Shown here piece by piece: positions 1-64,000 of a DNA stretch of 64,000 nt. Positions within the stretch are counted from its first letter, which is position 1. Each line of letters starts with the position of its first letter. Where the stretch lies: assembly GCA_002705055.1 (NCBI GenBank), contig PAHY01000022.1, positions 1 to 64,000 of the forward strand. Reading direction: 5' to 3'. The notes beneath the pieces are model-generated. The model was given only the letters and a program-made list of their open reading frames with translations. It had not been told where the DNA came from and ran no database searches. A program made the position numbers and the translations under genes. This DNA comes from Planctomycetota bacterium. Its GTDB lineage: Bacteria; Planctomycetota; UBA1135.

Positions 1-11
1 AAAACGAGAAC

Positions 12-36
12 GACCCCTGCCCAGTCGGCAGGGGTC
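12..36 (-). terminator. Hairpin, possible terminator
   Basis: A perfect 10-bp inverted repeat (GACCCCTGCC / GGCAGGGGTC) encloses a 5-base loop. Read on the minus strand it is followed by a T-containing run (GTTCTCGTTTT), so it could end transcripts of the minus-strand kinase gene that stops at 129. The tail is imperfect. In bases 37-128, between hairpin and gene, I see no tRNA, SRP RNA or open frame I can support. Confidence 0.5.
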
Positions 37-128
37 TGTGATCAGCGCTGGCAGCTGAAGGAGGTCCTGAGGTGGCGCTGGCCGCACCGGATGGCACAGC
101 CATGAGCCCACTCAAGGGGGTCAGACTC

Positions 129-806
129 CTAGCGAGCCCCGCGGTCCCCCGCCCCCTCCCGATCCGCCCAGCCGAACAGGCCCCGGGTTACGAACAAGTA
201 GACCGGTTTGCCGGTACGCCTCCACAGTCGCGCAGGCCAGGAGGGGCGGGCCAGAATGTCACGCTCCCGCACGGTGAGCTGCTCCGGGCAGTAGCTGCGC
301 TTGTGTTTCAGGAGATGGCGAAGGTCCTCGCGGGCCATCATGCGAAACCGAGCGCTGCGGCGACGATGCACGCTGGCCAGTTGGAAATCGATCAGGGCGG
401 GTTGGCCGTCGAGGCGTACCAGCAGATTGGGTTCTTTGGCCAGGTCGTTGTGGGTCACCCCGCGCCGGTGCAGTTGCCGTAGCAACCGGCGAGCATCCTC
501 AAAGTAGGCGGGATCGCGTGGACGGGCGATCTGCAGCGCTTGCCCGTCCATCCAGCTGCGCAGGGTGGCACGGCGGTCGCCTCCCAGGGCGCGCGGCACC
601 TGCCCCGAGGCCGCCAGATCGTCGAGAACGGCGAGGGCGCGCTGCTCGCGCCGCGCGAGCAGCCGGGCCAGGCCGCGCACCCACCACCGCGCGGCGGCGA
701 GGTCCCGGCGCACCGCCTCGATTGGGGGCATCTGATCGCTAAGATGCACTCGTTCGACGCGGCCGAAGAGGTCGGCTTTCAGCAGCTGGCCTGGCGGCTT
801 CGTCAT
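129..806 (-). CDS. Small RIO1/WaaP-like protein kinase
   Basis: A 225-residue protein with the catalytic half of a RIO1/lipopolysaccharide-kinase-like fold. The catalytic loop is HNDLAKEPN (Asp121, Asn127) and the metal-binding DFG equivalent is IDFQ (Asp140). The N-terminal lobe is short and I see no clear glycine-rich loop, as in small bacterial RIO-like kinases. Such proteins probably phosphorylate a protein or a sugar; the substrate is unknown. An in-frame codon at 824 would extend it by six residues, but a TAGCAT box at 815-820 covers that region and sits 8 bases before the ATG at 806, which I therefore prefer. The gene is divergent from, and very close to, the FGE-like gene at 815. Confidence 0.75.
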   Translation of the reverse strand: MTKPPGQLLKADLFGRVERVHLSDQMPPIEAVRRDLAAARWWVRGLARLLARREQRALAVLDDLAASGQVPRALGGDRRATLRSWMDGQALQIARPRDPAYFEDARRLLRQLHRRGVTHNDLAKEPNLLVRLDGQPALIDFQLASVHRRRSARFRMMAREDLRHLLKHKRSYCPEQLTVRERDILARPSWPARLWRRTGKPVYLFVTRGLFGWADREGAGDRGAR

Positions 807-814
807 GCGCCGAG

Positions 815-820
815 ATGCTA
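815..820 (-). promoter_or_regulatory. TAnnnT -10 box for the RIO-like kinase gene
   Basis: On the minus strand the hexamer TAGCAT is followed by 8 bases and then the ATG at 806. It fits the -10/leaderless pattern seen before many genes of this window. It coincides with the start codon of the divergent gene at 815. No -35 element is evident. Confidence 0.45.
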
Positions 821-1990
821 GCAAGCTTCGCCCTGATTCTGCTCACCCCCGCGCTCGCTCAAGAGCCCGAGCGCGATCCGCGCGTGCAGCGCCAGCTCGA
901 CAGGCGCGAGCAGGAGCTGGCTGCGGCTGTCGAACAGCGCGATCTTGCCTTTGACGCGCTGCAGCAGGCCTACGACGACTGCGAATGGGCCTGGCAGGCG
1001 GACGAGCCGCTCGTCGAGCCGGCCGAGCTCCCGGTCGAGATCCAGAGCTGGCTGACCGAACAGGCGCTGCAACGAGCCGCCTGGCCGGCGCGCCGCGCGG
1101 AGCTGCAGCAGGAGCTGCGTTTCCACGAGTGGTGGAACACGGAGCTGTTCCGGCTGTCGCCGGCCGCTCGCACGTACTCCGCGGCGGTGCAGACTCTCGA
1201 GGAGTGCTTCCTCGAGGTCGAAAAGCTCCGCCACCCTGAGCGCTTTGCCAAAGGCTTCGATCAGACTCCTCCCGGCATGGTGCTGGTCCCCACGGGCAGC
1301 TACCCGATCGGCCCTCACTTCGGACGCATCGATGGTTTCCCCGACTCGGAGAAACAGCGCACCGTCAAGGTCGACGCCTTCTACCTCGACCGCGCCGAAG
1401 TCAGCTGCGCGAGCTACCTGCTCTTCCTCCTTGCTCAACCGGATGGGCTGCGCTCTCAGCACATGCCGCTCGATTGGGAGCGTGACGGCCAGGATCTGCC
1501 GGTCGTTCCCGAGGGCGAAGAGGACTCCCCGGTGGTCGGCATCGCCTGGTCCTCGGCCGCAGCCTATGCGCGTTGGGCCGGCAAGCGGCTGCCGACCGAG
1601 ATCGAGTGGGAAGCCGCCGCGGCAGGCACCGAGGGGCGGATGTATGCCCGGCCCAATGGCTACGACGCCCAGCGCATCAACTGCCGCGCCACCGGCAAGC
1701 GAGCCGTGCGCCCGATCAGCGAGTTCACCGAGGACCGCACGCCCTTGGGCATCCTGGGGCTGGCCGGGAACGCGGCCGAATGGACGGGCGATCTTTGGCT
1801 CGCACCCCTTCAGCCCGGTCGCCGCGCTCGCGCGCTCGACGCGCCGCGCGAGGGTGCCGAGGCAGTGGTCAAAGGCGGCTCCTACCTCGCGACCGCCGAG
1901 GCCTGCCGCAATGCCTATCGGGCGCTCTATCCGGCGGTGGGGCGCGCCTATCGCCACGTCGGCTTCCGCTGCGCGCAGGACCTGCCCTGA
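815..1990 (+). CDS. Secreted SUMF1/FGE-like domain protein
   Basis: A 391-residue protein. Residues 1-16 form a signal peptide, about 20-140 are charged and helix-forming (probable coiled coil), and a formylglycine-generating-enzyme/SUMF1 domain runs from about 149 (GMVLVPTGSYPIG) to the end (KGGSY near 352, GFRCA at the C-terminus). True aerobic FGEs use two copper-binding cysteines, C-x4-C, directly after the GGS(Y/F) motif. Here the first is alanine (KGGSYLATAEAC) and only the second remains. It is therefore probably not a canonical FGE; the fold also serves other oxidative enzymes and binding proteins. It lies just before lpxB. The export signal also argues against cytoplasmic sulfatase maturation. 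The family call is firm; the activity is unknown. Confidence 0.85.
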   Translation: MLASFALILLTPALAQEPERDPRVQRQLDRREQELAAAVEQRDLAFDALQQAYDDCEWAWQADEPLVEPAELPVEIQSWLTEQALQRAAWPARRAELQQELRFHEWWNTELFRLSPAARTYSAAVQTLEECFLEVEKLRHPERFAKGFDQTPPGMVLVPTGSYPIGPHFGRIDGFPDSEKQRTVKVDAFYLDRAEVSCASYLLFLLAQPDGLRSQHMPLDWERDGQDLPVVPEGEEDSPVVGIAWSSAAAYARWAGKRLPTEIEWEAAAAGTEGRMYARPNGYDAQRINCRATGKRAVRPISEFTEDRTPLGILGLAGNAAEWTGDLWLAPLQPGRRARALDAPREGAEAVVKGGSYLATAEACRNAYRALYPAVGRAYRHVGFRCAQDLP

Positions 1991-2028
1991 GCACTCCCTC
2001 CCCTGCCGAGGCGCCCCGGCGCTCGCGT

Positions 2029-3462
2029 GTGCGGCCCCGTTGGGAGGTCTGCCGCGAATTCGCCCTGGCGCTGACCGACCTTGTCCTGGGGATCCCCCGC
2101 CAGGCCTTTTCGCTGCTTGCCCGCAAGCGCCGCCTGGCCGAGTTTGAAGGCCTCCAGCACGATCCGCTGCCGCAAGCCGCGAGCCTGCCCGCCGCGCGGG
2201 ATCGACCGCTGCGGGTCATGCTCAGTTGCGGCGATGCCTCCGGCGAAGCGCACGCGGTGCGGCTGCTCCGCGAGCTCCGTCAGATCTACCCGCAGCTTGA
2301 GGTGCATGGCTTTGGCGGCGCTGCCCTCGAAGCGGAAGGCATGCGGGTCTGGGAGCCGCTTGCCGACCTGAACGTGATGGGTTTCCGCGACGTCGTCGCG
2401 CAGCTCCCGCTGTTCTTCGGCTGCGTGCGGCGATTCGCCGAGGAGCTGCGCGATCAGCCGCCGGACCTCGTGGTGCTGCTCGACTACCCCGGGCTGAATC
2501 GGCACCTGCTTCGCGTCGCCCGCCGCGCCGGCGTGCCGGTGGTGGATTACATCGCGCCGCAGCTCTGGGCCTGGGCTCCGTGGCGCGTGCGTGACTTTCG
2601 TCGGGCGGACCGGCTGCTGACGATCCTGCCCTTCGAATCCGACTGGTACGCGCGTCATGGCGCCAAGGCAACCTACGTCGGGCACCCGCTGGGCGATGGT
2701 CTGGAATCGGCCGCGGCGAACGAGGCGGAGCTGCCCGCGGCCCTGCAGGATGTGGACAGGCCGGAGGCTGAGCTGAAGTCGCAGGTCGACCCGAAGTCGG
2801 AGGCAGACCCGAAGGCACCATCCGGGCAGCCGAGCAAGGACGAAGCCGCGACCGCACCCCCTGGCGGCGCCCGGCGCCAAGCCCCGCCCGTCTGGGTCGG
2901 CATCTTGCCGGGCAGTCGCAAGCGGGAGATCCTGGAGAATCTCCCCGTCCTGCTCCGCGCCGCGCAGATTCTGCAGGAGCGTCGGCCGGAGGTGCGCTTT
3001 GTGCTGCCGCATCTGCGGACCAAGGTGGACGCGCTGCTCCGCAAAATGATCGCGGAGGCGCCGGTCGAGGTCGTCTATGCGCCCGGCTGCTTTCACCGCG
3101 CCCTGCCCGGGCTTCGGGCCGCCTGGGTGGCCAGCGGCACCGCCCTACTCGAGGTCGCGGCTTACCGCGTGCCGCCGGTGCTCGTCTACCAGGTCTCGTC
3201 GCGGCTGGGAGCCTGGCTTTCCCGCCACTGGCTGGCGGTCCCGGCGGTGGGCAGCCTCAACCTGATCGCCGGTCGCGAGCTGGCTCCCGAGCACCTCGGA
3301 CGCCAGCTCGATCCGCAGGCGCTCGCCGAGGACCTGGAGCGACGCCTGGACGGCCCGGTGCGTGAGCAGACCCTGGAGGCCATCGAGAGCCTCCGACCGG
3401 CCTTCGCCGAGCCGGGTGCCGCCCGCCGCACCGCCGCGCTGCTCGCTGAAATCGTAGAATGA
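2029..3462 (+). CDS. lpxB: Lipid-A-disaccharide synthase LpxB
   Basis: LpxB condenses UDP-2,3-diacylglucosamine with 2,3-diacylglucosamine 1-phosphate to form the lipid A disaccharide at the inner membrane. The GT-B family motifs are visible: GDASGE near residue 68, DYPGLN, IAPQLWAW, HPLGDG near 222, GILPGSRKREI near 290 and SGTALLE. Two features are unusual. About 60 residues precede the first beta strand, which starts most family members. A charged, proline-rich linker of about 60 residues (about 228-287, rich in Asp-Pro, Lys and Gln) separates the two Rossmann halves. The start is uncertain: I chose GTG at 2029, because the ATG at 2218 would cut into the first strand. No Shine-Dalgarno sequence is evident. 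It probably follows the FGE-like gene in one transcript, and is not part of the lpxC/lpxA block at 37-40 kb. Confidence 0.9.
   Translation: MRPRWEVCREFALALTDLVLGIPRQAFSLLARKRRLAEFEGLQHDPLPQAASLPAARDRPLRVMLSCGDASGEAHAVRLLRELRQIYPQLEVHGFGGAALEAEGMRVWEPLADLNVMGFRDVVAQLPLFFGCVRRFAEELRDQPPDLVVLLDYPGLNRHLLRVARRAGVPVVDYIAPQLWAWAPWRVRDFRRADRLLTILPFESDWYARHGAKATYVGHPLGDGLESAAANEAELPAALQDVDRPEAELKSQVDPKSEADPKAPSGQPSKDEAATAPPGGARRQAPPVWVGILPGSRKREILENLPVLLRAAQILQERRPEVRFVLPHLRTKVDALLRKMIAEAPVEVVYAPGCFHRALPGLRAAWVASGTALLEVAAYRVPPVLVYQVSSRLGAWLSRHWLAVPAVGSLNLIAGRELAPEHLGRQLDPQALAEDLERRLDGPVREQTLEAIESLRPAFAEPGAARRTAALLAEIVE
3455..3460 (+). promoter_or_regulatory. Possible TAGAAT -10 box upstream of the cyclase-fold gene
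   Basis: TAGAAT overlaps the end of lpxB, 44 bases before the preferred ATG at 3505 and 23 before an alternative TTG at 3484. The hexamer matches the other boxes of the window but the distance is longer, so the assignment is weak. Confidence 0.3.
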
Positions 3463-3504
3463 ACCGTTGGTCCACGCGCTGCGTTGACCCTAAACACCAT
3501 CACG

Positions 3505-5103
3505 ATGCTGACGACCCTGCTCCTCTCCTGGTGCGCAGCCCCGGCGGCCGCGTTCGCTCAAGGCCCCGGCGTCAAAGAGCTGCTCGACGCGCAGCTTCGC
3601 GGCATTCGGCTCACCCAGAAGCCCGATGGCAGCTACGGCCAGGGCCTCACCGACACGGCCCACGTGGTCATCGCGCTGTCGCTCGGGCCGCGCGCCTACC
3701 GCGCCGAGGACGGCCCCTTCATCCGCAACGCGCTCTCCTACCTCAACGAGGGCGGCCTGAGCGCCGCGGCGGAAGCCGAGCGGGACCAGCTGGTGGCCTT
3801 CGCCCTGCAAAGCAACGACGCGCGCGCCTTTGAAGTCACGATCAGCGCGCTGCAGAAGCGCTCGCAGCTCGCCGCAGAGCTGGCTTCGCCCTTCGCGGGC
3901 GAGACCCGCGCCGCGGAACAGATCCTGATGGCCATTCCGCGCGACGCCTCGGTCTCGGTGCGCGCCGAGGCATGCGCCCGCGCCGCCGTCGCCTATCGCG
4001 CCGGCATGGAGAAGGCCGAGGCCCCCAAGCCCCCGGCCGTGAATGAGGCCTACGAGCGAGGCGTCGATTATCTCGCCTCGCAGCTCGGTGAATCCGGCAT
4101 GTGGGAGGCCTTCGGCCAGCCCGAGCCGGGCATCTCCGCACTGGCCGCGCGCGCCATGCTGGGCAGCGCCCGCCCCGAGATGCGGGCCAAGGCAGGCCCG
4201 GTGCTCGATCAGCTGCTGGCTCTGCAGAAGCCGGACGGCTCGATCCACGCCGGACGCGTCGCCGTCTACACCACTTCGATCGCGATCGGCGCGCTGGCGG
4301 CCCGCGGCAACGACGCCGACCTCGAAGCGATCGTCAAGGCCGCGAACTACCTGCGGATCACCCAGGCCGACGAAGGCGAGGGCTACAGCGAGGACGACAA
4401 GTTCTACGGCGGCATCGGCTACGGCAATGACCTGCGCCCGGACCTCTCGAACCTGCAGTACGCGCTGCAGGCGCTCAAGGAAAGCGGCGCGAAATCGGAC
4501 GACCCGGCCTTCCAGCGCGCCATCAAGTTCCTGGAGCGCAGCCAGAACCTGCGCGAGGTCAACCCGAAGGCTTACTACAACGGCGAGGACGACAACAAGC
4601 TGGTCGTCAGCGGCGATGACGGGGGCGCGATCTACTATCCCGGCAACTCGATGGCGGGCTACGTCGAGCTCGCCGATGGCACGCTGGTCGCCCGCAGCTA
4701 CGGCTCGATGACCTACGCGCTGCTGAAGTGCTACCTGTTTGCTGGCCTGGATGCGACCGACCCGCGCGTCGCTGCCGCGATCGCCTGGATCGAGCGCAAC
4801 TGGACCGTCGAGGTCAACCCGGGCTTTGACAGCCTGCGCGACCCGCGCGCGGCCGCCCAGGGCCTGTACTACTACTACCTGTCGCTGGCGCAGTGCCTCT
4901 CCGAGACCGGGATGAAGTTCGTCACCACCCCGGATGGCAAGAAGCACGACTGGCGCCTCGAGCTGCAACGCAAGCTGCTCGACGTGCAGTTGGAGGACGG
5001 CTCGTGGATCAATGAAGCCGCGCCGCGCTGGTGGGAAGGCAACCCGGTGCTCTGCACGGGGTACGCGCTGAACGCGCTGCACGCGAGCCTGCCGAAGCAG
5101 TAA
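3505..5103 (+). CDS. Secreted squalene-cyclase/prenyltransferase-repeat protein
   Basis: A 532-residue secreted protein. The ATG at 3505 gives a clean signal peptide (MLTTLLLSWCAAPAAAFAQ); a TTG at 3484 would add seven residues. The body is an alpha/alpha toroid of squalene-cyclase/prenyltransferase repeats, marked by recurring QKPDGS-type turns (about residues 40, 240 and 505) and the stretch GGIGYGND. I see no DxDD acid motif of hopene cyclases, so it is unlikely to cyclise squalene. Related secreted proteins are common in planctomycetes and acidobacteria and have no assigned activity that I know of. It lies 7 bases upstream of the FAH-family gene and may be cotranscribed with it. Confidence 0.8.
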   Translation: MLTTLLLSWCAAPAAAFAQGPGVKELLDAQLRGIRLTQKPDGSYGQGLTDTAHVVIALSLGPRAYRAEDGPFIRNALSYLNEGGLSAAAEAERDQLVAFALQSNDARAFEVTISALQKRSQLAAELASPFAGETRAAEQILMAIPRDASVSVRAEACARAAVAYRAGMEKAEAPKPPAVNEAYERGVDYLASQLGESGMWEAFGQPEPGISALAARAMLGSARPEMRAKAGPVLDQLLALQKPDGSIHAGRVAVYTTSIAIGALAARGNDADLEAIVKAANYLRITQADEGEGYSEDDKFYGGIGYGNDLRPDLSNLQYALQALKESGAKSDDPAFQRAIKFLERSQNLREVNPKAYYNGEDDNKLVVSGDDGGAIYYPGNSMAGYVELADGTLVARSYGSMTYALLKCYLFAGLDATDPRVAAAIAWIERNWTVEVNPGFDSLRDPRAAAQGLYYYYLSLAQCLSETGMKFVTTPDGKKHDWRLELQRKLLDVQLEDGSWINEAAPRWWEGNPVLCTGYALNALHASLPKQ

Positions 5104-5110
5104 GTCCGGC

Positions 5111-5980
5111 GTGCTGGAACGCGCACTCGACGCCGAAGGCCGCGGCCATTGGCTGTGGGTCACCGCAGAGGAGACCCGCAACCTCAGTCTGGCTGGCCTG
5201 GGGCCGGCGCTGGCCGATGCAGCGCGCTGGCTGCATCAGCCGGCCGAAGCGCGCAGCAGCTTGCTGGAGGCCGCCCCGCCCCTGCCCGCAGCAGGTCGGG
5301 GCCGCCGCAGTCTGCCCGGTCGCCCCGGGAAGATCCTCTGTCTGGGCCGCAACTTCGCCGCCCATGCCCGCGAAATGGGCAGCGAGCCTTCGCTCGAGGA
5401 CATGCTCTGGTTCGCGAAGTTTGCCGAGTCGTGCATTCCGCACGAAGCGGAGCTCGCGGTGCCGACCTGGCTTGCCGGGCGCATCGACCCGGAGGCCGAA
5501 CTCGTGCTGCTGCTCGGCGCGCCGCTGCAGGATGCCACGCCGGCCCAAGCCGAGCAGGCGATCGCCGCCTGGGCGCTCGGCAATGACTTCACCGCACGCG
5601 GAGTCCAGGCCGGCGACAAGGAGAAGGCTTGGCCCTGGGTACGCAGTAAGAACCTGCGCGGCTTCGGCAGCTACGGGCCGGGCTGGCTCCCGCACGATCA
5701 GCTGCCGCCCTTTGAGCAGCTGCGCCTGCAGGGTCTGGTGAACGGGGAAGTGCGCCAGGAAGCGCCGCTTGCGGACATGCTTTATCGCCCCGGACGCGCG
5801 CTGGCGGAGCTGTCACGCTGGATGAGCCTCGAAACCGGCGATCTGATCTTCCTGGGCACGCCGGCCGGCGTGCAGGCGCTCGAGGACGGCGACCTCTGCG
5901 AAGTGCAGCTGCTGGCCGAGGACGGCAGTCTGCCGCTGGGCGTCCTGCGCAACAGGGTCGCGCGCATGACCACGGCTTAG
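5111..5980 (+). CDS. Fumarylacetoacetate hydrolase (FAH) family protein
   Basis: A 289-residue cytoplasmic protein starting with GTG. The FAH fold is shown by KILCLGRNFAAHA near residue 74, the acidic metal-binding stretch DPEAELVLLLG, GNDFTAR, the lysine-containing SKNLRGFG (family consensus KSFDTF) and the C-terminal GDLIFLGTPAGV. Family members cleave or decarboxylate beta-dicarbonyl compounds such as acylpyruvates with a divalent metal; oxaloacetate decarboxylation is another frequent activity. The substrate cannot be told from sequence. It follows the cyclase-fold gene after 7 bases. Its stop codon overlaps the stop of the convergent signal peptidase gene by 3 bases, so there is no room for a separate terminator. 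Confidence 0.85.
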   Translation: MLERALDAEGRGHWLWVTAEETRNLSLAGLGPALADAARWLHQPAEARSSLLEAAPPLPAAGRGRRSLPGRPGKILCLGRNFAAHAREMGSEPSLEDMLWFAKFAESCIPHEAELAVPTWLAGRIDPEAELVLLLGAPLQDATPAQAEQAIAAWALGNDFTARGVQAGDKEKAWPWVRSKNLRGFGSYGPGWLPHDQLPPFEQLRLQGLVNGEVRQEAPLADMLYRPGRALAELSRWMSLETGDLIFLGTPAGVQALEDGDLCEVQLLAEDGSLPLGVLRNRVARMTTA

Positions 5981-6474
5981 TAGCCGAGCAGGCGTCCGAC
6001 CAGCTGGTCCACGCGCACGCAGCCGAAGCGACGTGAGTCGTAAGACACGGCGGCGTGATCGCCGAGCGCGAAGAAGTGCCCCTCGGGCACGCGCACCGTG
6101 AGCCACAGCAGCGGATCGTGCGCCGCGGGCTTCAGCGGATAGGGCACGCCATTGACCCGCAGCTCGCCGCTTTCAAAGCGCAGCACGTCGCCCGGCAGGC
6201 CGACCAGGCGCTTGACGAACAGGCGCGCCGGATCCAGGGGCGAGTGGAAGACCACGATCGAGCCGCGCTCGGGGAGCTCCCCGGCGTCGAGGCGCTGAAA
6301 GCAGACCAGGTCTCCCTCTTCGAGAGTGGGCTCCATGCTGGCGCCGAGCACCGGCGCAAAGCGCAGCGGCTCGACCAAAATCACCACCAGCAGGCCCAGC
6401 CACAAGAACAGCCGCCGATGTCGCCAGGACGATCGGAGGGCTGGGGCGCTGGGGGCGGCACTCACTGCCGCCAC
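5977..6474 (-). CDS. lepB: Signal peptidase I
   Basis: A 165-residue membrane protease that removes signal peptides from exported proteins on the outer face of the inner membrane. One transmembrane segment (about residues 21-38) precedes the catalytic domain. The nucleophile is Ser46 in GASMEPT and the general base is Lys88 in FVKRLVGLPGD. The box-E region reads GDHAAVSYDSRRFG, where most homologues have GDN. The protein is compact, without the large insertions of the E. coli enzyme. Translation starts at GTG 6474; the ATG next to it is out of frame. It sits 37 bases downstream of queF on the same strand and may share its transcript. Confidence 0.9.
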   Translation of the reverse strand: MAAVSAAPSAPALRSSWRHRRLFLWLGLLVVILVEPLRFAPVLGASMEPTLEEGDLVCFQRLDAGELPERGSIVVFHSPLDPARLFVKRLVGLPGDVLRFESGELRVNGVPYPLKPAAHDPLLWLTVRVPEGHFFALGDHAAVSYDSRRFGCVRVDQLVGRLLGY

Positions 6475-6511
6475 ATCGGCCAGCAGCGGGTCGCGACTTG
6501 AGCCGCGCGCT

Positions 6512-6928
6512 CTAGAGCAGCGGGGCGCGCTCGATCTCTTCCAGGCCCGCCGGACGCTGGCCGTGACGCGCCGTCACCGTGGTGGCGATGCCGCCGCGGA
6601 TGTTGAACTCCCCGCGCACCTCCATCCAGACGGGATCGGTCGCCGCCACCAGATCGGCGAGGATGCGGTTGGTCACGTCCTCGTGGTAGTGGCCCTCGTT
6701 GCGATAGCTCCAGAGGTAGAGCTTGAAGGACTTCAGCTCGAAGCAGCGCGGGCCGGGCACGTAGCGCACCCGGATCGTGGCGAAGTCCGGCTGACCGGTC
6801 GCCGGGCAGTTGCAGGTGAACTCGCGGGTGACGCTCTCAATCTGATAGAGAGCCTCGGGCCGCGGATTGGGGAAGCACTCCAACTGCTTGGAGGGCTCGG
6901 TCGGGGTGCGCGGTTCGAGGGTGCTCAT
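6512..6928 (-). CDS. queF: NADPH-dependent 7-cyano-7-deazaguanine reductase QueF
   Basis: QueF reduces the nitrile preQ0 to the amine preQ1, the precursor of queuosine in tRNA. The 138-residue length is that of the short, unimodular type. The catalytic cysteine lies in FTCNCPATGQPDFA, the proton-donor aspartate in the QPD that follows, and the substrate/NADPH-binding motif is ELKSFKLYLWSYRNEGHYHED. The open frame runs upstream to 7042, but the homologous part begins at the ATG at 6928 (MSTLEPR). The other preQ0 genes (queC, queD, queE) are not in this window. A TATCTT hexamer lies 36 bases upstream on this strand, overlapping the box of the divergent gene at 6981. Confidence 0.95.
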   Translation of the reverse strand: MSTLEPRTPTEPSKQLECFPNPRPEALYQIESVTREFTCNCPATGQPDFATIRVRYVPGPRCFELKSFKLYLWSYRNEGHYHEDVTNRILADLVAATDPVWMEVRGEFNIRGGIATTVTARHGQRPAGLEEIERAPLL

Positions 6929-6968
6929 GGTTCTGCGAGGGCTCTCTCTAGGCCAGCGCCGGGCAAGA

Positions 6969-6974
6969 TACCAT
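6969..6974 (+). promoter_or_regulatory. TAnnnT box exactly 6 bases before the triple-hydrolase ATG
   Basis: TACCAT is followed by cgactc and then ATG at 6981. This places the predicted transcription start on or next to the A of the start codon, so the mRNA should be leaderless. No -35 or Shine-Dalgarno sequence is evident. The minus-strand hexamer TATCTT (6965-6970) overlaps it back to back and could serve queF. Confidence 0.55.
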
Positions 6975-6980
6975 CGACTC

Positions 6981-9656
6981 ATGCTGGCCACCCTCTCCGC
7001 CACTGCTCTGCTGCTCACCGCGGCGCCCCTGGCCCCTTCCATGCCTCAGCTGGACGGCACCCGCGAGGCCCCCCCGCGCAGCCTTCCCGAGCGCGGCGAG
7101 CCTGAACTGCAAGCGCCGGTGGTCAACGCGATGATGCGCAAGTTCATGCGCGAGCACCAGGTGCCGGGTGCCTCGCTGGCCATCTTCCGCCACGGCGATC
7201 CGGTCTACGTCCGGTCCTTCGGCTGGGCCGACCGCGAGACGCAGGAAGCCGTCCGGCCGGATTCGCTGTTTCGCATCGCCAGCATCTCCAAGCCGATCAC
7301 CGCGGTCGCGATCCTCAAGCTGGTCGAACAAGGCAAGCTGCAGCTAGACGCCAATCCCTTCGCGCTGATGGGCATGGCAGACGAGCTCGCCGAAGAAGGT
7401 CGCGATCCGCGCCTCGCCGAACTAACCATCGAACAGCTGCTGCAGCATCGCGCGGGATGGGACCGCAACAAGTCCTTTGATCCGATGTTCGTTCCGAATC
7501 GGGTGCGCAAGCACCTCGGCACCGAGGGTCCTCCCAGCACGGCGCAGATCATTCGCTTCATGCTCGATCAGCGGCTCGACTTCGACCCGGGTACGCGCTA
7601 CGCCTACAGCAACTTCGGCTATTGCCTGCTGGGGCGCGTCATCGAGGCCGTCAGCGGACAGGGTTACGAGGAGTTCGTGCAGCGCGAGATCCTGCAGCCG
7701 ATCGGCGTGCGGGGCATGCGACTGGGGCGTTCCTTGCCCGAGCAGCGCTGGCCGAAGGAAGTGCACTACTACGATCAGCGCGGTCGCACCGGCTTTGCGG
7801 CCGTGGCCCCCGGGCGCCGGGTCGAGTCCGGTTACACCCACGACCAAGAGGTCCTCGACGCGCACGGAGGCTGGGTGGCCAGCGCCCAGGACTTGGCGCG
7901 CTTCGCCGCGGCTTTCGCCGATCCGGCCGCCTCGCCGCTGCTCTCCGAGGCGTCCATCGAGCGCATGTGGGCCCGCCCCGCTGGCGCCGAGGGCAAAGTC
8001 TGGTACGGCATGGGCTGGAGCGTCCGGGAACTGAGCGAGGGTCGTCTCAACGCCTGGCACAGCGGCCTGCTGACCGGCGGCACCTCCACCCTGTTCGTGC
8101 GCCGCCACGATGGCTACACCTGGTCGATCCTGTTCAACTCGGATCGCAGCGCCAAGGAGTCGGGCTGGCTGGCAGGCAAGATGGACCCGCTGATTCACCA
8201 GGCGGTCGACCAGGAGCAGGCCTGGGGCGATACGGCGAGCCTGGCGAGCCAAGAGGCGGCCGCGCCGCAGGCACCCCAGTTTCAGCCCGGACAGGTCGAG
8301 GTGGATGGCCAGAGCTTCCCCTACCAACTGCTGATTCCGGCCGAGCTGGAAGAGGGCAAGAGCTATCCGCTGATCCTCTTCCTGCACGGCGCGGGCGAGC
8401 GCGGCTCCGACAACGAGGCGCAGAAGCGCCACTTCCCCGAGCGCATCGCCCGCATGATGGCCGACGGCGCGCCGCCGGCTTTCGTGCTCGCCCCGCAGTG
8501 TCCGCGCGGGGTGTGGTGGTCGAGCCGCCCGCGCCCGGACGGCCCCGCGCTGCTGGAGCGCGCGGCCGGCGCGCCGCTGCGGGCCGCGATGGCGGCGCTC
8601 GAGGAGGTCGTGCAGACCCAGCCGATTGACCGCGACCGCATCGCGCTGACGGGACTGTCGATGGGCGGCTTCGGCTCCTGGGAGCTGGCGGCGCGCCGGC
8701 CCGGCTGGTTCAGCGGCGTCATCCCCATCTGCGGCGGCGGCGACCCGGACTCGATGCTCGCGCTTGCCGGGCTGCCGATTCAGGTCTGGCATGGCGGCGC
8801 CGACACGGTCGTGCCGCCGTCCGCCTCGCGCGAGCTGGTCGCCGCGCTGCAAAAGGCCAAACTCCCGGTGCAGTACTTCGAGCTGGAGGGAGTGGGCCAC
8901 GACAGCTGGACCGCGGCCTACGGGGACGCGCGCGTGCTCGCGCAGCTCCGCGAAGCGCGGCGTCAGCCGCTGCGGATGCTGGCCGAGCGCACCCGCCTGC
9001 TGGCGGAGCTCGTCGACCCGCAGGAACGCATCGCCTTTCTGGGTGACTCGATCACGCAGGCGGGTCACAACGCCGGCGGCTATGTCGATCTGCTGCGCAA
9101 AGGACTGCGCACGGTGCACCCGGAGATCGGCATCATTCCCGCCGGCATCAGCGGCCACAAGGTGCCGGACCTGCTGAAGCGCTACGAGAAGGATGTGATC
9201 GAGGCCGGCGCGACCGTCGTCTTCATCTACATCGGCATCAATGATGTCTGGCATTCGCTGCGCGATCGCGGCACGCCGATCGACGCGTTCGAGGCGGGGC
9301 TACGCGAGCTGATCGCCGGCCTGCGCGCCAGCGGTGCGGAGGTCGTGCTGGCGACGCCCAGCGTGATCGGCGAGAAGACGCCGGGGCAGAACCAGCTCGA
9401 CGAGATGCTGGACGCCTACGCCGCGGTCAGTCGACGCATCGCCCGCGAGGAGGGCCTGGTGCTGTGCGATCTGCGCCGCTCCTTCCAGGAGCAGCTGCGG
9501 ATCTTCGGCGACCCGGCCGCGGATCGCGGCGCGCTCACCCGCGATGGCGTGCATCTGACGCCGGCCGGCAATCAATGGGTCGCGATCGAGGCCGCGGCAG
9601 CCCTTCGCGAGGCCGTGGCGCGACGTCAGGCTGCGCGCGAACAGGCGAAGGACTAG
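6981..9656 (+). CDS. Secreted fusion: serine beta-lactamase-like + alpha/beta hydrolase + SGNH hydrolase
   Basis: An 891-residue exported protein with a signal peptide (about residues 1-18) and three complete hydrolase domains in one frame. Domain 1 (about 40-420) is a class C beta-lactamase/DD-peptidase-like domain with SISK near 101, YSN near 208 and HSG near 360. Domain 2 (about 430-670) is an alpha/beta hydrolase of the esterase/peptidase type with oxyanion motif LHGAGERG near 469, nucleophile GLSMGG near 557, acid in GGADTVVPP and GHDSW histidine near 639. Domain 3 (about 680-880) is an SGNH/GDSL hydrolase with FLGDSITQ near 685, YIGIND near 750 and DGVHLTPAG near 854. All three sets of catalytic residues look intact. 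It could act stepwise on acylated or esterified polymers outside the cell; the substrate is unknown. It ends immediately before the stop codon of the convergent GT gene. Confidence 0.9.
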   Translation: MLATLSATALLLTAAPLAPSMPQLDGTREAPPRSLPERGEPELQAPVVNAMMRKFMREHQVPGASLAIFRHGDPVYVRSFGWADRETQEAVRPDSLFRIASISKPITAVAILKLVEQGKLQLDANPFALMGMADELAEEGRDPRLAELTIEQLLQHRAGWDRNKSFDPMFVPNRVRKHLGTEGPPSTAQIIRFMLDQRLDFDPGTRYAYSNFGYCLLGRVIEAVSGQGYEEFVQREILQPIGVRGMRLGRSLPEQRWPKEVHYYDQRGRTGFAAVAPGRRVESGYTHDQEVLDAHGGWVASAQDLARFAAAFADPAASPLLSEASIERMWARPAGAEGKVWYGMGWSVRELSEGRLNAWHSGLLTGGTSTLFVRRHDGYTWSILFNSDRSAKESGWLAGKMDPLIHQAVDQEQAWGDTASLASQEAAAPQAPQFQPGQVEVDGQSFPYQLLIPAELEEGKSYPLILFLHGAGERGSDNEAQKRHFPERIARMMADGAPPAFVLAPQCPRGVWWSSRPRPDGPALLERAAGAPLRAAMAALEEVVQTQPIDRDRIALTGLSMGGFGSWELAARRPGWFSGVIPICGGGDPDSMLALAGLPIQVWHGGADTVVPPSASRELVAALQKAKLPVQYFELEGVGHDSWTAAYGDARVLAQLREARRQPLRMLAERTRLLAELVDPQERIAFLGDSITQAGHNAGGYVDLLRKGLRTVHPEIGIIPAGISGHKVPDLLKRYEKDVIEAGATVVFIYIGINDVWHSLRDRGTPIDAFEAGLRELIAGLRASGAEVVLATPSVIGEKTPGQNQLDEMLDAYAAVSRRIAREEGLVLCDLRRSFQEQLRIFGDPAADRGALTRDGVHLTPAGNQWVAIEAAAALREAVARRQAAREQAKD

Positions 9657-11180
9657 TCAGTCCTGCGCGCCCGCCCCTTGGCCTGGTGAGAAGTCCAGGC
9701 GGTGTAGCTGCGTGCCCTCGAAGTACAGCGATGCGACGCGCGGCGCGCGCTGTTCGAGCGCCGCGCCGAGCACGCCCGTCGGGTGTGGAGCATCCCAATC
9801 CTGCTCGAATAGGAACCAGACCTGGCCGGTCAACTCCAGCTCGCTCGCCTGGCGGAGGAGACCGCTCAGCCCCTCTCCGGCCATCGCACCTTCGATCAGC
9901 CGGACCCCCTTCGGCAAAGCACACGCAGGATCGTGCTGGGAGTAGTACAGGAAGGACGCGAGGCTGCGACTATGGACCAGCAGGGTGTCGCCTGGCTGGA
10001 TGTGATCCTGCAGAGCGAGCAGCGCCTGCCGCGTCTGCACCGCCGGGGTCGGGCGCAAAAAGAGCGGCGCCGTCGCCAGCAGGCTGAGCCCAAGGAGGAG
10101 CCCCGCGGTGCCCCGGCTGCCCTGACGAAGCTCGATCCAGCCGCGCGCCGCCCCCCACGCTACGAGCGGGGCGAACACCAGCAGGAAGCGTCCGATGAAG
10201 GGATAGAAGCCGAGCGCCGAGGCCAGCGCCGCGGCGAGTAGCGGACCAAGCAGCATCCCGAGCTGAGCCGACCTTTCCCGCCACAAGGCGCGCAGTCCGA
10301 GTCCGACGAGCAGCGCCAGCAGCGCGGCGAGATAGGGAGCGAAGTCGCCGCTTGGATGCGCGTAGCGCGTTTGGAACGGCGCCAGCAGTAGGTCGAAGGG
10401 CGCGCGCGCGAGCAGCCCCAGATCGCGCGCTTCGGTCGGCGGCAGCGGCAGGAAGGCGTTCTGCCAGTAGTGCGCGAAGGCCTCGTTGCTCGCCGAATCC
10501 GCGGCGGCGAGCTGCCAGAGCAGCAGAAAACTGCTGAGCCAGGCCGCGGCGACGCCGAGGGGCAGCGCGAGCGACAGCTTTTGTTCGCGCACCAGCGACC
10601 AGGCCAGCGCCGGCCCCACCCCGGCGAGCACGAAGACGCTGGCGAAGCTGAACCACGGGACCAGCAGGCCAAGCGCCGCGAGCGCGCCGATCCTGCCAAC
10701 GTTGGGGCGCTCCATGACCCGCTGCGCAAGCGCCAGGATCAGCACGCAGCTCAGCGCGTCGAAGGCGTAGGGTTTCAGCTCGGCGCCGAACTGAATCAGC
10801 CCGGGCATCAGCGCGAACAGCCAGACCGCGGCGGCAGCGGCCGGGCCGGGCAGGCTCGCGCGCGCCCAAGCGGCGAAGGCCAGCAGCGCGAGCAGCGAGG
10901 CAAGGAGCGCCGGGAAACGCAGCGCGTGCGCGCTGCCCTGCCCCGCCTCGCCGCTGAGCTTGCTGGCAAGCAGAAACGCGGGGGGCGCGGCCTGGTCGCC
11001 GTCCAGGGGTTCGAGCAGGCCGCTTGCCTCGCGTTCGGCGAGGTTCAGCGCGGTGAGCGCTTCGTCCAGCCAGAGCGCCCGCTCGGGCAGAAAGAAACCA
11101 ACGCGGAGCAGCAGGCCCAGCAAACAGCCGAGCAGCAGCCACCGCGGCGCCGCGGCCTCCGAGAACCAGCTCTCGCGCAC
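9657..11180 (-). CDS. GT-C (GT39/ArnT-like) membrane glycosyltransferase
   Basis: A 507-residue polytopic membrane protein with about ten to twelve hydrophobic segments and a soluble C-terminal part of about 100 residues. The first extracytoplasmic loop holds the acidic signature FFLPERALWLDEALTALN, matching the catalytic D/E loop of GT-C enzymes. ELKPYAFDAL resembles the KxYxLD motif of the GT39/PMT-like group. These enzymes move a sugar from a polyprenyl-phosphate donor to a lipid, protein or glycan on the outer face of the inner membrane. Start is GTG at 11180, exactly 6 bases after a TAGGAT box. It lies downstream of the VTC-DUF4956-HlyD operon on the same strand and may work with it in surface-glycan assembly (inference). 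Confidence 0.75.
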   Translation of the reverse strand: MRESWFSEAAAPRWLLLGCLLGLLLRVGFFLPERALWLDEALTALNLAEREASGLLEPLDGDQAAPPAFLLASKLSGEAGQGSAHALRFPALLASLLALLAFAAWARASLPGPAAAAAVWLFALMPGLIQFGAELKPYAFDALSCVLILALAQRVMERPNVGRIGALAALGLLVPWFSFASVFVLAGVGPALAWSLVREQKLSLALPLGVAAAWLSSFLLLWQLAAADSASNEAFAHYWQNAFLPLPPTEARDLGLLARAPFDLLLAPFQTRYAHPSGDFAPYLAALLALLVGLGLRALWRERSAQLGMLLGPLLAAALASALGFYPFIGRFLLVFAPLVAWGAARGWIELRQGSRGTAGLLLGLSLLATAPLFLRPTPAVQTRQALLALQDHIQPGDTLLVHSRSLASFLYYSQHDPACALPKGVRLIEGAMAGEGLSGLLRQASELELTGQVWFLFEQDWDAPHPTGVLGAALEQRAPRVASLYFEGTQLHRLDFSPGQGAGAQD

Positions 11181-11186
11181 GCGCGC

Positions 11187-11192
11187 ATCCTA
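11187..11192 (-). promoter_or_regulatory. TAGGAT box exactly 6 bases before the GT-C gene GTG
   Basis: On the minus strand CGGCTAGGAT is followed by 6 bases and the GTG at 11180. The geometry implies a leaderless mRNA and a promoter separate from the HlyD gene upstream. The context GCGGCTAG(A/G)AT recurs before gltX and trmFO. Confidence 0.55.
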
Positions 11193-11223
11193 GCCGCGCA
11201 GGCACCCCGCCTGCGAGCCCGGA

Positions 11224-12429
11224 CTAGGGGCGAATCGGAACGACCCCGACGCGTTCGCCCGGGCGTAGCTCCAGATCAACCGGCGCGTCCAGCCGCAGCG
11301 TGCGGCCAAACTCGGCGACGCGCGGGTCGTACCAGAGGCGCGACGGCAGCTCGACCAGGCCAGGCGATGCAGCCAGCACGGCGGCCTCGCCGCTGTCGTA
11401 ACCGCGGCGAACCAGGAAGCGATCGCCGACGGCGACCGAAAGAAGCTCCGACTCGGGCAGATAGACCAGCACGCCGCGGGCGCGATCCTGCTCAAGCCGC
11501 AGCAGTTCCTGAGCCAGCACCACCGTCTCGCCGGGCTGGGCGAGCAGGCTGGCGACCCGGCCCCCCTGCGGTGCCCGGACGAGCAGACCATCGACCCGCG
11601 CTTCGATCCCGCTGAGGCGTGCGCGCTGCACCGCGAGCGCGGCCTGATGCCCGGCGAGGCGCTCTTCGATGCGCGGATCCAGGACCGTGCTGGTCGGCAG
11701 CCCAGGAGTGAGGCCCTCGAAGTCGGCGCGCCAGCGTCGGGTCTCGGCGACGGCCGTGAGAGCGCGCTCTTCCAGGTCGCGCGCGGCGCTCGCTTTGGCC
11801 ACGGCTTGATCCAGCTCGGCGCGCAGATCCTCGACCTCCGCCGCGGAGCCGACCTCGCCCTCCAGCAGCCCCTCCGCGCGGCTGAGCCGCAGCTGGACAC
11901 GCTCCTGTTCGAGTTCGGCGTCGACGCGCTCGAGGGTCGCGGCGAGGGCATCGAGCTGGGCGCGCTGCTCTTCGACGCGGAAGGAACGCAGCCGGCGGGC
12001 CTGCTCGAAGGCAGCCTCTTCCTCGGCATCCGCGAGGGTGTCGGTGGCGTTCTGCCGCAGCTGCGCATCGGCCAGCTCGAACTCGACGCGCTGAGCCAGC
12101 AGCGCGGCCTCAAGTCGGGCGGACTCCGCGCGGGCCTCGACCAGCTGGGCGTCGAGATCGCTGCTTGCCAGAGCCAACAGCACCTGGCCGGGACGCACCG
12201 GATCAAAGAGATCCACGAAGACCTCTTCGACGAGGCCGGCCTCGGGAGCGGCGACCACGACTTCGTCGCCCAGCCCCAGACCGACCAGGGGCGCCGTCTT
12301 CGGGGTCTGCATCCAGAGCACGGCGATCAACGCCCAGCCACCCAGCCACACCAGCAGAGGCAGCAGCTGGAGCCGCAGCTCCCGCAGATGTTCGCGCAAT
12401 GGCGTGCGGATCGGACCGAGTTCGCTCAT
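11224..12429 (-). CDS. HlyD-type membrane fusion protein
   Basis: A 401-residue periplasmic adaptor anchored by one transmembrane helix (about residues 23-43). A first biotinyl-lipoyl half-domain follows (about 55-88, VVAAPEAGLVEEV..PVRPGQVL), then a long alpha-helical hairpin/coiled coil rich in Glu, Arg and Ala (about 90-245), then the second lipoyl half (about 285-310, VRAPQGGRVASLLAQPGE) and a beta-barrel end with a PGERVGVVPI motif. Such proteins link an inner-membrane exporter to an outer-membrane channel, but no transporter gene is adjacent. Start and the upstream stop (DUF4956) abut exactly (12429/12430), indicating one operon with the VTC and DUF4956 genes. It may be part of a polymer or protein export device. 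Confidence 0.85.
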   Translation of the reverse strand: MSELGPIRTPLREHLRELRLQLLPLLVWLGGWALIAVLWMQTPKTAPLVGLGLGDEVVVAAPEAGLVEEVFVDLFDPVRPGQVLLALASSDLDAQLVEARAESARLEAALLAQRVEFELADAQLRQNATDTLADAEEEAAFEQARRLRSFRVEEQRAQLDALAATLERVDAELEQERVQLRLSRAEGLLEGEVGSAAEVEDLRAELDQAVAKASAARDLEERALTAVAETRRWRADFEGLTPGLPTSTVLDPRIEERLAGHQAALAVQRARLSGIEARVDGLLVRAPQGGRVASLLAQPGETVVLAQELLRLEQDRARGVLVYLPESELLSVAVGDRFLVRRGYDSGEAAVLAASPGLVELPSRLWYDPRVAEFGRTLRLDAPVDLELRPGERVGVVPIRP

Positions 12430-13116
12430 CTAGATTTCGGCCAGCTCGTCCTGGAGGACCAGAGAGACGTCATCGACCCGGCCGAGGCCGCGCATGGCGG
12501 CGACCAGCTCTTCGCCGCGACGGCGATCGCGCATGCGGACCTGGAAGATGAACTCGGTCACGGCGTCGCCTTGCCGCACCGAGAGCGACTCGAAACGTCG
12601 GCAGTGTCGGCGCATGACCGCCTGGAAACCGCCTTCCTCCGCCCGCGGACCTTCGACGCGGAAGCTGAGGTGGCCGTCAAAGAAGCCGCGCGTCCCGAAG
12701 CGAACCCAAGCCAAGTACACCGTGGCTCCCAGCAGGCAGAGCGTCGCGACGATCGCGGCGGCGAAACGTCCGCTGCCGATCGCCAGGCCCAGCACCAGCG
12801 CATAGAACACGAAGACGGTGTCACGCGTGTCCTTGAGCACGTTGCGGAAGCGGATGATCGCGAGCGCGCCGATGAGTCCAAACGCGGTCACGATGCTGTC
12901 GCCGATCACGTGCATGACCAGCGAAACGATCATCATGAGCAGCACCAGACTTTGGGTGAAGGAACGCGCGTAGGACAGACCGGAGTGCGTGCGCTGATAA
13001 ACCCAGGCCACCATCTGCCCCAGCACGAATGCCAGGGTCAGTGACAGCAGCAGCGAGCGCAGCTCCGCCTCGGGGAGGGCGCTTTGCCAGCCGAATAGAC
13101 GCTCCAGGGTGTCCAC
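12430..13116 (-). CDS. DUF4956 membrane protein
   Basis: A 228-residue protein with about four transmembrane segments in its first 140 residues and a soluble C-terminal half. The family-specific core FGLIGALAIIRFRNVLKDTRDTVF is present near residue 80. DUF4956 proteins occur next to VTC-type triphosphate-tunnel proteins in many bacteria, often with CotH kinases; their role is unknown, and a channel or assembly function for a phosphate-containing or surface polymer has been supposed. Start is GTG at 13116, 12 bases after the VTC stop, and the stop abuts the HlyD start. The C-terminal domain (about 150-228) resembles a small regulatory alpha/beta domain, but I cannot name it. Confidence 0.85.
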   Translation of the reverse strand: MDTLERLFGWQSALPEAELRSLLLSLTLAFVLGQMVAWVYQRTHSGLSYARSFTQSLVLLMMIVSLVMHVIGDSIVTAFGLIGALAIIRFRNVLKDTRDTVFVFYALVLGLAIGSGRFAAAIVATLCLLGATVYLAWVRFGTRGFFDGHLSFRVEGPRAEEGGFQAVMRRHCRRFESLSVRQGDAVTEFIFQVRMRDRRRGEELVAAMRGLGRVDDVSLVLQDELAEI

Positions 13117-13128
13117 TTTGCGTTGTGC

Positions 13129-13908
13129 TTAGAGGGACGAGACGTGGCGCCAGCTGGGGCACACTGCTGTGCGTGCGAAATGATGCCGCAGATTGCCGCT
13201 GGCCTGCGCCGCGTTGACCGACATCACGTACTTCGGAATGGACTGCTTGTCGAGCTCGAAGCGCTGGACCAGCGCCGCGAGCCACGGAGGGCGGCGTTCA
13301 GTGAACTTCAGCTCGAGGATGACGCCGTCGAGAGGGGTGCGCTCCCAGTCGGTGCGCGGCGAGATGGCCTCGCCCGCGACCGGCAGTGCATGCTGCAGAT
13401 CCGTGTCGAAGGTCACCCGGACCGGCGTGTGTCCACGACATTCCCAAGCCTCGCGGTAGTAGCGAATCTGCATGCTTGGCCTTGCTCCCAGCCGCCGCAG
13501 CTGCTGATGAAACTCGGTGCGGGCCAGATCCTGACCTGCATCCAGCAGCTTGGCACGCTGGTCGTCGCTGAGCGGATCACGAGCCTTTCGCACGATTTGA
13601 TCGTTGCGCTTCTTGACTTCAGCGAAGATTGGCCCCTGCCCTTCGGCGTCGTAGTAGCGCAGCCGCAACTTGAAGCGATTGCGCGCGCCTTCGACGGTGT
13701 CTTGGAACAGGCGAAAGCCAGGGCTATCGAAGTACAGCGAATACACCCGATAACGGTGCTCTTCCTGCTTGGCCGAGAACGGGTCCAGACTGAGAAACGG
13801 CCGGATCTCCTCACGGATGCGGCGCGCACGCTCTTCGCTGACGAAGTACTTGCACTCGTAACGCGAAGTGAGTGTGCCGTCGATACCGGCCGAATGTGAA
13901 GTCTGCAT
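13129..13908 (-). CDS. VTC-domain (polyphosphate polymerase-like) protein
   Basis: A 259-residue soluble protein of the VTC/CYTH triphosphate tunnel superfamily. The tunnel's charged residues are visible: RYECKYFV near 17, RFKLRLRYY near 85, IFAEVKKRN near 101, SMQIRYYREAWE near 150, VRVTFDTDL and ILELKF near 215. In yeast Vtc4 this domain makes polyphosphate from ATP. In bacteria the DUF4956-linked branch has no settled activity. It is the first gene of an operon with DUF4956 and HlyD genes. A TATCCT box lies 9 bases before the ATG at 13908. Confidence 0.88.
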   Translation of the reverse strand: MQTSHSAGIDGTLTSRYECKYFVSEERARRIREEIRPFLSLDPFSAKQEEHRYRVYSLYFDSPGFRLFQDTVEGARNRFKLRLRYYDAEGQGPIFAEVKKRNDQIVRKARDPLSDDQRAKLLDAGQDLARTEFHQQLRRLGARPSMQIRYYREAWECRGHTPVRVTFDTDLQHALPVAGEAISPRTDWERTPLDGVILELKFTERRPPWLAALVQRFELDKQSIPKYVMSVNAAQASGNLRHHFARTAVCPSWRHVSSL

Positions 13909-13917
13909 GAGGAATTG

Positions 13918-13923
13918 AGGATA
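13918..13923 (-). promoter_or_regulatory. TATCCT -10 box for the VTC operon
   Basis: The minus-strand hexamer is followed by 9 bases (CAATTCCTC) and the ATG at 13908. It belongs to the TAnnnT series. The surrounding 60 bases are less GC-rich than the rest of the window. Confidence 0.45.
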
Positions 13924-13992
13924 TCACAGAGAATCCCCTTTGCGCACGGAACCGATGCCGCGATCCCCTTGCTTGGGAACGACTTGGAGCGA

Positions 13993-15198
13993 TTAGGCGG
14001 GCCCTTCCTGCGACCGGGGCTCGCGGCGCGCGGCCCCGCCGCAAAGCGGACCGATCACCGCCGCATACAGACCGCAGCCGAGAGCCAGTCGGCTCGCGGC
14101 GACGCCGTCGTCGAGGAGGGCGCCGAACAAGACGGGCGAAGCCGCCGTGCTGACCACCATCAGCGCGTGCTGCATCGAGCGGATCGCGCCCAGGTGGCGC
14201 GTGCCATACATCTCGGCCCAGAGCGCGCCGCCCAGCGAGCCGCCCGCGCCGGCCGACAGCCCCATCGCCCCCATGTAGAAGATCGCCGCGGCCTGCGAAC
14301 TGAACTGCGAGGCCACGAGGCAACCCGCCGCCATCGGCAGCAGGTAGAAGCGCAGCAGCTGACGCGCCCCTACCCGATCGATCCACCAGCCCATCGCCAG
14401 GCCGCCGAGCACCTGCAGGGTGGCGAAGACGACGAAGGCCGTCGCCAGCAGGCTCATCGGCCAGCCGCGATCTTCGGCGAGGGCCGCCTGATGGAAGAAC
14501 AAGCCGGTGATCACGAAAGGCGTCGTGAGCACCACCGGCAAGACGGCATAGAAGCGTCCATCACGCAGCACATCGCGCCGACTGGCCTGCCGCGCCTGCA
14601 CGTCCTCCTGCGCGGCGGTCTCGCTCGCGCCCTCTCCGAGCCGCCGCAGGAGAGGCAGCAAGAGCAGCAGCGCTCCCGCGGCGATCCACCAGAGCGCGCG
14701 CCAGCCCCAGTCCTCGAGCCCGGCGACGACCAGGATCGGAAAGAGAGCCTCCCCCGCCGGAAAGCCGAGCTGCGAAACCGCAAGCGCGCGGCCCCGCGCT
14801 TGGTGGAAGGAGCGCGCGATCGTGGTCATCGCGATGTGCCCCATCAGCCCCTGTCCGCATTGGCGAATCAGAAAGATGCCGACGAACAGCAGCGCCGGCC
14901 CCGGCGCGAGCGCGAGCAGCGCGCAGCCCAAGGCGAAGGCGAGCACCGCCCCCGTCGTATAACGCGGCAGCGGCATGCGGTCGATGCCGCGGCCGACCTG
15001 AACGATCACGAGGCCGCTCAGCAGGGTCGCCCCGCTGTAGAGCGAACCCATGCCGGCATGCGAGAGCGTGAACTCGGTGCGCCAGGCATCGGTGAACAGA
15101 CCAACGAAGAAGGTCTGCCCGAAGGCCGAGAACAGCGTCGCCAGAAAGGCCAGGCCCAGCAGGCGCTGCGGGCGCGCGCTTACTTCGGCGGGGCCCAC
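13993..15198 (-). CDS. MFS transporter
   Basis: A 401-residue carrier with about twelve hydrophobic segments and a charged central loop near residue 200 (ASETAAQEDVQARQASRRD). The first half carries MFS-like motifs, for example GRGIDRMPLPRY between TM2 and TM3. The layout resembles monocarboxylate/oxalate-type and nitrate-type MFS members, but I cannot assign a substrate. Its GTG start at 15198 lies inside the end of the upstream esterase-sulfatase gene (19-base overlap), so the two are probably translated together, and it may carry a sugar or acid released by that enzyme (inference). Confidence 0.85.
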   Translation of the reverse strand: MGPAEVSARPQRLLGLAFLATLFSAFGQTFFVGLFTDAWRTEFTLSHAGMGSLYSGATLLSGLVIVQVGRGIDRMPLPRYTTGAVLAFALGCALLALAPGPALLFVGIFLIRQCGQGLMGHIAMTTIARSFHQARGRALAVSQLGFPAGEALFPILVVAGLEDWGWRALWWIAAGALLLLLPLLRRLGEGASETAAQEDVQARQASRRDVLRDGRFYAVLPVVLTTPFVITGLFFHQAALAEDRGWPMSLLATAFVVFATLQVLGGLAMGWWIDRVGARQLLRFYLLPMAAGCLVASQFSSQAAAIFYMGAMGLSAGAGGSLGGALWAEMYGTRHLGAIRSMQHALMVVSTAASPVLFGALLDDGVAASRLALGCGLYAAVIGPLCGGAARREPRSQEGPA

Positions 15199-17387
15199 CA
15201 GGCGTCCAGCTTGGCCAGCAGCGCGGCGGTGCGCTGCGGATCGTCGAGCGGCTGCTGCTCCGCCGGATCCTTGAGCAGGTCGTAGAGTTCAGGACTGCGC
15301 TGCGGATCGGTGTGATCGAGCAGCTTGTAGCGCCCGTCGACGATGAAGCGGGTCACGAGGCCCTGCGTCGGCGCGTCCAGCGAAGCGACGTCGTGCTCAT
15401 AGGCCGCGCCAAACACGGGGGCGCGCCCTTCCCTGGCGACCTCGCGCAGATCCACCCCCGGCCAGTTGGCCGGCGGCTCGACCCCGCAGCAGGCCAGGAT
15501 GGTGGCCGGAAGGTCGACGCTGCTCACCGGCGTCGTCGATTGCTGCGGCGCGATCACGCCCGGCCAGGACAGCACGATCGGCGTGCGCACCCCGCCTTCA
15601 TAGGCGGTGCGCTTACTGCGCGGCGCGTAGCCGTTGCCCTGCTCGCGCTGGATCCAGCCGTTGTCGGTGACGAGCACGACCAAGGTGTTGTCGCGCTGGC
15701 CGGTCCGTTCGAGGTGCTCGATCAGCTCGCCGCAGCTCTGATCAAACCAGGCGCACATCGCCCGGTACTTGGCGACCGGCAAGGGAACGCCCTCGGCCTG
15801 GTACTGCGCGAGCAGCTCGGCCGGCGGATTGTGCGGCGTATGCGGCAGGAAGGGGGCGTACCACAGCAGCCAGGGCGTGCCCTCCGCCGCGCAGCGATCG
15901 ATGAACTCGGTCGCGGGCGCGAGACCTTCGCGCCCGATCTTCAGGCCGAGGTCGCCGTGGCGTCCGCCGCGCCTGGGGTCGCCGTGGGTCATGCCTTCGT
16001 CGAAGCCGCCGCGGGTGGCCGCGCCCTCCCACCACTTGCCGGTTTGCATGCTGCGGTAGTCGGCCTCGCGCAGCAGCTCGGGCAGCGTCTCGCAGGCGTC
16101 GATGCGGGCGAGCATCTCCATGCGGTCGGTGCCGCGCGGCGGGTCGTTGCCGGTGATGCCGTGCTGATGCGGGTGCAGCCCGGTCGCGAGCGTCGCCAGG
16201 CTGGGACGGCAGAGCGGCGCGGCCACGTAGCCGTGCGAATAGACCAGCCCGCTCGCCGCGAGCCGGTCCAGGTTCGGGGTCGCGACCGGCGATGAGCCGA
16301 GGAAGCCGTAGTCGGACCAGTGCTGGTCATCGGAAATGATGAACAGCACGTTGGGCTTCTCTGCACGCGGCTGCGGCCACTGCACGCTCGCCATCGCGTG
16401 CCCCAGGCGCTTGCCGACCTCGTAGTAGGTCTCGGCGTTGTGGTTGTAGTGATGCCCCTGACCGGTCGGCGAGACCTCGCGCGGGCGCCACAGGTCGCGC
16501 ACTTCGACGGTCCGCACGTTGTCGGCGAACTCGGGGTACTTGCCGCGCTCCCCGCTGACCGCGAGCTGCGCCTCGGCCACCGTCGCGCCGGCGCCGCGCA
16601 GCTTCCAGCCTTCAAAGGCGATGGTCGCCAGCACAAACTTCGCCTGCGGCGCGTCGAACTCCTGGCGCAGCGTCTTGATGAGGTGCACCAGGTTCTGCTC
16701 GTAGCGGCTGGCGTGCGCGGGGTTCTGATCCTTGTGCCCCTGCCACCAGACGAAGCCGGCGATCTCGATCGGCCGGCCGTCGTAATCGGGAAAGAACTTC
16801 TTCGGGTCGGCCAGCACCGCCTTGGTGTCGCGCACGAAGTCGTCGTACTGCTTGCCGGCGTACCAGTTGACCGGCTTCTTCTCTTCGCCCTCGATCCATG
16901 ACGGGGTGTCATCGCCGTACCCCGCATAGGTGCGGCCCTCGTGGACGAAGCGCTCGCTGTTTGGCGGCAGGATGTCCCAACCCAGGCTGCGGTTGCCCTG
17001 CGAGGCCTTGATCAGCAGCACCGGCTCCTTGTGCAGATCCCCGATCACCTGACCGAAGCCCAGCTCCGGCCCGAAGTGCCGCCCGACCGGCTGCAGCCAA
17101 CCCTGCCGCTGCTGCACCGTGACCTGCACCAGCCAGACGTCGTCGCGCGCCGCCCAGCTGCCGTCTTCGGCGACGAGCTCGGGGCAGCGCTCTTCCTTTT
17201 CGACCAGGTGTTGGAGCGTGCCCTGCTGCTCGACCGGCTCGATGCGCCCGAAGCCGACCATATTGGATTGGCCCATCAGGATGTAGACCGGAAGCGGCGC
17301 TTCATCCTGGGCTTCCTGCGCGGGCGCGGCCGCGGCCAGCGCGGCGCAGGCAAGGAGGAGGAACAGCCTGGGGAGGAGCTGCTGCAT
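15180..17387 (-). CDS. Secreted sialate O-acetylesterase-like + sulfatase fusion
   Basis: A 735-residue exported protein: signal peptide (about 1-23), an SGNH esterase domain of the sialate O-acetylesterase-like (SASA/DUF303) type (about 32-335), then a type I sulfatase domain (about 344-735). The esterase nucleophile is Ser41 in MGQSNMVG, with a histidine-rich GHHYNHNAETYY near 311 and the oxyanion motif WWQGHKD near 214. The sulfatase starts PNVLFIISDDQHW and has the modification site PLCRPSLATLATG (Cys393). The usual CxPSR site has Arg where this has Leu397. Metal-binding DD at 353-354 and TDNG are present. It probably removes acyl and sulfate esters from sulfated polysaccharide. It is the first gene of an operon with the MFS carrier. 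Confidence 0.92.
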   Translation of the reverse strand: MQQLLPRLFLLLACAALAAAAPAQEAQDEAPLPVYILMGQSNMVGFGRIEPVEQQGTLQHLVEKEERCPELVAEDGSWAARDDVWLVQVTVQQRQGWLQPVGRHFGPELGFGQVIGDLHKEPVLLIKASQGNRSLGWDILPPNSERFVHEGRTYAGYGDDTPSWIEGEEKKPVNWYAGKQYDDFVRDTKAVLADPKKFFPDYDGRPIEIAGFVWWQGHKDQNPAHASRYEQNLVHLIKTLRQEFDAPQAKFVLATIAFEGWKLRGAGATVAEAQLAVSGERGKYPEFADNVRTVEVRDLWRPREVSPTGQGHHYNHNAETYYEVGKRLGHAMASVQWPQPRAEKPNVLFIISDDQHWSDYGFLGSSPVATPNLDRLAASGLVYSHGYVAAPLCRPSLATLATGLHPHQHGITGNDPPRGTDRMEMLARIDACETLPELLREADYRSMQTGKWWEGAATRGGFDEGMTHGDPRRGGRHGDLGLKIGREGLAPATEFIDRCAAEGTPWLLWYAPFLPHTPHNPPAELLAQYQAEGVPLPVAKYRAMCAWFDQSCGELIEHLERTGQRDNTLVVLVTDNGWIQREQGNGYAPRSKRTAYEGGVRTPIVLSWPGVIAPQQSTTPVSSVDLPATILACCGVEPPANWPGVDLREVAREGRAPVFGAAYEHDVASLDAPTQGLVTRFIVDGRYKLLDHTDPQRSPELYDLLKDPAEQQPLDDPQRTAALLAKLDAWWAPPK

Positions 17388-17393
17388 GCCGCG

Positions 17394-17399
17394 ATCCTA
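17394..17399 (-). promoter_or_regulatory. TAGGAT box exactly 6 bases before the sulfatase ATG
   Basis: On the minus strand GGTAGGAT is followed by CGCGGC and the ATG at 17387, a leaderless arrangement. It is one of two divergent boxes in the 66-base gap between the sulfatase and ene-reductase genes. Confidence 0.55.
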
Positions 17400-17435
17400 C
17401 CTCCCGGCGTCCCGCGAGGCCTCGCCTCGCGTCCG

Positions 17436-17441
17436 TAGAAT
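17436..17441 (+). promoter_or_regulatory. TAGAAT -10 box for the ene-reductase gene
   Basis: TAGAAT is followed by 12 bases and ATG at 17454 (18 bases to the alternative ATG at 17460). No Shine-Dalgarno sequence is clear. The transcript leader would be only about 5 bases. Confidence 0.5.
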
Positions 17442-17453
17442 GGCCGCGAAGTC

Positions 17454-18659
17454 ATGAGCATGGACAGACGGAGCTTTTGTGGATCGGCCCTCGCGGCGAG
17501 CGTGGCGGCGGCGGCGCTGGCCAAGGAGGGACGGAGCGAGCCGCACCCGCACGAGCGTCCGTCGGGCGAGAGCAAGCTCTTCACCCCGCTCACCCTGCGC
17601 GGCGTCACCCTGCGCAACCGGATCGCGATGTCGCCGATGTGCCAGTACTCGAGCGAGGATGGCTTTGCGACCGACTGGCATCTCGCCCACTACGGCGCGC
17701 GCGCGGTCGGCGGCGCCGGCCTGCTGATCGCCGAGGCCACCGGGGTGACTCCCGAAGGCCGGATCACGCCGAACTGCCTGGGCATCTGGAAGGACGAACA
17801 CATCCCCGGGCTCAAGCGGATGACCGACTTCGTCCGCGCGCACGGCGCGGTGCCCGGGATTCAGCTCGCGCACGCAGGGGTGAAGGCTTCACGCCGTCGC
17901 CCGCTCGACCCGCGCTCCAACTCCTTCGTCGATCTCGAGGATGGCGGCTGGCAGCCGGTCGGCCCCACCTCGACGCGGTACGGGCGCGACGGGCTGGCCC
18001 CGCAGGCGCTGACCGTAGACGAGATCCACGCGATCACCGGCTCCTTTGCGGCTGCCGCCCAGCGCGCGGTCGCCGCGGGCTTCGGCGTGATCGAACTGCA
18101 CTTCGCGCACGGTTATCTCGGCCACAGCTTCCTCTCACCGCTGATGAACACGCGCAGCGATGAGTACGGCGGCTCCTTCGAGAACCGCACGCGCTTTCTG
18201 ATCGAGACGGTCCGCGCGGTGCGTGCGGCCTTGCCCGAAGAGACTCCGCTCCTGGTGCGCGTCTCGGGCACGGATTGGGTCGAGGAAGGCTGGACGATCG
18301 ACGATTCGGTCGCGGCCGCGAAGCGGATGAAAACCGAGGGCGTCGACCTGGTGGACTGCTCCACCGGCGGCGCCACCCGCAACGCGCGGATCCCGGTCGG
18401 CCCGGGCTACCAAGTCCCCTTCGCCGAGCAGATCCGACGCGAAGCCGAGATCCCAACCGGCGCCGTCGGCATGATCACCGAGCCGGCCCAGGCGGAGGCG
18501 ATCCTCGCCGAGGGCCGCGCCGACCTGATCCTGCTGGGCCGCCAGCTGCTACGCGAACCCTACTGGGCCCAGCGCGCCTGGCAGGAACTGCAGCCCGACA
18601 CCCCCGCCCCGATCGCCCGCGAGTACGCCTGGGCGCTGGCGGAAACGCGGCGCCGTTAA
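17454..18659 (+). CDS. Old yellow enzyme family ene-reductase (YqjM type)
   Basis: A 401-residue FMN-dependent NAD(P)H:flavin oxidoreductase. A twin-arginine-like leader (MDRRSFCGSALAASVAAAALA, residues 3-23) suggests Tat export with the flavin bound, which is unusual for this family. The TIM barrel carries YqjM-class marks: the redox-tuning cysteine in MSPMCQYS near 64, IQLAHAGVKAS near 138, the substrate-binding pair in LHFAHGYLGHSFLSP near 203, and RSDEYGGSFENR. Such enzymes reduce activated C=C bonds. The first ATG is at 17454 and a second, three codons in frame later at 17460, is equally possible. It stops 19 bases before the tRNA terminator hairpin. Confidence 0.9.
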   Translation: MSMDRRSFCGSALAASVAAAALAKEGRSEPHPHERPSGESKLFTPLTLRGVTLRNRIAMSPMCQYSSEDGFATDWHLAHYGARAVGGAGLLIAEATGVTPEGRITPNCLGIWKDEHIPGLKRMTDFVRAHGAVPGIQLAHAGVKASRRRPLDPRSNSFVDLEDGGWQPVGPTSTRYGRDGLAPQALTVDEIHAITGSFAAAAQRAVAAGFGVIELHFAHGYLGHSFLSPLMNTRSDEYGGSFENRTRFLIETVRAVRAALPEETPLLVRVSGTDWVEEGWTIDDSVAAAKRMKTEGVDLVDCSTGGATRNARIPVGPGYQVPFAEQIRREAEIPTGAVGMITEPAQAEAILAEGRADLILLGRQLLREPYWAQRAWQELQPDTPAPIAREYAWALAETRRR

Positions 18660-18677
18660 CGCAAGCCCAACAAGAAA

Positions 18678-18708
18678 ACCCTGCCCCAGCAAAACGCCAG
18701 GACAGGGT
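18678..18708 (-). terminator. Rho-independent terminator of tRNA-Met
   Basis: On the minus strand a 13-bp stem (ACCCTGTCCTGGC paired with GCTGGGGCAGGGT, including G-U pairs) encloses the loop GTTTT and is followed by TTTCTTG. It begins 5 bases after the tRNA CCA end. It could also act as a hairpin for the convergent ene-reductase transcript, although that side lacks a T run. Confidence 0.85.
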
Positions 18709-18713
18709 CTGAT

Positions 18714-18790
18714 TGGTAGCGGAGGAGGGACTCGAACCCCCGACACGCGGATTATGATTCCGCTGCTCTAACCAGCTGAGCTACTCCGCC
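18714..18790 (-). tRNA. tRNA-Met (CAT anticodon), elongator-like
   Basis: A full cloverleaf on the minus strand: acceptor GGCGGAG/CTCCGCT (first pair G-U), D arm GCTC..GAGC, anticodon stem GCGGA/TCCGC with loop ATCATAA giving anticodon CAT, a 5-base variable loop, T arm with TTCGAGT, discriminator A and an encoded CCA (18714-18716). The first pair and the D loop resemble elongator tRNA-Met rather than the initiator, which normally has an unpaired 1-72 position. A CAT anticodon could also be modified to read Ile AUA. Confidence 0.95.
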
Positions 18791-18821
18791 GACCGCCCGG
18801 GGACGGGCAGCGCGGGCGAAG

Positions 18822-18827
18822 ATTCTA
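18822..18827 (-). promoter_or_regulatory. TAGAAT -10 box for tRNA-Met
   Basis: On the minus strand GCCGCTAGAAT lies 31 bases before the mature tRNA 5' end, leaving room for a short 5' leader cut by RNase P. Its TAG is also the stop codon of the cupin gene upstream. It shows that the TAnnnT motif also serves a non-coding RNA. Confidence 0.5.
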
Positions 18828-19157
18828 GCGGCTGGTGGGCGGCTCGGCCAGGATTTCGATGCCCCCTTCCGCCCAGGCCAGGAGGAGCGCGCCGTCCTCC
18901 CCGGCCACCGGGTGATGGGCCGTCCCGGGCGCGTTGCGCTGGAAGCTGCCCGCCGCGTAGCTGCCGGCGGCATCGCGGTAGCTGCCGCGGATCACGAAGA
19001 CCTCCTCCACCCCCCGGTGGCGGTGCGGCGGATAGCCCACCCCGGGCTCCATCGCAATCAGCACCCGCGCGCTGCCGTCCACGTGGCTTTCCAGGAAGTG
19101 CAGCCGCACCCCGGGCCAGGCGGTCTCCTTCCAGGGCAAGTGGGTGTAGGCGTCCAT
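18825..19157 (-). CDS. ChrR-like cupin protein
   Basis: A 110-residue single-domain cupin. Metal ligands are visible in PPHRHRGVEEVFVIRG (His, His, Glu) and the later TAHHP. The sequence pattern WPGVRLHFLESH..GSARVLIAMEPG is that of the cupin half of ChrR anti-sigma factors, but the N-terminal sigma-binding zinc domain is absent, so it is a stand-alone cupin with no evident sigma factor nearby. Start at ATG 19157 (MDAYTHLPW). Its 5' end is only 20 bases from the divergent TlpA-like gene. Confidence 0.8.
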   Translation of the reverse strand: MDAYTHLPWKETAWPGVRLHFLESHVDGSARVLIAMEPGVGYPPHRHRGVEEVFVIRGSYRDAAGSYAAGSFQRNAPGTAHHPVAGEDGALLLAWAEGGIEILAEPPTSR

Positions 19158-19165
19158 GCAGCCGG

Positions 19166-19171
19166 TATCCT
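19166..19171 (+). promoter_or_regulatory. TATCCT box exactly 6 bases before the TlpA-like GTG
   Basis: TATCCT is followed by ggcatc and GTG at 19178, a leaderless geometry. The whole divergent intergenic region is only 20 bases, so a longer leader is impossible without running into the cupin gene. Confidence 0.55.
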
Positions 19172-19177
19172 GGCATC

Positions 19178-20203
19178 GTGTTCGGTTTCCGGCCAACCTC
19201 ACTCCTGCGCGGCACGGCGCTGGCCCTCTGCCTGTCCGTGTGCAGCACCCTGGCCAGCGCCCAGGAGAGCTTCCCGCCCCCCCGCCAGGAGGCCGATCCC
19301 TCGGCGGCCGAGGTCGCCGCGCGCGACGCCTGGAAGTCGCTGCAGGCCGAGGTCGATCCGCCGCGTAACCGCACGCGGGCCGCCTTTGAGGCCTATCTCG
19401 GGCGGATGGCTCAAGCGATCGAGGACTTCGCCGCGCAGCACGCCGGGACCGCCGCGTCGTTCGAAGCCCAGCACGAGCTGGCGCTGATGGAGATCCACGC
19501 GCTCCGCAAGGTCGAGAGCGGGATCGCCCGGATGGAGAAGATCCTGACGGACAGCGCCGGCTGGAAGGGCCCGGCCCCGGACGGCCTGCGACTGGACCTG
19601 CCGAACTACGTCTTCGTGCTGGCGCTGGCGCTCGCCGACCTCGAGCGATTCGAGCGCGCCGAGGCCTTGCTGAAGCCGATCGCCGCAGACGAAGTCGGAG
19701 GCCCGCGCACTGAGCAGGCCAAGCGTCTGCTGGAGCGGGTGCAGGCGCGCAAGCGGCTGCAGATCGGGCTGGAGATGCCGGACTTCGTCGGCCCGCGCCA
19801 CAACGGCGGCGGCGAGTGGCGGCTCCGCGACTTCCGCGGCAAGGTCGTGCTGGTGCAGTTTTGGGCGACCTGGTCGCGGCCCTGCGCGCAGGAGATGCCG
19901 CAGATCGCCGCGCTGCAGCAGCAGCTCGGCGGCGAGAACTTCACCGTGCTCGGCGTCTCGCTCGATGACGACCGCCGCGAAGGCCGCGTTCGACTCGACA
20001 GCTATCTCGAGACCATCGGCCTGGACGCCCCGCAGGTCTACGAAGGCAAAGGCTGGGAAGGCGCGATCCCGCAGCAGTTCGCCTTGCGCGCGATTCCGGC
20101 CAACTTCCTGCTCGACGCGCAGGGCGTGATCCGCGGCCGCAACCTGCGCGGCGCGGAGCTGCGCGCCGCGGTCGAAGCACTGCTCCCGGAGCAGGAAGAC
20201 TAG
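19178..20203 (+). CDS. Exported TlpA/ResA-like thioredoxin-fold protein with altered CxxC
   Basis: A 341-residue protein with an N-terminal signal peptide (about 1-28), an all-helical region (about 35-195, TPR-like) and a C-terminal TlpA/AhpC-type thioredoxin fold (about 197-341, starting LEMPDFVGP). The active site reads FWATWSRPCAQEMP near residue 231, so the reactive first cysteine of the usual WCxPC is serine and only the second cysteine remains. The cis-proline motif RAIPANFLLD is intact. The protein is unlikely to run a normal dithiol cycle, though it could act through one cysteine or bind a partner. Starts with GTG. It converges on gltX with a 4-base overlap. Confidence 0.85.
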   Translation: MFGFRPTSLLRGTALALCLSVCSTLASAQESFPPPRQEADPSAAEVAARDAWKSLQAEVDPPRNRTRAAFEAYLGRMAQAIEDFAAQHAGTAASFEAQHELALMEIHALRKVESGIARMEKILTDSAGWKGPAPDGLRLDLPNYVFVLALALADLERFERAEALLKPIAADEVGGPRTEQAKRLLERVQARKRLQIGLEMPDFVGPRHNGGGEWRLRDFRGKVVLVQFWATWSRPCAQEMPQIAALQQQLGGENFTVLGVSLDDDRREGRVRLDSYLETIGLDAPQVYEGKGWEGAIPQQFALRAIPANFLLDAQGVIRGRNLRGAELRAAVEALLPEQED

Positions 20204-21678
20204 GCCAACGGCAAGGCGCGCAGGCGCGCGAGCGCGCGTTCGCGGCCGAGCAGTTCCAGGACGTCGGCCAGTTCGGGGCCGCCGAGGGTGCCGGTGAGGG
20301 CGGCGCGCAGCGGCTTCATGACCTTGCCCATGCCGACGCCCAGCGCTTCGCACTGGGTTTTGGTCCAGGCGCCGAACTCGGCGGGCGGGAAGGCGGCCTC
20401 GGCCTCGAGCGCCGCGGCGATGGCTTCGACGCGCTCGCGCGCGCCGTCCTCGGCCAGCGCCTTCTGCGCCTTGTCGTCATGTTCGGCCGCTTCCGAGAAC
20501 AGGAAGGCCGCCTTCTCCGGCAGCTCGGCCAGCAGCCCCAGGCGCTCCTGCATCGCGGCGACCAGCTTCTCGAGCCAGGCGCGCGAGCCGCACACATCGA
20601 CCCCACCCTCGGGCAGGGTCTCGGGCACCAGATCGGCCTGACGCAGCCAGGGCAGGACCGCGTCGGTCAGCGCCGGGACCTCCATCTGCCGGATGTACTC
20701 GCCGCAGAGGTAGTGCAGCTTGTCGGTGTCGAACAGCGCGCCGCCCTTCGAGATCCGCTTCAGATCGAAAGCCTCGACCAGCTGCGCGCGCGAGAAGACG
20801 GTGGTCTTGTCGTCGATCGAGAAGCCGAGCAGCGCCAGGAAGTTAAACAGCGCGTCGGCCGGATAGCCCTTGTCGATGTAGTCGCCCAGCGCGGTGTCGC
20901 CAGTGCGCTTCGACAGCTTCTTGCCATCGGCGCCCAGGATGAGCGGCACGTGGGCGAAGTCGGGTACGGCGACGCCCAGCGCCTCGGCCAGCAGCACCTG
21001 CTTCGGCGTATTGACGAGGTGCTCCTCGCCGCGGATCACGTGGCTGATTTGCATATGCGCGTCATCGATCGCGCAGCAGAAGTTGTAGGTCGGCATGCCG
21101 TTCGCGCGCACCGCGACCCAATCCTCGACCTCGTCGCTGCGGAAGCTCACCGCGCCGCGGATGTGATCCTGCACGTGCACCTCGCGGCCGAGCGGCACGC
21201 GGAAGCGCAGCACGAAGGACTCGCCGGCGGCCGCGCGCTGCTCGGCTTCCGCGATCGAGAGCTCGCGGCTGGGGTTCTCCCAGCGGCCCGGCCGCTTCTC
21301 TTCGAGGTGCTGCTCGCGCATCGCCTGGGCCTCATCTGGCGTCAGGAAACAGCGGTACAGCCAGCCTTCGTTCAGCCCGCGCTCGATCGCCGCCTGGTAG
21401 TGCGGCATCCGCTCCGATTGGAAGTAAGGGCCAAACTCGCCGCCCGCGTCCGGGCCTTCGTCCCAGTCCAGCCCCAGCCAGCGCATCGAATCCAGGATCG
21501 ACTGCAGCGACTCGGCGGTGTTGCGTTCGGTGTCGGTGTCTTCGACGCGCAGCACGAAGACGCCGCCGTGGCGGCGCGCCAGGGCCCAGTTGAACAGCGC
21601 GGTGCGGGCACCCCCGATGTGGAGCATGCCAGTGGGCGACGGGGCGAATCGAACGCGAACGGGACGGGAATCAGACAT
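20200..21678 (-). CDS. gltX: Glutamyl-tRNA synthetase
   Basis: A 492-residue class I aminoacyl-tRNA synthetase that charges tRNA-Glu (and, in organisms using the transamidation route, tRNA-Gln). Signatures are the HIGH motif in SPTGMLHIGGARTALFNW near the N-terminus and the KMSKS loop as KKLSKRTGD. The length is usual. The frame is open upstream with possible ATGs at 21696 and 21717. The one at 21717 overlaps a TAGAAT box and is ruled out if that box is used; I chose 21678 (MSDSRPVRVRFAPS) because family members start close to VRVRFAPSPTG, but 21696 is nearly as likely. Confidence 0.97.
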   Translation of the reverse strand: MSDSRPVRVRFAPSPTGMLHIGGARTALFNWALARRHGGVFVLRVEDTDTERNTAESLQSILDSMRWLGLDWDEGPDAGGEFGPYFQSERMPHYQAAIERGLNEGWLYRCFLTPDEAQAMREQHLEEKRPGRWENPSRELSIAEAEQRAAAGESFVLRFRVPLGREVHVQDHIRGAVSFRSDEVEDWVAVRANGMPTYNFCCAIDDAHMQISHVIRGEEHLVNTPKQVLLAEALGVAVPDFAHVPLILGADGKKLSKRTGDTALGDYIDKGYPADALFNFLALLGFSIDDKTTVFSRAQLVEAFDLKRISKGGALFDTDKLHYLCGEYIRQMEVPALTDAVLPWLRQADLVPETLPEGGVDVCGSRAWLEKLVAAMQERLGLLAELPEKAAFLFSEAAEHDDKAQKALAEDGARERVEAIAAALEAEAAFPPAEFGAWTKTQCEALGVGMGKVMKPLRAALTGTLGGPELADVLELLGRERALARLRALPLA

Positions 21679-21715
21679 CGCTTCAAGGCGGTCCATCGGC
21701 CCGCCGGAATCGCGC

Positions 21716-21721
21716 ATTCTA
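21716..21721 (-). promoter_or_regulatory. TAGAAT -10 box for gltX
   Basis: On the minus strand GCGGCTAGAATGC lies 19 bases before the ATG at 21696 and 37 before the ATG at 21678. The same 9-base core GCGGCTAGA occurs before trmFO at 23376-23384. Confidence 0.5.
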
Positions 21722-21738
21722 GCCGCGAGCGGCCGCCC

Positions 21739-23352
21739 CTACCGCTCGATCAGCACCGGGTCGAGATCCTCGTCGAAGGAGGCCTCGTAGCCCCAGGTGA
21801 TGCGCCGCGTGGCGCCCGGAGCGAGCTCGAAGCTCCAGCGGTAGATGCCCTGCTGCTCGCGCAGCGCGCGCGCCTGCTCGTCGTCGAGCGGGGCCGGATT
21901 GAGCCGGGTCGGCTTGACGTTGACCCGTTCATCGCGCGAGCGCGGGAAGCGCTCCTCGACCAGGATCTGCACCGCGGCGTTGGCGCTGGGATCGAGCCGA
22001 ATATCGGCCTGGTAACCGCGCACGATGCGCGCCGTCGAGGAAAGAATGCCCGGCTCTCGGCGCTCGTCCAGCACCGTCTGGAAGCGCACCTGCAGGGTGG
22101 GATCCGGCCCCAGGCTGACCGTGGTGCGGTCGCCGCTCTGCATCAGCGGGATCTGGGTCTCGCCCAGCAGATCGCCGCCCAGATAGACCCGGCCACGACC
22201 GGGGATCAGCGGCTTCTCGCCGTTGTAGCGGATGGCGGCCCGCAGCCAGCCCTGGTCGCTGATCGAAGGCACGACGTAGCGCTCGGGGCGGACGTCGAGC
22301 GGCAGGCTGGCAAGCTCAAAGCGCGCGACCTCGGGGCCACTGCGCACGCTGCGGGTGCCCGAGACCGGGAACAGCGCCACGACGCCGCTGGAGGTGCGAT
22401 TGCGCCGGCTGCTGGCGGCGCCGGAGCCGCCCGCCACGCTGGCCGCGTCGACCCCAGCGCCGAAAGCCTCGGCGGCGAGGCCGTCCAGCTCCGGGCTGGA
22501 AGTAAACGGCAGCTGATAGAAACGCCGCGGCAGCTCGGGAGCGGACAGGCCGCGCGAAGGCATTGAGGTCGAGAGCAGCAGCTCAACGCTCTCCCAGTCT
22601 TCGCCGGTGCTCTGCCGCACGCGCGCGACCTGCGACATGGCGACGCCGGTCAGATCAGTCGCGACGCGGATCTCGTAGCTGGGTTCCCAGCTCGCGTTCG
22701 AGACCAGGTAGAGCAGGCGGAACTGCGCCGTGCCGGGCGCGGCGAAGCGCAGCGGCAGCACCAGATTCTGCACGGGGCGAGCCTCGGAGATGCGGGCCGC
22801 CAACTCGCGCTGACGCTGCTCCACGAGTTCATCCTGGACGGCGCGGCGCGCTTCGATCTCGGCGCGCTCGCGGTCGAGCGCCATCGATCGCTCGGCGATC
22901 ATGGCCATGAAGCCATCGAGCCGCTCGGCGTCCTCGGCATAGGCCTGGGCCGAGCCGATCAGCGCCTGGAGTACCTCCTGGCGCGCCTCCAGGCCAGCCA
23001 GCTCGGTCTTGATCGCGCGCGCGGCATCCTGCGCCTCCTGCAGCAGGGTGCGGGCCTCGCGGGTGCGCGGATCCTCGGCGCCGGCCGCGGTGGCGAGCTC
23101 GATCTCGAGGCCCTGGACCTCGACCTCGCCGGACAGCACGCGCACCTGCATCGAGTCGCGTTCGGCCAGCACGGGCAGCGGGCCCACCACGACCTCGAGT
23201 TCGCCGACGCGGTCCGAGGAGACCTCGAAGACCCGCTGGACCAGAGCCTTCTCCGGGAAGACCGTGACCATCTCCAATCGCGAATCGACCGGTTGCGGCG
23301 CGGCCCCCTGAGCAGAGAGCAGCAGCAAGCAGGACCAGAGCGAGCCCGTCAT
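21739..23352 (-). CDS. DUF4139 (mucoidy-inhibitor A-like) secreted protein
   Basis: A 537-residue protein with a signal peptide (about 1-18), an N-terminal DUF4140 beta domain beginning MVTVFPEKALVQRVFEV, a central coiled coil (about 95-190, alternating Glu, Arg, Ala, Gln) and a C-terminal DUF4139 beta-rich domain (from about 205: PGTAQFRLLYLVSNASWEPSYEIRV). This layout is the mucoidy inhibitor MuiA family. Its biochemical role is not known; the name comes from a capsule phenotype in Klebsiella. A short serine/glycine linker near residue 300 divides the C-terminal part. A TACAAT box sits exactly 6 bases before its ATG. Divergent from trmFO. Confidence 0.85.
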   Translation of the reverse strand: MTGSLWSCLLLLSAQGAAPQPVDSRLEMVTVFPEKALVQRVFEVSSDRVGELEVVVGPLPVLAERDSMQVRVLSGEVEVQGLEIELATAAGAEDPRTREARTLLQEAQDAARAIKTELAGLEARQEVLQALIGSAQAYAEDAERLDGFMAMIAERSMALDRERAEIEARRAVQDELVEQRQRELAARISEARPVQNLVLPLRFAAPGTAQFRLLYLVSNASWEPSYEIRVATDLTGVAMSQVARVRQSTGEDWESVELLLSTSMPSRGLSAPELPRRFYQLPFTSSPELDGLAAEAFGAGVDAASVAGGSGAASSRRNRTSSGVVALFPVSGTRSVRSGPEVARFELASLPLDVRPERYVVPSISDQGWLRAAIRYNGEKPLIPGRGRVYLGGDLLGETQIPLMQSGDRTTVSLGPDPTLQVRFQTVLDERREPGILSSTARIVRGYQADIRLDPSANAAVQILVEERFPRSRDERVNVKPTRLNPAPLDDEQARALREQQGIYRWSFELAPGATRRITWGYEASFDEDLDPVLIER

Positions 23353-23358
23353 CTCCGC

Positions 23359-23364
23359 ATTGTA
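23359..23364 (-). promoter_or_regulatory. TACAAT box exactly 6 bases before the DUF4139 ATG
   Basis: On the minus strand GCGTACAAT is followed by GCGGAG and the ATG at 23352. The spacing predicts a leaderless mRNA. The trmFO box on the other strand is 16 bases away. Confidence 0.6.
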
Positions 23365-23380
23365 CGCTTCTGCGGGCGGC

Positions 23381-23386
23381 TAGAAT
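23381..23386 (+). promoter_or_regulatory. TAGAAT -10 box for trmFO
   Basis: GCGGCTAGAATGG is followed by 10 bases and ATG at 23397. The earlier in-frame ATG at 23385 lies inside the box, so 23397 is the likely start. A weak TTGTAC lies 15 bases upstream, the closest thing to a -35 element I found. Confidence 0.5.
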
Positions 23387-23396
23387 GGCCGGTTCG

Positions 23397-24743
23397 ATGA
23401 GCCGCCCCATTCCGGTCATCGGCGCGGGGCTGGCCGGCTCCGAAGCTGCGCTGCAGCTGGCAGACGCCGGCTTCCCGGTCCGCCTCTACGAGATGCGCCC
23501 CGTTCAGCCGACGGCGGCGCATCAGACCCATCATTGCGCCGAGCTGGTCTGCTCGAACAGCCTCGGCTCCAAGCTGCCGGATCGCGCTGGCGGTTGCCTG
23601 CAGGCGGAGCTGCGCGCGCTCGACTGCAAGCTGCTGCCCGTGGCTGAAGCCTGCTCGGTGCCCGCCGGCCAGGCCCTGGCCGTCGACCGGGATCAGTTTG
23701 GCGCGCACGTCACTGCGGTGATCGAGGCGCACCCGCGGGTCGAGCTGGTCCGCGAAGAGGTGCAGGCCATCCCCCGCGAGGGCGTCTGCGTGGTCGCGAC
23801 CGGCCCGCTGACTTCGGAGGCCCTGGCGGCGGACATTCAGAGCCTTGCCGGACAGGATCAGCTCGCCTTCTTCGACGCCATCGCCCCGGTGGTGCACGGC
23901 GACAGCCTCGATCGTTCGATCGTGTTCGCGGCCTCTCGCTGGGGCAAGGGCACGGCGGACTATCTCAACGTGCCGCTGAACGAAGAAGAGTACGAGCGCT
24001 TCGTCGACGCGCTGCTCGCCGCGGAGAAGCACGAGCTGAAGGATTTCGAAGCCGCCGACCCGCGCGCCAAGCAGTTCTTTGAGCGCTGCCTGCCGATCGA
24101 AATCCTGGCGGCGCGTGGCCGGGACACCTTGCGCTACGGCCCCATGCGCCCGGTCGGTCTCGACGACCCGCGCACCGGGCGCTGGCCGCACGCCGTCCTG
24201 CAGCTGCGCACCGAGAACACCGAAGGCACGCTGTGGAACATGGTCGGCTTCCAGACCAACCTGCGCTACGGCGAACAGGAGCAGCTGTTCCGTTCCCTGC
24301 CAGGCCTGGCCGAGGCCGAATTCGCCCGGCTCGGCTCGATGCACCGCAACACCTTCCTGGATGCCCCGAAGCTGCTCACGCCGCAGCTGGAGTGGCGCGA
24401 ACGCCCCGGATTGAGCTTCGCCGGGCAGATCACCGGGATGGAAGGCTACCTGGGCAACATCGGCTCCGGGCTGGTGGCGGCGCGCAGCGCGATCGCCCGG
24501 CTCCAGCAGCGCGAGCCGCAGCCGCTCCCCCGCACCACCCTGCTCGGCGCGCTGACGCACCACGTCGCCGAGTCCCCCGCCGAACCCTTCCAGCCGATGA
24601 AGGCGGAGTTCGGCCTATTGCCGCCGCTGCCCGGCCGCGTGCGCAAGAAAGAGCGCAAAGCTGCCTACGCGGCCCGCAGCGCGGCGGACCTCGCCGCTCA
24701 TCTGCGGCATAATGGGGCTCCCGCGGCCCCGGCCCACCCCTAA
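23397..24743 (+). CDS. trmFO: Folate-dependent tRNA (uracil-54-C5)-methyltransferase TrmFO
   Basis: TrmFO makes 5-methyluridine at position 54 of tRNA using methylene-tetrahydrofolate and FADH2. The 448-residue protein begins with a GAGLAGSEAA dinucleotide-binding loop and carries family marks: ELVCSNSLGSK, the FAD/folate-binding VPAGQALAVDRD, and the C-terminal GYLGNIGSGLVAA. The alternative S-adenosylmethionine enzyme TrmA is not present here. Start at ATG 23397 (MSRPIPVIGAG). The rocA-like gene follows after 6 bases but has its own Shine-Dalgarno sequence. Confidence 0.95.
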   Translation: MSRPIPVIGAGLAGSEAALQLADAGFPVRLYEMRPVQPTAAHQTHHCAELVCSNSLGSKLPDRAGGCLQAELRALDCKLLPVAEACSVPAGQALAVDRDQFGAHVTAVIEAHPRVELVREEVQAIPREGVCVVATGPLTSEALAADIQSLAGQDQLAFFDAIAPVVHGDSLDRSIVFAASRWGKGTADYLNVPLNEEEYERFVDALLAAEKHELKDFEAADPRAKQFFERCLPIEILAARGRDTLRYGPMRPVGLDDPRTGRWPHAVLQLRTENTEGTLWNMVGFQTNLRYGEQEQLFRSLPGLAEAEFARLGSMHRNTFLDAPKLLTPQLEWRERPGLSFAGQITGMEGYLGNIGSGLVAARSAIARLQQREPQPLPRTTLLGALTHHVAESPAEPFQPMKAEFGLLPPLPGRVRKKERKAAYAARSAADLAAHLRHNGAPAAPAHP

Positions 24744-24749
24744 AGGAAG

Positions 24750-26321
24750 ATGCAAACCACGTCTGAAATCACTCCCTTCGTCAACGAGCCCTTCACCGAC
24801 TTCTCCGTCGAGGAGAACGCGGCCGCTTTCCGCGCGGCGCTGGAGAAGGTCGAGGCTTCGTTGCCCGTCGTCGTCCGTCTGCACATCGACGGCGAAGACT
24901 GCGACGGCGGCGCCGGCACCTTCGAGTCGATCGACCCCTCGCTGACCAGCCGGGTCGTCGCCAACTCGGCCAAGGGCAACAAGGACGACGCGCTGCGCGC
25001 CATCGCCGGCGCCCATAAGGCCTTCGGCGAGTGGTCCCGCCGCCCGGCCGCCGAGCGCGCCGAGTACCTGTTCAAGGCCGCGCGCATCATGCGCCTGCGC
25101 AAGCACGAGTTCTCGGCCATGATGGTCTACGAAGTCGGCAAGTCCTGGGCAGAGGCCGACGGCGACACCGCCGAAGCCATCGACTTCCTCGAGTTCTACG
25201 CGCGCGAAGCGCTGCGCTGGGAGCGTGAGCAGCCGCTCACCCGCGTCCCGGGCGAGGACAACGAGCTGCACTACATCCCGCTGGGTGTAGGCGCGGCCAT
25301 CCCGCCGTGGAACTTCCCGCTCGCCATCATGGTGGGCGTCTCGATGGCCCCGATCGCCGCGGGCAACTGCATGGTGCTGAAGCCGGCCTCGGACAGCCCG
25401 GGCATCGCTTCGATGTTCATTGATCTGATGAAGGAAGTCGGCCTCCCGGCCGGCGTGCTGCAGTTCGTGCCGGGCGGCGGCTCGGAGGTCGGCAACCTGC
25501 TGGTCGAGCACCCGCAGATCCGCTTCATCAACTTCACCGGCTCGATGGAAGTTGGCAAAGGCATCTACGAGAAGGCCGGCAAGACGGGCGAAGGCCAGAT
25601 CTGGCTGAAGCGCGTCATCGCCGAGATGGGCGGCAAGGACTTCATGTTCATCGACGAGGACGCGGACGTCGATAAGGCGGTGCAGCACAGCTACGCCGCG
25701 GCCTTCGGCTTCCAGGGCCAGAAGTGCTCGGCGCTGTCGCGCCTGATCCTGCACGAGTCGATCCACGACGAGTTCATGGACAAGTTCCTGCCGCTGGTCG
25801 AGGCCACCACCATCGGCCACCCCAGCGAGCAGAAGAACTTCCTCGCCGCGATGATCAATGAGTCGGCGATGAACGATGCCATCAAGGGCATCGAAGAGGC
25901 CAAGAAGGCAGGCAACAGCCTGGTCGCCGGCGGCGAACGGGCCAGCGAAGACGGCTGGTATCTGCAGCCGACCGTGTTCACCGGCGTCGGTCGCAACGAT
26001 TACATCTTCCAGACCGAGCTCTTCGCTCCGGTCGTCGCCGTCCACAAGGTGGGCAGCTTCGAGGAAGGCATCGAGGCGGCGAACGACACCATCTTCGGCC
26101 TGACCGGCTCTTACTTCGGCAAAGACGAAGAGAAGATCGAGCGCGCCAAGCGCGAGCTGCACTGCGGCAACCTCTACCTCAACCGCAAGTGCACCGGTGC
26201 GCTGGTCGGCGTCCACCCCTTCGGTGGCTTCAACATGTCGGGCACCGACAGCAAGGCCGGCGGGCGGGACTACCTCGGTCTCTTCCTGCAGGCCAAGTCG
26301 ATTACGCGGGCGACCAAGTAG
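24750..26321 (+). CDS. rocA: L-glutamate gamma-semialdehyde (1-pyrroline-5-carboxylate) dehydrogenase
   Basis: A 523-residue NAD(P)+-dependent aldehyde dehydrogenase of the RocA/PruA type, oxidising glutamate semialdehyde from proline or arginine breakdown to glutamate. Typical motifs are present: PWNFPLAI, FTGSMEVGK (cofactor loop), EMGGKDFMFIDEDAD with the catalytic Glu, and GQKCSALSR with the nucleophilic Cys. The length matches the stand-alone enzyme; no proline dehydrogenase gene is nearby. A clear Shine-Dalgarno stretch (aaaggaag) precedes the ATG, in contrast to most genes here. The next gene starts 8 bases after its stop. Confidence 0.93.
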   Translation: MQTTSEITPFVNEPFTDFSVEENAAAFRAALEKVEASLPVVVRLHIDGEDCDGGAGTFESIDPSLTSRVVANSAKGNKDDALRAIAGAHKAFGEWSRRPAAERAEYLFKAARIMRLRKHEFSAMMVYEVGKSWAEADGDTAEAIDFLEFYAREALRWEREQPLTRVPGEDNELHYIPLGVGAAIPPWNFPLAIMVGVSMAPIAAGNCMVLKPASDSPGIASMFIDLMKEVGLPAGVLQFVPGGGSEVGNLLVEHPQIRFINFTGSMEVGKGIYEKAGKTGEGQIWLKRVIAEMGGKDFMFIDEDADVDKAVQHSYAAAFGFQGQKCSALSRLILHESIHDEFMDKFLPLVEATTIGHPSEQKNFLAAMINESAMNDAIKGIEEAKKAGNSLVAGGERASEDGWYLQPTVFTGVGRNDYIFQTELFAPVVAVHKVGSFEEGIEAANDTIFGLTGSYFGKDEEKIERAKRELHCGNLYLNRKCTGALVGVHPFGGFNMSGTDSKAGGRDYLGLFLQAKSITRATK

Positions 26322-26329
26322 TCCTCTGC

Positions 26330-27817
26330 ATGAGCGGCGAACGACTCGATCGCCGGAACTTCTTCCGCCACGGTTTGCGCTCCCTCGCGCGGACCGTGGC
26401 GGATTCCGTTTCGTCGGACACGTCGCCTGCCGGGGCTTCCGCGGCTGCCACCGACGGCCGCCCCTTCCGCCGCCTGCGCCCTCCGGGCGCGCTTCTGGAA
26501 CCCGCGTTTCTGGAAGCCTGCACCCGTTGTGACGCCTGCTTCGACGCCTGCCCGGTCGACGCGATCGTGCCGGTCCCCGAGGGCCACCTGGATGCCGGCA
26601 CCCCGCGGATTCTCGCCGCCGAAACGGCCTGCACCGTCTGCTCGAGCCTGGCCTGCACGCAGGTCTGCGAGCCGGGCGCGCTGCTGCCGCTGCAGTCTCC
26701 CCAGGAGATCGAGATGGGGCTCGCGCGGGTCGATCCGCAGCACTGCGTGACCCACCACGGGCAGGCCTGCGACGCCTGCGTCACGATCTGTCCCACGCAG
26801 CCGCCCGCCCTCGGCCTAGTCGACGGTCACCCGAGCGTGCAGGCCTCGCTGTGCATCGGCTGCGGGCTCTGTGAGCAGCTCTGCCCGGTCTATCCGAAGG
26901 CGATTCAGGTCGAGGAGCCGGCGCGCGAGGCGGCGCTCGCGGCGGCGACCCGAGCCAAGCTGGAATCCCAGGCCTCGCGCGACGATGCTGGAAGGGTGGA
27001 GTCCGCCCCGCAGCCCTCGGAGGAGAAACGGCGCACCCGGCGCCGGGTGGAACCGATCGCGGAAACGGTCGACGAAGCCAAGCTGCCGCCTTCGACGGTG
27101 CCGCGCCCGCTGGCCGCATTCCTGCTCGTCGCCGGCCCGCTGTTCGCGCTGCTGGGCGTCTTCGGTTGGCTGATGCTGATCATGGGCGCGCCGGTGGCTC
27201 AGCCGCTCGAGCTGAAGCTCGGCGCGCTGCTCGCGGACCTCGCCCTCTGCCTGCTGTTCATCGTGCCGCACTCGCTGTTCGCGCGCGGACTCGGGCGCCG
27301 CTGGCTGAACATTCCCTTCGGCCCCTGCGGGGAACGGCCGCTGTACGTCTTCGTCGCCGGCACGACCCTGACCCTGCTGGCCTATCTCTGGCAGTCCTCC
27401 GGCCCGGTGCTGTGGGCCGCCGACGGGGTGGTCGCGCTGGTGCTGCGCGCGATTCAGTTTGGCGGCCTGGTGCTGGCCGCTTGGGCCGCCTTCGTGGTCG
27501 GCGGCGCGCAGATGCTAGGCCTGCCTCATCTGCGCGCGCTCTCGCTGGGCCGCAAGGAACCCTCGGCCGAGCTGGTCGCGCTACCGCCCTATTCACTGCT
27601 GCGTCAGCCCCTCAACCTGGGGATCCTGATCGCGCTTGCGTCGATGCCGCAGGTGACGCTGGATCGGCTGCTGCTTGCGATCGTGTTCGCGGTCTGGATT
27701 CTGTTTGTCGCCCCCTACGAAGAACGCGACGCCGAGATGCAGTTCGGGGAAGGCTATACGGTCTATCGCGACCGCACCCCGCGCTGGATGCCCCGGCGCA
27801 AGCCACCCACCGCATGA
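26330..27817 (+). CDS. Fusion: multi-cluster ferredoxin + MddA/NnrU-like membrane methyltransferase
   Basis: A 495-residue protein. Residues 1-25 contain an arginine pair (DRRNFFRHGL) but no clear hydrophobic signal core. Residues 60-195 hold four cysteine clusters of NapF/NapG/MauM style: CTRCDACFDACP (64-74), CTVCSSLACTQVC (101-113), C139 with CDACVTIC (147-154) and CIGCGLCEQLCP (175-186). A charged linker (about 195-255) leads to a membrane domain (about 260-485) with about six hydrophobic segments and the isoprenylcysteine-methyltransferase-like end RQPLNLGIL...YEERDAEMQFGEGYTVYRDRTPRWMP. That domain most resembles NnrU/MddA (methanethiol S-methyltransferase). Its ATGA overlaps the glcD start, and glcD overlaps glcE, so the three are translationally coupled. 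I do not know this domain combination. Confidence 0.85.
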   Translation: MSGERLDRRNFFRHGLRSLARTVADSVSSDTSPAGASAAATDGRPFRRLRPPGALLEPAFLEACTRCDACFDACPVDAIVPVPEGHLDAGTPRILAAETACTVCSSLACTQVCEPGALLPLQSPQEIEMGLARVDPQHCVTHHGQACDACVTICPTQPPALGLVDGHPSVQASLCIGCGLCEQLCPVYPKAIQVEEPAREAALAAATRAKLESQASRDDAGRVESAPQPSEEKRRTRRRVEPIAETVDEAKLPPSTVPRPLAAFLLVAGPLFALLGVFGWLMLIMGAPVAQPLELKLGALLADLALCLLFIVPHSLFARGLGRRWLNIPFGPCGERPLYVFVAGTTLTLLAYLWQSSGPVLWAADGVVALVLRAIQFGGLVLAAWAAFVVGGAQMLGLPHLRALSLGRKEPSAELVALPPYSLLRQPLNLGILIALASMPQVTLDRLLLAIVFAVWILFVAPYEERDAEMQFGEGYTVYRDRTPRWMPRRKPPTA

Positions 27818-29274
27818 GCGCGACCGGCCTTCCTCCGCTGCTACGCCAGCGCCTCGAAGCCGCGGTCGGAACCGAGCATGTCCTGACCGACGCCGGCAGC
27901 CTGCTGGCCTACGAGAGCGACGCGCTCACGCTGTTTCGCTGCCAGCCCGGCGCGGTGGTGCTGCCGGCCGATGCGCAGCAGGTGCAGGCCTGCGTGCAGG
28001 TGCTGCACGAGGCCGGCGTGCCCTTCGCAGCGCGCGGCGCGGGCACCGGGCTGTCCGGGGGGCTGCTGGTTCCTGCGGGCGGCGTCATCCTGGCCCTCAG
28101 CCGCATGAATCGCGTGCTCGAGATCGACGTCGAGCGCCGGGTAGCGCGCTGTGAACCCGGCGTGGTCAACGCGGTGCTGGGCCGCCACGCCGCCCAGCAC
28201 GGTTTGCGCTATGCGCCCGATCCGGCGAGCCAGACGGTGAGCACGCTGGGCGGAAACGCGGCCGAGAACGCGGGCGGACCGCAGTGTTTCCTGCACGGCA
28301 ACACCACTCAGCATGTGCTCGGGGTCGAGGTCGTGCTGGCCGACGGTCGCCGCGAGACCTGGGGGGGCCCCCACGCGCTCTCCGACGACCTGGATCTGCG
28401 CGGCTTCGCCTGCGGGTCCGAGGGCTCGGTGGCGGTTCTGACCGGCCTGATCTTGCGCCTGATCCCCCAGCCCGAAGCCGTCGGCACGCTGTTCGGCGCC
28501 TTCGCCGATGTGGCCACGGCCTGCCGCGCGGTGTCGGCCATCGTCGCGGCGGGGTTGCAGCCGCTTGCCCTGGAGGTCATGGATCAGCGCGCGATTCACG
28601 CGGTGGAAGACTCGGTGTACCGGGCCGGGTTGCCGCGCGAGGCGGGCGCGGTGCTGATCGTCGAGGTCGAAGGGACCGCGGCGCAGGTCGAGCGAGACGC
28701 CGCGGCCGTGGAAGCCCTGCTCGGCGAACACGCCCCGCTGCAAATTGAACGCGCGCAGGACGAGGCCCACCGGCTGCGCATCTGGAAGGGCCGCAAGGGC
28801 GCGGGCGGGGCCCTCGGGCGGCTCGCCCCCGATTCCCTGGTCATGGATGGCGTGGTGCCCCGCTCCCACCTCGCCGAGATCATGGAGTTCGTCGAAGAAG
28901 TCGCTGAGCAGACTGGACTGCCCGTCGCCAATCTGTTTCATGCTGGCGATGGAAACATCCACCCCCACTTCTCCTACGACGGGCGCGACCCAGATCAGTG
29001 CGCGCGGGTCGAGATCGCCAGCACCAAGATCCTGTTGAAGTGCCTGGAGCTGGACGGCTCGATCAGCGGCGAGCACGGCATCGGGCTGGAGAAGCAGCAC
29101 CTGATGGAGTCGCAGTTTGATGCCGAGGAGCTGGCGCTGATGCAGCAGCTGCGGCGCGTCTTCAATCCGGCGGATCTGCTCAATCCGGGCAAGGGCCTGC
29201 CGATGAAGCGCGGCTGCGCAGAGGCCTTCCATCGTCACCGTCACCTGACCTTGGACGAGGAGTTTCCCGCGTGA
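27814..29274 (+). CDS. glcD: FAD-linked oxidase, glycolate oxidase subunit GlcD type
   Basis: A 486-residue flavoprotein of the PCMH/FAD-oxidase type. The FAD-binding N-terminal half has PADAQQVQACV, ARGAGTGLSGG near 80, and TVSTLGGNAAENAGGP. The C-terminal half has FHAGDGNIHPHFSYD and SGEHGIGLEK, the active-site region of GlcD and bacterial D-lactate dehydrogenases. These enzymes oxidise 2-hydroxy acids (glycolate, D-lactate) and pass electrons to the quinone pool, in GlcDEF through the iron-sulfur subunit GlcF. No GlcF is encoded here; the ferredoxin fusion directly upstream may take its place. Start overlaps the upstream stop by 4 bases (ATGA). Confidence 0.92.
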   Translation: MSATGLPPLLRQRLEAAVGTEHVLTDAGSLLAYESDALTLFRCQPGAVVLPADAQQVQACVQVLHEAGVPFAARGAGTGLSGGLLVPAGGVILALSRMNRVLEIDVERRVARCEPGVVNAVLGRHAAQHGLRYAPDPASQTVSTLGGNAAENAGGPQCFLHGNTTQHVLGVEVVLADGRRETWGGPHALSDDLDLRGFACGSEGSVAVLTGLILRLIPQPEAVGTLFGAFADVATACRAVSAIVAAGLQPLALEVMDQRAIHAVEDSVYRAGLPREAGAVLIVEVEGTAAQVERDAAAVEALLGEHAPLQIERAQDEAHRLRIWKGRKGAGGALGRLAPDSLVMDGVVPRSHLAEIMEFVEEVAEQTGLPVANLFHAGDGNIHPHFSYDGRDPDQCARVEIASTKILLKCLELDGSISGEHGIGLEKQHLMESQFDAEELALMQQLRRVFNPADLLNPGKGLPMKRGCAEAFHRHRHLTLDEEFPA

Positions 29275-30209
29275 GCCCGCTCGGCACCCAGCAGCTGCTC
29301 GAAGCCCGCAGCGCCGAGGAGGCCCGGGAGATGGTCCAGGCCGCGGCCGAGGCCGGCACCGCGCTGCGGATCCGCGGCCACGCCAGCCGCGCCTGGCTGC
29401 ACCCGATCGACGCCCGCCCGGATTGCAGCGAGCTGCGCCTCGGCGGGCTGCGGGGCATGCGCTGGATCGATGCCGGCGACCGTACTTGCCGGGTCCAGGC
29501 CGGGACCTCGCTCGCCGAACTGGACGAGGCGCTGGCCGAGGCCGAGCTGATGCTGCCCTTCTGGGATGGCTCCGCGGGCAGCGTGGCGGGCGCCTTTCTC
29601 GGCGGCGGTCCCTCGCTGTTCGGCGCCGCCTGGGGCATGCCGCGTGACCAGGTGCTGGGCGCGCGCTGGATCCTGCCCGACGCGCGCGAGGTGCGCAGCG
29701 GCACCCGCGTCGTCAAGTCGGTCGCGGGCTACGATCTGACCCGGCTGCTGCTCGGCAGTCGTGGTCGCCTCGCCGCTTGCACCGAGCTCACGCTGCGGCT
29801 GCGTCCGAGGCCGCGGCAGTGGGCCTTCCTGCAGGCGCCCGAGACCACGCCGGAACAACGCCTCGGAAGCTGTCTGGCGGTGCGCCTGCCCGGAGGCTCA
29901 AGCGCAGGCCAGGATCTGGTGCTGTGGTCGGATCCGCTGGCGGTCCCGGCCGCGGTCCGGGCCGAGCCGCTGGCGCCGCAGGAGTTGGAGGACGCCGTCT
30001 TGGCCCGACTGCGCGAGGCTCTGCGTCCGCAACGCGGCTGGGAACCCAGCGGCGTCCACGCCGACGAAGACGCGTTGCTGCGAGACCTGAATCAGGGACT
30101 GTCGGTGTTCTCGGTCGCGCGTTCCACCGGCTGGCCGCGCGCGGACTCGAACTGGCTCCCCGCGGTGCAAGCGGTCTTCGCCGGCTCGGCGATTCCGTTC
30201 GGCGGTTGA
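29271..30209 (+). CDS. glcE: Glycolate oxidase FAD-binding subunit GlcE-like
   Basis: A 312-residue protein with a single FAD-binding PCMH domain and a reduced C-terminal part, as in GlcE. Family features are RIRGHASRAWLHP (where many have GGGTK), the GGG(P) turn near 110 and RVVKSVAGYDLTRLLLGSRG near 145. GlcE needs GlcD and GlcF for activity. Start is GTG at 29271, overlapping the glcD stop by 4 bases. It ends 13 bases before the stop of the convergent four-helix gene. Confidence 0.88.
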   Translation: MSPLGTQQLLEARSAEEAREMVQAAAEAGTALRIRGHASRAWLHPIDARPDCSELRLGGLRGMRWIDAGDRTCRVQAGTSLAELDEALAEAELMLPFWDGSAGSVAGAFLGGGPSLFGAAWGMPRDQVLGARWILPDAREVRSGTRVVKSVAGYDLTRLLLGSRGRLAACTELTLRLRPRPRQWAFLQAPETTPEQRLGSCLAVRLPGGSSAGQDLVLWSDPLAVPAAVRAEPLAPQELEDAVLARLREALRPQRGWEPSGVHADEDALLRDLNQGLSVFSVARSTGWPRADSNWLPAVQAVFAGSAIPFGG

Positions 30210-30222
30210 GCGCCCGGGCGGC

Positions 30223-30612
30223 TTAGGCCGCGTCCACCGGCGTCGCGCCTTCCAGCATCCACAGCGCCGCGCCCATCGCCGCCACCGTCACGACGACAAA
30301 GGACCAGGCCAGCAGCCGATGCCACTTGCGCACGCCCGGGCGCCGGATGAGCAGGAAACCCGAGACCGCGGCGCAGGGCAGCAGCCCGAGCGCGGTGAAG
30401 GCCAGGCTGAGGTGGATCCGCAGCCGCATGGCCGGGATCACGAAGCTCTCGCCGTAGATACGGGCCTGCACGATCGCAAAGGCCAGCGACAGCACCGTGG
30501 CCACCGCAAAGGGGTAATGAGCGCGGCGGCGGCCGCGCAGCCCCGTCCAAATCGTGCACCCGAGCAGCAGCACGGTCACGACGAGGGACACGACGAAGAT
30601 CGTTCCGTTCAC
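30223..30612 (-). CDS. Small four-helix membrane protein, function unknown
   Basis: A 129-residue protein with four predicted transmembrane segments (about residues 3-23, 32-52, 66-88, 102-122) and several histidines near the membrane faces (RAHYPF, RIHLSL, KWHRLL). The histidine spacing recalls small heme-binding or DUF420-like proteins, but I cannot place it firmly. Start at GTG 30612, 10 bases after a TAAGCT box. Divergent from the aminotransferase gene. Confidence 0.65.
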   Translation of the reverse strand: MNGTIFVVSLVVTVLLLGCTIWTGLRGRRRAHYPFAVATVLSLAFAIVQARIYGESFVIPAMRLRIHLSLAFTALGLLPCAAVSGFLLIRRPGVRKWHRLLAWSFVVVTVAAMGAALWMLEGATPVDAA

Positions 30613-30622
30613 GGCGGGCGAT

Positions 30623-30628
30623 AGCTTA
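30623..30628 (-). promoter_or_regulatory. TAAGCT -10 box for the four-helix protein gene
   Basis: On the minus strand TAAGCT is followed by 10 bases and GTG at 30612. It fits TAnnnT but is one of the weaker cases. Confidence 0.35.
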
Positions 30629-30640
30629 GCGTCGCGGGGG

Positions 30641-30646
30641 TACAAT
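30641..30646 (+). promoter_or_regulatory. TACAAT box 7 bases before the aminotransferase GTG
   Basis: GCGGGGGTACAAT is followed by cggggcc and GTG at 30654, so the mRNA would be leaderless. The preceding GCGGG is shared with the ettA box (GCGGGTACAAT). Confidence 0.6.
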
Positions 30647-30653
30647 CGGGGCC

Positions 30654-31985
30654 GTGGGCACCCTGATCGAAACGGGCATGATCGACCTCCCCGCCGACTT
30701 CGGCTCCGCCGAGACGCAGCGCGCGCTGACCTCCATGGCAAACGCGATGCAGGCCTCGTCGATCCTGACCATCGCCAATCAGATCCGCGAACGGAAAGCC
30801 GCCGGCGAGCCGGTGGCCAACCTCACGGTGGGCGATTTCGCCCCCGAGCTGTTCCCGATTCCGGCCGGGCTGCGCACGCGGCTGATCGAGGCCATCGAGC
30901 GCGGCGACACCAACTACCCCCCGCCGCAGGGAATGCCCGAGCTGCGCCGCGCCATTCAGGGCTACGTCGCGCGCACCCAGGGCATGAATCTGCCGCTCGA
31001 CGCCATCGCCGTGGTCGGCGGCGGCCGCCCCACGCTGTACGCGACCTACCGGCTGCTGGTCGAGCCCGGCGAGCTGGTGGTCTTCCCGGTGCCGTCGTGG
31101 AACAACCACAACTATCGCGACGTCTGCGGCGTGCGGGTGCACGAGGTGGCTTGCCGTGCCGAGGATGCGTTCCAGCCGACCGCGGCGCTGCTCAAGCCGC
31201 ACCTCTCGAAGGCGCGGCTGTTCGTGCTCAATACACCGCAGAACCCTTCGGGCGGCGTCATGCCGCGCGAAGAAGTCGCGGCCTTCGGCGAGCTGCTGGT
31301 CGAAGAAAACGCGCGCCGCGAACAGGCGGGCGAGAAGCCGCTCTATCTGCTCTTCGATCAGATCTACCAGGCCATCACCTTCGACGATCACGTCCATTAC
31401 TCGCCAGTGCAGCTGGTGCCCGAGTGCGCCCCTTACGTGGTGCACAGCGACGGTCTGTCGAAGAACTTCTGCGCCACCGGGCTGCGCTGCGGCTGGGTTT
31501 ACGGCCCGCCCGCCTTCGTCCGCAAGCTTTCGGCGCTGCTCACTCACGTCGGCGCCTGGGCCCCCAAGCCGGTGCAGGTCGCCGCGGCCGGCTGGCTCGA
31601 CGACGTCGAGGCGGTCGACGCCTGGTCGCAGGATCTCAACGCTCGCGCCCAGCACAGCCTGGAAGTGCTCGCGGACGGGATCTCAGCGCTGCAGGCCGAC
31701 GGTCTGCCGGTCGAGATGATCCGACCGCAGGGCGCGATCTACCTCTCGGTGCGCTTCGACCTGGTGGGCCGCAAGACTCCGGCGGGCGAGGTCCTCGCCG
31801 ACAATGAGGCGGTCCGCTCCTATCTGCTCGAAGAAGCCGGCTTCGCGATCGTGCCCTTTGCCGCCTTCGGCGCCGACGAAGCCGATGCAGAAGGCTGGTC
31901 GCGCGCCAGCGTCGGGGCCGCCAGCGCCGACGAGCTGCGCGAGCGGATGCCGCACCTGCGGCGGGCCATCGAGGCGCTGGCTTAG
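30654..31985 (+). CDS. Class I/II (aspartate-type) PLP aminotransferase
   Basis: A 443-residue fold-type I aminotransferase. Visible family elements are NYPPPQGMPELRRAI (near 93), GGGRPTLYATYRLL, NTPQNPSGG (Asn that contacts the PLP ring), LLFDQIYQ and the lysine loop HSDGLSKNFCATGLRCGW that binds PLP. It is about 40 residues longer than many AspC-type enzymes, partly at the N-terminus (residues 1-30). The amino acid specificity cannot be read from sequence. Start is GTG 30654, placed by a TACAAT box 7 bases upstream; an ATG at 30678 is possible. Converges on the next gene with a 4-base overlap. Confidence 0.9.
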   Translation: MGTLIETGMIDLPADFGSAETQRALTSMANAMQASSILTIANQIRERKAAGEPVANLTVGDFAPELFPIPAGLRTRLIEAIERGDTNYPPPQGMPELRRAIQGYVARTQGMNLPLDAIAVVGGGRPTLYATYRLLVEPGELVVFPVPSWNNHNYRDVCGVRVHEVACRAEDAFQPTAALLKPHLSKARLFVLNTPQNPSGGVMPREEVAAFGELLVEENARREQAGEKPLYLLFDQIYQAITFDDHVHYSPVQLVPECAPYVVHSDGLSKNFCATGLRCGWVYGPPAFVRKLSALLTHVGAWAPKPVQVAAAGWLDDVEAVDAWSQDLNARAQHSLEVLADGISALQADGLPVEMIRPQGAIYLSVRFDLVGRKTPAGEVLADNEAVRSYLLEEAGFAIVPFAAFGADEADAEGWSRASVGAASADELRERMPHLRRAIEALA

Positions 31986-32638
31986 GCCTCGCCCCCGCGA
32001 CCGCTCGAGCGTCGCTCGCTCAGGGTGCGGATCTTGGCGTCCAGGGCGTGGATCTCTTCCTGCTGCTGCTCATCCGGCACCTCGTCGTTGAGCACCAGAT
32101 AGAGCGCCTCCTGATAGAGATCGAGCGCGCGTCGGGCGTCGCCTTTGAACTCGTGCCGGCGGGCCTCCTCGACGATCGCCTCCAACCGAGCGACGTGGAG
32201 CAAGGCCTTCAGTTCGGCGACCGGCTGCGCCACCCGGCCCTCCGGTAGCAGGCCTTCCCACTCCGCCGCCTTCTGCAGCGCCTTCTGAACGATCCCCACG
32301 CGCTTGTCGAGATCAGCCGCTTCCTGCGCGGCCACCGCCTTGCGCACGATGGTCTCGATCTCGGCGCGAATCAGCTCTTCACGCTGCTGTCGAAAAGCCG
32401 GCAGGATCTGACTCGGCGGCGGCGAGATCGTGGGTTCGCCCTGCAGCTCAAAAGCCTGCAGCTCTTCGCTGGCACGAATCAGTTCGTCGAGCAGACTGAG
32501 CCGCGTCGTGGACGCTCGCGCCTTGTCCAGCTTGGGCACCCGCTCATCGATCGCGACCGCGAGGCTCTCAATCCGCGCGCGCAGCTCGGCGGAGCGTCGG
32601 CGGCCGCCGCGCCCGAACCATCGACCCAGAAAGCTCAT
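31982..32638 (-). CDS. Coiled-coil protein of unknown function
   Basis: A 218-residue, mostly helical, charged protein. It starts with a short basic/amphipathic stretch (SFLGRWFGRGGRRRS) that may touch the membrane, then long helices rich in Glu, Ala, Arg and Leu, and a C-terminal segment near 165-185 (HEFKGDARRALDLYQEALYLVL) that looks like one TPR-type helical hairpin. I recognise no named family. Its start overlaps the stop of the upstream SRPBCC gene by 4 bases, so both are probably made together. Confidence 0.75.
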   Translation of the reverse strand: MSFLGRWFGRGGRRRSAELRARIESLAVAIDERVPKLDKARASTTRLSLLDELIRASEELQAFELQGEPTISPPPSQILPAFRQQREELIRAEIETIVRKAVAAQEAADLDKRVGIVQKALQKAAEWEGLLPEGRVAQPVAELKALLHVARLEAIVEEARRHEFKGDARRALDLYQEALYLVLNDEVPDEQQQEEIHALDAKIRTLSERRSSGRGGEA

Positions 32639-33081
32639 GCCGTTGCGCGCGACTCGACCAGCGCTTTCAGCCGTTCGAGATCCTCGGTGATGCGCTTGCT
32701 GATCGCCCCTCGCATCATGGGCATCATCAGCTTGAACAGAAAACTCCCGGCGTAGAAGCAGTTCGTGGAGCGGATGACCGTGGCGTCGCCCTCCGCGCTG
32801 AAGCGCATCTCGCAGGTGTTGCTCATGCCCTTGGTCGCGGCCTCGAAGGCGAAGCGCTCGTGCGGGTCGAAGGCAGTGACCGTCTCGATCATCTCGATCT
32901 GACGCTTGCCCTCCTGAAACAGCAGTCGGTGCTTCGAGCCGACGGTCTCCGGCTCGCCTTCGATCGTCTCAAGCGAGACGAAGCCCTTGCACCACTGCGG
33001 CATCAGCTCGACGTCGGTGAACATCGTCCATACCTGGGCGACGGGCCGGTCGATGCGCACTTCAATCTCGATCGGTTTCAT
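32635..33081 (-). CDS. SRPBCC (polyketide-cyclase-like) ligand-binding protein
   Basis: A 148-residue START/SRPBCC-fold protein: IEVRIDRPVAQVWTMFTDVELMPQWCKGF at the N-terminus, central strands, and the long C-terminal helix ISKRITEDLERLKALVES. The fold makes a hydrophobic pocket for lipids or small molecules; the ligand is unknown. A GGAG Shine-Dalgarno sequence lies about 12 bases before the ATG, and a TAGGCT box a further 15 bases upstream, so this gene seems to have a short normal leader. Confidence 0.88.
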   Translation of the reverse strand: MKPIEIEVRIDRPVAQVWTMFTDVELMPQWCKGFVSLETIEGEPETVGSKHRLLFQEGKRQIEMIETVTAFDPHERFAFEAATKGMSNTCEMRFSAEGDATVIRSTNCFYAGSFLFKLMMPMMRGAISKRITEDLERLKALVESRATA

Positions 33082-33108
33082 GCGGGGGACTCCAAGGGAT
33101 CGCGGTGC

Positions 33109-33114
33109 AGCCTA
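33109..33114 (-). promoter_or_regulatory. TAGGCT box upstream of the SRPBCC gene
   Basis: On the minus strand TAGGCT lies 27 bases before the ATG at 33081 and is followed by a GGAG Shine-Dalgarno sequence, giving a promoter with a leader of about 20 bases. The sequence GCTAGGCTGC is identical to the one before the peptidase C15 gene at 49.6 kb. Confidence 0.4.
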
Positions 33115-33122
33115 GCAGTCGC

Positions 33123-34262
33123 TCAGCGTTCGAGGGGAAAGCGCAGCTCGGCGAGCTGCTCGCCGTTGAGGAAGAACAGCGCTGCGCACTCGCCATCCAG
33201 CAGCTTGGCCGCCTTCCGGTCGAAGATCCGCTCGCGAATGTGGAAGCTGGAGGTGCAGAAGCCCGGGATCTCCACGGCCCCGGCCCGATACCGCTGCTTG
33301 CGCGGCCGACCGGCGACTTTGCCCGGGGTCTGAATCTCATAGACCAGGTCCGCCTTGGTGGCCTGATCGCGATTCTCGATCTCAAGCTCGAACACCAGGG
33401 CGGTGTTGGGCCTGACCGGCTGCTCGCTGCGCAGGCGGGCATGTGCCACGACGTCGAGTCGACCAAAGCCGAGCAGCTGCAGCGCCCGCGGGTCGCCGCC
33501 CCGCGCCAGCCCGCGCAGCGCCTTCCGCACGATGTGCTCCTGCCACGGTCCGGCCTCGCCTTCCTCCTGCCAGCGCGCGCAGATCTCGAGCACCAGCTCC
33601 GCCTTCTTCTTGGCGATGTCGTTGAGCGCGTTGCCGACCGCGTTGGCGACGAAGCGCGAATGGTCGCCGCGCAGCTCCTCAAACAGCGGCGTCAGAAAGG
33701 CCGGGGATTCCACTGACCAGGCCAGGTGCTTCACCCAGACCCCGCGCGGCCGCACCGCCTCGACCGCGGCGCGACGGACGTACTCCGAAGGGTCGCGCGC
33801 CCAGTCAAGCAGCAGCTCCAGCACCTCGGGGCCGAGCGACTCCGCCTGCGGGCGCACCCCGAAAGCCTGCACCGCTTCCGCCACCATCGGGTCCTCGTCC
33901 TCGGCCAGCGGACGCAACTCGTGAAGCGCCGCCTCGGGCCGGTCGGCGAGCCAGCGCGCGATCACTCCGGGAACATGGAAGCGCAGCCGCGGCTCGCTCG
34001 AGGCGGCGAGGGCACGCAGCTGCCCCAAGGGGTCCTCCGCCTCGGCGACGCGCTCGGCCAGACGCTCCTGCGTCAGCCGCCACTGCTGCACCACGCCTTC
34101 TGAAAAGTAGCCCGCGGCTTCGAGCTCCTGTTCGAGGCCCAGCGCCCGGGGCAGACCGACCGCCAGACAGGCGGCTTCCAGCAGAGGCAGACTGCTCGTC
34201 TCGCGCGCCTCGGCCGCCAGGCCCGAGCCGCGATTCGCACGACGACGCAGCTTGCCGGGCAT
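33123..34262 (-). CDS. AlkC-like DNA glycosylase (HEAT-like repeats + C-terminal Ig-like domain)
   Basis: A 379-residue protein of the AlkC/AlkD superfamily, which removes cationic N3/N7-alkylated purines without base flipping. The helical-repeat part (about 40-270) carries the AlkC-type core: RDPSEYVRRAAVEAVRP, RFVANAVGNALNDIAKKKAELVLE and HIVRKALRGLARGGDPRALQLLGF. A beta-rich C-terminal domain (about 280-379, LVFELEIENRD to the end) matches the Ig-like domain that separates AlkC from AlkD. Asp and Trp residues of the binding cleft cannot be placed with certainty. It follows trmB after 5 bases, probably in one transcript. Confidence 0.82.
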   Translation of the reverse strand: MPGKLRRRANRGSGLAAEARETSSLPLLEAACLAVGLPRALGLEQELEAAGYFSEGVVQQWRLTQERLAERVAEAEDPLGQLRALAASSEPRLRFHVPGVIARWLADRPEAALHELRPLAEDEDPMVAEAVQAFGVRPQAESLGPEVLELLLDWARDPSEYVRRAAVEAVRPRGVWVKHLAWSVESPAFLTPLFEELRGDHSRFVANAVGNALNDIAKKKAELVLEICARWQEEGEAGPWQEHIVRKALRGLARGGDPRALQLLGFGRLDVVAHARLRSEQPVRPNTALVFELEIENRDQATKADLVYEIQTPGKVAGRPRKQRYRAGAVEIPGFCTSSFHIRERIFDRKAAKLLDGECAALFFLNGEQLAELRFPLER

Positions 34263-34267
34263 CGCCG

Positions 34268-35227
34268 CTAGCTCGCCGGAACCGCTTTGCCGAGTTCCGC
34301 CGCCAGGTCCTCGAGCGCGAAGCGCACCGCCGGGGTGTAGTACGGACGCGGCCGGCCGTGCATCCGGAGCAGCACCCGACCGTCCTGCTTCTCGGTCAGC
34401 CGCATGTAGTAATGCTGAGAGAAGCTGTCATCGGAAGCCACGAGGTAGAGGAACCAGCCGTCCTCGGCGCGGAAGACCTCTTTCACTTCGTAAACCGCAT
34501 CCCTTTGGGAACCGCGCCGACCCGTGAGTGCCTGCACGGCCGCGTCTTGGGGTGCATGAGGAAGACGAATGACTTTCATTTCTTCGGACAGGATGCGTCG
34601 GGGCGCGACGGCGGGTCGTTCCAGGCGGACCACCACACGATAGGTCTCACGGCCGAGCTCTTCCCACTTGCGCTCGTAGCGGGTGTGGAACGCGCGGACC
34701 GGGCCGGTCTCGCTGCTGACGATCGAGAAGGGACCGGCTGCGCCCAGCACCGCTTCGGTTTCGGCGGCGTACCAGGCCTGATCGGTCACCAGCTCAAACT
34801 CGCCGCCGGGGCGCAGGACATCGGCCAGAGTTGCCGCAAACTCGGGCGAGTAGACCCGGTGCTTGGCGTGCTTCTCCTTCGGCCAGGGCATCGGAAACTG
34901 CATCAGCACCCGCTCCAGCGAGCCGGTGCCGAATAGCTCGCGCAGCAGGTAGCGGGCATCGCCGCGCAGCAGCCGCACGTTGTCCAGCCCGGCGCGCGCA
35001 AACTGAGGAACAGCGCGCAGAACGCAGTCCTGCGGCAGCTCAATGCCGACGAAGTTCCAGTCCGGCTGCTGCTGCGCCCACCAGCACAGGTACTCGCCTC
35101 CGCCGTAGCCAATCTCGACCGCGAGCGGGGCGGAGCGGCCGAACACCGCCGTCCAGTCGATCGGAAACGGGCCCTGCTCGGCAGCCGCAAGCTCGTAGCG
35201 CTCCAGGAGTTCGGGGCGAGGCTTCAT
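34268..35227 (-). CDS. trmB: tRNA (guanine-46-N7)-methyltransferase TrmB with C-terminal extension
   Basis: TrmB methylates G46 in the tRNA variable loop using S-adenosylmethionine. The Rossmann part (about 1-210) shows VEIGYGGGEYLCWWA (motif I), FVGIELP, and FPMPWPKEKHAKHR, where most enzymes have FPDPWPK. About 110 further residues follow (to 319), a long C-terminal extension like that of the thermophile Aquifex enzyme. The ATG at 35227 is preferred over 35239, which overlaps a GAGAAT box 10 bases upstream of it. alkC-like follows directly. Confidence 0.92.
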   Translation of the reverse strand: MKPRPELLERYELAAAEQGPFPIDWTAVFGRSAPLAVEIGYGGGEYLCWWAQQQPDWNFVGIELPQDCVLRAVPQFARAGLDNVRLLRGDARYLLRELFGTGSLERVLMQFPMPWPKEKHAKHRVYSPEFAATLADVLRPGGEFELVTDQAWYAAETEAVLGAAGPFSIVSSETGPVRAFHTRYERKWEELGRETYRVVVRLERPAVAPRRILSEEMKVIRLPHAPQDAAVQALTGRRGSQRDAVYEVKEVFRAEDGWFLYLVASDDSFSQHYYMRLTEKQDGRVLLRMHGRPRPYYTPAVRFALEDLAAELGKAVPAS

Positions 35228-35237
35228 CGCAATGCGC

Positions 35238-35243
35238 ATTCTC
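35238..35243 (-). promoter_or_regulatory. Possible GAGAAT -10 box for trmB
   Basis: On the minus strand GAGAAT lies 10 bases before the ATG at 35227. It departs from TAnnnT at the first base, so it is a weak member of the series. Confidence 0.3.
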
Positions 35244-35265
35244 GCATCGCGGCCCCCTGCCGCGG

Positions 35266-35271
35266 TAGCAT
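35266..35271 (+). promoter_or_regulatory. TAGCAT box exactly 6 bases before the DUF4937 ATG
   Basis: CGCGGTAGCAT is followed by ggttcc and ATG at 35278, a leaderless geometry. No Shine-Dalgarno sequence is possible in the 6-base gap. Confidence 0.55.
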
Positions 35272-35277
35272 GGTTCC

Positions 35278-35949
35278 ATGCTCCTCAAGATGATTCGCTG
35301 CGATGTGGCAGCGGAGCGCCGCGAGGCCTTCGCCACAGGACAGCAGGCGTGGTCCGCGGTCGCCGAGCGCCCCGGTTTTCTGGGTCAGGCCGGCGGCTGG
35401 ACGGAACGCCAGGCCTGCCTGGCCTCCTGGTGGACCGATTGGGCGGCCTACTCCGGCTTTCGCAAGGAGCTCCATGACCACCTGCTCGCGCGCAGCGGCC
35501 ACGGCCTGGCCTGCGATCGGATCGAGGTCTCGTACTGGGAGGCCGTCCCGGAAGAGCAGGTCGACCGCCGCGGCAGCTCGGATGTACGAGAGGCTCCGGG
35601 TCTGCTCCAGGTCGAGCTGCTCGAACTGGCTCCCGGCTGCCTGCCCGAGTTCCGCGAGTTCCTGACCTGGCGCTGGCACAGCGCGCTCGCCGGGTCCACC
35701 GGTCTGCACGAAGCCCGCCTCTGCCGGCACCGCAAGCGCCCGGGTCGTTACCTCATCTGGTCGCTCTGGGCGGCCGGCGCCCGTCCGACCAGCTTTGCCG
35801 GTCTGCTCCAGCCGGGCTATCGCATTCCGCAACGTCGGCTCCAGTTGCTGCGCAGCCACGAGGCGATGCGCATGCCGCTCGAGACCACGTGGTCCGTCCC
35901 TCAAGCCGAAGCTGGAGAGACCAGCTTCCTCGTCCCAGAAGAATCCTGA
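35278..35949 (+). CDS. DUF4937 (YdbC-like) protein
   Basis: A 223-residue protein. Residues 1-95 match the DUF4937 dimeric-barrel fold (MLLKMIRCDV..FLGQAGGWTERQACLASWWTDWAAY...HDHL). The second half (about 105-200) looks like a second, diverged alpha/beta-barrel copy with the pattern APGCLPEFREFLTW. The family belongs to the ABM/ferredoxin-like dimeric barrels that often handle small molecules; no activity is known. It is the first gene of a pair: its stop overlaps the ATG of the cysteine-repeat protein (TGATG). Confidence 0.8.
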   Translation: MLLKMIRCDVAAERREAFATGQQAWSAVAERPGFLGQAGGWTERQACLASWWTDWAAYSGFRKELHDHLLARSGHGLACDRIEVSYWEAVPEEQVDRRGSSDVREAPGLLQVELLELAPGCLPEFREFLTWRWHSALAGSTGLHEARLCRHRKRPGRYLIWSLWAAGARPTSFAGLLQPGYRIPQRRLQLLRSHEAMRMPLETTWSVPQAEAGETSFLVPEES

Positions 35950-36740
35950 TGCTCAGCACCCTCATCCTTGCCTTCAGCGCGCTGGCGCAGACGCCGGCCG
36001 CCCCCGCAGCTCCGGTTGCCCCGGTTCAAGAAGCTGCCCCCAGCTGGGAGGCGCAGACGATCTGCCCGGTGTCGGCAGAACCGCTCGACGGAGAGAAGAG
36101 TCACTTCGTCGACTTCGAAGGTCAGCGGATCTACGTCTGCTGCAAGAAGTGCGTGAAGAAGGCCGCCGCGGATCCCGAGCAGATGCTCTTCGTGCTCGCC
36201 CAGGCCGGGCAGGCCACAGAATCGACCAACACGATCTGCCCCGTCTCCGGCGAGAAGCTGGACGGACGTGACCACGTGGTCTGGGTCGGCAACAAGAGCT
36301 TTGCGGTCTGCTGCAAGAAGTGCCACCGCAAGGCCAGCGGCACTCCCGCGGTGTACCTCGACAAGCTCGAGGGTCGGACCAAGCAGACGCTCTGCCCGAT
36401 CTCGGGCGAGAAGGTCGACCCGAAGGTCGCCACCGAGGTGAACGGCTTCCAGGTCAAAGCCTGCTGCGAGAAGTGCGTGGCCAAGATTGAAGCGGATCCG
36501 AACGCTGCCCTGGCCAAGCTGGCCAGCCAGAAAGTCGTGCTCGAGCCGATCGCCAAGACCTGCACGCTGAACCCGAAGGAGAAACGGGATGCCCAGGTCT
36601 TCGTGACCGTCGGCGCGCAGCGTCACTACTTCTGCTGCAATAAGTGCCGCGGCAAGTGGCTCGCCAAGCGGGCCGCGCCCAAGAAGACCGAAGCCGCGAC
36701 CGCCGGCGCGCTCCAGTTCCTCGGCGGCGACGGCCGCTAG
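35949..36740 (+). CDS. Exported protein with four TRASH/YHS-like cysteine repeats
   Basis: A 263-residue protein with a signal peptide and Ala/Pro-rich linker (1-33), then four tandem repeats of about 50 residues. Each has one Cys near its start (C39, C97, C149, C205; TICPVSGEKLDG-like) and a CCxKC knuckle 25 residues on (64-68, 121-125, 172-176, 229-233). The pattern is that of TRASH/YHS-type metal-binding fingers. Such modules bind copper, mercury or zinc in metal sensors and metal-handling proteins; here they are exported and not joined to another domain. Repeat 4 is the most diverged (TCTLNP in place of ICPVSG). Metal storage, trafficking or delivery is possible (inference). Coupled to the DUF4937 gene by overlap. 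Confidence 0.82.
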   Translation: MLSTLILAFSALAQTPAAPAAPVAPVQEAAPSWEAQTICPVSAEPLDGEKSHFVDFEGQRIYVCCKKCVKKAAADPEQMLFVLAQAGQATESTNTICPVSGEKLDGRDHVVWVGNKSFAVCCKKCHRKASGTPAVYLDKLEGRTKQTLCPISGEKVDPKVATEVNGFQVKACCEKCVAKIEADPNAALAKLASQKVVLEPIAKTCTLNPKEKRDAQVFVTVGAQRHYFCCNKCRGKWLAKRAAPKKTEAATAGALQFLGGDGR

Positions 36741-36754
36741 TCCAGCGCTGCTCC

Positions 36755-36790
36755 AGGCAGGCCGGCTTCCCGCGCGGAGTCGGCCTGCCT
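36755..36790. terminator. Bidirectional hairpin between convergent genes
   Basis: AGGCAGGCCG (36755-36764) pairs perfectly with CGGCCTGCCT (36781-36790) around a 16-base loop. It lies between the ends of the cysteine-repeat gene and the Gfo/Idh gene and overlaps the latter's stop. It lacks a T run, so it may act as a partial terminator or protect mRNA 3' ends. Confidence 0.5.
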
Positions 36791-37790
36791 ACGACCAGGC
36801 CGAATCCTGCAGGCTGTCGAGCACGCGGTACGCCACTTCCACCGCTGCTGCTCCCGCCTCGCCGCTGACCTCATAGGCTTCGCCTGCGCGCACCGCTGCG
36901 GCGAAGGCCTCCAGTTCCGCGCGCAGCGGCTCGGTGTCGTCAAGATGAAGCTCTTCGACTTCGAGCAGGCTGCGGAAGCCCTCGACCGGATTGCCGGAGG
37001 CCGCGGCCTCGGCCACTTTGTCGGGGCTGAAGCCTTCGGCCTTCTGCACCAGGAGCGCATAGCGATCGCCGCTGTCGACCGAGACGTAGCTGTCCGGGCC
37101 GAAGAAGCGGAAGCGGCGCATCGGCTTGAGCGAAAGCCGGGAGGCGGTCAGGTTGGCCGCGCTGCCATCGGCGAAGCGCAGGCGCGCGGACACGATGTCT
37201 TCGGAGGGGCTGAGGGTCGCGCCCCCCACCGCGTCCACTTCGACGACCTCCGAACCCGTCCAGGCTAGGCACAGATCGATGTCGTGAATCATCAGATCGA
37301 GAACCACGCCGACGTCGGTGCTGCGGAAGGTGTAGGGCGCGAGCCGGTGCGCTTCGATGAAGCGCGGACGGATGCCCAGCTCACGCGCCCGGCGGACCGC
37401 CGGATTGAAGCGCTCGACGTGGCCGACCCCGACCATGGCGCCGCCGGCCTGCGCCGCGGCGAGGATCCGCTGACAGGCCTCTGGATCGGGGGCCATCGGC
37501 TTCTCGATCAGGCAGGCCTTGCCCGCCGCAAGAAAGGGGGCGGCGCAGGCCTCGTGCGCCACGGTCGGGGTGGCGATCACAGCGAAGTCGACCTCGCCCG
37601 CGAGCTCCCCGACCTCGGCCTGCCAGCGGCAGGAGTAGCGGTCGGCGATTTCCTGGCCACGGCTGGCATCTGCGTCGACCACGGCGACCAGCTCGACTCC
37701 TTCGAGCTCGGCCAGAATGCGAGCGTGGTGGCGGCCCAGGTGGCCGACGCCGACCACGCAGGCGCGGAGGGTGCGGGAGGGATCCGACAT
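36789..37790 (-). CDS. Gfo/Idh/MocA oxidoreductase next to lpxA (GnnA candidate)
   Basis: A 333-residue NAD(P)-dependent sugar oxidoreductase. The N-terminal Rossmann domain has VVGVGHLGRHHARIL; the catalytic motif is LIEKPMA near 95 and the active-site histidine lies in DLMIHDIDLCL near 168. It directly follows lpxA (11-base gap). In Acidithiobacillus and Leptospira a Gfo/Idh enzyme next to lpxA, GnnA, oxidises UDP-GlcNAc C3 so that GnnB can aminate it, giving lipid A with amide-linked chains at position 3. No gnnB-type aminotransferase sits beside it here. The GnnA role is therefore a reasoned guess. A TAGACT hexamer 8 bases upstream overlaps the lpxA stop. Confidence 0.8.
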   Translation of the reverse strand: MSDPSRTLRACVVGVGHLGRHHARILAELEGVELVAVVDADASRGQEIADRYSCRWQAEVGELAGEVDFAVIATPTVAHEACAAPFLAAGKACLIEKPMAPDPEACQRILAAAQAGGAMVGVGHVERFNPAVRRARELGIRPRFIEAHRLAPYTFRSTDVGVVLDLMIHDIDLCLAWTGSEVVEVDAVGGATLSPSEDIVSARLRFADGSAANLTASRLSLKPMRRFRFFGPDSYVSVDSGDRYALLVQKAEGFSPDKVAEAAASGNPVEGFRSLLEVEELHLDDTEPLRAELEAFAAAVRAGEAYEVSGEAGAAAVEVAYRVLDSLQDSAWS

Positions 37791-37801
37791 CGCCGCAGAG
37801 T

Positions 37802-38620
37802 CTAGGCTTCCGGCTGCGGCGGGCGGCGCAAAGCCTCGCGATATCGGCCCTGGTAGCCGCGCTCCATGTCGCGCAGGAAGGAGACCAGGCGCAGCACCTC
37901 GGGCGTGAGGCTGGAGACCGACTCGAGCTCGTCGAGGACCAGCGCGACCGGCGCCTCGTCCTGGTAGAGCTTGCGGTACGCGGCGCGCAGCTGGCGGATC
38001 GCCTCGTCGGCCTTGCCGCGTCGCTTCAGCCCGACCAGATTGACGCCACGGACCCGCGCTGGGCTGCCTTCGATGGTCATGAACGGCGGCACATCCTTGA
38101 CCACGCGGCTCATTCCGCCGACCATCGCCAGGCTGCCGATGGTCACGAAGTGATTGACCGCGGTGCCGCCGGAGATGATCGACTGATCTTCGATGCGGAC
38201 GTGGCCAGCCAGCAGCACGTTGTTGCCGATGATGACCTCGTCTTCAATGACGCAGTCATGGGCCACGTGCGCGCAGGCCATGATCAGGTTCTGATTGCCG
38301 ACAGAGGTCACCCAGGACCCCGCCGCGGTGCCGATATTGATCGTCACGAACTCGCGCACCACGTTGTCGTCGCCGATCACCAGCGCCGACTCCTCGCCGG
38401 TGTACTTGAGATCCTGCGGCTTGCCGCCGATCGCCGCCTGGCCCACGAAGTGATTGCGCTCGCCGATTGTGGTCTTGCCCTGCACCACGACGTGCGGACC
38501 CAGAATGGTGCCCGCGCCGATCCGTACCCGGCTGCCCACGTAGCAGAAGGGCCCGACGACCACCGAAGGGTCGAGTTCCGCGCCAGGGGCGACGAATGCG
38601 GTCGGGTGCACGCTGGTCAT
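37802..38620 (-). CDS. lpxA: UDP-N-acetylglucosamine acyltransferase LpxA
   Basis: LpxA moves a 3-hydroxyacyl chain from acyl carrier protein to UDP-GlcNAc, the first step of lipid A synthesis. The 272-residue protein has left-handed beta-helix hexapeptide repeats through residue about 190 and a helical C-terminus. The catalytic histidine is His121 in CAHVAHDC (E. coli His125); IGGKPQDLKY and EGSPARVRGVN are family signatures. Its start overlaps the end of the lpxC-fabZ fusion by 4 bases, so the three activities are produced together. If the neighbouring oxidoreductase is GnnA, LpxA may prefer the amino analogue of UDP-GlcNAc. Confidence 0.96.
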   Translation of the reverse strand: MTSVHPTAFVAPGAELDPSVVVGPFCYVGSRVRIGAGTILGPHVVVQGKTTIGERNHFVGQAAIGGKPQDLKYTGEESALVIGDDNVVREFVTINIGTAAGSWVTSVGNQNLIMACAHVAHDCVIEDEVIIGNNVLLAGHVRIEDQSIISGGTAVNHFVTIGSLAMVGGMSRVVKDVPPFMTIEGSPARVRGVNLVGLKRRGKADEAIRQLRAAYRKLYQDEAPVALVLDELESVSSLTPEVLRLVSFLRDMERGYQGRYREALRRPPQPEA

Positions 38621-39915
38621 GAGGCCGGCTCGATCATGGCGAAGGAGAGCATGGCTTCGCTGGCGATGCGGCGCCCCACCTTGGCCTGCGCCTTGACCTG
38701 CGCGCGATTGCGCTGCAAGCGGAGGATCTCGACTTCCAGGCGCAGCTGATCCCCCGGCACCACCGTGCCGCGGAAGCGCACCTTGTCGATCGAGGCCAGC
38801 ACCCCGAGCATGCCCGTCATCTCGAGCTTGCGCTGCAGCAGGAAGCCGGTGAGCTGGGCGAGCGCCTCCAGCTGCAGCACCCCGGGCATGATCGGCTGCC
38901 CGGGGAAGTGCCCCTGGAAGAAGGGCTCGTTGATCGTGACGTTCTTCAGGCCCACCGCGCGGCGGAAGCCTTCGACCTCGATGACCCGATCGACCAGCAG
39001 CAGCGGGTAGCGGTGCGGCAGACGCCGCAGCACCTGCTGGATGTCGTACTGGATCCCGTAGCCCTCGCCGCGGATCTCTTCGGCGTCGAGTTCTTCGCGC
39101 AGGTGGCGCGCAACCACCTGGTTGAGGTTATGACCGCTGCGGTTGCAGATGAGATCGCCGCGCAGATCCGCGCCGACTAGGGCTAGGTCGCCGATGACGT
39201 CGAGCACCTTGTGGCGGGTCGGCTCGCGCTCGAGCCGCATCGACGGCTGCTCCTCGCCGCCGAGGACCAGAGTGTTCTCCGCGTTGGCCCCCTTGCCGAG
39301 GCCGGCTTCGAGCAGCTTGTCGATCTCGGCGGCCCGCACGAAGGTGCGCGCCGGGGCGATCTCCGAGAGGAAATCATCGCCCGCCAGATCGAAGAAGAAG
39401 GGGCTGGCGTCCACGCCTTCCGGGTACTCCGGGAAGTAGCGGATCTTGAGACCCTCGCCGGTCGGCGGCAGCAGGATGACCTCAGCGCCGTGCTCGTCCC
39501 GGAAGACCTCGGGCTGCTCCACCACGTATTCCTTGCGGTCCTCCTTCTGCTCGACGATGCCGGCGCTCTTCAGCGCTTCGGCATAGGGCAGCGAGGAGCC
39601 GTCCATGCCCGGCAGCTCGTCGCCGGAGACATGCACGCGCAGATTGTCGACCTGCAGGCCGTGACAGGCGGCGAGCAGGTGCTCGACCATGCCGATCATG
39701 TTGTTGCCCGCGCGCAGCACCGTGCGGCGCATCGACACCGTGAGGTTGCCCGCCAGCGCCGGAATATCGGCCGGGTCGTCCAGGTCGCTGCGGACGAAGA
39801 CCACGCCGGTCCCCGGAGGGGCGGCATCCATGCGCACCTGCACCGTCTCGCCGGAGTGCAGAGCCACTCCTTCGAGTTCGATCGACTTCTTGATCGTGCG
39901 CTGGCGGCGCGGCAT
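38617..39915 (-). CDS. lpxC: Bifunctional LpxC-FabZ: UDP-acyl-GlcNAc deacetylase / 3-hydroxyacyl-ACP dehydratase
   Basis: A 432-residue fusion. Residues 1 to about 280 are LpxC, the zinc deacetylase that commits to lipid A: the zinc ligands lie in MVEHLLAACHG (His79) and TRHKVLDVIGDLALVG (His, Asp), with the catalytic His in NRSGHNLN. Residues about 290-432 are FabZ, the hot-dog dehydratase of fatty acid synthesis: HRYPLLLVDRV, and GHFPGQPIMPGVLQLEALAQ with the catalytic His and Glu. The fusion is known in Bacteroidota, planctomycetes and a few other groups and puts the two competing users of 3-hydroxyacyl-ACP in one polypeptide. It lies 9 bases downstream of the Skp/OmpH-like gene. Confidence 0.96.
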   Translation of the reverse strand: MPRRQRTIKKSIELEGVALHSGETVQVRMDAAPPGTGVVFVRSDLDDPADIPALAGNLTVSMRRTVLRAGNNMIGMVEHLLAACHGLQVDNLRVHVSGDELPGMDGSSLPYAEALKSAGIVEQKEDRKEYVVEQPEVFRDEHGAEVILLPPTGEGLKIRYFPEYPEGVDASPFFFDLAGDDFLSEIAPARTFVRAAEIDKLLEAGLGKGANAENTLVLGGEEQPSMRLEREPTRHKVLDVIGDLALVGADLRGDLICNRSGHNLNQVVARHLREELDAEEIRGEGYGIQYDIQQVLRRLPHRYPLLLVDRVIEVEGFRRAVGLKNVTINEPFFQGHFPGQPIMPGVLQLEALAQLTGFLLQRKLEMTGMLGVLASIDKVRFRGTVVPGDQLRLEVEILRLQRNRAQVKAQAKVGRRIASEAMLSFAMIEPAS

Positions 39916-39924
39916 GGCCGGTCT

Positions 39925-40500
39925 CTAGCGGTTGAGGATCGCGGTCACCTCGGCGGTGACGTCACGCTCGGGGTGAATCCAGAAGGTGGTGCGGTTGCGC
40001 AGCAGGTCGCGCGCCGCGTTGGGGTTCTCCCAGGGAATCACCGCGTTGGTCAGCGGGCTGATCACGATGTGCTCGTAGCCCTTCTCCTGCGCCAGGATCT
40101 CGACCGCATTCTGGATCATGCGCTGGGCCTCGAAGGCCAGACCTTCGTTGACCTGGCCCGCGGCTTCGGAGAGCAACTCGAACTCGGACTTCAGATTCTC
40201 TTCGCGGATCGCCAGGTTGACCTGCATCTTCCGATACTCGGCAGTCCCCTCTTCCAGCAGCTGGAAGGTGGCGTTGTCCTCGTCGAACTTCTCCTTGCGG
40301 GCATTCCAGTCATCGCCGAGCGCGCGGATCGGCCCCATGCGGTCCTGCCGCATCTGGTCGAAACGGGCGACCCCGACCAGCGCCTGGTCGATGTCGACGT
40401 AGTAGGTGCCGGCCGTGACTTCGGCGGTGCCGAGGCTGTAACCGGTGACTCCCCCAGCGAAGGCGCCGAGGACGAGGATCAGAGAGTGTGGGATTCGCAT
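39925..40500 (-). CDS. Skp/OmpH-like periplasmic chaperone
   Basis: A 191-residue exported protein with an N-terminal hydrophobic signal or anchor (about 1-22), a short beta strand (TYYVDIDQAL), a long helical hairpin rich in Glu, Arg and Lys (about 45-150) and a returning strand. This is the jellyfish-tentacle design of Skp, which holds unfolded outer-membrane proteins. The assignment rests on this architecture and on the position directly after bamA, the classical neighbourhood. Its start abuts the bamA stop (40500/40501). Confidence 0.85.
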   Translation of the reverse strand: MRIPHSLILVLGAFAGGVTGYSLGTAEVTAGTYYVDIDQALVGVARFDQMRQDRMGPIRALGDDWNARKEKFDEDNATFQLLEEGTAEYRKMQVNLAIREENLKSEFELLSEAAGQVNEGLAFEAQRMIQNAVEILAQEKGYEHIVISPLTNAVIPWENPNAARDLLRNRTTFWIHPERDVTAEVTAILNR

Positions 40501-42999
40501 CTAGAACTCGCCGAAGTTCAGGTGGAAGACGCGCTCGTCGTCGAAGCGCTCGTCTGCGAGCGGCCAGCCGAAGTCGAGCGCGATGGGGAATTGTGGCATC
40601 ATCGGCAAACGGATGCGAATGCCGAATCCGGCCGAGACCCGGGTGGGGTCGAGATCGCCGAAGTCGTCGCCGTAAGTGCCGGCATCCACGAAGAATGCGC
40701 CGCGCACCCACTGGAACTCGTCGACCTCCTCGCGGACGCGGGCCGACATGATCGGGAAGCGCAGCTCGGCGGTGGCGTTGAGCGAGGCCTCACCACCCAG
40801 CGGGTAGCCGCCCTGCAGACGGCCGATGCCCCGGTAGTCGAAGCCGCGCACGGTGCGCGTGCCGCCCAGCCAGTAGCGCTCGGTGTAGGGCACCGTCTCG
40901 TCCGACCACGCCCGGCGGGCCCGGCCTTCGAGGGCGATGGTCCAGTCGCGACCGAGGGTGTCTTCCCAAATCCCCCAGTACTTGCCGAAGCGCACGTCCG
41001 CCTCGAAGTAGTCGAGGTCGCCCCCCATGAACTCGCCGTTCTGGCGCAGCTCGAGGCGGATCTCCTCGGAGTCGACCGGCGAGAACTGGTCCTCGATGGT
41101 CGAGTAGGACACGCCGGTGATCAGGCTGTGCTTCCACAGACGATACTCATCATCGAGGCCGATGCCGGCGGGCGCATCCGCATCAATGTCCGCCAGGCGG
41201 ATCTTCTCGAAACGCGGTCCGGCGAAGATTGAGAAGTAGCGACCGAAACGCCGGCTGAGGGTGACACCGAAGCCGGTGCGGTCCTCGTCGTGGGTCCGCA
41301 GGAAGCGGTAAGTCTTGTAGAGATCGAGGCGCAGCCCGAGCCGCGAGATGTGCTCGCGCAGCAGGTCGGGCTCGTAGAAGCTCAGGCGATAGGTGCTGAA
41401 CTGCGAGCCGGGCGCCAGGAACAAACGCAGCGTCTGCCCGCCGCCCGTGAAGGCCTCACCCCCCAGAATCTCGCCCGCGGCGCGTCCCCAGCTGGACGGC
41501 ACGTCGGTGATGTCGAAGTTGGTCTTCTGCAGGTTGATCGAGATGAACGGGCCGCTGTTCGAGGACAGACCGCCGCCGAACAGGATGTTTCCGGTCCCGC
41601 GCCCCTCGCGGACCTCGTACTCGAGGTCGACCAGCCCCGGCTCGTTGGTGGGCAGGAAGCGATAATCGACCCACGGCTGACCGGTGCGCTCGTCGAGGAA
41701 ATAGGAGCTACCGAGCAGTCGACGGTGCGAGGACGCGGCCTCGGACATGTCGGCGAGATCGCCGGGAGACAGGCTGATCTCGCGGCGGATGACGCGGTCC
41801 TGCGTCTGCCGGTTGCCGAGGATGAGCACGTCGCGGATCCGCTTGGGCTCGCCTTCCTGAATGCGGAAGATCACGTCGATCACCCCGCGCTCGGGATCCG
41901 CGAGCACGCGCTCGGTCTGCAGCCGGAAGAAGGTGCCGTCCTGCGCCACGCCCGTGGCGCTGGTGTGACCGAGGCCGCCATAGAAGCGCCGAATCGCCCG
42001 CTCGTCGCGGCTGATCCGCGACTTCTCCAGCGCGTCGCCGGTGCTCAGCTGCAGCTCGGCCAAGAGCTCCTCGGCGGAGTACTGCAGCGCCGGCGCGCCC
42101 TCGATGGGCTCGACGCCGACCTTGCCGACCGTGAACAGCTTGCCTTCCTCGATGTGGTAGGTCAGCTTGACCCGCGAATCCGAGCGGTAGTACTCGGGCT
42201 CGCGCGCCGTGATCTTGGCTTCGAGATAGCCAAAATCGTGATAGAGGCGCTCGAGGGAGACGATGTCCAGCCGTTCGGTCTCGCCCTGGACATAGGGAGT
42301 GCCCGGGAAGATGAACCAGCCCGTGCCACTCTCGACGGTGCCTTCGAGGTCGGTGCCGACCCAGCGATCGGCCAGCAGCGCCTCGTTGCCGGTGAAGCGG
42401 ATCTGGCCGACCCGCACCTTGGGGCCGCTCTCGATCCGGAAGATCACCTCGTCGTCCTCGATGCTGGCCTCCGGCGTGACCTGCACGAAGTGGAAGCCCT
42501 TGGCGCGGAAGGCGCGCTCGATGTCGCCGACCACGCGCGGCAGCTGCAGCTCGTCGACGTACTGCGCGCCAGTCAGCCCAGTGGCTAGCAGCAGCTCGTC
42601 ACGGGAGAGGTCCCCTTCGTCGTGGCCCAGGAACAGGACGCGACGGAAGGCCTGGACGGGCGCGCAGTTGATCACGACGCGGACCTTGTTGTCTCCCAGA
42701 TCCTCGACTCCGATCCCCTCGAGGCGCACGCGCAGGCGCGACCAGAGGAAATCGACGTCCTGTCGCCAGCGCGACATCAGCTGCTCCCCGGTGAGCTCTT
42801 CCCCCACCCGCAGGCTCAGCGCCGCGCGGATCTGCGCCTCGCGTGCGCCCGCGCCCTGCAGCTCGATCTCGGCGATCGTGAAGGTCTCGTTTTCGGGTTC
42901 CTGCCAGCAGTCAGGAGCCGGAAGAGCCGCGAGCCGTCCCGTTGCAAGTGCAATGCAGGAGCACAGAATCAGCCCAAGAAGGATGCGGGGATGCGACAT
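40501..42999 (-). CDS. bamA: Outer-membrane protein assembly factor BamA
   Basis: An 832-residue outer-membrane protein that inserts beta-barrel proteins. After a signal peptide (about 1-27) come five POTRA domains (about 40-450; typical openings TIAEIELQG, RVGQIRFTG, KRIRDVLILGNRQT) and a 16-strand barrel. The barrel shows the lid motif VRGFDYRG (family VRGF/Y) near 745 and a C-terminal aromatic residue (LNFGEF), the export signal of barrel proteins. It follows dnaB after 9 bases. Confidence 0.95.
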   Translation of the reverse strand: MSHPRILLGLILCSCIALATGRLAALPAPDCWQEPENETFTIAEIELQGAGAREAQIRAALSLRVGEELTGEQLMSRWRQDVDFLWSRLRVRLEGIGVEDLGDNKVRVVINCAPVQAFRRVLFLGHDEGDLSRDELLLATGLTGAQYVDELQLPRVVGDIERAFRAKGFHFVQVTPEASIEDDEVIFRIESGPKVRVGQIRFTGNEALLADRWVGTDLEGTVESGTGWFIFPGTPYVQGETERLDIVSLERLYHDFGYLEAKITAREPEYYRSDSRVKLTYHIEEGKLFTVGKVGVEPIEGAPALQYSAEELLAELQLSTGDALEKSRISRDERAIRRFYGGLGHTSATGVAQDGTFFRLQTERVLADPERGVIDVIFRIQEGEPKRIRDVLILGNRQTQDRVIRREISLSPGDLADMSEAASSHRRLLGSSYFLDERTGQPWVDYRFLPTNEPGLVDLEYEVREGRGTGNILFGGGLSSNSGPFISINLQKTNFDITDVPSSWGRAAGEILGGEAFTGGGQTLRLFLAPGSQFSTYRLSFYEPDLLREHISRLGLRLDLYKTYRFLRTHDEDRTGFGVTLSRRFGRYFSIFAGPRFEKIRLADIDADAPAGIGLDDEYRLWKHSLITGVSYSTIEDQFSPVDSEEIRLELRQNGEFMGGDLDYFEADVRFGKYWGIWEDTLGRDWTIALEGRARRAWSDETVPYTERYWLGGTRTVRGFDYRGIGRLQGGYPLGGEASLNATAELRFPIMSARVREEVDEFQWVRGAFFVDAGTYGDDFGDLDPTRVSAGFGIRIRLPMMPQFPIALDFGWPLADERFDDERVFHLNFGEF

Positions 43000-43008
43000 C
43001 AGGGAAGA

Positions 43009-44337
43009 TCAGAGGACGGGGTCGCGCACCAGGTTCTCGAAGCGCATGCACTCGGGGGTGAAGCGCAGGCGCACGTTGGTGGTCGACCCGTGGCGGTTCT
43101 TCGCCACGATCAGCTCGGCGACGCCGGCGTTCTCTTCGGTCGGCGTGTAGTACTCCTCGCGGAACAGCATCATGACGAGGTCAGCGTCCTGCTCGATGGC
43201 GCCTGATTCGCGGAGGTCCGACAGCATCGGACGGTGCGAGTCGCGCTTCTCTGCCGAGCGGTTGAGCTGAGCCAGCGCCATGACCGGAATGCGCAGCTCC
43301 TTGGCGATTGCCTTGAGAGTACGGGAGATCACCGTGACCTCCTGCTGGCGGCTCTCCGCGCGGGTGGTGAGCAGCTGCAGATAGTCGATCACGATGAAGT
43401 CGAGCTCGCCGTCGTTCTTGAGACGGCGTGCTTTGGCGCGAATCTCGGCCAGACTGGGCTGCGAGGAATCGTCGATGAACAGCTTCGACTGACTGAACTG
43501 CGAGGCCGACATCGTGATGCGCTGGCGCATGCCTGCATCGAGACGGCCGGTCCGCAGCGCGTCGTGCCGGACCCGCGCATGCGAGGACAACATACGCGTC
43601 ATGAGCTGGTCCGACGGCATCTCGAGCGAGAACAGCAGCACTCCCTTGCCGTACTCCAGCGCCAGGCGCTCGAGCATGTTGAGCGCAAAAGCCGTCTTGC
43701 CCATCGCAGGACGCGCCGCCAGCACCACCAGGTCGCCGGGGCGGAAACCCTGCAGCTCGTCGAGGTCGTTGTAGCCGGACTGCAAACCACGCGGCGAACC
43801 GTCGTGGTTGAGGATCTGGTCGAGGTACTTTTCGATCAGATCCTTGGCGCGGACCATGTTGCCGTCGACCAGCCGATCGCCGACGCCGAAGACCTGCTCC
43901 TCGGCGGCGTTGACCAGATCCTTGACGTCTTCGTGATCGCCGGATCCGACGAGGCGCTGGATGTTGCCCGCCGCCTGCAGCAGTCCGCGCTTGACCGCGG
44001 TGTCGTTGACGATGGCGACGTGGTTCTCGAGGAAGGCCAGGGAGGGCACCGCCTCCATGAGCTCAATCAGATACTCACGTCCGCCCAGTTCCTCGACCTT
44101 GCCGACCCGTTCGAGTTCGTGTGCGACCGAGACGGCATCACAGGAACCGGTCGCGCGCGCTTCGAGCTGCGACATGATCTGCATCAGCTCGCGGTGGCGC
44201 GGGGCGTAGAAATCTTCGGGGCGCAGCCGCGCGATGACATCCGGCGCGCAGCGTGGATCACGCAACACGCTGCCGAGCACGCTCTTCTCCGCGACGAGGT
44301 CGAACGGGAGCGTATCAGGGAACTCGGAGGCAGCCAT
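43009..44337 (-). CDS. dnaB: Replicative DNA helicase DnaB
   Basis: A 442-residue hexameric helicase that unwinds DNA at the fork. The N-terminal helical domain (LPFDLVAEKSVLGSVLRDP) precedes the RecA-like motor with Walker A AARPAMGKTAFALNM, Walker B VIDYLQLL and an arginine finger region (ELIVAKNRHGSTTNVRLRF). No intein is present. It has its own TATCCT box 11 bases before the ATG, placed in the tail of the terminator after rplI. The following bamA gene is only 9 bases away, so replication and envelope genes may share a transcript. Confidence 0.96.
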   Translation of the reverse strand: MAASEFPDTLPFDLVAEKSVLGSVLRDPRCAPDVIARLRPEDFYAPRHRELMQIMSQLEARATGSCDAVSVAHELERVGKVEELGGREYLIELMEAVPSLAFLENHVAIVNDTAVKRGLLQAAGNIQRLVGSGDHEDVKDLVNAAEEQVFGVGDRLVDGNMVRAKDLIEKYLDQILNHDGSPRGLQSGYNDLDELQGFRPGDLVVLAARPAMGKTAFALNMLERLALEYGKGVLLFSLEMPSDQLMTRMLSSHARVRHDALRTGRLDAGMRQRITMSASQFSQSKLFIDDSSQPSLAEIRAKARRLKNDGELDFIVIDYLQLLTTRAESRQQEVTVISRTLKAIAKELRIPVMALAQLNRSAEKRDSHRPMLSDLRESGAIEQDADLVMMLFREEYYTPTEENAGVAELIVAKNRHGSTTNVRLRFTPECMRFENLVRDPVL

Positions 44338-44348
44338 CGGGACCGACC

Positions 44349-44354
44349 AGGATA
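44349..44354 (-). promoter_or_regulatory. TATCCT -10 box for dnaB, inside the rplI terminator tail
   Basis: On the minus strand the rplI hairpin is followed by CTTTGTATCCT; TATCCT lies 11 bases before the dnaB ATG. Terminator tail and promoter box overlap, a compact way to end one transcript and begin the next. Confidence 0.5.
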
Positions 44355-44359
44355 CAAAG

Positions 44360-44390
44360 ACCGGCGGCCAGGTTTTCCCCAGCCGCCGGT
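44360..44390 (-). terminator. Hairpin terminator or attenuator between rplI and dnaB
   Basis: ACCGGCGGC and GCCGCCGGT form a 9-bp stem around a 13-base loop containing GGGGAAAACC. On the minus strand it is followed by CTTTGTAT. It could end or attenuate the ribosomal-protein transcript before dnaB. Confidence 0.65.
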
Positions 44391-44408
44391 GGAATCGGAG
44401 CGAAAGCC

Positions 44409-44885
44409 CTAGGCTTCCGCTTCTTCTTCCTCGGTCGCCTCAGCGACCACCCAGACCTTGATCTCGGTGTTCAGCTCGGCGTGGATGTGAATCGGCACCT
44501 CGTACTCGCCGACCGCGCGGATCGGCTCGGGCAGACGCACCTGGTTCTCAGCCAGCTCTAGGCCCTGTTCGGCCAGGCCGTCGGCGATGCGCTTGGCGGT
44601 GACGGCGCCGAACAGCTTGCCTTCCTCGCCGGTGCGCTCCTCGAAGGTGAGTTGCACCCCTTCCAGGCGCTTGGCGAGTGCTTCGTATTCCTTGGCCATC
44701 GCGGCGCGACGCTCTTCAGCTTCGACGCGGGCCTTCTCGATGCGCAGCATGCCGTCTTCCGAGTAGGGATAGGCCTTGCCGCGCGGGATCAGGAAGTTGC
44801 GGGCGTAGCCCACCGAAACCTCGATGACGTCGCCGACGTGGCCCAGCTCGGGCAGGTCCTCACGAAGGATCAGACGTGTCTTCAT
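44409..44885 (-). CDS. rplI: 50S ribosomal protein bL9
   Basis: A 158-residue protein: N-terminal rRNA-binding domain (LILREDLPELGHVGDVIEVSVGYARNFLIP), long connecting helix (about 40-78) and a C-terminal domain ending in an acidic tail (EEEEAEA). The ATG overlaps the rpsR stop by one base (TGATG), so the two are coupled. The order rpsF-rpsR-rplI is the common bacterial one, here without ssb between rpsF and rpsR. Confidence 0.96.
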   Translation of the reverse strand: MKTRLILREDLPELGHVGDVIEVSVGYARNFLIPRGKAYPYSEDGMLRIEKARVEAEERRAAMAKEYEALAKRLEGVQLTFEERTGEEGKLFGAVTAKRIADGLAEQGLELAENQVRLPEPIRAVGEYEVPIHIHAELNTEIKVWVVAEATEEEEAEA

Positions 44886-45076
44886 CAGTTCGCGTAGGGC
44901 AGGAGGGCCAACGTGCGGGCGTACTTGACCGCGCGCTTGAGTTGCCGCTGCTGACGCGCCGACAGACCGGTGCGCTTGGCGGAGTAAAGCTTGCCCTGCG
45001 AGTTCAGGTAGCGCTGCAAGGTCTCGATGTCCTTGAAGTCGAACTTCTGCGGGGTCTTCGGGGTGTCCTCAGTCAT
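44885..45076 (-). CDS. rpsR: 30S ribosomal protein bS18
   Basis: A 63-residue protein that binds next to S6 on the small-subunit platform. The core FDFKDIETLQRYLNSQGKLYSAKRTGLSARQQRQL matches S18. It lacks the N-terminal cysteine cluster seen in some bacteria. It lies 2 bases after the rpsF stop. Confidence 0.95.
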   Translation of the reverse strand: MTEDTPKTPQKFDFKDIETLQRYLNSQGKLYSAKRTGLSARQQRQLKRAVKYARTLALLPYAN

Positions 45077-45078
45077 GA

Positions 45079-45633
45079 CTAGGCCTCCTCCTTCTCGGTG
45101 CTCGCGGTGGCGGCTTCAGCCGGCTTCTCTTCCGACTCGCCTTCACCGTCCTTCTTAGTCTCGGCGTCGCCTTCTTCGGCATCGCCGCTCTCATCCGAGG
45201 ACTTCTCCTCGGAGGAGTCGTCCGACTCTTCGTCTTCCTCGAAGAGGGCCTCGGCCACCGGAGTGTCGTCGAGGACCGTGATGTCCTCGTCCTTGACCTC
45301 TTCGATGCCGAAGGCGAGCTCCTCGGCGGGGATCTCCTCTTCCTTCAGGAACAGGTTGCGGAACACCGGACCGAGCAGATACATCTCGTGCTTGGTCGCC
45401 GAGACGGTCTTTTCGGTGCCCTGGATCCAGCCCAGGACGTAGGTGGCGCGGGCGCGGCCCTGGATCGGGTACGCGAGCGGACGCTCGCCCCAGAAGCGCA
45501 GAACCTTGACGGTGGCGCCGTGCTTCTCGAGGGTCGACTTGACCCACTCGCGCACGGCATTGAAGCCCTGCTCACGGACTTCGCCGTTGTCGAGCAGGAA
45601 CATTGCCTGGTAGATGTACTGGTTGTCGTTCAT
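45079..45633 (-). CDS. rpsF: 30S ribosomal protein bS6 with long acidic tail
   Basis: The S6 fold covers residues 1 to about 97 (YIYQAMFLLDNGEV..LRFWGERPLAYPIQGR..VFRNLFL). It is followed by an 87-residue tail (98-184) made mainly of Glu, Asp, Ser, Ala and Lys, including EEDEESDDSSEEKSSDES. Most S6 proteins have 95-135 residues; the E. coli protein ends in glutamates that RimK extends after translation, whereas here a long acidic tail is encoded. A Shine-Dalgarno stretch (GGAAAGG) precedes the ATG. First gene of the rpsF-rpsR-rplI group. Confidence 0.95.
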   Translation of the reverse strand: MNDNQYIYQAMFLLDNGEVREQGFNAVREWVKSTLEKHGATVKVLRFWGERPLAYPIQGRARATYVLGWIQGTEKTVSATKHEMYLLGPVFRNLFLKEEEIPAEELAFGIEEVKDEDITVLDDTPVAEALFEEDEESDDSSEEKSSDESGDAEEGDAETKKDGEGESEEKPAEAATASTEKEEA

Positions 45634-45681
45634 GGTGCCTTTCCGGTCATCCGGTTTGGCTGGCGGGGAATCCCGGCAGCA

Positions 45682-46299
45682 TCACGCCTGCGGCTTGCGG
45701 CGGTTGTAGCGGGCCTGGAGGTCTTCGACGGAAGCGCCTCGCGTGGCCCAGTCTTCCGCGGCCCAGGAACAGGTCTCGAGGGTCTCCTCGATGATCGGTT
45801 CTTCGGCGGCGCGGAAGGTGTCGAGCACGAAGTCCACCGTGCTGTCGCGCGGCTCACCCACTCCGATGCGAAGCCGGGCGTAATCACTGCTTCCCAGACA
45901 CTCTTCGATGGAGCGCAGCCCGTTGTGGCCCCCGCAGGAGCCGGCCGCGCGGATGCGAAGAGCACCGAGCGCAAGGTGGAAGTCGTCCGTGACGACGAGG
46001 ATTTGTGCCGGATCGGCTTCGAAGTAGCGCAGAGCCGCTACCACGGCGCGCCCGGAAAGGTTCATGTAGGTCAGCGGCCAGAGCAGGACGAAGCTCTCGT
46101 CCTTTGCGACGAGGGCATCCGCCAGGGTCTGACCAGCGACCGAGAAGCTCTCGGGTTCGCGTTGCAGTCGATGGGCGTAAAGATCAAGAACGTCGAAGCC
46201 GACGTTGTGGCGCGTCCCGGCGTACTGCGCCCCCGGATTCCCGAGGCCGACGACGAGGCGCGGACCGCGGGGCGCAGCAGGTTCAGGCTGTGCCTCCAC
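45682..46299 (-). CDS. pth: Peptidyl-tRNA hydrolase
   Basis: A 205-residue enzyme that frees tRNA from peptides dropped by stalled ribosomes. Motifs: VVGLGNPGAQYAGTRHNVGFDVLD with the catalytic His, WPLTYMNLSGRAV, DDFHLALGALRIRAAGSCGGHNGLRSIE. A short disordered N-terminus (about 10 residues) precedes them. It follows rplY after 12 bases, the usual order. Confidence 0.95.
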   Translation of the reverse strand: MEAQPEPAAPRGPRLVVGLGNPGAQYAGTRHNVGFDVLDLYAHRLQREPESFSVAGQTLADALVAKDESFVLLWPLTYMNLSGRAVVAALRYFEADPAQILVVTDDFHLALGALRIRAAGSCGGHNGLRSIEECLGSSDYARLRIGVGEPRDSTVDFVLDTFRAAEEPIIEETLETCSWAAEDWATRGASVEDLQARYNRRKPQA

Positions 46300-46311
46300 G
46301 GGGTGCCGAGC

Positions 46312-46647
46312 CTAGTCTTCCTCGGCTTCGGCCTTCGCCTTGCGCTCGGCGAAGATGCTGCCGTCGGCGTCGCGCAGGAACTCGACGTGGAGGATGTCAT
46401 CCCCCATCGAATCCCATTGCACTTCCTGCAGGCAGACGCGGGTCTTGGCCCCTTCAAGCTCGAGCTCGAAGGCGCGGAAGCCCTTGCGAACAGCCGCGTC
46501 AAACTCGCGGCGGTTCACGGTGATCACCTGGGTGGGCTGGCCCCCGCCGGTGATGTTGGCGGGCATGCCGCCTTCCTGGCGGACTTTCAGAGCCGCGCGG
46601 GTACCGGATTGGTCGCGCGCGGTGACAGTCAGGACGGTGGTTTCCAT
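46312..46647 (-). CDS. rplY: 50S ribosomal protein bL25 (short form)
   Basis: A 111-residue protein that binds 5S rRNA. Start at ATG 46647 (METTVLTVTARDQSGT). The fold pattern RAALKVRQEGGMPANITGGG..VNRREFDAAVRKG and ILHVEFLRDA is that of L25/CTC, without the large C-terminal TL5 domain. A TACAAT box lies 36 bases upstream; the upstream in-frame codon at 46698 lies beyond that box and is not used if it is the promoter. Confidence 0.9.
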   Translation of the reverse strand: METTVLTVTARDQSGTRAALKVRQEGGMPANITGGGQPTQVITVNRREFDAAVRKGFRAFELELEGAKTRVCLQEVQWDSMGDDILHVEFLRDADGSIFAERKAKAEAEED

Positions 46648-46683
46648 CGGTTCGGATCGCTGGTCCCGAAATTCGGGCCGAGC

Positions 46684-46689
46684 ATTGTA
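46684..46689 (-). promoter_or_regulatory. TACAAT -10 box for rplY
   Basis: On the minus strand GCGCTACAAT lies 36 bases before the ATG at 46647 and 12 bases after the prs stop. This would be an internal promoter for the rplY-pth-rpsF part of the block, with a normal-length leader. Confidence 0.45.
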
Positions 46690-46701
46690 GCGCCGCAATC
46701 C

Positions 46702-47646
46702 CTAACCGAACAGAGCCGAAACCGACTCCTCGCGGTGGATCCGGGTAATCGCCCGGGCCAGCAGCGGAGCCACCGAAACCGCCCGCATCCGATCCGGGAT
46801 GTCCCCCCGCAGCGGAATGGTGTTGGTGACCAGAATCTGCTCCGCAGGGCAGTTTTCGAGCCTTTCCCGGGCCGGACCGCACAGAACCGCGTGAGTCGCG
46901 GCGATGAAGACCCGGGCGGCGCCCTTGTCCTTGAGGATCCTGGCCGCCTCGGTAATCGTGCCGGCGGTCGAGATCATGTCGTCGGTCAGCAGCACATCGG
47001 CCCCGTCCACCTCGCCGATGATGTTCTCCATCACCACCGAGTCGCCGCCGGTGCGGCGCTTGTCGACGATCGCCAGGCCGCAGTCCAGCGCTTTGGCCCA
47101 GGCCCGGGCCAGCTTGACCCCGCCGACGTCCGGGCTGCAGATCACCAGGTTCTCGAGGCCGAACTGCTGGATCTCCTCCTGCAGCACCGGGCGAGCCCAG
47201 AGGTGATCCACCGGGATGTCAAAGAAGCCCTGAATCTGCTGGGCGTGCAGATCTACCGTGAGCACCCGATCCACCCCGGCCGAGACCAGCATGTTGGCCA
47301 CAACCTTGGCCGAGATCGGCACCCGGCCCTCGTCCTTGCGATCCTTGCGGGCGTAGCCGAAGTAGGGCATCACCGCGGTGATCCGGCCGGCCGAAGCACG
47401 CCGCAGCGTGTCGACCAGCAGCATCATCTCCATGATGTACTCATTGACCGGCGGCGAAGTGGGCTGGACCAGAAAGACGTCCGCCCCGCGCATGTCATCG
47501 TTGACCTTGATGTCAATCTCGCCGTCCGGGAAGCGGCCGACGTAGGCCGAAGCCAGCGGGACATCGAGATGCGCGCAGATCTCGTGAGCCAAATCCGGGT
47601 GCGCCGTCCCGGAGATGACTTTGAAGCGTTCGTAGCCGAAGGCCAT
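46702..47646 (-). CDS. prs: Ribose-phosphate pyrophosphokinase
   Basis: A 314-residue class I PRPP synthetase making phosphoribosyl pyrophosphate from ribose 5-phosphate and ATP. Motifs: LASAYVGRFPDGEIDIKVND, YFGYARKDRKD, VDLHAQQIQGFF, CSPDVGGVKLARAWA and the PRPP loop LLTDDMISTAGTI. Standard length. It sits between glmU and rplY, a common bacterial order. Confidence 0.97.
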   Translation of the reverse strand: MAFGYERFKVISGTAHPDLAHEICAHLDVPLASAYVGRFPDGEIDIKVNDDMRGADVFLVQPTSPPVNEYIMEMMLLVDTLRRASAGRITAVMPYFGYARKDRKDEGRVPISAKVVANMLVSAGVDRVLTVDLHAQQIQGFFDIPVDHLWARPVLQEEIQQFGLENLVICSPDVGGVKLARAWAKALDCGLAIVDKRRTGGDSVVMENIIGEVDGADVLLTDDMISTAGTITEAARILKDKGAARVFIAATHAVLCGPARERLENCPAEQILVTNTIPLRGDIPDRMRAVSVAPLLARAITRIHREESVSALFG

Positions 47647-47689
47647 GGGATGCTGGAGGGGGAATCGGGGGGATTGCCGAGGGGATCGG

Positions 47690-48967
47690 CTACTCGACCG
47701 GTTTGAGCGGACGAGCGGGGACGCCGGCGACGACGGAATCGTCTTCGACGTGACGTCCCTTGAGGACCACCGACCCTGCGGCGGTCATGGCGCCGGCACC
47801 GACGCGCACCGGCGCCACCAGCACCGTGCCCGAACCGATGAAAGCGCGCGCACCGATCTCGGTGCGATGCTTGTTCTTGCCGTCGTAGTTGGCCGTGATC
47901 GTGCCGCAGCCGATGTTGGCGCGCTCCCCCACTTCGGCGTCGCCGAGATAGGTCAGATGCTTGGCCTTGGCGCCGGCGGCTAGGGATGCGTTCTTGGTCT
48001 CGACGAAGTTGCCGATCACGCTGCCTTCCGCCATCTGGGTGCCGACGCGCAGCTGCGCGAAGGGGCCGATCTCGCAGCCCGCGCCCACCTGGACGCCGGC
48101 ACGAATCACCGTACAGGGGTGGATGCGCGTGCCGGGCCCGATCTCGACGTCGTACTCGATGAAGGTGGTGTTCGGATCGTCGATGATCACGCCCGCGGTC
48201 ATCAGCTCGTCGAGGCGGCGCTCGCGCAGCAGATACTGCGCGGTGGCGTGCTGCTGCAGAGTGTTGACCCCGAGGATCTCGGCTTCGCCATCTTCGAGGC
48301 AGACGCAGACGCCCTCGTTGCTGCGCAAAATCTCGACCGCCGCGTCGGTGAGGTAGAACTCACCCTGCGCGTTGTCGTTGTCGGCTGCGGCCAGCGCCTT
48401 GCGCAGCGATGCGATGTCGAGCACGTAGACCCCCGCGTTGATCTCGCCGACCTGCTTGATCTCCTCGTCGGCGTCCGCTTCTTCGACGATGCGCAGGATG
48501 CGCCCGCTCTCCTCGTAGAGCACGCGGCCGTAACCGGTCGGGTCTTGGCACAGCGCGGTGAGCAGCGCGTCGCCGTCCTGGTCGGCGAGCGTCTGCAGCG
48601 TCTCGGGGCTGAGCAGCGGAGTGTCCCCGCAGAGGATCAGCAGCCGCCCTTCCTGGGGCAGGACTTCCAGGCCGCAGGCCACTGCGTCGCCGGTGCCCCG
48701 CGCTTCCGGCTGGATCGCGATGCTCCACTGCCCGCCCGCGTCGACGTGCCGCCCGGCCTTGTTCATCCAGGCCTCGATCGGCTCGCGGTGTTTGGGGCCG
48801 AGCACGATCGCGTGTTGCCCCGCGCCCAGCGGATCGACCGCGCGAAAGACGTGCTCAAGCAGCGGCAGCCCACACAGATCCAGCAAAGCCTTGGGCCCGC
48901 CGGTGCGAGTACGGGTGGAGTTTCCACCCGCGAGGACCAGGACGTGAAGTGCGGAGCTGTCGGCCAT
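47690..48967 (-). CDS. glmU: Bifunctional UDP-GlcNAc pyrophosphorylase / GlcN-1-P acetyltransferase
   Basis: A 425-residue enzyme giving UDP-GlcNAc, the substrate of LpxA and of peptidoglycan synthesis. The N-terminal uridyltransferase half has a modified nucleotide loop (LAGGNSTRTRTGGPKALL, where most have AAGxGTRMxSxxPK). The C-terminal beta-helix half has the acetyltransferase region KAKHLTYLGDAEVG with the catalytic His and GCGTITANYDGKNKHRT. It is about 30 residues shorter than the E. coli enzyme. It heads the long minus-strand block, with a TATGAT box 11 bases before the ATG. Confidence 0.95.
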   Translation of the reverse strand: MADSSALHVLVLAGGNSTRTRTGGPKALLDLCGLPLLEHVFRAVDPLGAGQHAIVLGPKHREPIEAWMNKAGRHVDAGGQWSIAIQPEARGTGDAVACGLEVLPQEGRLLILCGDTPLLSPETLQTLADQDGDALLTALCQDPTGYGRVLYEESGRILRIVEEADADEEIKQVGEINAGVYVLDIASLRKALAAADNDNAQGEFYLTDAAVEILRSNEGVCVCLEDGEAEILGVNTLQQHATAQYLLRERRLDELMTAGVIIDDPNTTFIEYDVEIGPGTRIHPCTVIRAGVQVGAGCEIGPFAQLRVGTQMAEGSVIGNFVETKNASLAAGAKAKHLTYLGDAEVGERANIGCGTITANYDGKNKHRTEIGARAFIGSGTVLVAPVRVGAGAMTAAGSVVLKGRHVEDDSVVAGVPARPLKPVE

Positions 48968-48978
48968 CGCGCCGCCTG

Positions 48979-48984
48979 ATCATA
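48979..48984 (-). promoter_or_regulatory. TATGAT -10 box for glmU
   Basis: On the minus strand CGCTATGAT is followed by 11 bases and the ATG at 48967. It would be the main promoter of the glmU-to-gnnA-like block, with a leader of about 4 bases. Confidence 0.5.
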
Positions 48985-49003
48985 GCGACGCTCGCGGCCG
49001 GAT

Positions 49004-49630
49004 TCAGCCGCGGCCTGCGCCGGGGCTGAACGCCAGCTGGGCCCCCAGCCAGGCCACCGCAGCCTGGACCAGGGCGGCTTGCTGCGGCCGCTGTTCCGGC
49101 TGCCGCGGCAGATGGAGAAAGCCCATCCAAGGGCGCGGCGCCCCGGACATCGCCGCGCGGCGCGTGGCCAGCCAGAGCACCCCATTGCAGCAATGAGCCC
49201 CGGCATCCTGGCTCAGCTCGACCTGATGCCCCTGTGAGCGCAGATGTTCGGCCAGCGCGGCGGCCGGCCAATGAGCCTGGACCTGCTCCGGGCCGCCCGG
49301 CTCGAGTACGCCGGAAGCCGGTCCGCCGTCCGCCGCGGCGGCGTCCTCGCCCAGATCAAAGTGATTGCGGGCCACGGTCTCGAGCAGCGGGACGCCGTCT
49401 TCGCCCGCTTCGCCGACCGCCAACCAGAAGCGCGGCGCGGCAGCCAACGCCTGTTCGACCCGAGCCTCCAGCTGCGGGAGGATCGCCGGCCAGAACTCGA
49501 CCCGGCAGGCGGCGGGAAAATCCTCGCGGGCGGCGGCCAGCCGGACCACCTCCTGACTCTGATTCTGCGGCCGACCCAGGAAGGGCTCATAGGCGGTCAG
49601 CAAAGCGGATCCGCGTGGCGAGGGCGACAT
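49004..49630 (-). CDS. Pyroglutamyl-peptidase I-like cysteine peptidase (family C15)
   Basis: A 208-residue protein with the C15 fold. It starts LLTAYEPFLGRPQNQSQEVV (family consensus TGFEPFGG..NPS). The catalytic triad is conserved: Glu in LLETVARNHFD, Cys in DAGAHCCNGVLW and His in GFLHLP. The substrate-binding stretch WLAVGEAGEDG replaces the usual GQAGGR. C15 enzymes remove N-terminal pyroglutamate; the variant pocket may mean a different substrate. A TAGGCT box lies exactly 6 bases before the ATG. Confidence 0.85.
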   Translation of the reverse strand: MSPSPRGSALLTAYEPFLGRPQNQSQEVVRLAAAREDFPAACRVEFWPAILPQLEARVEQALAAAPRFWLAVGEAGEDGVPLLETVARNHFDLGEDAAAADGGPASGVLEPGGPEQVQAHWPAAALAEHLRSQGHQVELSQDAGAHCCNGVLWLATRRAAMSGAPRPWMGFLHLPRQPEQRPQQAALVQAAVAWLGAQLAFSPGAGRG

Positions 49631-49636
49631 GGCGGC

Positions 49637-49642
49637 AGCCTA
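49637..49642 (-). promoter_or_regulatory. TAGGCT box exactly 6 bases before the C15 peptidase ATG
   Basis: On the minus strand CTGCTAGGCT is followed by GCCGCC and the ATG at 49630, a leaderless geometry. Confidence 0.5.
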
Positions 49643-49653
49643 GCAGGCGCCGC

Positions 49654-49659
49654 TACGAT
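49654..49659 (+). promoter_or_regulatory. Possible TACGAT -10 box for psd
   Basis: TACGAT lies 23 bases before the TTG at 49683 and only 11 bases from the divergent box of the C15 peptidase gene. It would give a leader of about 16 bases. Confidence 0.4.
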
Positions 49660-49682
49660 GCCGCACAGCGCGAGGCACACTC

Positions 49683-50525
49683 TTGGATCTGCGTCAGGTC
49701 TTCACCGCTCCCGGCGTCCCGCGTCGGCTGATCTCTTCCGGCGCCGGCCTCCTCGGCCGCTGCCCGGTGCCGCGCTTTCTGCGCCGCGGCCTGTGGGGCT
49801 TCCTCGGGCGCCGGCTCGGCATCGACCTCGAGGAAGTGCCGGGCGATCTTCGCGACTACCGCAACTTCCTGGCCCTCTTCACCCGCCCTCTTCCCGAGGG
49901 CGCGCGCCCGCTGCCCGAAGGCGATGCCTGGCTCTCGCCCGCCGACGGGCGCATCGTCGCAGCGACCCGTGTCTGTTCGGAAGGGACCTGGCTGATCAAG
50001 GGCACGCCGTACACCAGTCGCGAGCTGGTGCCAGGCGGCGATGTGCGGCTGCTCGCCGGCTATCAGGCGCTGCAGATCTACCTCGCGCCGTACAACTATC
50101 ACCGCTACCACGCGCCGTGTGATCTGCAGATCCTCGAAGCAGTCACCGAGCCGGGCGATCTGCAGCCGGTGGACCCCAGCCTGGTGCGCCGCTCGATGCG
50201 CGTGCTCGCCACCAATAAGCGCATCCTGCTGCACTGTCGCACGCCGGACGGCACCCCGCTGTCGCTGCTCTTCGTCGGCGCGCTCAACGTCGGTGGCATG
50301 CACTTCCTCCACGATCGCACCTTGGGCCAGAAGCCCTTCCTGGAGGGCCGGCGCGTTTACGAGCCCGCCCCCACCATCGAGCGCGGCGCCGAGCTGGGCT
50401 GGTTTGAGTTTGGCTCGACTGTCGTGCTGTTCGCACCGGGGCAGCGCATTCCGCTCAAGGCGGAAGGCGAGGTCTGTCGGGCCCGGGAACCGCTGCTCGC
50501 CGGCACCCTCAGCGAACAGAACTAG
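49683..50525 (+). CDS. psd: Phosphatidylserine decarboxylase proenzyme
   Basis: Psd makes phosphatidylethanolamine from phosphatidylserine at the inner membrane after self-cleavage to a pyruvoyl enzyme. The 280-residue protein has FTRPLPEGARPL, SPADGRIV, YLAPYNYHRYHAPCD (with catalytic His) and the cleavage motif FEFGSTVVLF near 246, with FGST where most have LGST/LGSS. Start codon is TTG. First gene of an operon with a CMD-family and an LplT-like gene; the next ATG is 2 bases after its stop. Confidence 0.94.
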   Translation: MDLRQVFTAPGVPRRLISSGAGLLGRCPVPRFLRRGLWGFLGRRLGIDLEEVPGDLRDYRNFLALFTRPLPEGARPLPEGDAWLSPADGRIVAATRVCSEGTWLIKGTPYTSRELVPGGDVRLLAGYQALQIYLAPYNYHRYHAPCDLQILEAVTEPGDLQPVDPSLVRRSMRVLATNKRILLHCRTPDGTPLSLLFVGALNVGGMHFLHDRTLGQKPFLEGRRVYEPAPTIERGAELGWFEFGSTVVLFAPGQRIPLKAEGEVCRAREPLLAGTLSEQN

Positions 50526-50527
50526 CG

Positions 50528-51121
50528 ATGACGGCTTCCCTCGACACGCTCTTCGCGCTCTGCGCCGCGGTGCACCGCGGCGAGATCGAAGCGATGCCCG
50601 CGGCCGCCGCGGCGGTCGAGCAGGAACATGGCCCCGGCGCCACGCGTGAGCTGCTGCGTCAGCTGCATCTCTACTTCGGTTTCCCGCGGATTGTTCAGGC
50701 GCTGAATGCCTGCGCCCCGGCGCTGGCGGCTCCGACAGCCGAGGACGCGGCCAGCGCTGCTCCCGCCCAGCCGCGCGAGGCCGGCGAGCAACTGTTCCGC
50801 ACACTCTACGCGGAGGACGCGGACAAGGTGCTGCCCCATCTCGAGCGGCTCGACCCCTGCTTCCAGAGCTGGATCCTGGAGCACGCCTATGCGCGGGTGC
50901 TTGCCCGACCGCGCCTGGATCTGGCGACCAAAGAGCGCATCGCGATCGCCTGCCTGGCCGCGACGCGCTGCTGGAAGCAATGGGAGTCGCATCAGGCGAT
51001 CGCCCGCCGCCACGGCGTCAGCCTCGCGGTGCTGCGGCAGGACCTGAGGGCCATCGAAGACTGGATTGGGCGCGCCAGCGTGCAGCAGGCCGAGCAGGCT
51101 CTGGACCGGCTGAGCTCATGA
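50528..51121 (+). CDS. Carboxymuconolactone decarboxylase-family helical protein
   Basis: A 197-residue helical protein with two CMD-like halves joined by an Ala/Glu-rich linker (about 66-90). The second half shows FQSWILEHAYARVLARPRLDLATKERIAIACLAATRCWKQWESH, the CMD/AhpD core, but the peroxidatic CxxC of AhpD is absent. The role is not known; related proteins occur as putative gamma-carboxymuconolactone decarboxylases. It lies between psd and an lplT-like gene, overlapping the latter by 4 bases. Confidence 0.8.
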   Translation: MTASLDTLFALCAAVHRGEIEAMPAAAAAVEQEHGPGATRELLRQLHLYFGFPRIVQALNACAPALAAPTAEDAASAAPAQPREAGEQLFRTLYAEDADKVLPHLERLDPCFQSWILEHAYARVLARPRLDLATKERIAIACLAATRCWKQWESHQAIARRHGVSLAVLRQDLRAIEDWIGRASVQQAEQALDRLSS

Positions 51122-52395
51122 AGCCCGGTCTGTCTCCGCGCGGCTTCTGGGCCCTGATGGTGACCCAGGCGCTGACGGTGCTGAACGACAACCTGTTCAA
51201 GCAGATCATGCTGCTGCTCGCGGTCAATCTGCAGTTCAGCGGCCGCGCCGATTTCTGCGAAGACATGCAGGCCTGCGTGGGCTTCGCCTTCGCGATCCCC
51301 TTTCTGCTCTTCGCGGCGATCGCCGGCGACCTGGCCGATGCGCGCAGCAAGCGCCAGCTCGTGCTGGCTTGCAAGCTGGCGGAAGTCGGCGTGATGCTGG
51401 GCGCGGCCGCTGCCTTCTTGACCGGCAGTCTTCCGCTGCTGATTGTCGTGCTCTTCCTGATGGGCATGCAGAGCGCCTTTCTCGGTCCGGCCAAGTACGG
51501 CGCGCTGGTCGAGATGCTGGAGGCCCGCGAGCTGGCGCGCGGCAATGGAGTCATGCAGGCCTTCCTGCTGTTCGCCCTGCTGTTCGGCATGGGCGCGGCC
51601 GGCAAGCTCTATGACTGGGCGGAAGCCCTCGGCCCGGATCAGCAGTTCGCCCGGCTCGGGGAACTCGGCCTGGTCTTTGCCCTGATCGCTGCCGCCGGGG
51701 CCTTCGTCGCCCGCGGCCTGCCGCGCCTGCCCGCGGCGCGCCCAGGCCGCGCGCTGCGCTTCAACCCCGTCGCCCCGACCCTGGCCGGCCTGCAGCTGGC
51801 GCGCGCGACCCGCGGCATGCTGCCCGCGGTGCTCGGCCACGCGCTGTACTGGCTGCTCGGCGCGATCCTGGTCTTTGCCTGGAACGAGATGGGGAAGCTG
51901 CTCGGCATCGAAGAAGGCCCGTGGACGCAGCGCCTCGCCACGCTGTCGATCTCGACCGCGGTCGGCTGCGTCGTCGCCGGCAGACTCTCGAAGCGCAGCA
52001 TTGCGCTGCGCATCCCCCTGCTGGGCGGGCTCGGACTTGCCGCGGCCTTTCTGCTGGTGGCCGCCGGGCCCCGCACGCCGGGCACGATCTGGGCGAGCCT
52101 CGTCGTCGGCAGCTTCTTCGCCGGGCTCTATCTGATCCCGCTGCGCACCCTGGTCCAGCGCCTTCCTTCGACCCAGCACACCGGACGGGCGATCGGCTTC
52201 AGCCAGTTCTGTGACTGGGTCGGAATCGTCTGCGCCTCCTTCGCCCAGACCCTGATGAAGCTGGCGGGGCTCAGCGCCTTCGACGCCTTCTGGGTCCTGG
52301 GCATCGCCCTGGGGCTCGGCACGCTGGGAGTCTACGGCGCGCTACGGCGCGCGCTCGGGCCGGTGGCCACGCTGCGCGAAGTCCGCGCACCCTAG
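51118..52395 (+). CDS. MFS transporter, lysophospholipid transporter (LplT)-like
   Basis: A 425-residue carrier with about twelve hydrophobic segments. The LplT-like signature is at the start: FWALMVTQALTVLNDNLFKQIMLLL, followed by IAGDLADARSKRQ (TM2-TM3 motif) and FLMGMQSAFLGPAKYGALVEML. LplT flips lysophospholipids back into the inner membrane for re-acylation. No separate or fused acyltransferase (Aas) is visible. Coupling to psd supports a role in phosphatidylethanolamine turnover. Its end overlaps the convergent kinase gene by 4 bases. Confidence 0.85.
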   Translation: MKPGLSPRGFWALMVTQALTVLNDNLFKQIMLLLAVNLQFSGRADFCEDMQACVGFAFAIPFLLFAAIAGDLADARSKRQLVLACKLAEVGVMLGAAAAFLTGSLPLLIVVLFLMGMQSAFLGPAKYGALVEMLEARELARGNGVMQAFLLFALLFGMGAAGKLYDWAEALGPDQQFARLGELGLVFALIAAAGAFVARGLPRLPAARPGRALRFNPVAPTLAGLQLARATRGMLPAVLGHALYWLLGAILVFAWNEMGKLLGIEEGPWTQRLATLSISTAVGCVVAGRLSKRSIALRIPLLGGLGLAAAFLLVAAGPRTPGTIWASLVVGSFFAGLYLIPLRTLVQRLPSTQHTGRAIGFSQFCDWVGIVCASFAQTLMKLAGLSAFDAFWVLGIALGLGTLGVYGALRRALGPVATLREVRAP

Positions 52396-54958
52396 AGCCG
52401 CACGGGGCGCAGCACGACGCGCAGCGCGCGAACCGGCAGCGAAGAGCTGGCCTCGGCACGCAGCAGCAGACGGCGGCCGCTGGGCGGATCCCAGGGGCCA
52501 ACGTCGAAGGCGTCAAAGCGCACCCGTTCGCCGTCCCAGCTCAGGCGCTGGCGCGCGCCCGGCACGAGCACGACCCCGGGGGTGCGCTGGCTGCCGACCC
52601 GCAGCTCCCAGGCATTCCCTTGCCGCCGGCAACGGACATCCCCCCAGAGCTGGAAGCGTTCCGGGGCGCGGGCGGTCAGCGGCAGCTCCCACTCCATCTG
52701 CCAGGAGGCGAGTTCCCAGCGCCGCGCATCCAGATCCCAGTTCTGCAGCCAGGAGGGGTGGGCGTCAAAGTCGGTCCAGAGGAGTTCGACCCCCTGCTCG
52801 ACCACGTTGACCTGGGCACCAAGCAGCTCGGCCCGGAGCTCGGCGGCGTAGCGCTCCTGAGGACTCCCGGGCTCCTCGAGCTCGGCCGGCTCGGCATTCT
52901 CCTGCTTCGCTGAGGCTCCGCCCTCGGCGGCGACCGGCGGCGGCGAGGCCGGACGCAGGGCCAGCTCCCGTTCCCATTCTGCGGCCCAGAAGAAGGGATC
53001 GGACTCGGCCGACCAGGCGCGCAGCGCGAGCCGACGCATCGTGTCGATCGCCCGCGCGACCTCGCCCTGCGCCCACCACAGCTGCGCCGCCAGCCAGTCG
53101 GCGTCGGCCGGATCCAGATCCAGCACGCTGCGCAGGGAGGAAGGGTCGAGGGCCATCAGATGCACTTCGATGCGCCCCCCCTGCTCGGGATCCAGGCGCC
53201 AGCGACGACCGCCTTCCGCGGGCAGCGAGACGCGGCCGCTGACTTCGCCGCCGCGCATCGGCACGGACCAGGGTCGGCCCAGGCGACTCGACATTTGCGC
53301 GGCGAGCGCGCGCTCCGCTTCGATAAGGCGCTCGATGCGCCAACCTTCCCGCCGCGCCAGCAGCGAGTGCTCCAGCAGACGCACGTCGATCTGCGTCCAC
53401 AGCCCCCAGGCCTGCTCCAGCTCGCCCTGGCTGAGGAAGGCCGCGAGCCGCGCCCGCAGATCCGGCAGCAGCTTGTCCGCACGCGCCGACCAGGCTTCGC
53501 GGTTCTGCCGTTCGAGGGTGAGCTGGTAACTCTGCAGCAGCTCGTGGGGATTGTCACCCCCGGGATAGAGCGGCAGCTGCTGCGCCCGCGGCACCCGCCG
53601 ATCCAACTCCGCCTGCGTCTCGCGCCGCCACAGTTCGACCCCGAAATCCCCGGCGCGAATCTGCTCGCGGGCGCGGTCCGACTGCGCCTGCAGCACCTCC
53701 GCCACGTCGACGAAGACCTCGGCGGCGCGCTGCTCGAGGCGTGCGCGCTGGCGCACCAGCTCGGAGCGGCGCAGCTGCTCAAACAGGCCGGCGTCCGCCT
53801 GCCGCGGCAGCGGGCGCTGCTCGAACAGGTCCAGACTCTGCCAGGCGATGCGGTAGGCCCCTTCCTCGTAGGCGCGCCGCGTGCGACGGAGGCTCTCCTC
53901 GGCCCAGCCTTCGTAGAGAGCCCGCTGCGCCTGGATTCCGCCCAAGCCTTCGGAGGCATCCTGGCCGCGACCGCGGTCGCTGGTCGCAGGGGCCGTCGCC
54001 TCCGTGGCGTCGGAGGACGTGGGGGTTTCCTCCGGGGACTGCAGCCAGAAGCTGCCGAGCTCGACCACCCCCCACAGCAGGAGCGGCGCGGTCACTAGCC
54101 CCACGGCCCACTGCCGACGCTGACGCCGACGGTGCGCGGTGTAGAGCCGCGGCGCGTGCCCGAGCAGCACGCGGCCGAGGTCCGCCGCGAGGTCCCGGGC
54201 GCGGGCATAACGGCGCTCGGGATCCTTGGCGAGCGCGGTGGCCAGCACTCGCTCGAGCGGCTCGGGGACCGCGGCCGGCAGCGGCTCCGGATCCATGTGC
54301 AGCACGCGATGGATGACCTCCCCGACCCCTTTGCCGAGGAAGGGCGGCGCGCCGGAGAGTGCGTGGTGCAGCGTGGCTCCGAGCGAATAGACGTCGGCTT
54401 CCGGGCCGACTCCGCTGGGATCACGCGCCTGCTCCGGGCTCATGTAGGCGGGCGAGCCCAAGGCAGCGCCGTGCCGGGTCAGCTCCGGGTCCTCGTTGCG
54501 GCGCACCAGCCCGAGGTCGGCCAGGACCGCGCCGCGCTCGGCGTCGATCAGCACGTTGTGCGGCTTGACGTCGCGGTGCAGGGCCCCGTGCCGGTGCAGC
54601 CGGTCCAGCGCGCGCGCCAACTGCACGCCGTAACGCGCCACCTGCTCCCAACCGAGCGGCCCCTGCTGGGCGGCCTCGCGCAGCGTCGGTCCGTCGATGT
54701 ATTCGAGCAGCAGCCCGGGGCGCCCCTCGACCTGGATCGAGCCATGCCCCTGCACGAGGTTGGGATGATGCAGATCCTCGAGCAGCTGCGCTTCACGCTC
54801 GAAGCGCGTCAGCAGCCGCGGGTCGCGGCAGGCGCTTGCCCGCAGCACCTTGAGCGCGCGCTCCTTGCCGTCCGGCGACCGAACGAGGAAGACCTCGCTC
54901 AGCGGCGAGCGCCCGAGCAGGCGCTCCAACCGAAAGCCGGGGGGCAGTTGGGGAGGGT

Positions 54959-54962
<4 letters not shown>
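52392..54962 (-). CDS. Transmembrane Ser/Thr protein kinase
   Basis: An 856-residue Hanks-type kinase. The cytoplasmic catalytic domain (about 8-275) has a loose glycine loop (LLGRSPLSEVF), ALKVL lysine, HRDVKPHNVLI catalytic loop, ADLGLVR in place of DFG and GSPAYMSPEQ. One transmembrane helix (about 286-308) is followed by a large outer part of about 540 residues, first helical with Arg/Glu/Gln (about 330-560), then beta-rich, without a family I can name; it may sense a signal at the cell surface. Its GTG start overlaps the stop of the FHA-sigma54 activator by 4 bases, so both are made together and probably belong to one signal path. Confidence 0.9.
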
Positions 54963-56860
<1,898 letters not shown>

Positions 56861-56867
56861 CATGCCC

Positions 56868-56873
56868 AGGATA
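56868..56873 (-). promoter_or_regulatory. TATCCT box 7 bases before the FHA-sigma54 activator ATG
   Basis: On the minus strand GGCTATCCT is followed by 7 bases and the second of two adjacent ATGs (56860). The geometry suggests a leaderless kinase/activator transcript. A 10-base G run (on this strand) lies 6 bases upstream of the box, in the spacer where a -35 spacing would be set. Confidence 0.45.
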
Positions 56874-56879
56874 GCCCGA

Positions 56880-56889
56880 CCCCCCCCCC
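56880..56889. repeat. Ten-base homopolymeric C tract between divergent genes
   Basis: An unbroken run of ten C (G on the minus strand) lies 4-13 bases before the GTG of the YkgJ-type gene and 7-16 bases upstream of the activator's -10 box. Homopolymer runs of this length are prone to slippage. It is the longest single-base run I noticed in the window. Confidence 0.7.
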
Positions 56890-56892
56890 GCC

Positions 56893-57363
56893 GTGACACG
56901 AACTGAGCCCCGCAATCCCGCGCAGCCGGCGCCTGAAGCGCCGTGGTGGGCCGACGGCTTGCCGTTTTCCTGCCAGCAGAGCGGGAAGTGCTGTCATCAG
57001 CGCGGGGGCTACGGCTACGTCTACGTCAACGCCCGCGAGCGGCAGGCCCTGGCGGACCACCTGGGGCTGAGTCTGGGGCAGTTCAATCGCCGCTACACCC
57101 GCTCGGAAGAGGACGGGGCGCGGGTGCTGCGCTTTGTTGCCCGGGCCTGCATCTTCCTCGAGGACGGGCTCTGCTCGGTCCACGAGGCCAAACCGGTGCA
57201 GTGCCGCACCTGGCCCTTCTGGGAAGAGCTGCTCGCCAGCCCCGAGGTGTACGAGCGTGAGGTGCGCTCTTTCTGTCCCGGCAGCCGCACCGGCCCGACC
57301 GTCGACGCCGCGTCGATTCGCGCGCAGCTGGAAGAGACCGAAGCCGCACTCTGGGAGGTGTGA
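56893..57363 (+). CDS. YkgJ-type cysteine-cluster protein
   Basis: A 156-residue soluble protein of the YkgJ/Fe(II)-or zinc-binding CxxxxxxxC-cluster family. Cysteines lie in FSCQQSGKCCHQRGG, RACIFLEDGLCSVHEAKPVQCRTWPF and FCPG. The family is thought to hold an iron-sulfur or metal centre; function is unknown. Start is GTG 56893, right after a ten-base C run, divergent from the sigma54 activator with about 30 bases between starts. Confidence 0.85.
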   Translation: MTRTEPRNPAQPAPEAPWWADGLPFSCQQSGKCCHQRGGYGYVYVNARERQALADHLGLSLGQFNRRYTRSEEDGARVLRFVARACIFLEDGLCSVHEAKPVQCRTWPFWEELLASPEVYEREVRSFCPGSRTGPTVDAASIRAQLEETEAALWEV

Positions 57364-57380
57364 GTTTGGGCGGTCGCGGG

Positions 57381-57386
57381 TACAAT
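57381..57386 (+). promoter_or_regulatory. TACAAT -10 box for ettA
   Basis: GCGGGTACAATCCGCGG is followed by 13 bases in total and ATG at 57400. The first 11 bases match the aminotransferase box (GCGGGGGTACAAT) apart from two extra G. Confidence 0.55.
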
Positions 57387-57399
57387 CCGCGGTCGCACC

Positions 57400-59085
<1,686 letters not shown>

Positions 59086-59118
59086 TCGGTCGATAGGCTG
59101 GCAAGGACGCCTGCCGCC

Positions 59119-59820
59119 ATGAGCCACGACCTCTCCGAAATTCGCACCCTCGCCGAGCAGGGCCACCCTGCCGCGCAGTTCAACTTCGGCATCTGCCACC
59201 TCCTGGGCGAGGGGGTGGAAAAGGATGCCGCAATCGCGATGGAGTGGTTCCGCGCCGCCGCCGAGCAGGGGCTCGCCGAGGCGGCCTACAACCTGGCGCT
59301 CGGCCATCACCACGGCGATGGCGTGCCGCAGGATCGCGGCGAATCACTGCGCTGGCTGCGCGCGTCGGCCGCCGCCGGCTACCCGGACGCGCTGGTCAAC
59401 CTAGGCATTCTGCTGCAGGAAGGCGACGGCGTCCCCCAGGATCTGGAGCGCGCGCGCGAGTGCTATCTCGCCGCCGCCGAGGAGAGCCATCCGATCGGGC
59501 AGTACAACCTCGCCGTGCTCTACGCCGACGGCATCGGCACCGAGGTGGATCATGCCAAGGCCTATCTGTGGTTCCACGCGGCCGCGGAGCAGGGGCATGC
59601 GCCGGCGCAGGAAGCGCTCGGGATCGCGCTGCTGCACGGCCACGGCACCCCGATCGACGAGGCCGAGGCCGCCCACTGGATCCGCAAAGCCGCGGAGCAG
59701 GGCCTCGCCTCCGCTCAGCACAACCTGGCCGTGCTCTACGCGACCGGCCGGGGGCTGAGCCAGGACATGGATCAGGCCCACCACTGGGAAGCGCTCGCGC
59801 AGGGCGGCGAAGCCGTCTAG
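59119..59820 (+). CDS. Sel1-repeat protein
   Basis: A 233-residue protein made of six Sel1-like (TPR-related) repeats of about 36 residues, each with the pattern A..G.A.AQ.NLG..Y..G.GV..D...A..W. There is no signal peptide, so it is probably a cytoplasmic scaffold. Partners are unknown. A TAGGCT hexamer lies 19 bases before the ATG. Ends overlap by 3 bases with the convergent small gene. Confidence 0.9.
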   Translation: MSHDLSEIRTLAEQGHPAAQFNFGICHLLGEGVEKDAAIAMEWFRAAAEQGLAEAAYNLALGHHHGDGVPQDRGESLRWLRASAAAGYPDALVNLGILLQEGDGVPQDLERARECYLAAAEESHPIGQYNLAVLYADGIGTEVDHAKAYLWFHAAAEQGHAPAQEALGIALLHGHGTPIDEAEAAHWIRKAAEQGLASAQHNLAVLYATGRGLSQDMDQAHHWEALAQGGEAV

Positions 59821-60059
59821 GCCTGCTCCGCGCCGCAGCGTCGACAGGCAGGCGGATGCCCCCAGGGCAGAGCCGAGATGGGCAGACCGCAGCGCGGGCA
59901 GCGCCAGCTCAGCCGCTGGGCAAGCAGACAGCCGATCACGAAGACGGTGAGGCCGATCTGGATCTGCTGATCCTCCCACCACAGCAGCGCCAGGAGGCCA
60001 AGGCCAAGGCCGCTGACCGCGAGGCGGGCAACCCGGCGCCGTCGGGCGAACTCGCTCAT
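59817..60059 (-). CDS. Small membrane protein with C-terminal zinc ribbon
   Basis: An 80-residue protein: basic N-terminus (SEFARRRRVARL), one or two hydrophobic segments (about 13-30 and 36-52) and a C-terminal four-cysteine zinc ribbon (WRCPRCGLPI and PPACRRCGAEQA). Function unknown. Its ATG overlaps the stop of the upstream small gene by 4 bases, indicating coupled translation. The open frame extends upstream to 60269, but that part overlaps the neighbouring gene in another frame. Confidence 0.7.
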   Translation of the reverse strand: MSEFARRRRVARLAVSGLGLGLLALLWWEDQQIQIGLTVFVIGCLLAQRLSWRCPRCGLPISALPWGHPPACRRCGAEQA

Positions 60060-60490
60060 GCGTCTTCCTTGCGGCGGGGAACCGGAATCGTGACCGGTTC
60101 GCGCTCGGCGCCGACTTTGTAGCGATAGGGAATCTCGGCGGGCCCGTGCCCCCCGCCCGGGTGATCCAGCACGCGCAGCCGATAGCGGCCCAGCGCCGGC
60201 AGCTGCAGCACAGCTTCGCCCAGATTGTTGGTGCGCATCCGGCCGGTGCTGCCGTCCGGGGCCTCCCACTCGACCGTCGCCCCGGAGACGGTGCGCCCGG
60301 AACCCTCGTGCGCGATCCGCACTGTCAGCGGAAACTGCAGACTGCCGGCCTCAGAGGGCTGGGTGCGGCGCTCGAGCAGATCCATCGCCGCGTTCTTGTT
60401 CGGCGACCAGAAGAAGAACCACACCCAGGCCGCGAAGGCCAGGAACAACAGGCTGGTGAACCAGCGACCGTCGAGGTGCTTCTTGCTCAT
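60056..60490 (-). CDS. Membrane-anchored carboxypeptidase-regulatory-like protein
   Basis: A 144-residue protein with one N-terminal transmembrane anchor (about 10-28, WFTSLLFLAFAAWVWFFFW) and an exported beta-sandwich of the carboxypeptidase regulatory/Ig type (about 52-125: GRTVSGATVEWEAPDGSTGRMRTNNLGEAVLQLPALGRYRL). No enzyme motif. It lies 5 bases downstream of the enoyl-CoA hydratase gene and overlaps the zinc-ribbon gene by 4 bases. Confidence 0.75.
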   Translation of the reverse strand: MSKKHLDGRWFTSLLFLAFAAWVWFFFWSPNKNAAMDLLERRTQPSEAGSLQFPLTVRIAHEGSGRTVSGATVEWEAPDGSTGRMRTNNLGEAVLQLPALGRYRLRVLDHPGGGHGPAEIPYRYKVGAEREPVTIPVPRRKEDA

Positions 60491-60495
60491 GCGCC

Positions 60496-61281
60496 TTAAC
60501 GGCCGGCGAAGCGCGGCGCTCTCTTCTCGGCGAAGGCCGCGAGCGCTTCCAGCCGATCTTCGGTCGGAATGATGCGCTGATAGCAGGCCGCTTCGTGCTC
60601 GAGCGCCGCTTCAATCGCGAGATCCAGGCCGCCGTCGATGGCGTCTTTGGCGGCGCGCAACGCGAGCGGACCGTTGTTCTGCAGCGCGGCGAGCATCGCC
60701 TCCGCGGTGGCTCGCGTCTGACCCGCCGGGGCGAGCTGATGCACTAGGCCGATCGACTCGGCTTCGGCTGCGGTCAGTCGACGCGCCAGCAGAATCAGCT
60801 CCTTCGCTTTCGCAGCGCCGACGAGGCGCGGCAGGCGAATGCAGCCGCCCGCGCCCGGGATGATCGCCAGGCTGGTCTCGGTCAGGCCGATGAGGGCCTC
60901 GGCGTCGAGGATGCGCAGATCGCAGGCCAGCGCCATCTCGCAGCCTCCGCCGAAGGCGTGGCCGTTCATGGCCGCGATGGTCGGCTGCGGCAGCGCCGCG
61001 ATGTCGTCCATGGTCGCGCGGATCTGCCGCACGAACTGAGGTACCATGTCCTCCGGCATGGTGCGGCGCTCCTTCAGATCGGCGCCGGCGCAGAAAGCCT
61101 TGTCGCCGGCCCCGGTCAGGACCACGGCCCAAACCGAGTCGTCCTCGCGCAGCTCGGCCAGCAGCTCGCGCAGCAGGTTGAGCGTCGGGAAGGACAGCGC
61201 GTTGCGCGCTTCCGGGCGGTTGATGGTCAGCCAGGCGGCGTGGCCATCCCGTTCGAGAGTCACGAGAGGAGCTTCACTCAT
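60496..61281 (-). CDS. Enoyl-CoA hydratase, AUH (methylglutaconyl-CoA hydratase)-like
   Basis: A 261-residue crotonase-fold enzyme. The oxyanion-hole motifs are KAFCAGADLKER near 63 and GHAFGGGCEMALACD, the catalytic Glu lies in GCEMALACD, and SLAIIPGAGGCIRLPRLVG resembles the AUH/methylglutaconyl-CoA hydratase group. With the HMG-CoA lyase gene 1.2 kb away it could supply the last two steps of leucine breakdown (methylglutaconyl-CoA to HMG-CoA to acetoacetate and acetyl-CoA). Start at ATG 61281, 12 bases after a TAGAAT box. Confidence 0.88.
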   Translation of the reverse strand: MSEAPLVTLERDGHAAWLTINRPEARNALSFPTLNLLRELLAELREDDSVWAVVLTGAGDKAFCAGADLKERRTMPEDMVPQFVRQIRATMDDIAALPQPTIAAMNGHAFGGGCEMALACDLRILDAEALIGLTETSLAIIPGAGGCIRLPRLVGAAKAKELILLARRLTAAEAESIGLVHQLAPAGQTRATAEAMLAALQNNGPLALRAAKDAIDGGLDLAIEAALEHEAACYQRIIPTEDRLEALAAFAEKRAPRFAGR

Positions 61282-61293
61282 GGCGAGCCCCGG

Positions 61294-61299
61294 ATTCTA
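61294..61299 (-). promoter_or_regulatory. TAGAAT -10 box for the enoyl-CoA hydratase gene
   Basis: On the minus strand GGAGTAGAAT is followed by 12 bases and ATG at 61281. The divergent DUF2891 box is 12 bases away on the other strand. Confidence 0.5.
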
Positions 61300-61311
61300 C
61301 TCCTGCGCCCC

Positions 61312-61317
61312 TAAACT
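61312..61317 (+). promoter_or_regulatory. TAAACT box exactly 6 bases before the DUF2891 ATG
   Basis: CCCCTAAACT is followed by cgcggc and ATG at 61324, a leaderless geometry with no space for a Shine-Dalgarno sequence. Confidence 0.55.
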
Positions 61318-61323
61318 CGCGGC

Positions 61324-62457
61324 ATGGCCCGCCTGCTTCCCCTCGCCCTCCTCGGCCTGTTTCTGACCAGCTGCCAGGCTGCGCCTCCCGCGGCCCCCGA
61401 GCCGGCGCTGCCGCCGCTCACCGCTGAGCTCGCCGAGCGCTTTGCCGGCTTGGCCGTCGAGGGGATCGTCCGCGAGTACCCGAACAAGCCGGGCAATGTG
61501 ATGGTCGACGCGGCCGGAGTGCGCAGCCCGCGCGCGATGCACCCGGCCTTCTACGGCAGCTTTGACTGGCACTCCTCGGTCCACGGCCACTGGATGCTGA
61601 TCCGCCTGATGCGCGTGGGCCCGCCGCTGCCTCCCGAACTCCTGCAGGAGATCCGTCAGGCGCTGGATGCCCACCTGCAGGCAGATGCGATCGCTGCCGA
61701 GGTGGCCTACTTCCGTGAGCCGGGGCAGCGCAGCTTTGAGCGGATGTACGGCTGGGCCTGGGCGCTGCGGCTCGCGGCCGAGCTGCATGCCTGGAGTGAA
61801 TCGCAGCCCGATGACCCTGCGGTGCGGCGCTGGCGCGAGGCCGTGCGCCCGCTCGAGGACTATCTGGTCGAGCAGATCCCCCCGTACCTGGAACGCCTCG
61901 AGTGGCCGATCCGGATCGGCGAGCATCAGGACACCGGCTTTGCGCTGGGACAGATCTTGGACTACGCCGCGATCGTCGGGAATGAGGCGCTGGCCCGCAC
62001 GGTGCGCCAGCGCGCCCGCGACTACTACCTGGCCGACCGTGCGTATCCGGCGGCCTACGAGCCCTCGGGCCAGGACTTCTTCTCGTCCGGGCTGAACGAG
62101 GCCGACCTGATGCGCCGCGTGCTGCCGCGCGAGGAGTACCGGCGCTGGCTGGACGAGTTTCTGCCGGGACTCGCGGAGGGTGCGGTGCCGCGCCTGCTCG
62201 AGCCGGTCGGCGTGAGCGATCTGAGTGACGGCAAGCTGGTGCACCTGGCCGGGCTGAACCTCTCGCGGGCCTGGTGCTGGCTAGGCATCGCGTCGGCGCT
62301 GGATCCGAACGACCCGCGCGCTCGTGTCGGTCGCGCCGCCGCCGCCGCGCACTATGAAGCCGGGCTCGGCTACGTCTTCTCCGGCGACTACGCCGGCGAG
62401 CACTGGCTGGCTTCCTTCGCGGTCTACCTGGTGACCGGTTCCGGTCGCTCGCGCTAG
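61324..62457 (+). CDS. DUF2891 lipoprotein
   Basis: A 377-residue protein with a lipoprotein signal (LFLTSC, Cys17) and a DUF2891 alpha/alpha-barrel-like domain from about residue 30 to the end. Family marks are HPAFYGSFDWHSSVHGHWMLIRL near 73, ERMYGWAWALRLAAEL near 139 and EHQDTGFAL near 200. DUF2891 proteins resemble glycoside-processing helical barrels, but no reaction is known to me. The His/Asp/Trp-rich motif looks like an active-site cleft. It converges on the HMG-CoA lyase gene with a 4-base overlap. Confidence 0.87.
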   Translation: MARLLPLALLGLFLTSCQAAPPAAPEPALPPLTAELAERFAGLAVEGIVREYPNKPGNVMVDAAGVRSPRAMHPAFYGSFDWHSSVHGHWMLIRLMRVGPPLPPELLQEIRQALDAHLQADAIAAEVAYFREPGQRSFERMYGWAWALRLAAELHAWSESQPDDPAVRRWREAVRPLEDYLVEQIPPYLERLEWPIRIGEHQDTGFALGQILDYAAIVGNEALARTVRQRARDYYLADRAYPAAYEPSGQDFFSSGLNEADLMRRVLPREEYRRWLDEFLPGLAEGAVPRLLEPVGVSDLSDGKLVHLAGLNLSRAWCWLGIASALDPNDPRARVGRAAAAAHYEAGLGYVFSGDYAGEHWLASFAVYLVTGSGRSR

Positions 62458-63365
62458 CCGCCGACTGGCTCGGCCTTCAGCAGCTCGGCGCCCAGCCACG
62501 CGGCGGTAGCCCGGATCTGCGGCAAATCGGTCGCGCAGGAGGTCCCCCACGCCGGCAGCGCTTCCAGCAGTTCCTCGCTGGCCAGATTGCCCTTCGCGCC
62601 CGGCGCGAAAGGACAGCCTCCGGTCCCACCGGTCGCAGCATCGAAATCGGCGATGCCCAGCTGCCAGGCGGCCTGGCAATTGTCGACCGCGTGGCCGTAC
62701 GTGTCGTGCATGTGCAGGCCGAGCCGCGCGGGATCGGCAAACTCGAGCGCACCCGCGACCAGCGATTCGACGTCGCCGCGCTCGGCGACTCCGAGCGTGT
62801 CCGACAGCAGGATGCGATCGGCTCCGGCTTCGTAAACCGCACGCGTGATGTCGAGCACCTGCTGGGGATCGGTGCGCCCCTCGATCGGGCAGCGGAATGC
62901 CATCGAGATGTAGAGCCGCGAGTAGCGGCCCTGCTGCTTGGCGTCGCGGATCAGCCCGCAGGACTCCTCAAGAGCCTCGGCGACGGTCTTGTTGACGTTC
63001 GCCTTGCTGTGCGCATCGGTGGCCGAGACCAGCATCGTGATCTCTTCGAGCGAGGTCTCGAGAATGCGCTCGTAGCCACGCCGGTTGGGCACGAGGCCCG
63101 CGAAGCGCACCCCGGCGGCGCGCGCCTCGGCGACCCACGGCGCCTGCTCGAGCTGCTCGCACAGCGCCGGCGTATCCGCCATCTGCGGGAGCAGATCGGG
63201 GCGGACGAAGGAGCCGACTTCGATGCTCGCCGGGCGGGCCGCCGCTAGCCGACGGATCAGCTCCAGCTTGCGATCGGTCGCCAGAATGACCTTCTCGTTC
63301 TGCAGACCGTCGCGCGGCGCGACCTCGTGCAAGCGCACGCTACGGGGAGCCTCGTCCATCGTCAC
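62454..63365 (-). CDS. mvaB: Hydroxymethylglutaryl-CoA lyase
   Basis: A 303-residue DRE-TIM barrel lyase cutting HMG-CoA to acetoacetate and acetyl-CoA. Motifs: LHEVAPRDGLQNE (metal and substrate site), EVGSFVRPDLLPQMAD, LHMHDTYGHAVDN (metal-binding HxH) and the catalytic loop GTGGCPFAPGAKGNLASEEL with its essential Cys. The start is GTG 63365 or ATG 63359. A TATCCT hexamer lies 8 and 14 bases upstream of these, within the end of the methyltransferase gene. Confidence 0.93.
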   Translation of the reverse strand: MTMDEAPRSVRLHEVAPRDGLQNEKVILATDRKLELIRRLAAARPASIEVGSFVRPDLLPQMADTPALCEQLEQAPWVAEARAAGVRFAGLVPNRRGYERILETSLEEITMLVSATDAHSKANVNKTVAEALEESCGLIRDAKQQGRYSRLYISMAFRCPIEGRTDPQQVLDITRAVYEAGADRILLSDTLGVAERGDVESLVAGALEFADPARLGLHMHDTYGHAVDNCQAAWQLGIADFDAATGGTGGCPFAPGAKGNLASEELLEALPAWGTSCATDLPQIRATAAWLGAELLKAEPVGG

Positions 63366-63371
63366 GGGTGC

Positions 63372-63995
63372 CTAGGATACTGCGCCCGGTTTTTCGAGCA
63401 CGAGCATGCCGAAGGCGAAGCGAGCCTCGGGATGACGCTTATCGAGGACCTCGCGTTGACCGGCATCGTGGAAGGCCTGGGGTTCCGCCAGCTGCAGACC
63501 GGCGTCGGCCAGCAGCTCGATCATGCGCTGGAGCCGCTCCGCGTCTCGCCAGGGGGCCTCGCCAGGTGCCTCCTGACCGTATTCGAAGGTCAGCACCATG
63601 CGCCCGCCGGGGGCCAGCGCCCGCGCGAGCCGCGGCAGCAGACGCTCCTGCCCGGCGTACGGGATGTGCTCCAGCACGCAGTAGGAGTGCACCGCGTCGA
63701 AGCTGCCGACCGGCCAGCCGTCCGGCCAGACCTCCTGTTCGGCAGCCAGATCGGCGGTCGACGTGCGGATCGGCCAGGCGCGCGCGGCCGCCACCCGATC
63801 CGTAGCCGCGTTGAGCGCGGCGTCCGGGTCGAGCACGAAGACCTCGGCACCCCGCGCCGCCGCGAAACAGGGAGGCAGGGTGCCCCCACCCCCGAGGTCG
63901 AGCAGACGCTGCCCTGGGCCCACCGGCGCCGCGACCCAGCCACGGGCGTACTCCCAGAGCTTGAGATCGCGAATCCGCCAGCGAAAGCGCAGCAC
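63372..63995 (-). CDS. SAM-dependent class I methyltransferase (start possibly beyond window)
   Basis: At least 207 residues. Rossmann motif I is LLDLGGGGTLPPCFAA near 32, motif II VFVLDPDAA, and the post-motif region FDAVHSYCVLEHIP and GGRMVLTFEYG are typical of Methyltransf_11-type enzymes. The substrate is unknown. The GTG at 63995 may be the true start or an internal codon, since the frame is open to the window end. It lies 6 bases upstream of the HMG-CoA lyase start on the same strand. Confidence 0.8.
   Translation of the reverse strand: MLRFRWRIRDLKLWEYARGWVAAPVGPGQRLLDLGGGGTLPPCFAAARGAEVFVLDPDAALNAATDRVAAARAWPIRTSTADLAAEQEVWPDGWPVGSFDAVHSYCVLEHIPYAGQERLLPRLARALAPGGRMVLTFEYGQEAPGEAPWRDAERLQRMIELLADAGLQLAEPQAFHDAGQREVLDKRHPEARFAFGMLVLEKPGAVS
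63374..63379 (-). promoter_or_regulatory. Possible TATCCT -10 box for mvaB
   Basis: On the minus strand TATCCT lies 8 bases before the GTG at 63365 and overlaps the stop of the methyltransferase gene. Being inside a coding end, it is less certain than the intergenic boxes. Confidence 0.35.
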
Positions 63996-64000
63996 GCCGT

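Follow-up and report, generated by a model that had tools for sequence, protein, structure and literature searches.

A conserved VTC-DUF4956-HlyD gene set as a candidate polymerase-translocase joined to a trans-envelope conduit

Among the genes found in the 64,000-nucleotide stretch of the Planctomycetota contig PAHY01000022.1 (assembly GCA_002705055.1), here called the window, three adjacent ones encode a VTC-domain protein, a DUF4956 membrane protein and an HlyD-type periplasmic adaptor (Table 1). VTC and DUF4956 proteins are widespread in bacteria and their role is not known. We propose, with a probability of roughly 0.58, that this operon specifies a polymerase-translocase joined to a trans-envelope conduit, in which the cytosolic synthesis of polyphosphate would be coupled to its translocation via DUF4956 and its export by way of HlyD and a TolC-family channel. 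Gene neighbourhoods and sequence comparison argue strongly for an envelope-spanning export device, and the case for polyphosphate as the polymer is good but indirect. We infer the identity of the polymer, the pore role of DUF4956, the physical coupling and the export itself.

In the proposed mechanism, VTC would build polyphosphate in the cytosol from the gamma-phosphate of ATP, and the growing chain would be threaded into DUF4956, whose conserved basic loops would be turned toward the enzyme, and across the inner membrane. With its anchor in this membrane, HlyD would span the periplasm as a funnel between DUF4956 and a TolC-family channel (whose gene is adjacent in many relatives and elsewhere in the host genome), through which the polymer would exit. 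Outside the cell, secreted CotH kinases, the genes of which are usually linked to these and unlinked in the host, would act either on the product or together with it. In eukaryotic VTC, synthesis has been described as coupled to translocation along a basic path (PMC9911596, in excerpt).

Gene organization and host genome

The three genes are arranged head to tail on the minus strand in the order VTC, DUF4956, HlyD. The spacer between VTC and DUF4956 is 12 bases long, while the stop codon of DUF4956 finishes at 12430 and HlyD begins with its ATG at 12429, leaving no gap; the initial annotation had placed an HlyD-type gene third in the operon and abutting exactly, and these coordinates bear it out.

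Table 1. Coordinates of the operon genes, conserved motifs and flanking genes in the window
Feature	Position	Strand	Description
VTC-domain gene	13129..13908	minus	259 aa; PF09359 E 2e-34; predicted cytosolic polyphosphate polymerase
DUF4956 membrane protein gene	12430..13116	minus	228 aa, GTG start; PF16316 E 2e-12
DUF4956 residues 89-99, RFR...KD.RD	12820..12852	minus	basic loop between predicted membrane helices; from conservation
HlyD-type periplasmic adaptor (membrane fusion protein) gene	11224..12429	minus	401 aa, ATG start; PF13437 E 5e-8
RxxxLxxxxxxS (RLS) motif, HlyD residues 184-195, hairpin tip	11845..11880	minus	R184-x3-L188-x6-S195
GT-C-like ORF	9657-11180		507 aa, 43 bases downstream of HlyD; PMT_2 E 0.006, below family cut-off (sole Pfam match)
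MFS gene	13993-15198		directly upstream of VTC; best NCBIfam match lactate-transporter-like, far below cut-off

The host assembly comprises 3.85 Mb and is 85% complete, and its nearest named relatives by DUF4956, among the best 80 of 576 relatives, are Planctomycetota MAGs. A search of the whole assembly identified one VTC gene and one DUF4956 gene. HlyD_3 was found at 15 places, so that an adjacency by chance would be conceivable from this one genome, but the comparative data presented below exclude chance. PPK1 and PPK2 are present separately; VTC is therefore not the sole predicted polyphosphate enzyme of the host, which fits a special role for it.

Linkage of HlyD to VTC-DUF4956 across genomes

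With the window HlyD as query, matches were obtained in 23 of 41 genomes (host included), and most of the best ones had VTC-DUF4956 just upstream in the same order. As this genome set had been picked by HlyD, a survey based on DUF4956 was used instead. DUF4956 was present in 81 of 294 genomes sampled from the host phylum; about 16 kb was extracted for each DUF4956 place, genes were labelled with profile models built from these sequences, and counts were restricted to the 101 places where the home-built DUF4956 model also fires. VTC lay within 6 kb in 85 of these places, CotH within 8 kb in 72, and HlyD adjoined DUF4956 in 24, corresponding to 24 of the 96 places that either have an HlyD or extend 1.2 kb or more downstream.

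When the survey was combined with the other loci collected to that point (111 DUF4956 rows), HlyD was located downstream and on the same strand in 34 cases out of 34, with VTC immediately upstream of DUF4956 in 32 of them. In a DUF4956 tree of 106 rows all 34 HlyD rows fell within a single clade of 36 rows (SH-aLRT 99), and the presence of HlyD required 3 changes, compared to about 29 in shuffles. The tree was then enlarged to 178 rows including the best 80 of 576 relatives from a scan of named genomes, the query of which came from the HlyD clade and biased the scan toward it. Absence of HlyD from the operon in all relatives had been named in the initial annotation as an outcome that would speak against its proposal; in the enlarged tree, with these best 80 relatives, HlyD was found in 62 of the 66 clade rows (SH-aLRT 99). 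Three of the remaining rows (L138, L190, L203) run into contig ends about 110-135 bases from DUF4956, and only L137 truly lacks the gene. Eight named phyla are represented in the clade of this same tree: Planctomycetota, Acidobacteriota, Fibrobacterota, Spirochaetota, Bacteroidota, Thermodesulfobacteriota, Delongiibacteriota and, through one bin so labelled, Pseudomonadota. These comparisons indicate that HlyD is not incidental to VTC-DUF4956 and that it marks one DUF4956 clade across phyla.

A separate, fully supported DUF4956 group (L206, L213, L223) has HlyD upstream of VTC, Pfam confirming HlyD in L213 only. Since this group is distinct, the 178-row tree indicates that HlyD was recruited at least twice independently. 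HlyD was also missing from the monoderm loci surveyed: among the loci from the best 80 of 576 relatives it was found in 0 of 19 from phyla that we take to be monoderm (Bacillota, Chloroflexota, Actinomycetota, Mycoplasmatota) and in 32 of the 61 others, with which five loci without a phylum label were pooled (Fisher 2e-5), and with Planctomycetota excluded the figures were 13 of 40 against 0 of 19 (p 0.005), both p values being a guide only as the rows are related.

Adaptor, channel and membrane protein

The best solved-structure match of the HlyD profile was EmrA (4tko, E 2e-27). An AlphaFold2 model of the protein (pLDDT 91) presents the adaptor architecture, with a membrane helix, a barrel-sandwich, a long alpha-hairpin and a beta-barrel, and its top Foldseek matches were EmrA (E 3e-17) and MacA. 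The tip turn of the model comprises residues 190-196. The RLS motif at this tip (Table 1) has been reported as the TolC-binding element of HlyD, MacA and AcrA (available sections of PMC3391258), and in 27 HlyD alignment rows L188 was present in all, R184 in 22 and S or T at the last position in 13. The window HlyD thus carries what its motif and modelled hairpin turn identify as a TolC-docking tip.

Among 43 genes directly downstream of HlyD, nineteen matched OEP (PF02321, E 1e-3) and three matched CotH. A TolC-like gene adjoins HlyD in loci from Acidobacteriota, Spirochaetota, Delongiibacteriota, Fibrobacterota, Bacteroidota and Thermodesulfobacteriota, and also in phylum-survey members such as L102, L114 and L122. 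The HlyD neighbour scored above the Pfam OEP cut-off in these last three loci as well as in L201, L208, L199, L202, L188, L195, L098, L110, L117, L126, L184, L198 and L207; the one in L236 gave a weak match below cut-off (E 0.002), and those in L200, L204 and L209 gave no Pfam OEP match. A home-built OEP model, seeded with these same genes, links the neighbours in L200, L204 and L209 to the TolC family; its matches in L166 and L172 look spurious and were left out of the counts. No TolC gene was found beside the window operon, and close relatives are mostly without one in the stretches seen; elsewhere in the host genome there are 18 OEP matches.

DUF4956 is proposed here as the translocation pore. 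Its AlphaFold2 model (pLDDT 89) has five helices (residues 16-43, 51-71, 75-90, 97-114 and 118-138), followed by an ACT/ferredoxin-like C-terminal domain, and the ORF also gives a weak MgtC match. In the loop listed in Table 1, R89, F90 and R91 are invariant across 56 sequences, and D96, R98 and D99 are invariant too in 25 aligned sequences of the HlyD clade. Given a cytosolic ACT domain, both conserved basic loops of the modelled protein would face the cytosol. A sequence search of the PDB with DUF4956 gave no match, and hence no tie to the membrane domains of Vtc1 and Vtc4; a PDB fold search with the model, which covered almost only residues 144-227, gave none for the membrane part. In locus L042 (genome G010; 11401-12879, minus strand) VTC and DUF4956 are fused in a single ORF of 492 residues, which argues that the two proteins act together. 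Seven Poribacteria loci (L219, L226, L231, L234, L237, L244, L248) have DUF4956 without VTC in the sequenced stretch, CotH adjoining DUF4956 in five of them; in such loci DUF4956 may act without a linked VTC.

The VTC enzyme and its product

The VTC protein of the window scored 119 bits against PF09359 (curated cut-off 23), and a profile of 22 relatives matched yeast Vtc4 (3g3q, E 1e-22). The initial annotation had described the tunnel residues as intact, and this was confirmed: all nine catalytic and phosphate-binding tunnel positions of Vtc4 are kept in the window VTC, and each is conserved in 154-158 of the 158 VTC sequences from the surveyed loci. In Vtc4 numbering, K200, R264, K281, K294, R361, R373 and E426 were conserved in 158 of 158, the R266 position held 154 R and 4 K, and the K458 position was K in all 157 sequences with a letter there (158 aligned). 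K200, K281, K294, R361 and R373 are residues that we take to belong to the tunnel. R264, R266, E426 and K458 are named in the literature (parts of PMC4641920 and PMC9911596).

According to the accessible text of Martinez et al. (PMC4641920), TTM phosphatases have a second metal site with Glu residues whose counterparts in Vtc4 are basic or missing. Pairing these residues with window VTC positions by motif spacing, we found R16 in 137 of 137 sequences with a letter there and K201 in 158 of 158, basic as in Vtc4, while the third position, E18, held 156 E and 2 D among the 158 and is Thr in Vtc4. With the tunnel residues kept and two of the three second-metal positions basic, these enzymes look like polymerases at the level of sequence, the acidic E18 being the one departure.

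Retention of one of the three second-metal Glu residues at E18 leaves room for a triphosphate reaction other than polymerisation. The same machine could then export a product other than polyphosphate, VTC being a TTM enzyme that makes a nucleotide-derived or phosphorylated polymer. We consider this unlikely: the phosphatase-type E18 is nearly invariant, diverse reactions are described for TTM enzymes (sections of PMC4641920) and no bacterial VTC with measured activity was found in the literature searched, but R16 and K201 replace the other two Glu residues and the whole Vtc4 tunnel is kept.

CotH kinases, pel loci and flanking genes

Two CotH genes were found in the host genome, both unlinked, on contigs other than that of VTC-DUF4956-HlyD. 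The linked CotH proteins of other genomes carry LTD domains. A profile of 14 CotH sequences, including the two unlinked ones of the host, matched CotH 5jd9 (E 4e-45), and both catalytic Asp residues, reported as D228 and D251 in Bacillus CotH (PMC7821199, in excerpt), are kept in all 14. Tandem runs of four CotH-like genes (about 400-520 aa) follow DUF4956 in L154 (8414-13313) and L157 (6505-11885), and in L046 (3476-10946) VTC-DUF4956-HlyD is followed directly by three CotH genes. The source of ATP for Bacillus CotH has been called an unanswered question (available text of PMC7821199). This question, together with the shared occurrence of CotH, VTC and DUF4956 and the retained catalytic Asp residues, is the ground for a further suggestion, distinctly doubtful at present, that exported polyphosphate might be the phosphoryl donor for secreted CotH kinases acting on surface proteins or polymers where ATP is absent.

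CotH-VTC-DUF4956 gene sets have been reported beside pel in streptococci, clostridia and bifidobacteria (parts of PMC7112168). In Streptococcus intermedius, deletion of DUF4956 or CotH altered Pel amount and aggregation, loss of the pel-adjacent VTC gene abolished neither Pel production nor aggregation, and a heading of the paper states that Pel production does not require these genes (PMC12345266, in excerpt). VTC, DUF4956 and CotH could accordingly regulate or decorate an exopolysaccharide, as proposed for the Gram-positive pel loci, with HlyD and TolC exporting that polysaccharide. The pel neighbourhoods and the deletion phenotypes favour such a role, but it appears quite improbable here in view of that heading and of the flanking genes: 105 genes flanking HlyD-bearing loci fell into 155 families, the 25 commonest of which included no glycosyltransferase or polysaccharide synthase, OEP being the commonest family among otherwise scattered enzymes, and the GT-C gene of the window is not conserved.

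For this GT-C gene no relatives were identified in 193 other loci (tblastn, E 1e-3), and no sigma-70-like promoter sites were found in 9400-14300; with its weak Pfam match, it was rejected as an operon partner. The initial annotation had linked a GT39-like transferase with its own promoter to the operon, and neither the link nor the promoter was recovered. Its broader suggestion, that the VTC-DUF4956 pair is part of an envelope-spanning device for polymer export, is well supported by the HlyD clade linkage, the frequent TolC neighbour, the RLS tip and the HlyD-less monoderm loci (among the best 80 of 576 relatives), and is retained here without the GT-C gene as a partner. Alternatively, HlyD could serve a drug or metabolite pump, perhaps one that includes the MFS protein, and simply be co-transcribed with VTC-DUF4956, as its resemblance to EmrA, the partner of an MFS pump, and the position of the MFS gene might suggest. 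This is very improbable: the MFS gene has no tblastn match (E 1e-3) among 193 other loci, whereas HlyD goes with DUF4956, and its best NCBIfam match, to a lactate-transporter-like family, is far below cut-off in the case of the MFS protein. The MFS gene was rejected as the pump of HlyD.

Two multidomain proteins are also encoded around these genes, one of 929 aa (6867-9656, plus strand) combining a beta-lactamase-type domain, an alpha/beta hydrolase and a GDSL lipase, and one of 735 aa (15180-17387, minus strand) in which a SASA-type carbohydrate esterase is fused to a sulfatase.

Significance and comparison with known systems

Across phyla, a polymerase, a membrane protein, an adaptor, an outer-membrane channel and a secreted kinase recur together as a stable set that HlyD joined on at least two occasions, which suggests a machine devoted to export. 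The proposed polymerase-translocase with its conduit would be a testable candidate mechanism by which bacteria might deliver polyphosphate, or a related polymer, to the cell exterior, would represent a bacterial equivalent of eukaryotic VTC, and could be an answer to what fuels extracellular CotH kinases. The proximity of CotH-VTC-DUF4956 to Gram-positive pel operons was already known (portions of PMC7112168); for the link to HlyD and TolC, no description of VTC-DUF4956 with either was found in the literature searched, a search that lay outside subscription journals and preprints.

The yeast vacuolar VTC complex (Vtc1/Vtc3/Vtc4) shares with the operon a TTM polymerase domain with identical tunnel residues. 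It also has a membrane-channel partner, with cytosolic synthesis coupled to translocation (PMC9911596, accessible part), a coupling that we infer for the bacterial operon. The bacterial set differs in that no SPX or Vtc1-type membrane domain was detected in the operon, in that sequence searches do not relate its membrane partner, DUF4956, to the yeast membrane domains, and in having in addition a periplasmic adaptor and, frequently, an outer-membrane channel. The accessory genes of Gram-positive pel loci comprise the same VTC, DUF4956 and CotH families (excerpts of PMC7112168 and PMC12345266), whereas here there are no recurrent pel genes, HlyD and TolC are added, and CotH is unlinked in the host. 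EmrAB-TolC, MacAB-TolC and HlyBD-TolC have in common with the present system the barrel-sandwich, long hairpin and RLS tip of the adaptor, and a TolC-family partner in many relatives; in place of an ABC, RND or conserved MFS pump, the predicted inner-membrane partner here is DUF4956 together with a polymerase.

What the first reader, a model, noticed from the sequence alone, without database searches (positions are those of the whole stretch)
26330..30209. Ferredoxin fused to an MddA/NnrU-like membrane methyltransferase, coupled to glcD and glcE
One 495-residue protein joins four cysteine clusters of ferredoxin type with a six-helix membrane domain ending in the isoprenylcysteine-methyltransferase-like motif (RQPLNLG...YEERD). 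MddA proteins of this fold methylate methanethiol to dimethyl sulfide. The gene overlaps glcD (ATGA), which overlaps glcE (GTGA), so three products are coupled. GlcDE normally need the iron-sulfur subunit GlcF, which is absent. The ferredoxin half may replace GlcF and pass electrons from a 2-hydroxy acid to the membrane, where the second half would be either an anchor/quinone site or a methyltransferase. I do not know this combination from described systems.
Basis: partly seen in the sequence, partly recalled or inferred. Interest (0 to 1): 0.7.

Follow-up and report, generated by a model that had tools for sequence, protein, structure and literature searches.

The report
Ferredoxin–membrane protein fusion beside glcDE
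In one family of uncultured Planctomycetota, the genes for a glycolate-oxidase-type enzyme always travel with a membrane protein of the SAM-methyltransferase type and sometimes with an iron-sulfur protein; here the two extra proteins are fused into one, which suggests that they work together at the membrane, but the job they do is not known.

Summary
26330-27817 is one intact 495-aa gene: a NapG/MauM-type ferredoxin (16 cluster cysteines) joined to a membrane domain of the MddA/ICMT superfamily, coupled to glcD (ATGA), which is coupled to glcE (GTGA).

It is not an artefact. In the same Planctomycetota family four genomes carry the fusion, six carry the halves as abutting genes, and twelve carry the membrane gene without the ferredoxin. 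All keep the order P5CDH-[Fd]-Mem-glcD-glcE. The fused state needs two changes on the tree.

A GlcF-type gene lies on another contig, related to the GlcF of a canonical glcDEF operon in a relative, and relatives with an unfused ferredoxin keep glcF in the operon. Still, all four fused genomes lack operonic glcF (two events, too few to test), and in one no GlcF was found.

The membrane half is not MddA: 86 bits against a 270 cutoff, while control homologs score 307-377. It keeps residues shared with MddA around the SAM motif but loses MddA-specific ones.

Best reading: a membrane-anchored accessory and electron-transfer module of a lineage-specific GlcDE(F) dehydrogenase, with a membrane domain that probably still binds SAM. 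Function unproven.

The parts
26330..27817 (+). Fused gene, 495 aa: NapG-type ferredoxin + MddA/ICMT-superfamily membrane domain
26330..26944 (+). Ferredoxin half (residues 1-205); twin-arginine-like DRRNFF start but no hydrophobic export segment (best 19-residue Kyte-Doolittle mean near the N-terminus 0.25), so probably cytoplasmic
26519..26551 (+). Cluster motif 1, C64-x2-C67-x2-C70-x3-C74
26630..26668 (+). Cluster motif 2, C101/C104/C109/C113
26744..26791 (+). Cluster motif 3, C139/C147/C150/C154
26852..26884 (+). Cluster motif 4, C175-x2-C178-x2-C181-x3-C185
27107..27814 (+). Membrane half (residues 260-495), helices at about 260-285, 297-317, 335-352, 366-405, 421-437, 444-472 in the model
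27602..27622 (+). RQPLNLG (425-431), the RHPxxxG motif of the superfamily; R425, P427 and G431 invariant in relatives
27719..27730 (+). EERD (464-467); E465, R466 and D467 invariant in relatives
27814..29274 (+). glcD-like FAD dehydrogenase subunit, 486 aa; overlaps the fused gene by ATGA
29271..30209 (+). glcE-like subunit, 312 aa; overlaps glcD by GTGA
24750..26321 (+). P5C dehydrogenase (L-glutamate gamma-semialdehyde dehydrogenase), conserved upstream neighbour, 8 bases before the fused gene; membership in the functional unit not shown
23385..24743 (+). trmFO-like gene, conserved upstream neighbour (named from its sequence, no family search run); membership in the functional unit not shown

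Best explanation
A lineage-specific accessory module of a GlcDE(F)-type 2-hydroxy-acid dehydrogenase, most likely acting on glycolate. The membrane half anchors the module, and through it the dehydrogenase, at the cytoplasmic face of the membrane. The NapG-type ferredoxin half offers a chain of four [4Fe-4S] clusters through which electrons from GlcDE, with or without GlcF, reach a membrane acceptor such as the quinone pool. The membrane half has also kept the SAM-binding signature of the MddA/ICMT superfamily, so it probably still binds SAM and may methylate a substrate other than methanethiol. Shown: intact fusion, domain identities, overlapping genes, conserved gene order, two changes to the fused state on the tree, a GlcF-type gene elsewhere in the genome, conserved motifs. 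Inferred: physical complex, direction of electron flow, quinone as acceptor, glycolate as substrate, SAM binding.
For: The order P5CDH-[Fd]-Mem-glcD-glcE is kept in the 21 family genomes examined (15 genera), with trmFO upstream wherever the contig reaches. The ferredoxin and membrane genes are always adjacent where both occur at the locus, and overlap in five of the six unfused cases. The fused state needs two changes on the tree, a Rosetta-stone type of argument for interaction. The ferredoxin is of the electron-transfer NapG/MauM kind and lacks an export segment, so it should lie on the same side as GlcDE; loops 318-334 and 391-420 and the C-terminus are basic, consistent with both ends inside. 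GlcD's nearest solved relatives are a glycolate oxidase (2.7e-73) and LctD of a ferredoxin-linked lactate dehydrogenase (2e-61). In G008 the unlinked glcF is followed on the same strand by a class-V aminotransferase whose best profile is a glyoxylate aminotransferase (211 bits, below its 650 cutoff), which fits glycolate to glyoxylate. SAM-motif residues shared with MddA are almost fully conserved.
Against: Twelve of 22 genomes have the membrane gene without any ferredoxin at the locus, so the ferredoxin is dispensable. No complex could be modelled; the fusion model is poor (pLDDT 60) and the membrane-only model found no fold match. A mere anchor would not need the conserved SAM-motif residues. 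There is no direct evidence for a quinone site. P5CDH and TrmFO have no obvious link to glycolate, so the synteny may partly reflect a slowly shuffled region.
Confidence: 0.45

Rival explanations
1. The membrane half is primarily an active SAM-dependent methyltransferase with a new, probably lipophilic substrate. GlcDE(F) supplies or removes a related metabolite, and the ferredoxin supplies reductant or a docking surface.
For: Y421, R425, P427, G431, E465, R466, D467, G473, Y476, Y479 and P488 are kept in both this group and MddA. The profile matches ICMT structures through this region (4a2n, E 5e-4). The membrane gene is the most constant accessory, more constant than the ferredoxin.
Against: The H of RHP is Q in 18 of 21, the first E of EE is lost in one genome, and MddA's H142, W187 and Y206 are replaced. 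The related pocket binds NADP in steroid 5-alpha-reductase (PMC7591894), so the fold alone does not prove SAM use. No substrate can be named.
Confidence: 0.3
2. One reading: the ferredoxin half has replaced GlcF as the iron-sulfur partner of GlcDE.
For: All four fused genomes lack operonic glcF, while all 17 unfused genomes whose contigs reach far enough have it. In G005 no GlcF was found, only a 622-aa CCG protein encoded next to an etfB-like gene.
Against: The window genome encodes a GlcF-type protein whose 46%-identical relative in G006 lies in a complete canonical glcDEF operon. In G000, G008 and G011 this GlcF has no close second GlcD in the genome, so it probably serves the window-type GlcDE. 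Six genomes have ferredoxin and operonic GlcF together. Only two independent events, sign test p 0.5. The fused genomes are only 84-89% complete.
Confidence: 0.15
3. The membrane half is a methanethiol S-methyltransferase (MddA) making dimethyl sulfide.
For: MddA is the best NCBIfam match of the window protein and matches all 21 members of the group.
Against: 86 bits against a 270-bit cutoff; five homologs from other Planctomycetota score 307-377. The HFDLFGLRQ, FWATP and GH stretches of MddA are not kept.
Confidence: 0.04
4. Chance neighbours or an assembly join without common function.
For: P5CDH and TrmFO look unrelated to GlcDE.
Against: Same order in 21 genomes of 15 genera; single-frame fusions in four separately assembled genomes.
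Confidence: 0.03

Closest known systems
GlcDEF glycolate oxidase (E. coli type)
   Same: GlcD and GlcE subunits and a GlcF-type protein in the genome; relatives keep glcD-glcE-glcF in order
   Different: Extra membrane protein in every relative and an optional ferredoxin; in the window genome glcF is unlinked and of the canonical rather than the operonic type
MddA methanethiol S-methyltransferase
   Same: Homologous over about 190 residues, with shared SAM-motif residues
   Different: 86 bits against a 270 cutoff; MddA-specific residues replaced; encoded with or fused to a ferredoxin, next to glcDE
ICMT, isoprenylcysteine carboxyl methyltransferase (PDB 4a2n, 5vg9, 5v7p)
   Same: C-terminal RxP...EE region aligns (E 5e-4 to 6e-3)
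   Different: Only the C-terminal part matches; no prenylated-protein context
NapG/MauM ferredoxins
   Same: Four cluster motifs and the RPPGA...GTP...MGLA framework
   Different: No export segment and no NapH or NapA next to it; the second NapG-like copies in G006 and G012, and the one in G030, have a hydrophobic N-terminus and sit with molybdopterin-oxidoreductase-like genes

Membership tests
MddA | Score above the NCBIfam equivalog cutoff (270 bits) | tested here: not met
   85.7 bits for the membrane half; controls 307-377
MddA | MddA-conserved residues outside the SAM motif (HFDLFGLRQ, FWATP, GH) | tested here: not met
MddA | SAM-dependent methanethiol methylation | not testable with these tools
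   needs an enzyme assay
ICMT/MddA superfamily | RxP...G and EE motifs in the C-terminal membrane region | tested here: met
   R425, P427, G431 and E465 invariant in 21 sequences; profile match to 4a2n
ICMT/MddA superfamily | Same fold by structure comparison | tested here: inconclusive
   model pLDDT 73.7 with parts of the C-terminus under 50; no Foldseek match at E below 0.001
NapG/MauM ferredoxin | Four 4Fe-4S motifs | tested here: met
   16 cysteines conserved in ten sequences
NapG/MauM ferredoxin | Score above the NCBIfam cutoffs | tested here: not met
   NapG 103 bits against 269; MauM/NapG 84 against 179; homologous but not a NapG equivalog
NapG (Nap system) | Tat-exported, encoded with NapH and NapA | tested here: not met
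   no hydrophobic segment after the RR motif; no such genes at the locus
GlcDEF | GlcD and GlcE subunits | tested here: met
   GlcD 5.5e-128, GlcE 4.8e-27, both below the equivalog cutoffs
GlcDEF | GlcF subunit present in the genome | tested here: met
   unlinked at G000:C43:34921-36234, GlcF profile 1.3e-67, 229 bits against cutoff 333
GlcDEF | Glycolate oxidation | not testable with these tools
   needs an assay

The most novel reading that the evidence does not exclude
In the fused lineages the ferredoxin-membrane protein has become the membrane electron-transfer subunit of GlcDE, relieving the need for operonic GlcF, and its membrane half uses a methyltransferase-type fold as a quinone-reducing or SAM-using site: a new kind of membrane-bound 2-hydroxy-acid dehydrogenase.
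Probability: 0.15. Interest if true: 0.75.

Novelty: new variant of a known kind. Interest (0 to 1): 0.45.

Why it matters
How GlcDEF-type dehydrogenases dock to the membrane and pass electrons on is, to my knowledge, poorly described. A bacterial family that always adds a membrane protein of methyltransferase type, and in some members has fused it to a polyferredoxin, gives a natural handle on that question and a possible new use of the MddA/ICMT fold. It also warns against reading such genes as DMS producers.

Tried and rejected
The structure route failed: membrane-only model pLDDT 73.7 with no PDB match, fusion model pLDDT 60; I give these models no weight beyond helix positions. Mem-like genes outside the family were checked in 17 loci and none had glcDE or the ferredoxin within about 1.5 kb. 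Literature searches for the combination found nothing relevant. The MddA/DMS reading was rejected on score and residues. An assembly artefact was rejected on single-frame fusions in four genomes. The correlation of fusion with loss of operonic glcF was kept as a lead, not as proof (two events).

Full report
OBSERVATION. The fused gene is real. The frame 26330-27817 is open for 495 codons, overlaps glcD (27814-29274) by ATGA, and glcD overlaps glcE (29271-30209) by GTGA. The first half matches NapG/MauM ferredoxins (NapG 1.7e-29, residues 7-207) and the second half matches MddA (1.4e-23, residues 298-487); the GlcD and GlcE profiles match at 5.5e-128 and 4.8e-27. All four of these matches are below the curated equivalog cutoffs.

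SURROUNDINGS AND RELATIVES. The window lies in G000 contig C24, a 3.85 Mb draft genome, 85% complete. A search of 60 relatives found the fusion as one frame in G005, G008 and G011; the two halves as neighbouring genes in G004, G006, G007, G012, G013 and G020; and the membrane gene without the ferredoxin in the others with the locus. Matching contigs in the named collection are Planctomycetota MAGs, among them UBA1135. All share P5CDH-[Fd]-Mem-glcD-glcE, with trmFO upstream wherever the contig reaches. In G007 a TAA sits at the junction of the two halves; in G004, G006, G012, G013 and G020 the two genes overlap.

EVOLUTION. On a tree of TrmFO, P5CDH, GlcD and Mem (22 genomes) the fused state needs two changes (the G000/G008/G011 group and G005), and the three states together need four. 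SH-aLRT support is 87 for the first group and 100 for that group plus G007. So fusion probably occurred twice, though one gain with losses is not strictly excluded. Repeated fusion of the same neighbours argues for a shared function.

WHERE IS GLCF? The CCG family search found one GlcF-type gene in the window genome, at C43:34921-36234, matching GlcF at 1.3e-67. In unfused relatives glcF follows glcE directly, with or without the ferredoxin. The four fused genomes lack it there: glcE is followed by a small opposite-strand membrane gene that lies after glcF in most relatives. The C43 GlcF forms a separate group with those of G008 and G011 and is 46% identical to a GlcF in G006 that lies in a second, complete glcDEF operon. 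G000, G008 and G011 have no close second GlcD. The simplest account is that operonic GlcF was lost and the canonical GlcF took over. In G005 I found no GlcF; it has a 622-aa CCG protein encoded next to an etfB-like gene.

FERREDOXIN HALF. Sixteen cysteines in four motifs are conserved in all ten sequences; the N-terminus has an RR motif but no hydrophobic stretch, so it is probably cytoplasmic. Other NapG-like copies in G006, G012 and G030 have a hydrophobic N-terminus and lie with molybdopterin-oxidoreductase-like, NapH-like and cytochrome-like genes (named from sequence, no family search).

MEMBRANE HALF. Orthologs score about 400 bits and occur only in this family among 392 genomes of the phylum; outside it only MddA-type paralogs at or below 123 bits appear. 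Five of those paralogs were scanned and pass the MddA cutoff (307-377 bits); the window's does not (86 bits). A joint alignment shows that Y421, R425, P427, G431, E464, E465, R466, D467, G473, Y476, Y479 and P488 are shared, while MddA's Q62, K72, H142, W187, H196 and Y206 are replaced (MddA numbering of L102). The PDB profile search finds ICMT through the same region. Hence SAM binding is likely and methanethiol as substrate unlikely. A caveat is that a related pocket binds NADP in steroid 5-alpha-reductase (PMC7591894).

MECHANISM. I commit to a membrane-anchored accessory and electron-transfer module for GlcDE(F), at 0.45. GlcD's nearest solved relatives are a glycolate oxidase and the LctD subunit of a ferredoxin-linked lactate dehydrogenase. 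In G008 the unlinked glcF is followed by a class-V aminotransferase whose best profile is a glyoxylate aminotransferase, below cutoff. That points weakly to glycolate.

VERDICT. A real, conserved and apparently undescribed arrangement, a new variant of the GlcDEF kind. The link between fusion and loss of operonic glcF is the most interesting loose end.

Noticed in passing
G000:C43:34921-36234 (L047:7922-9238, +): Orphan GlcF-type gene with no glcD or glcE beside it; its group differs from the operonic GlcF of relatives.
   Followed up: yes
L121:7707-11706 (G006 contig C1): A second, canonical glcD-glcE-glcF operon in a relative that also has the Mem-type operon.
   Followed up: yes
window 30223-30741 (-): Small membrane protein gene on the opposite strand after glcE, found after glcF in most relatives; no Pfam match above cutoff.
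   Followed up: partly
window 35889-36740 (+): Protein with repeated ICPVSGEKLDG...CCKKC-like motifs and weak TRASH-domain matches, probably metal-binding.
   Followed up: partly
L122:2624-5286 (G005 contig C31): 622-aa CCG/ferredoxin protein followed by an etfB-like gene, possibly an electron-transfer-flavoprotein:quinone reductase.
   Followed up: partly
L115:7638-8264 and L117:7746-8348: Ferredoxins with a similar RRxFFRxGL start but without the membrane gene or glcDE beside them, in another family of the order.
   Followed up: no
L119 and L120: Nap-like operons with a NapG-like, NapH-like and bc1-like gene set in G012 and G006.
   Followed up: partly
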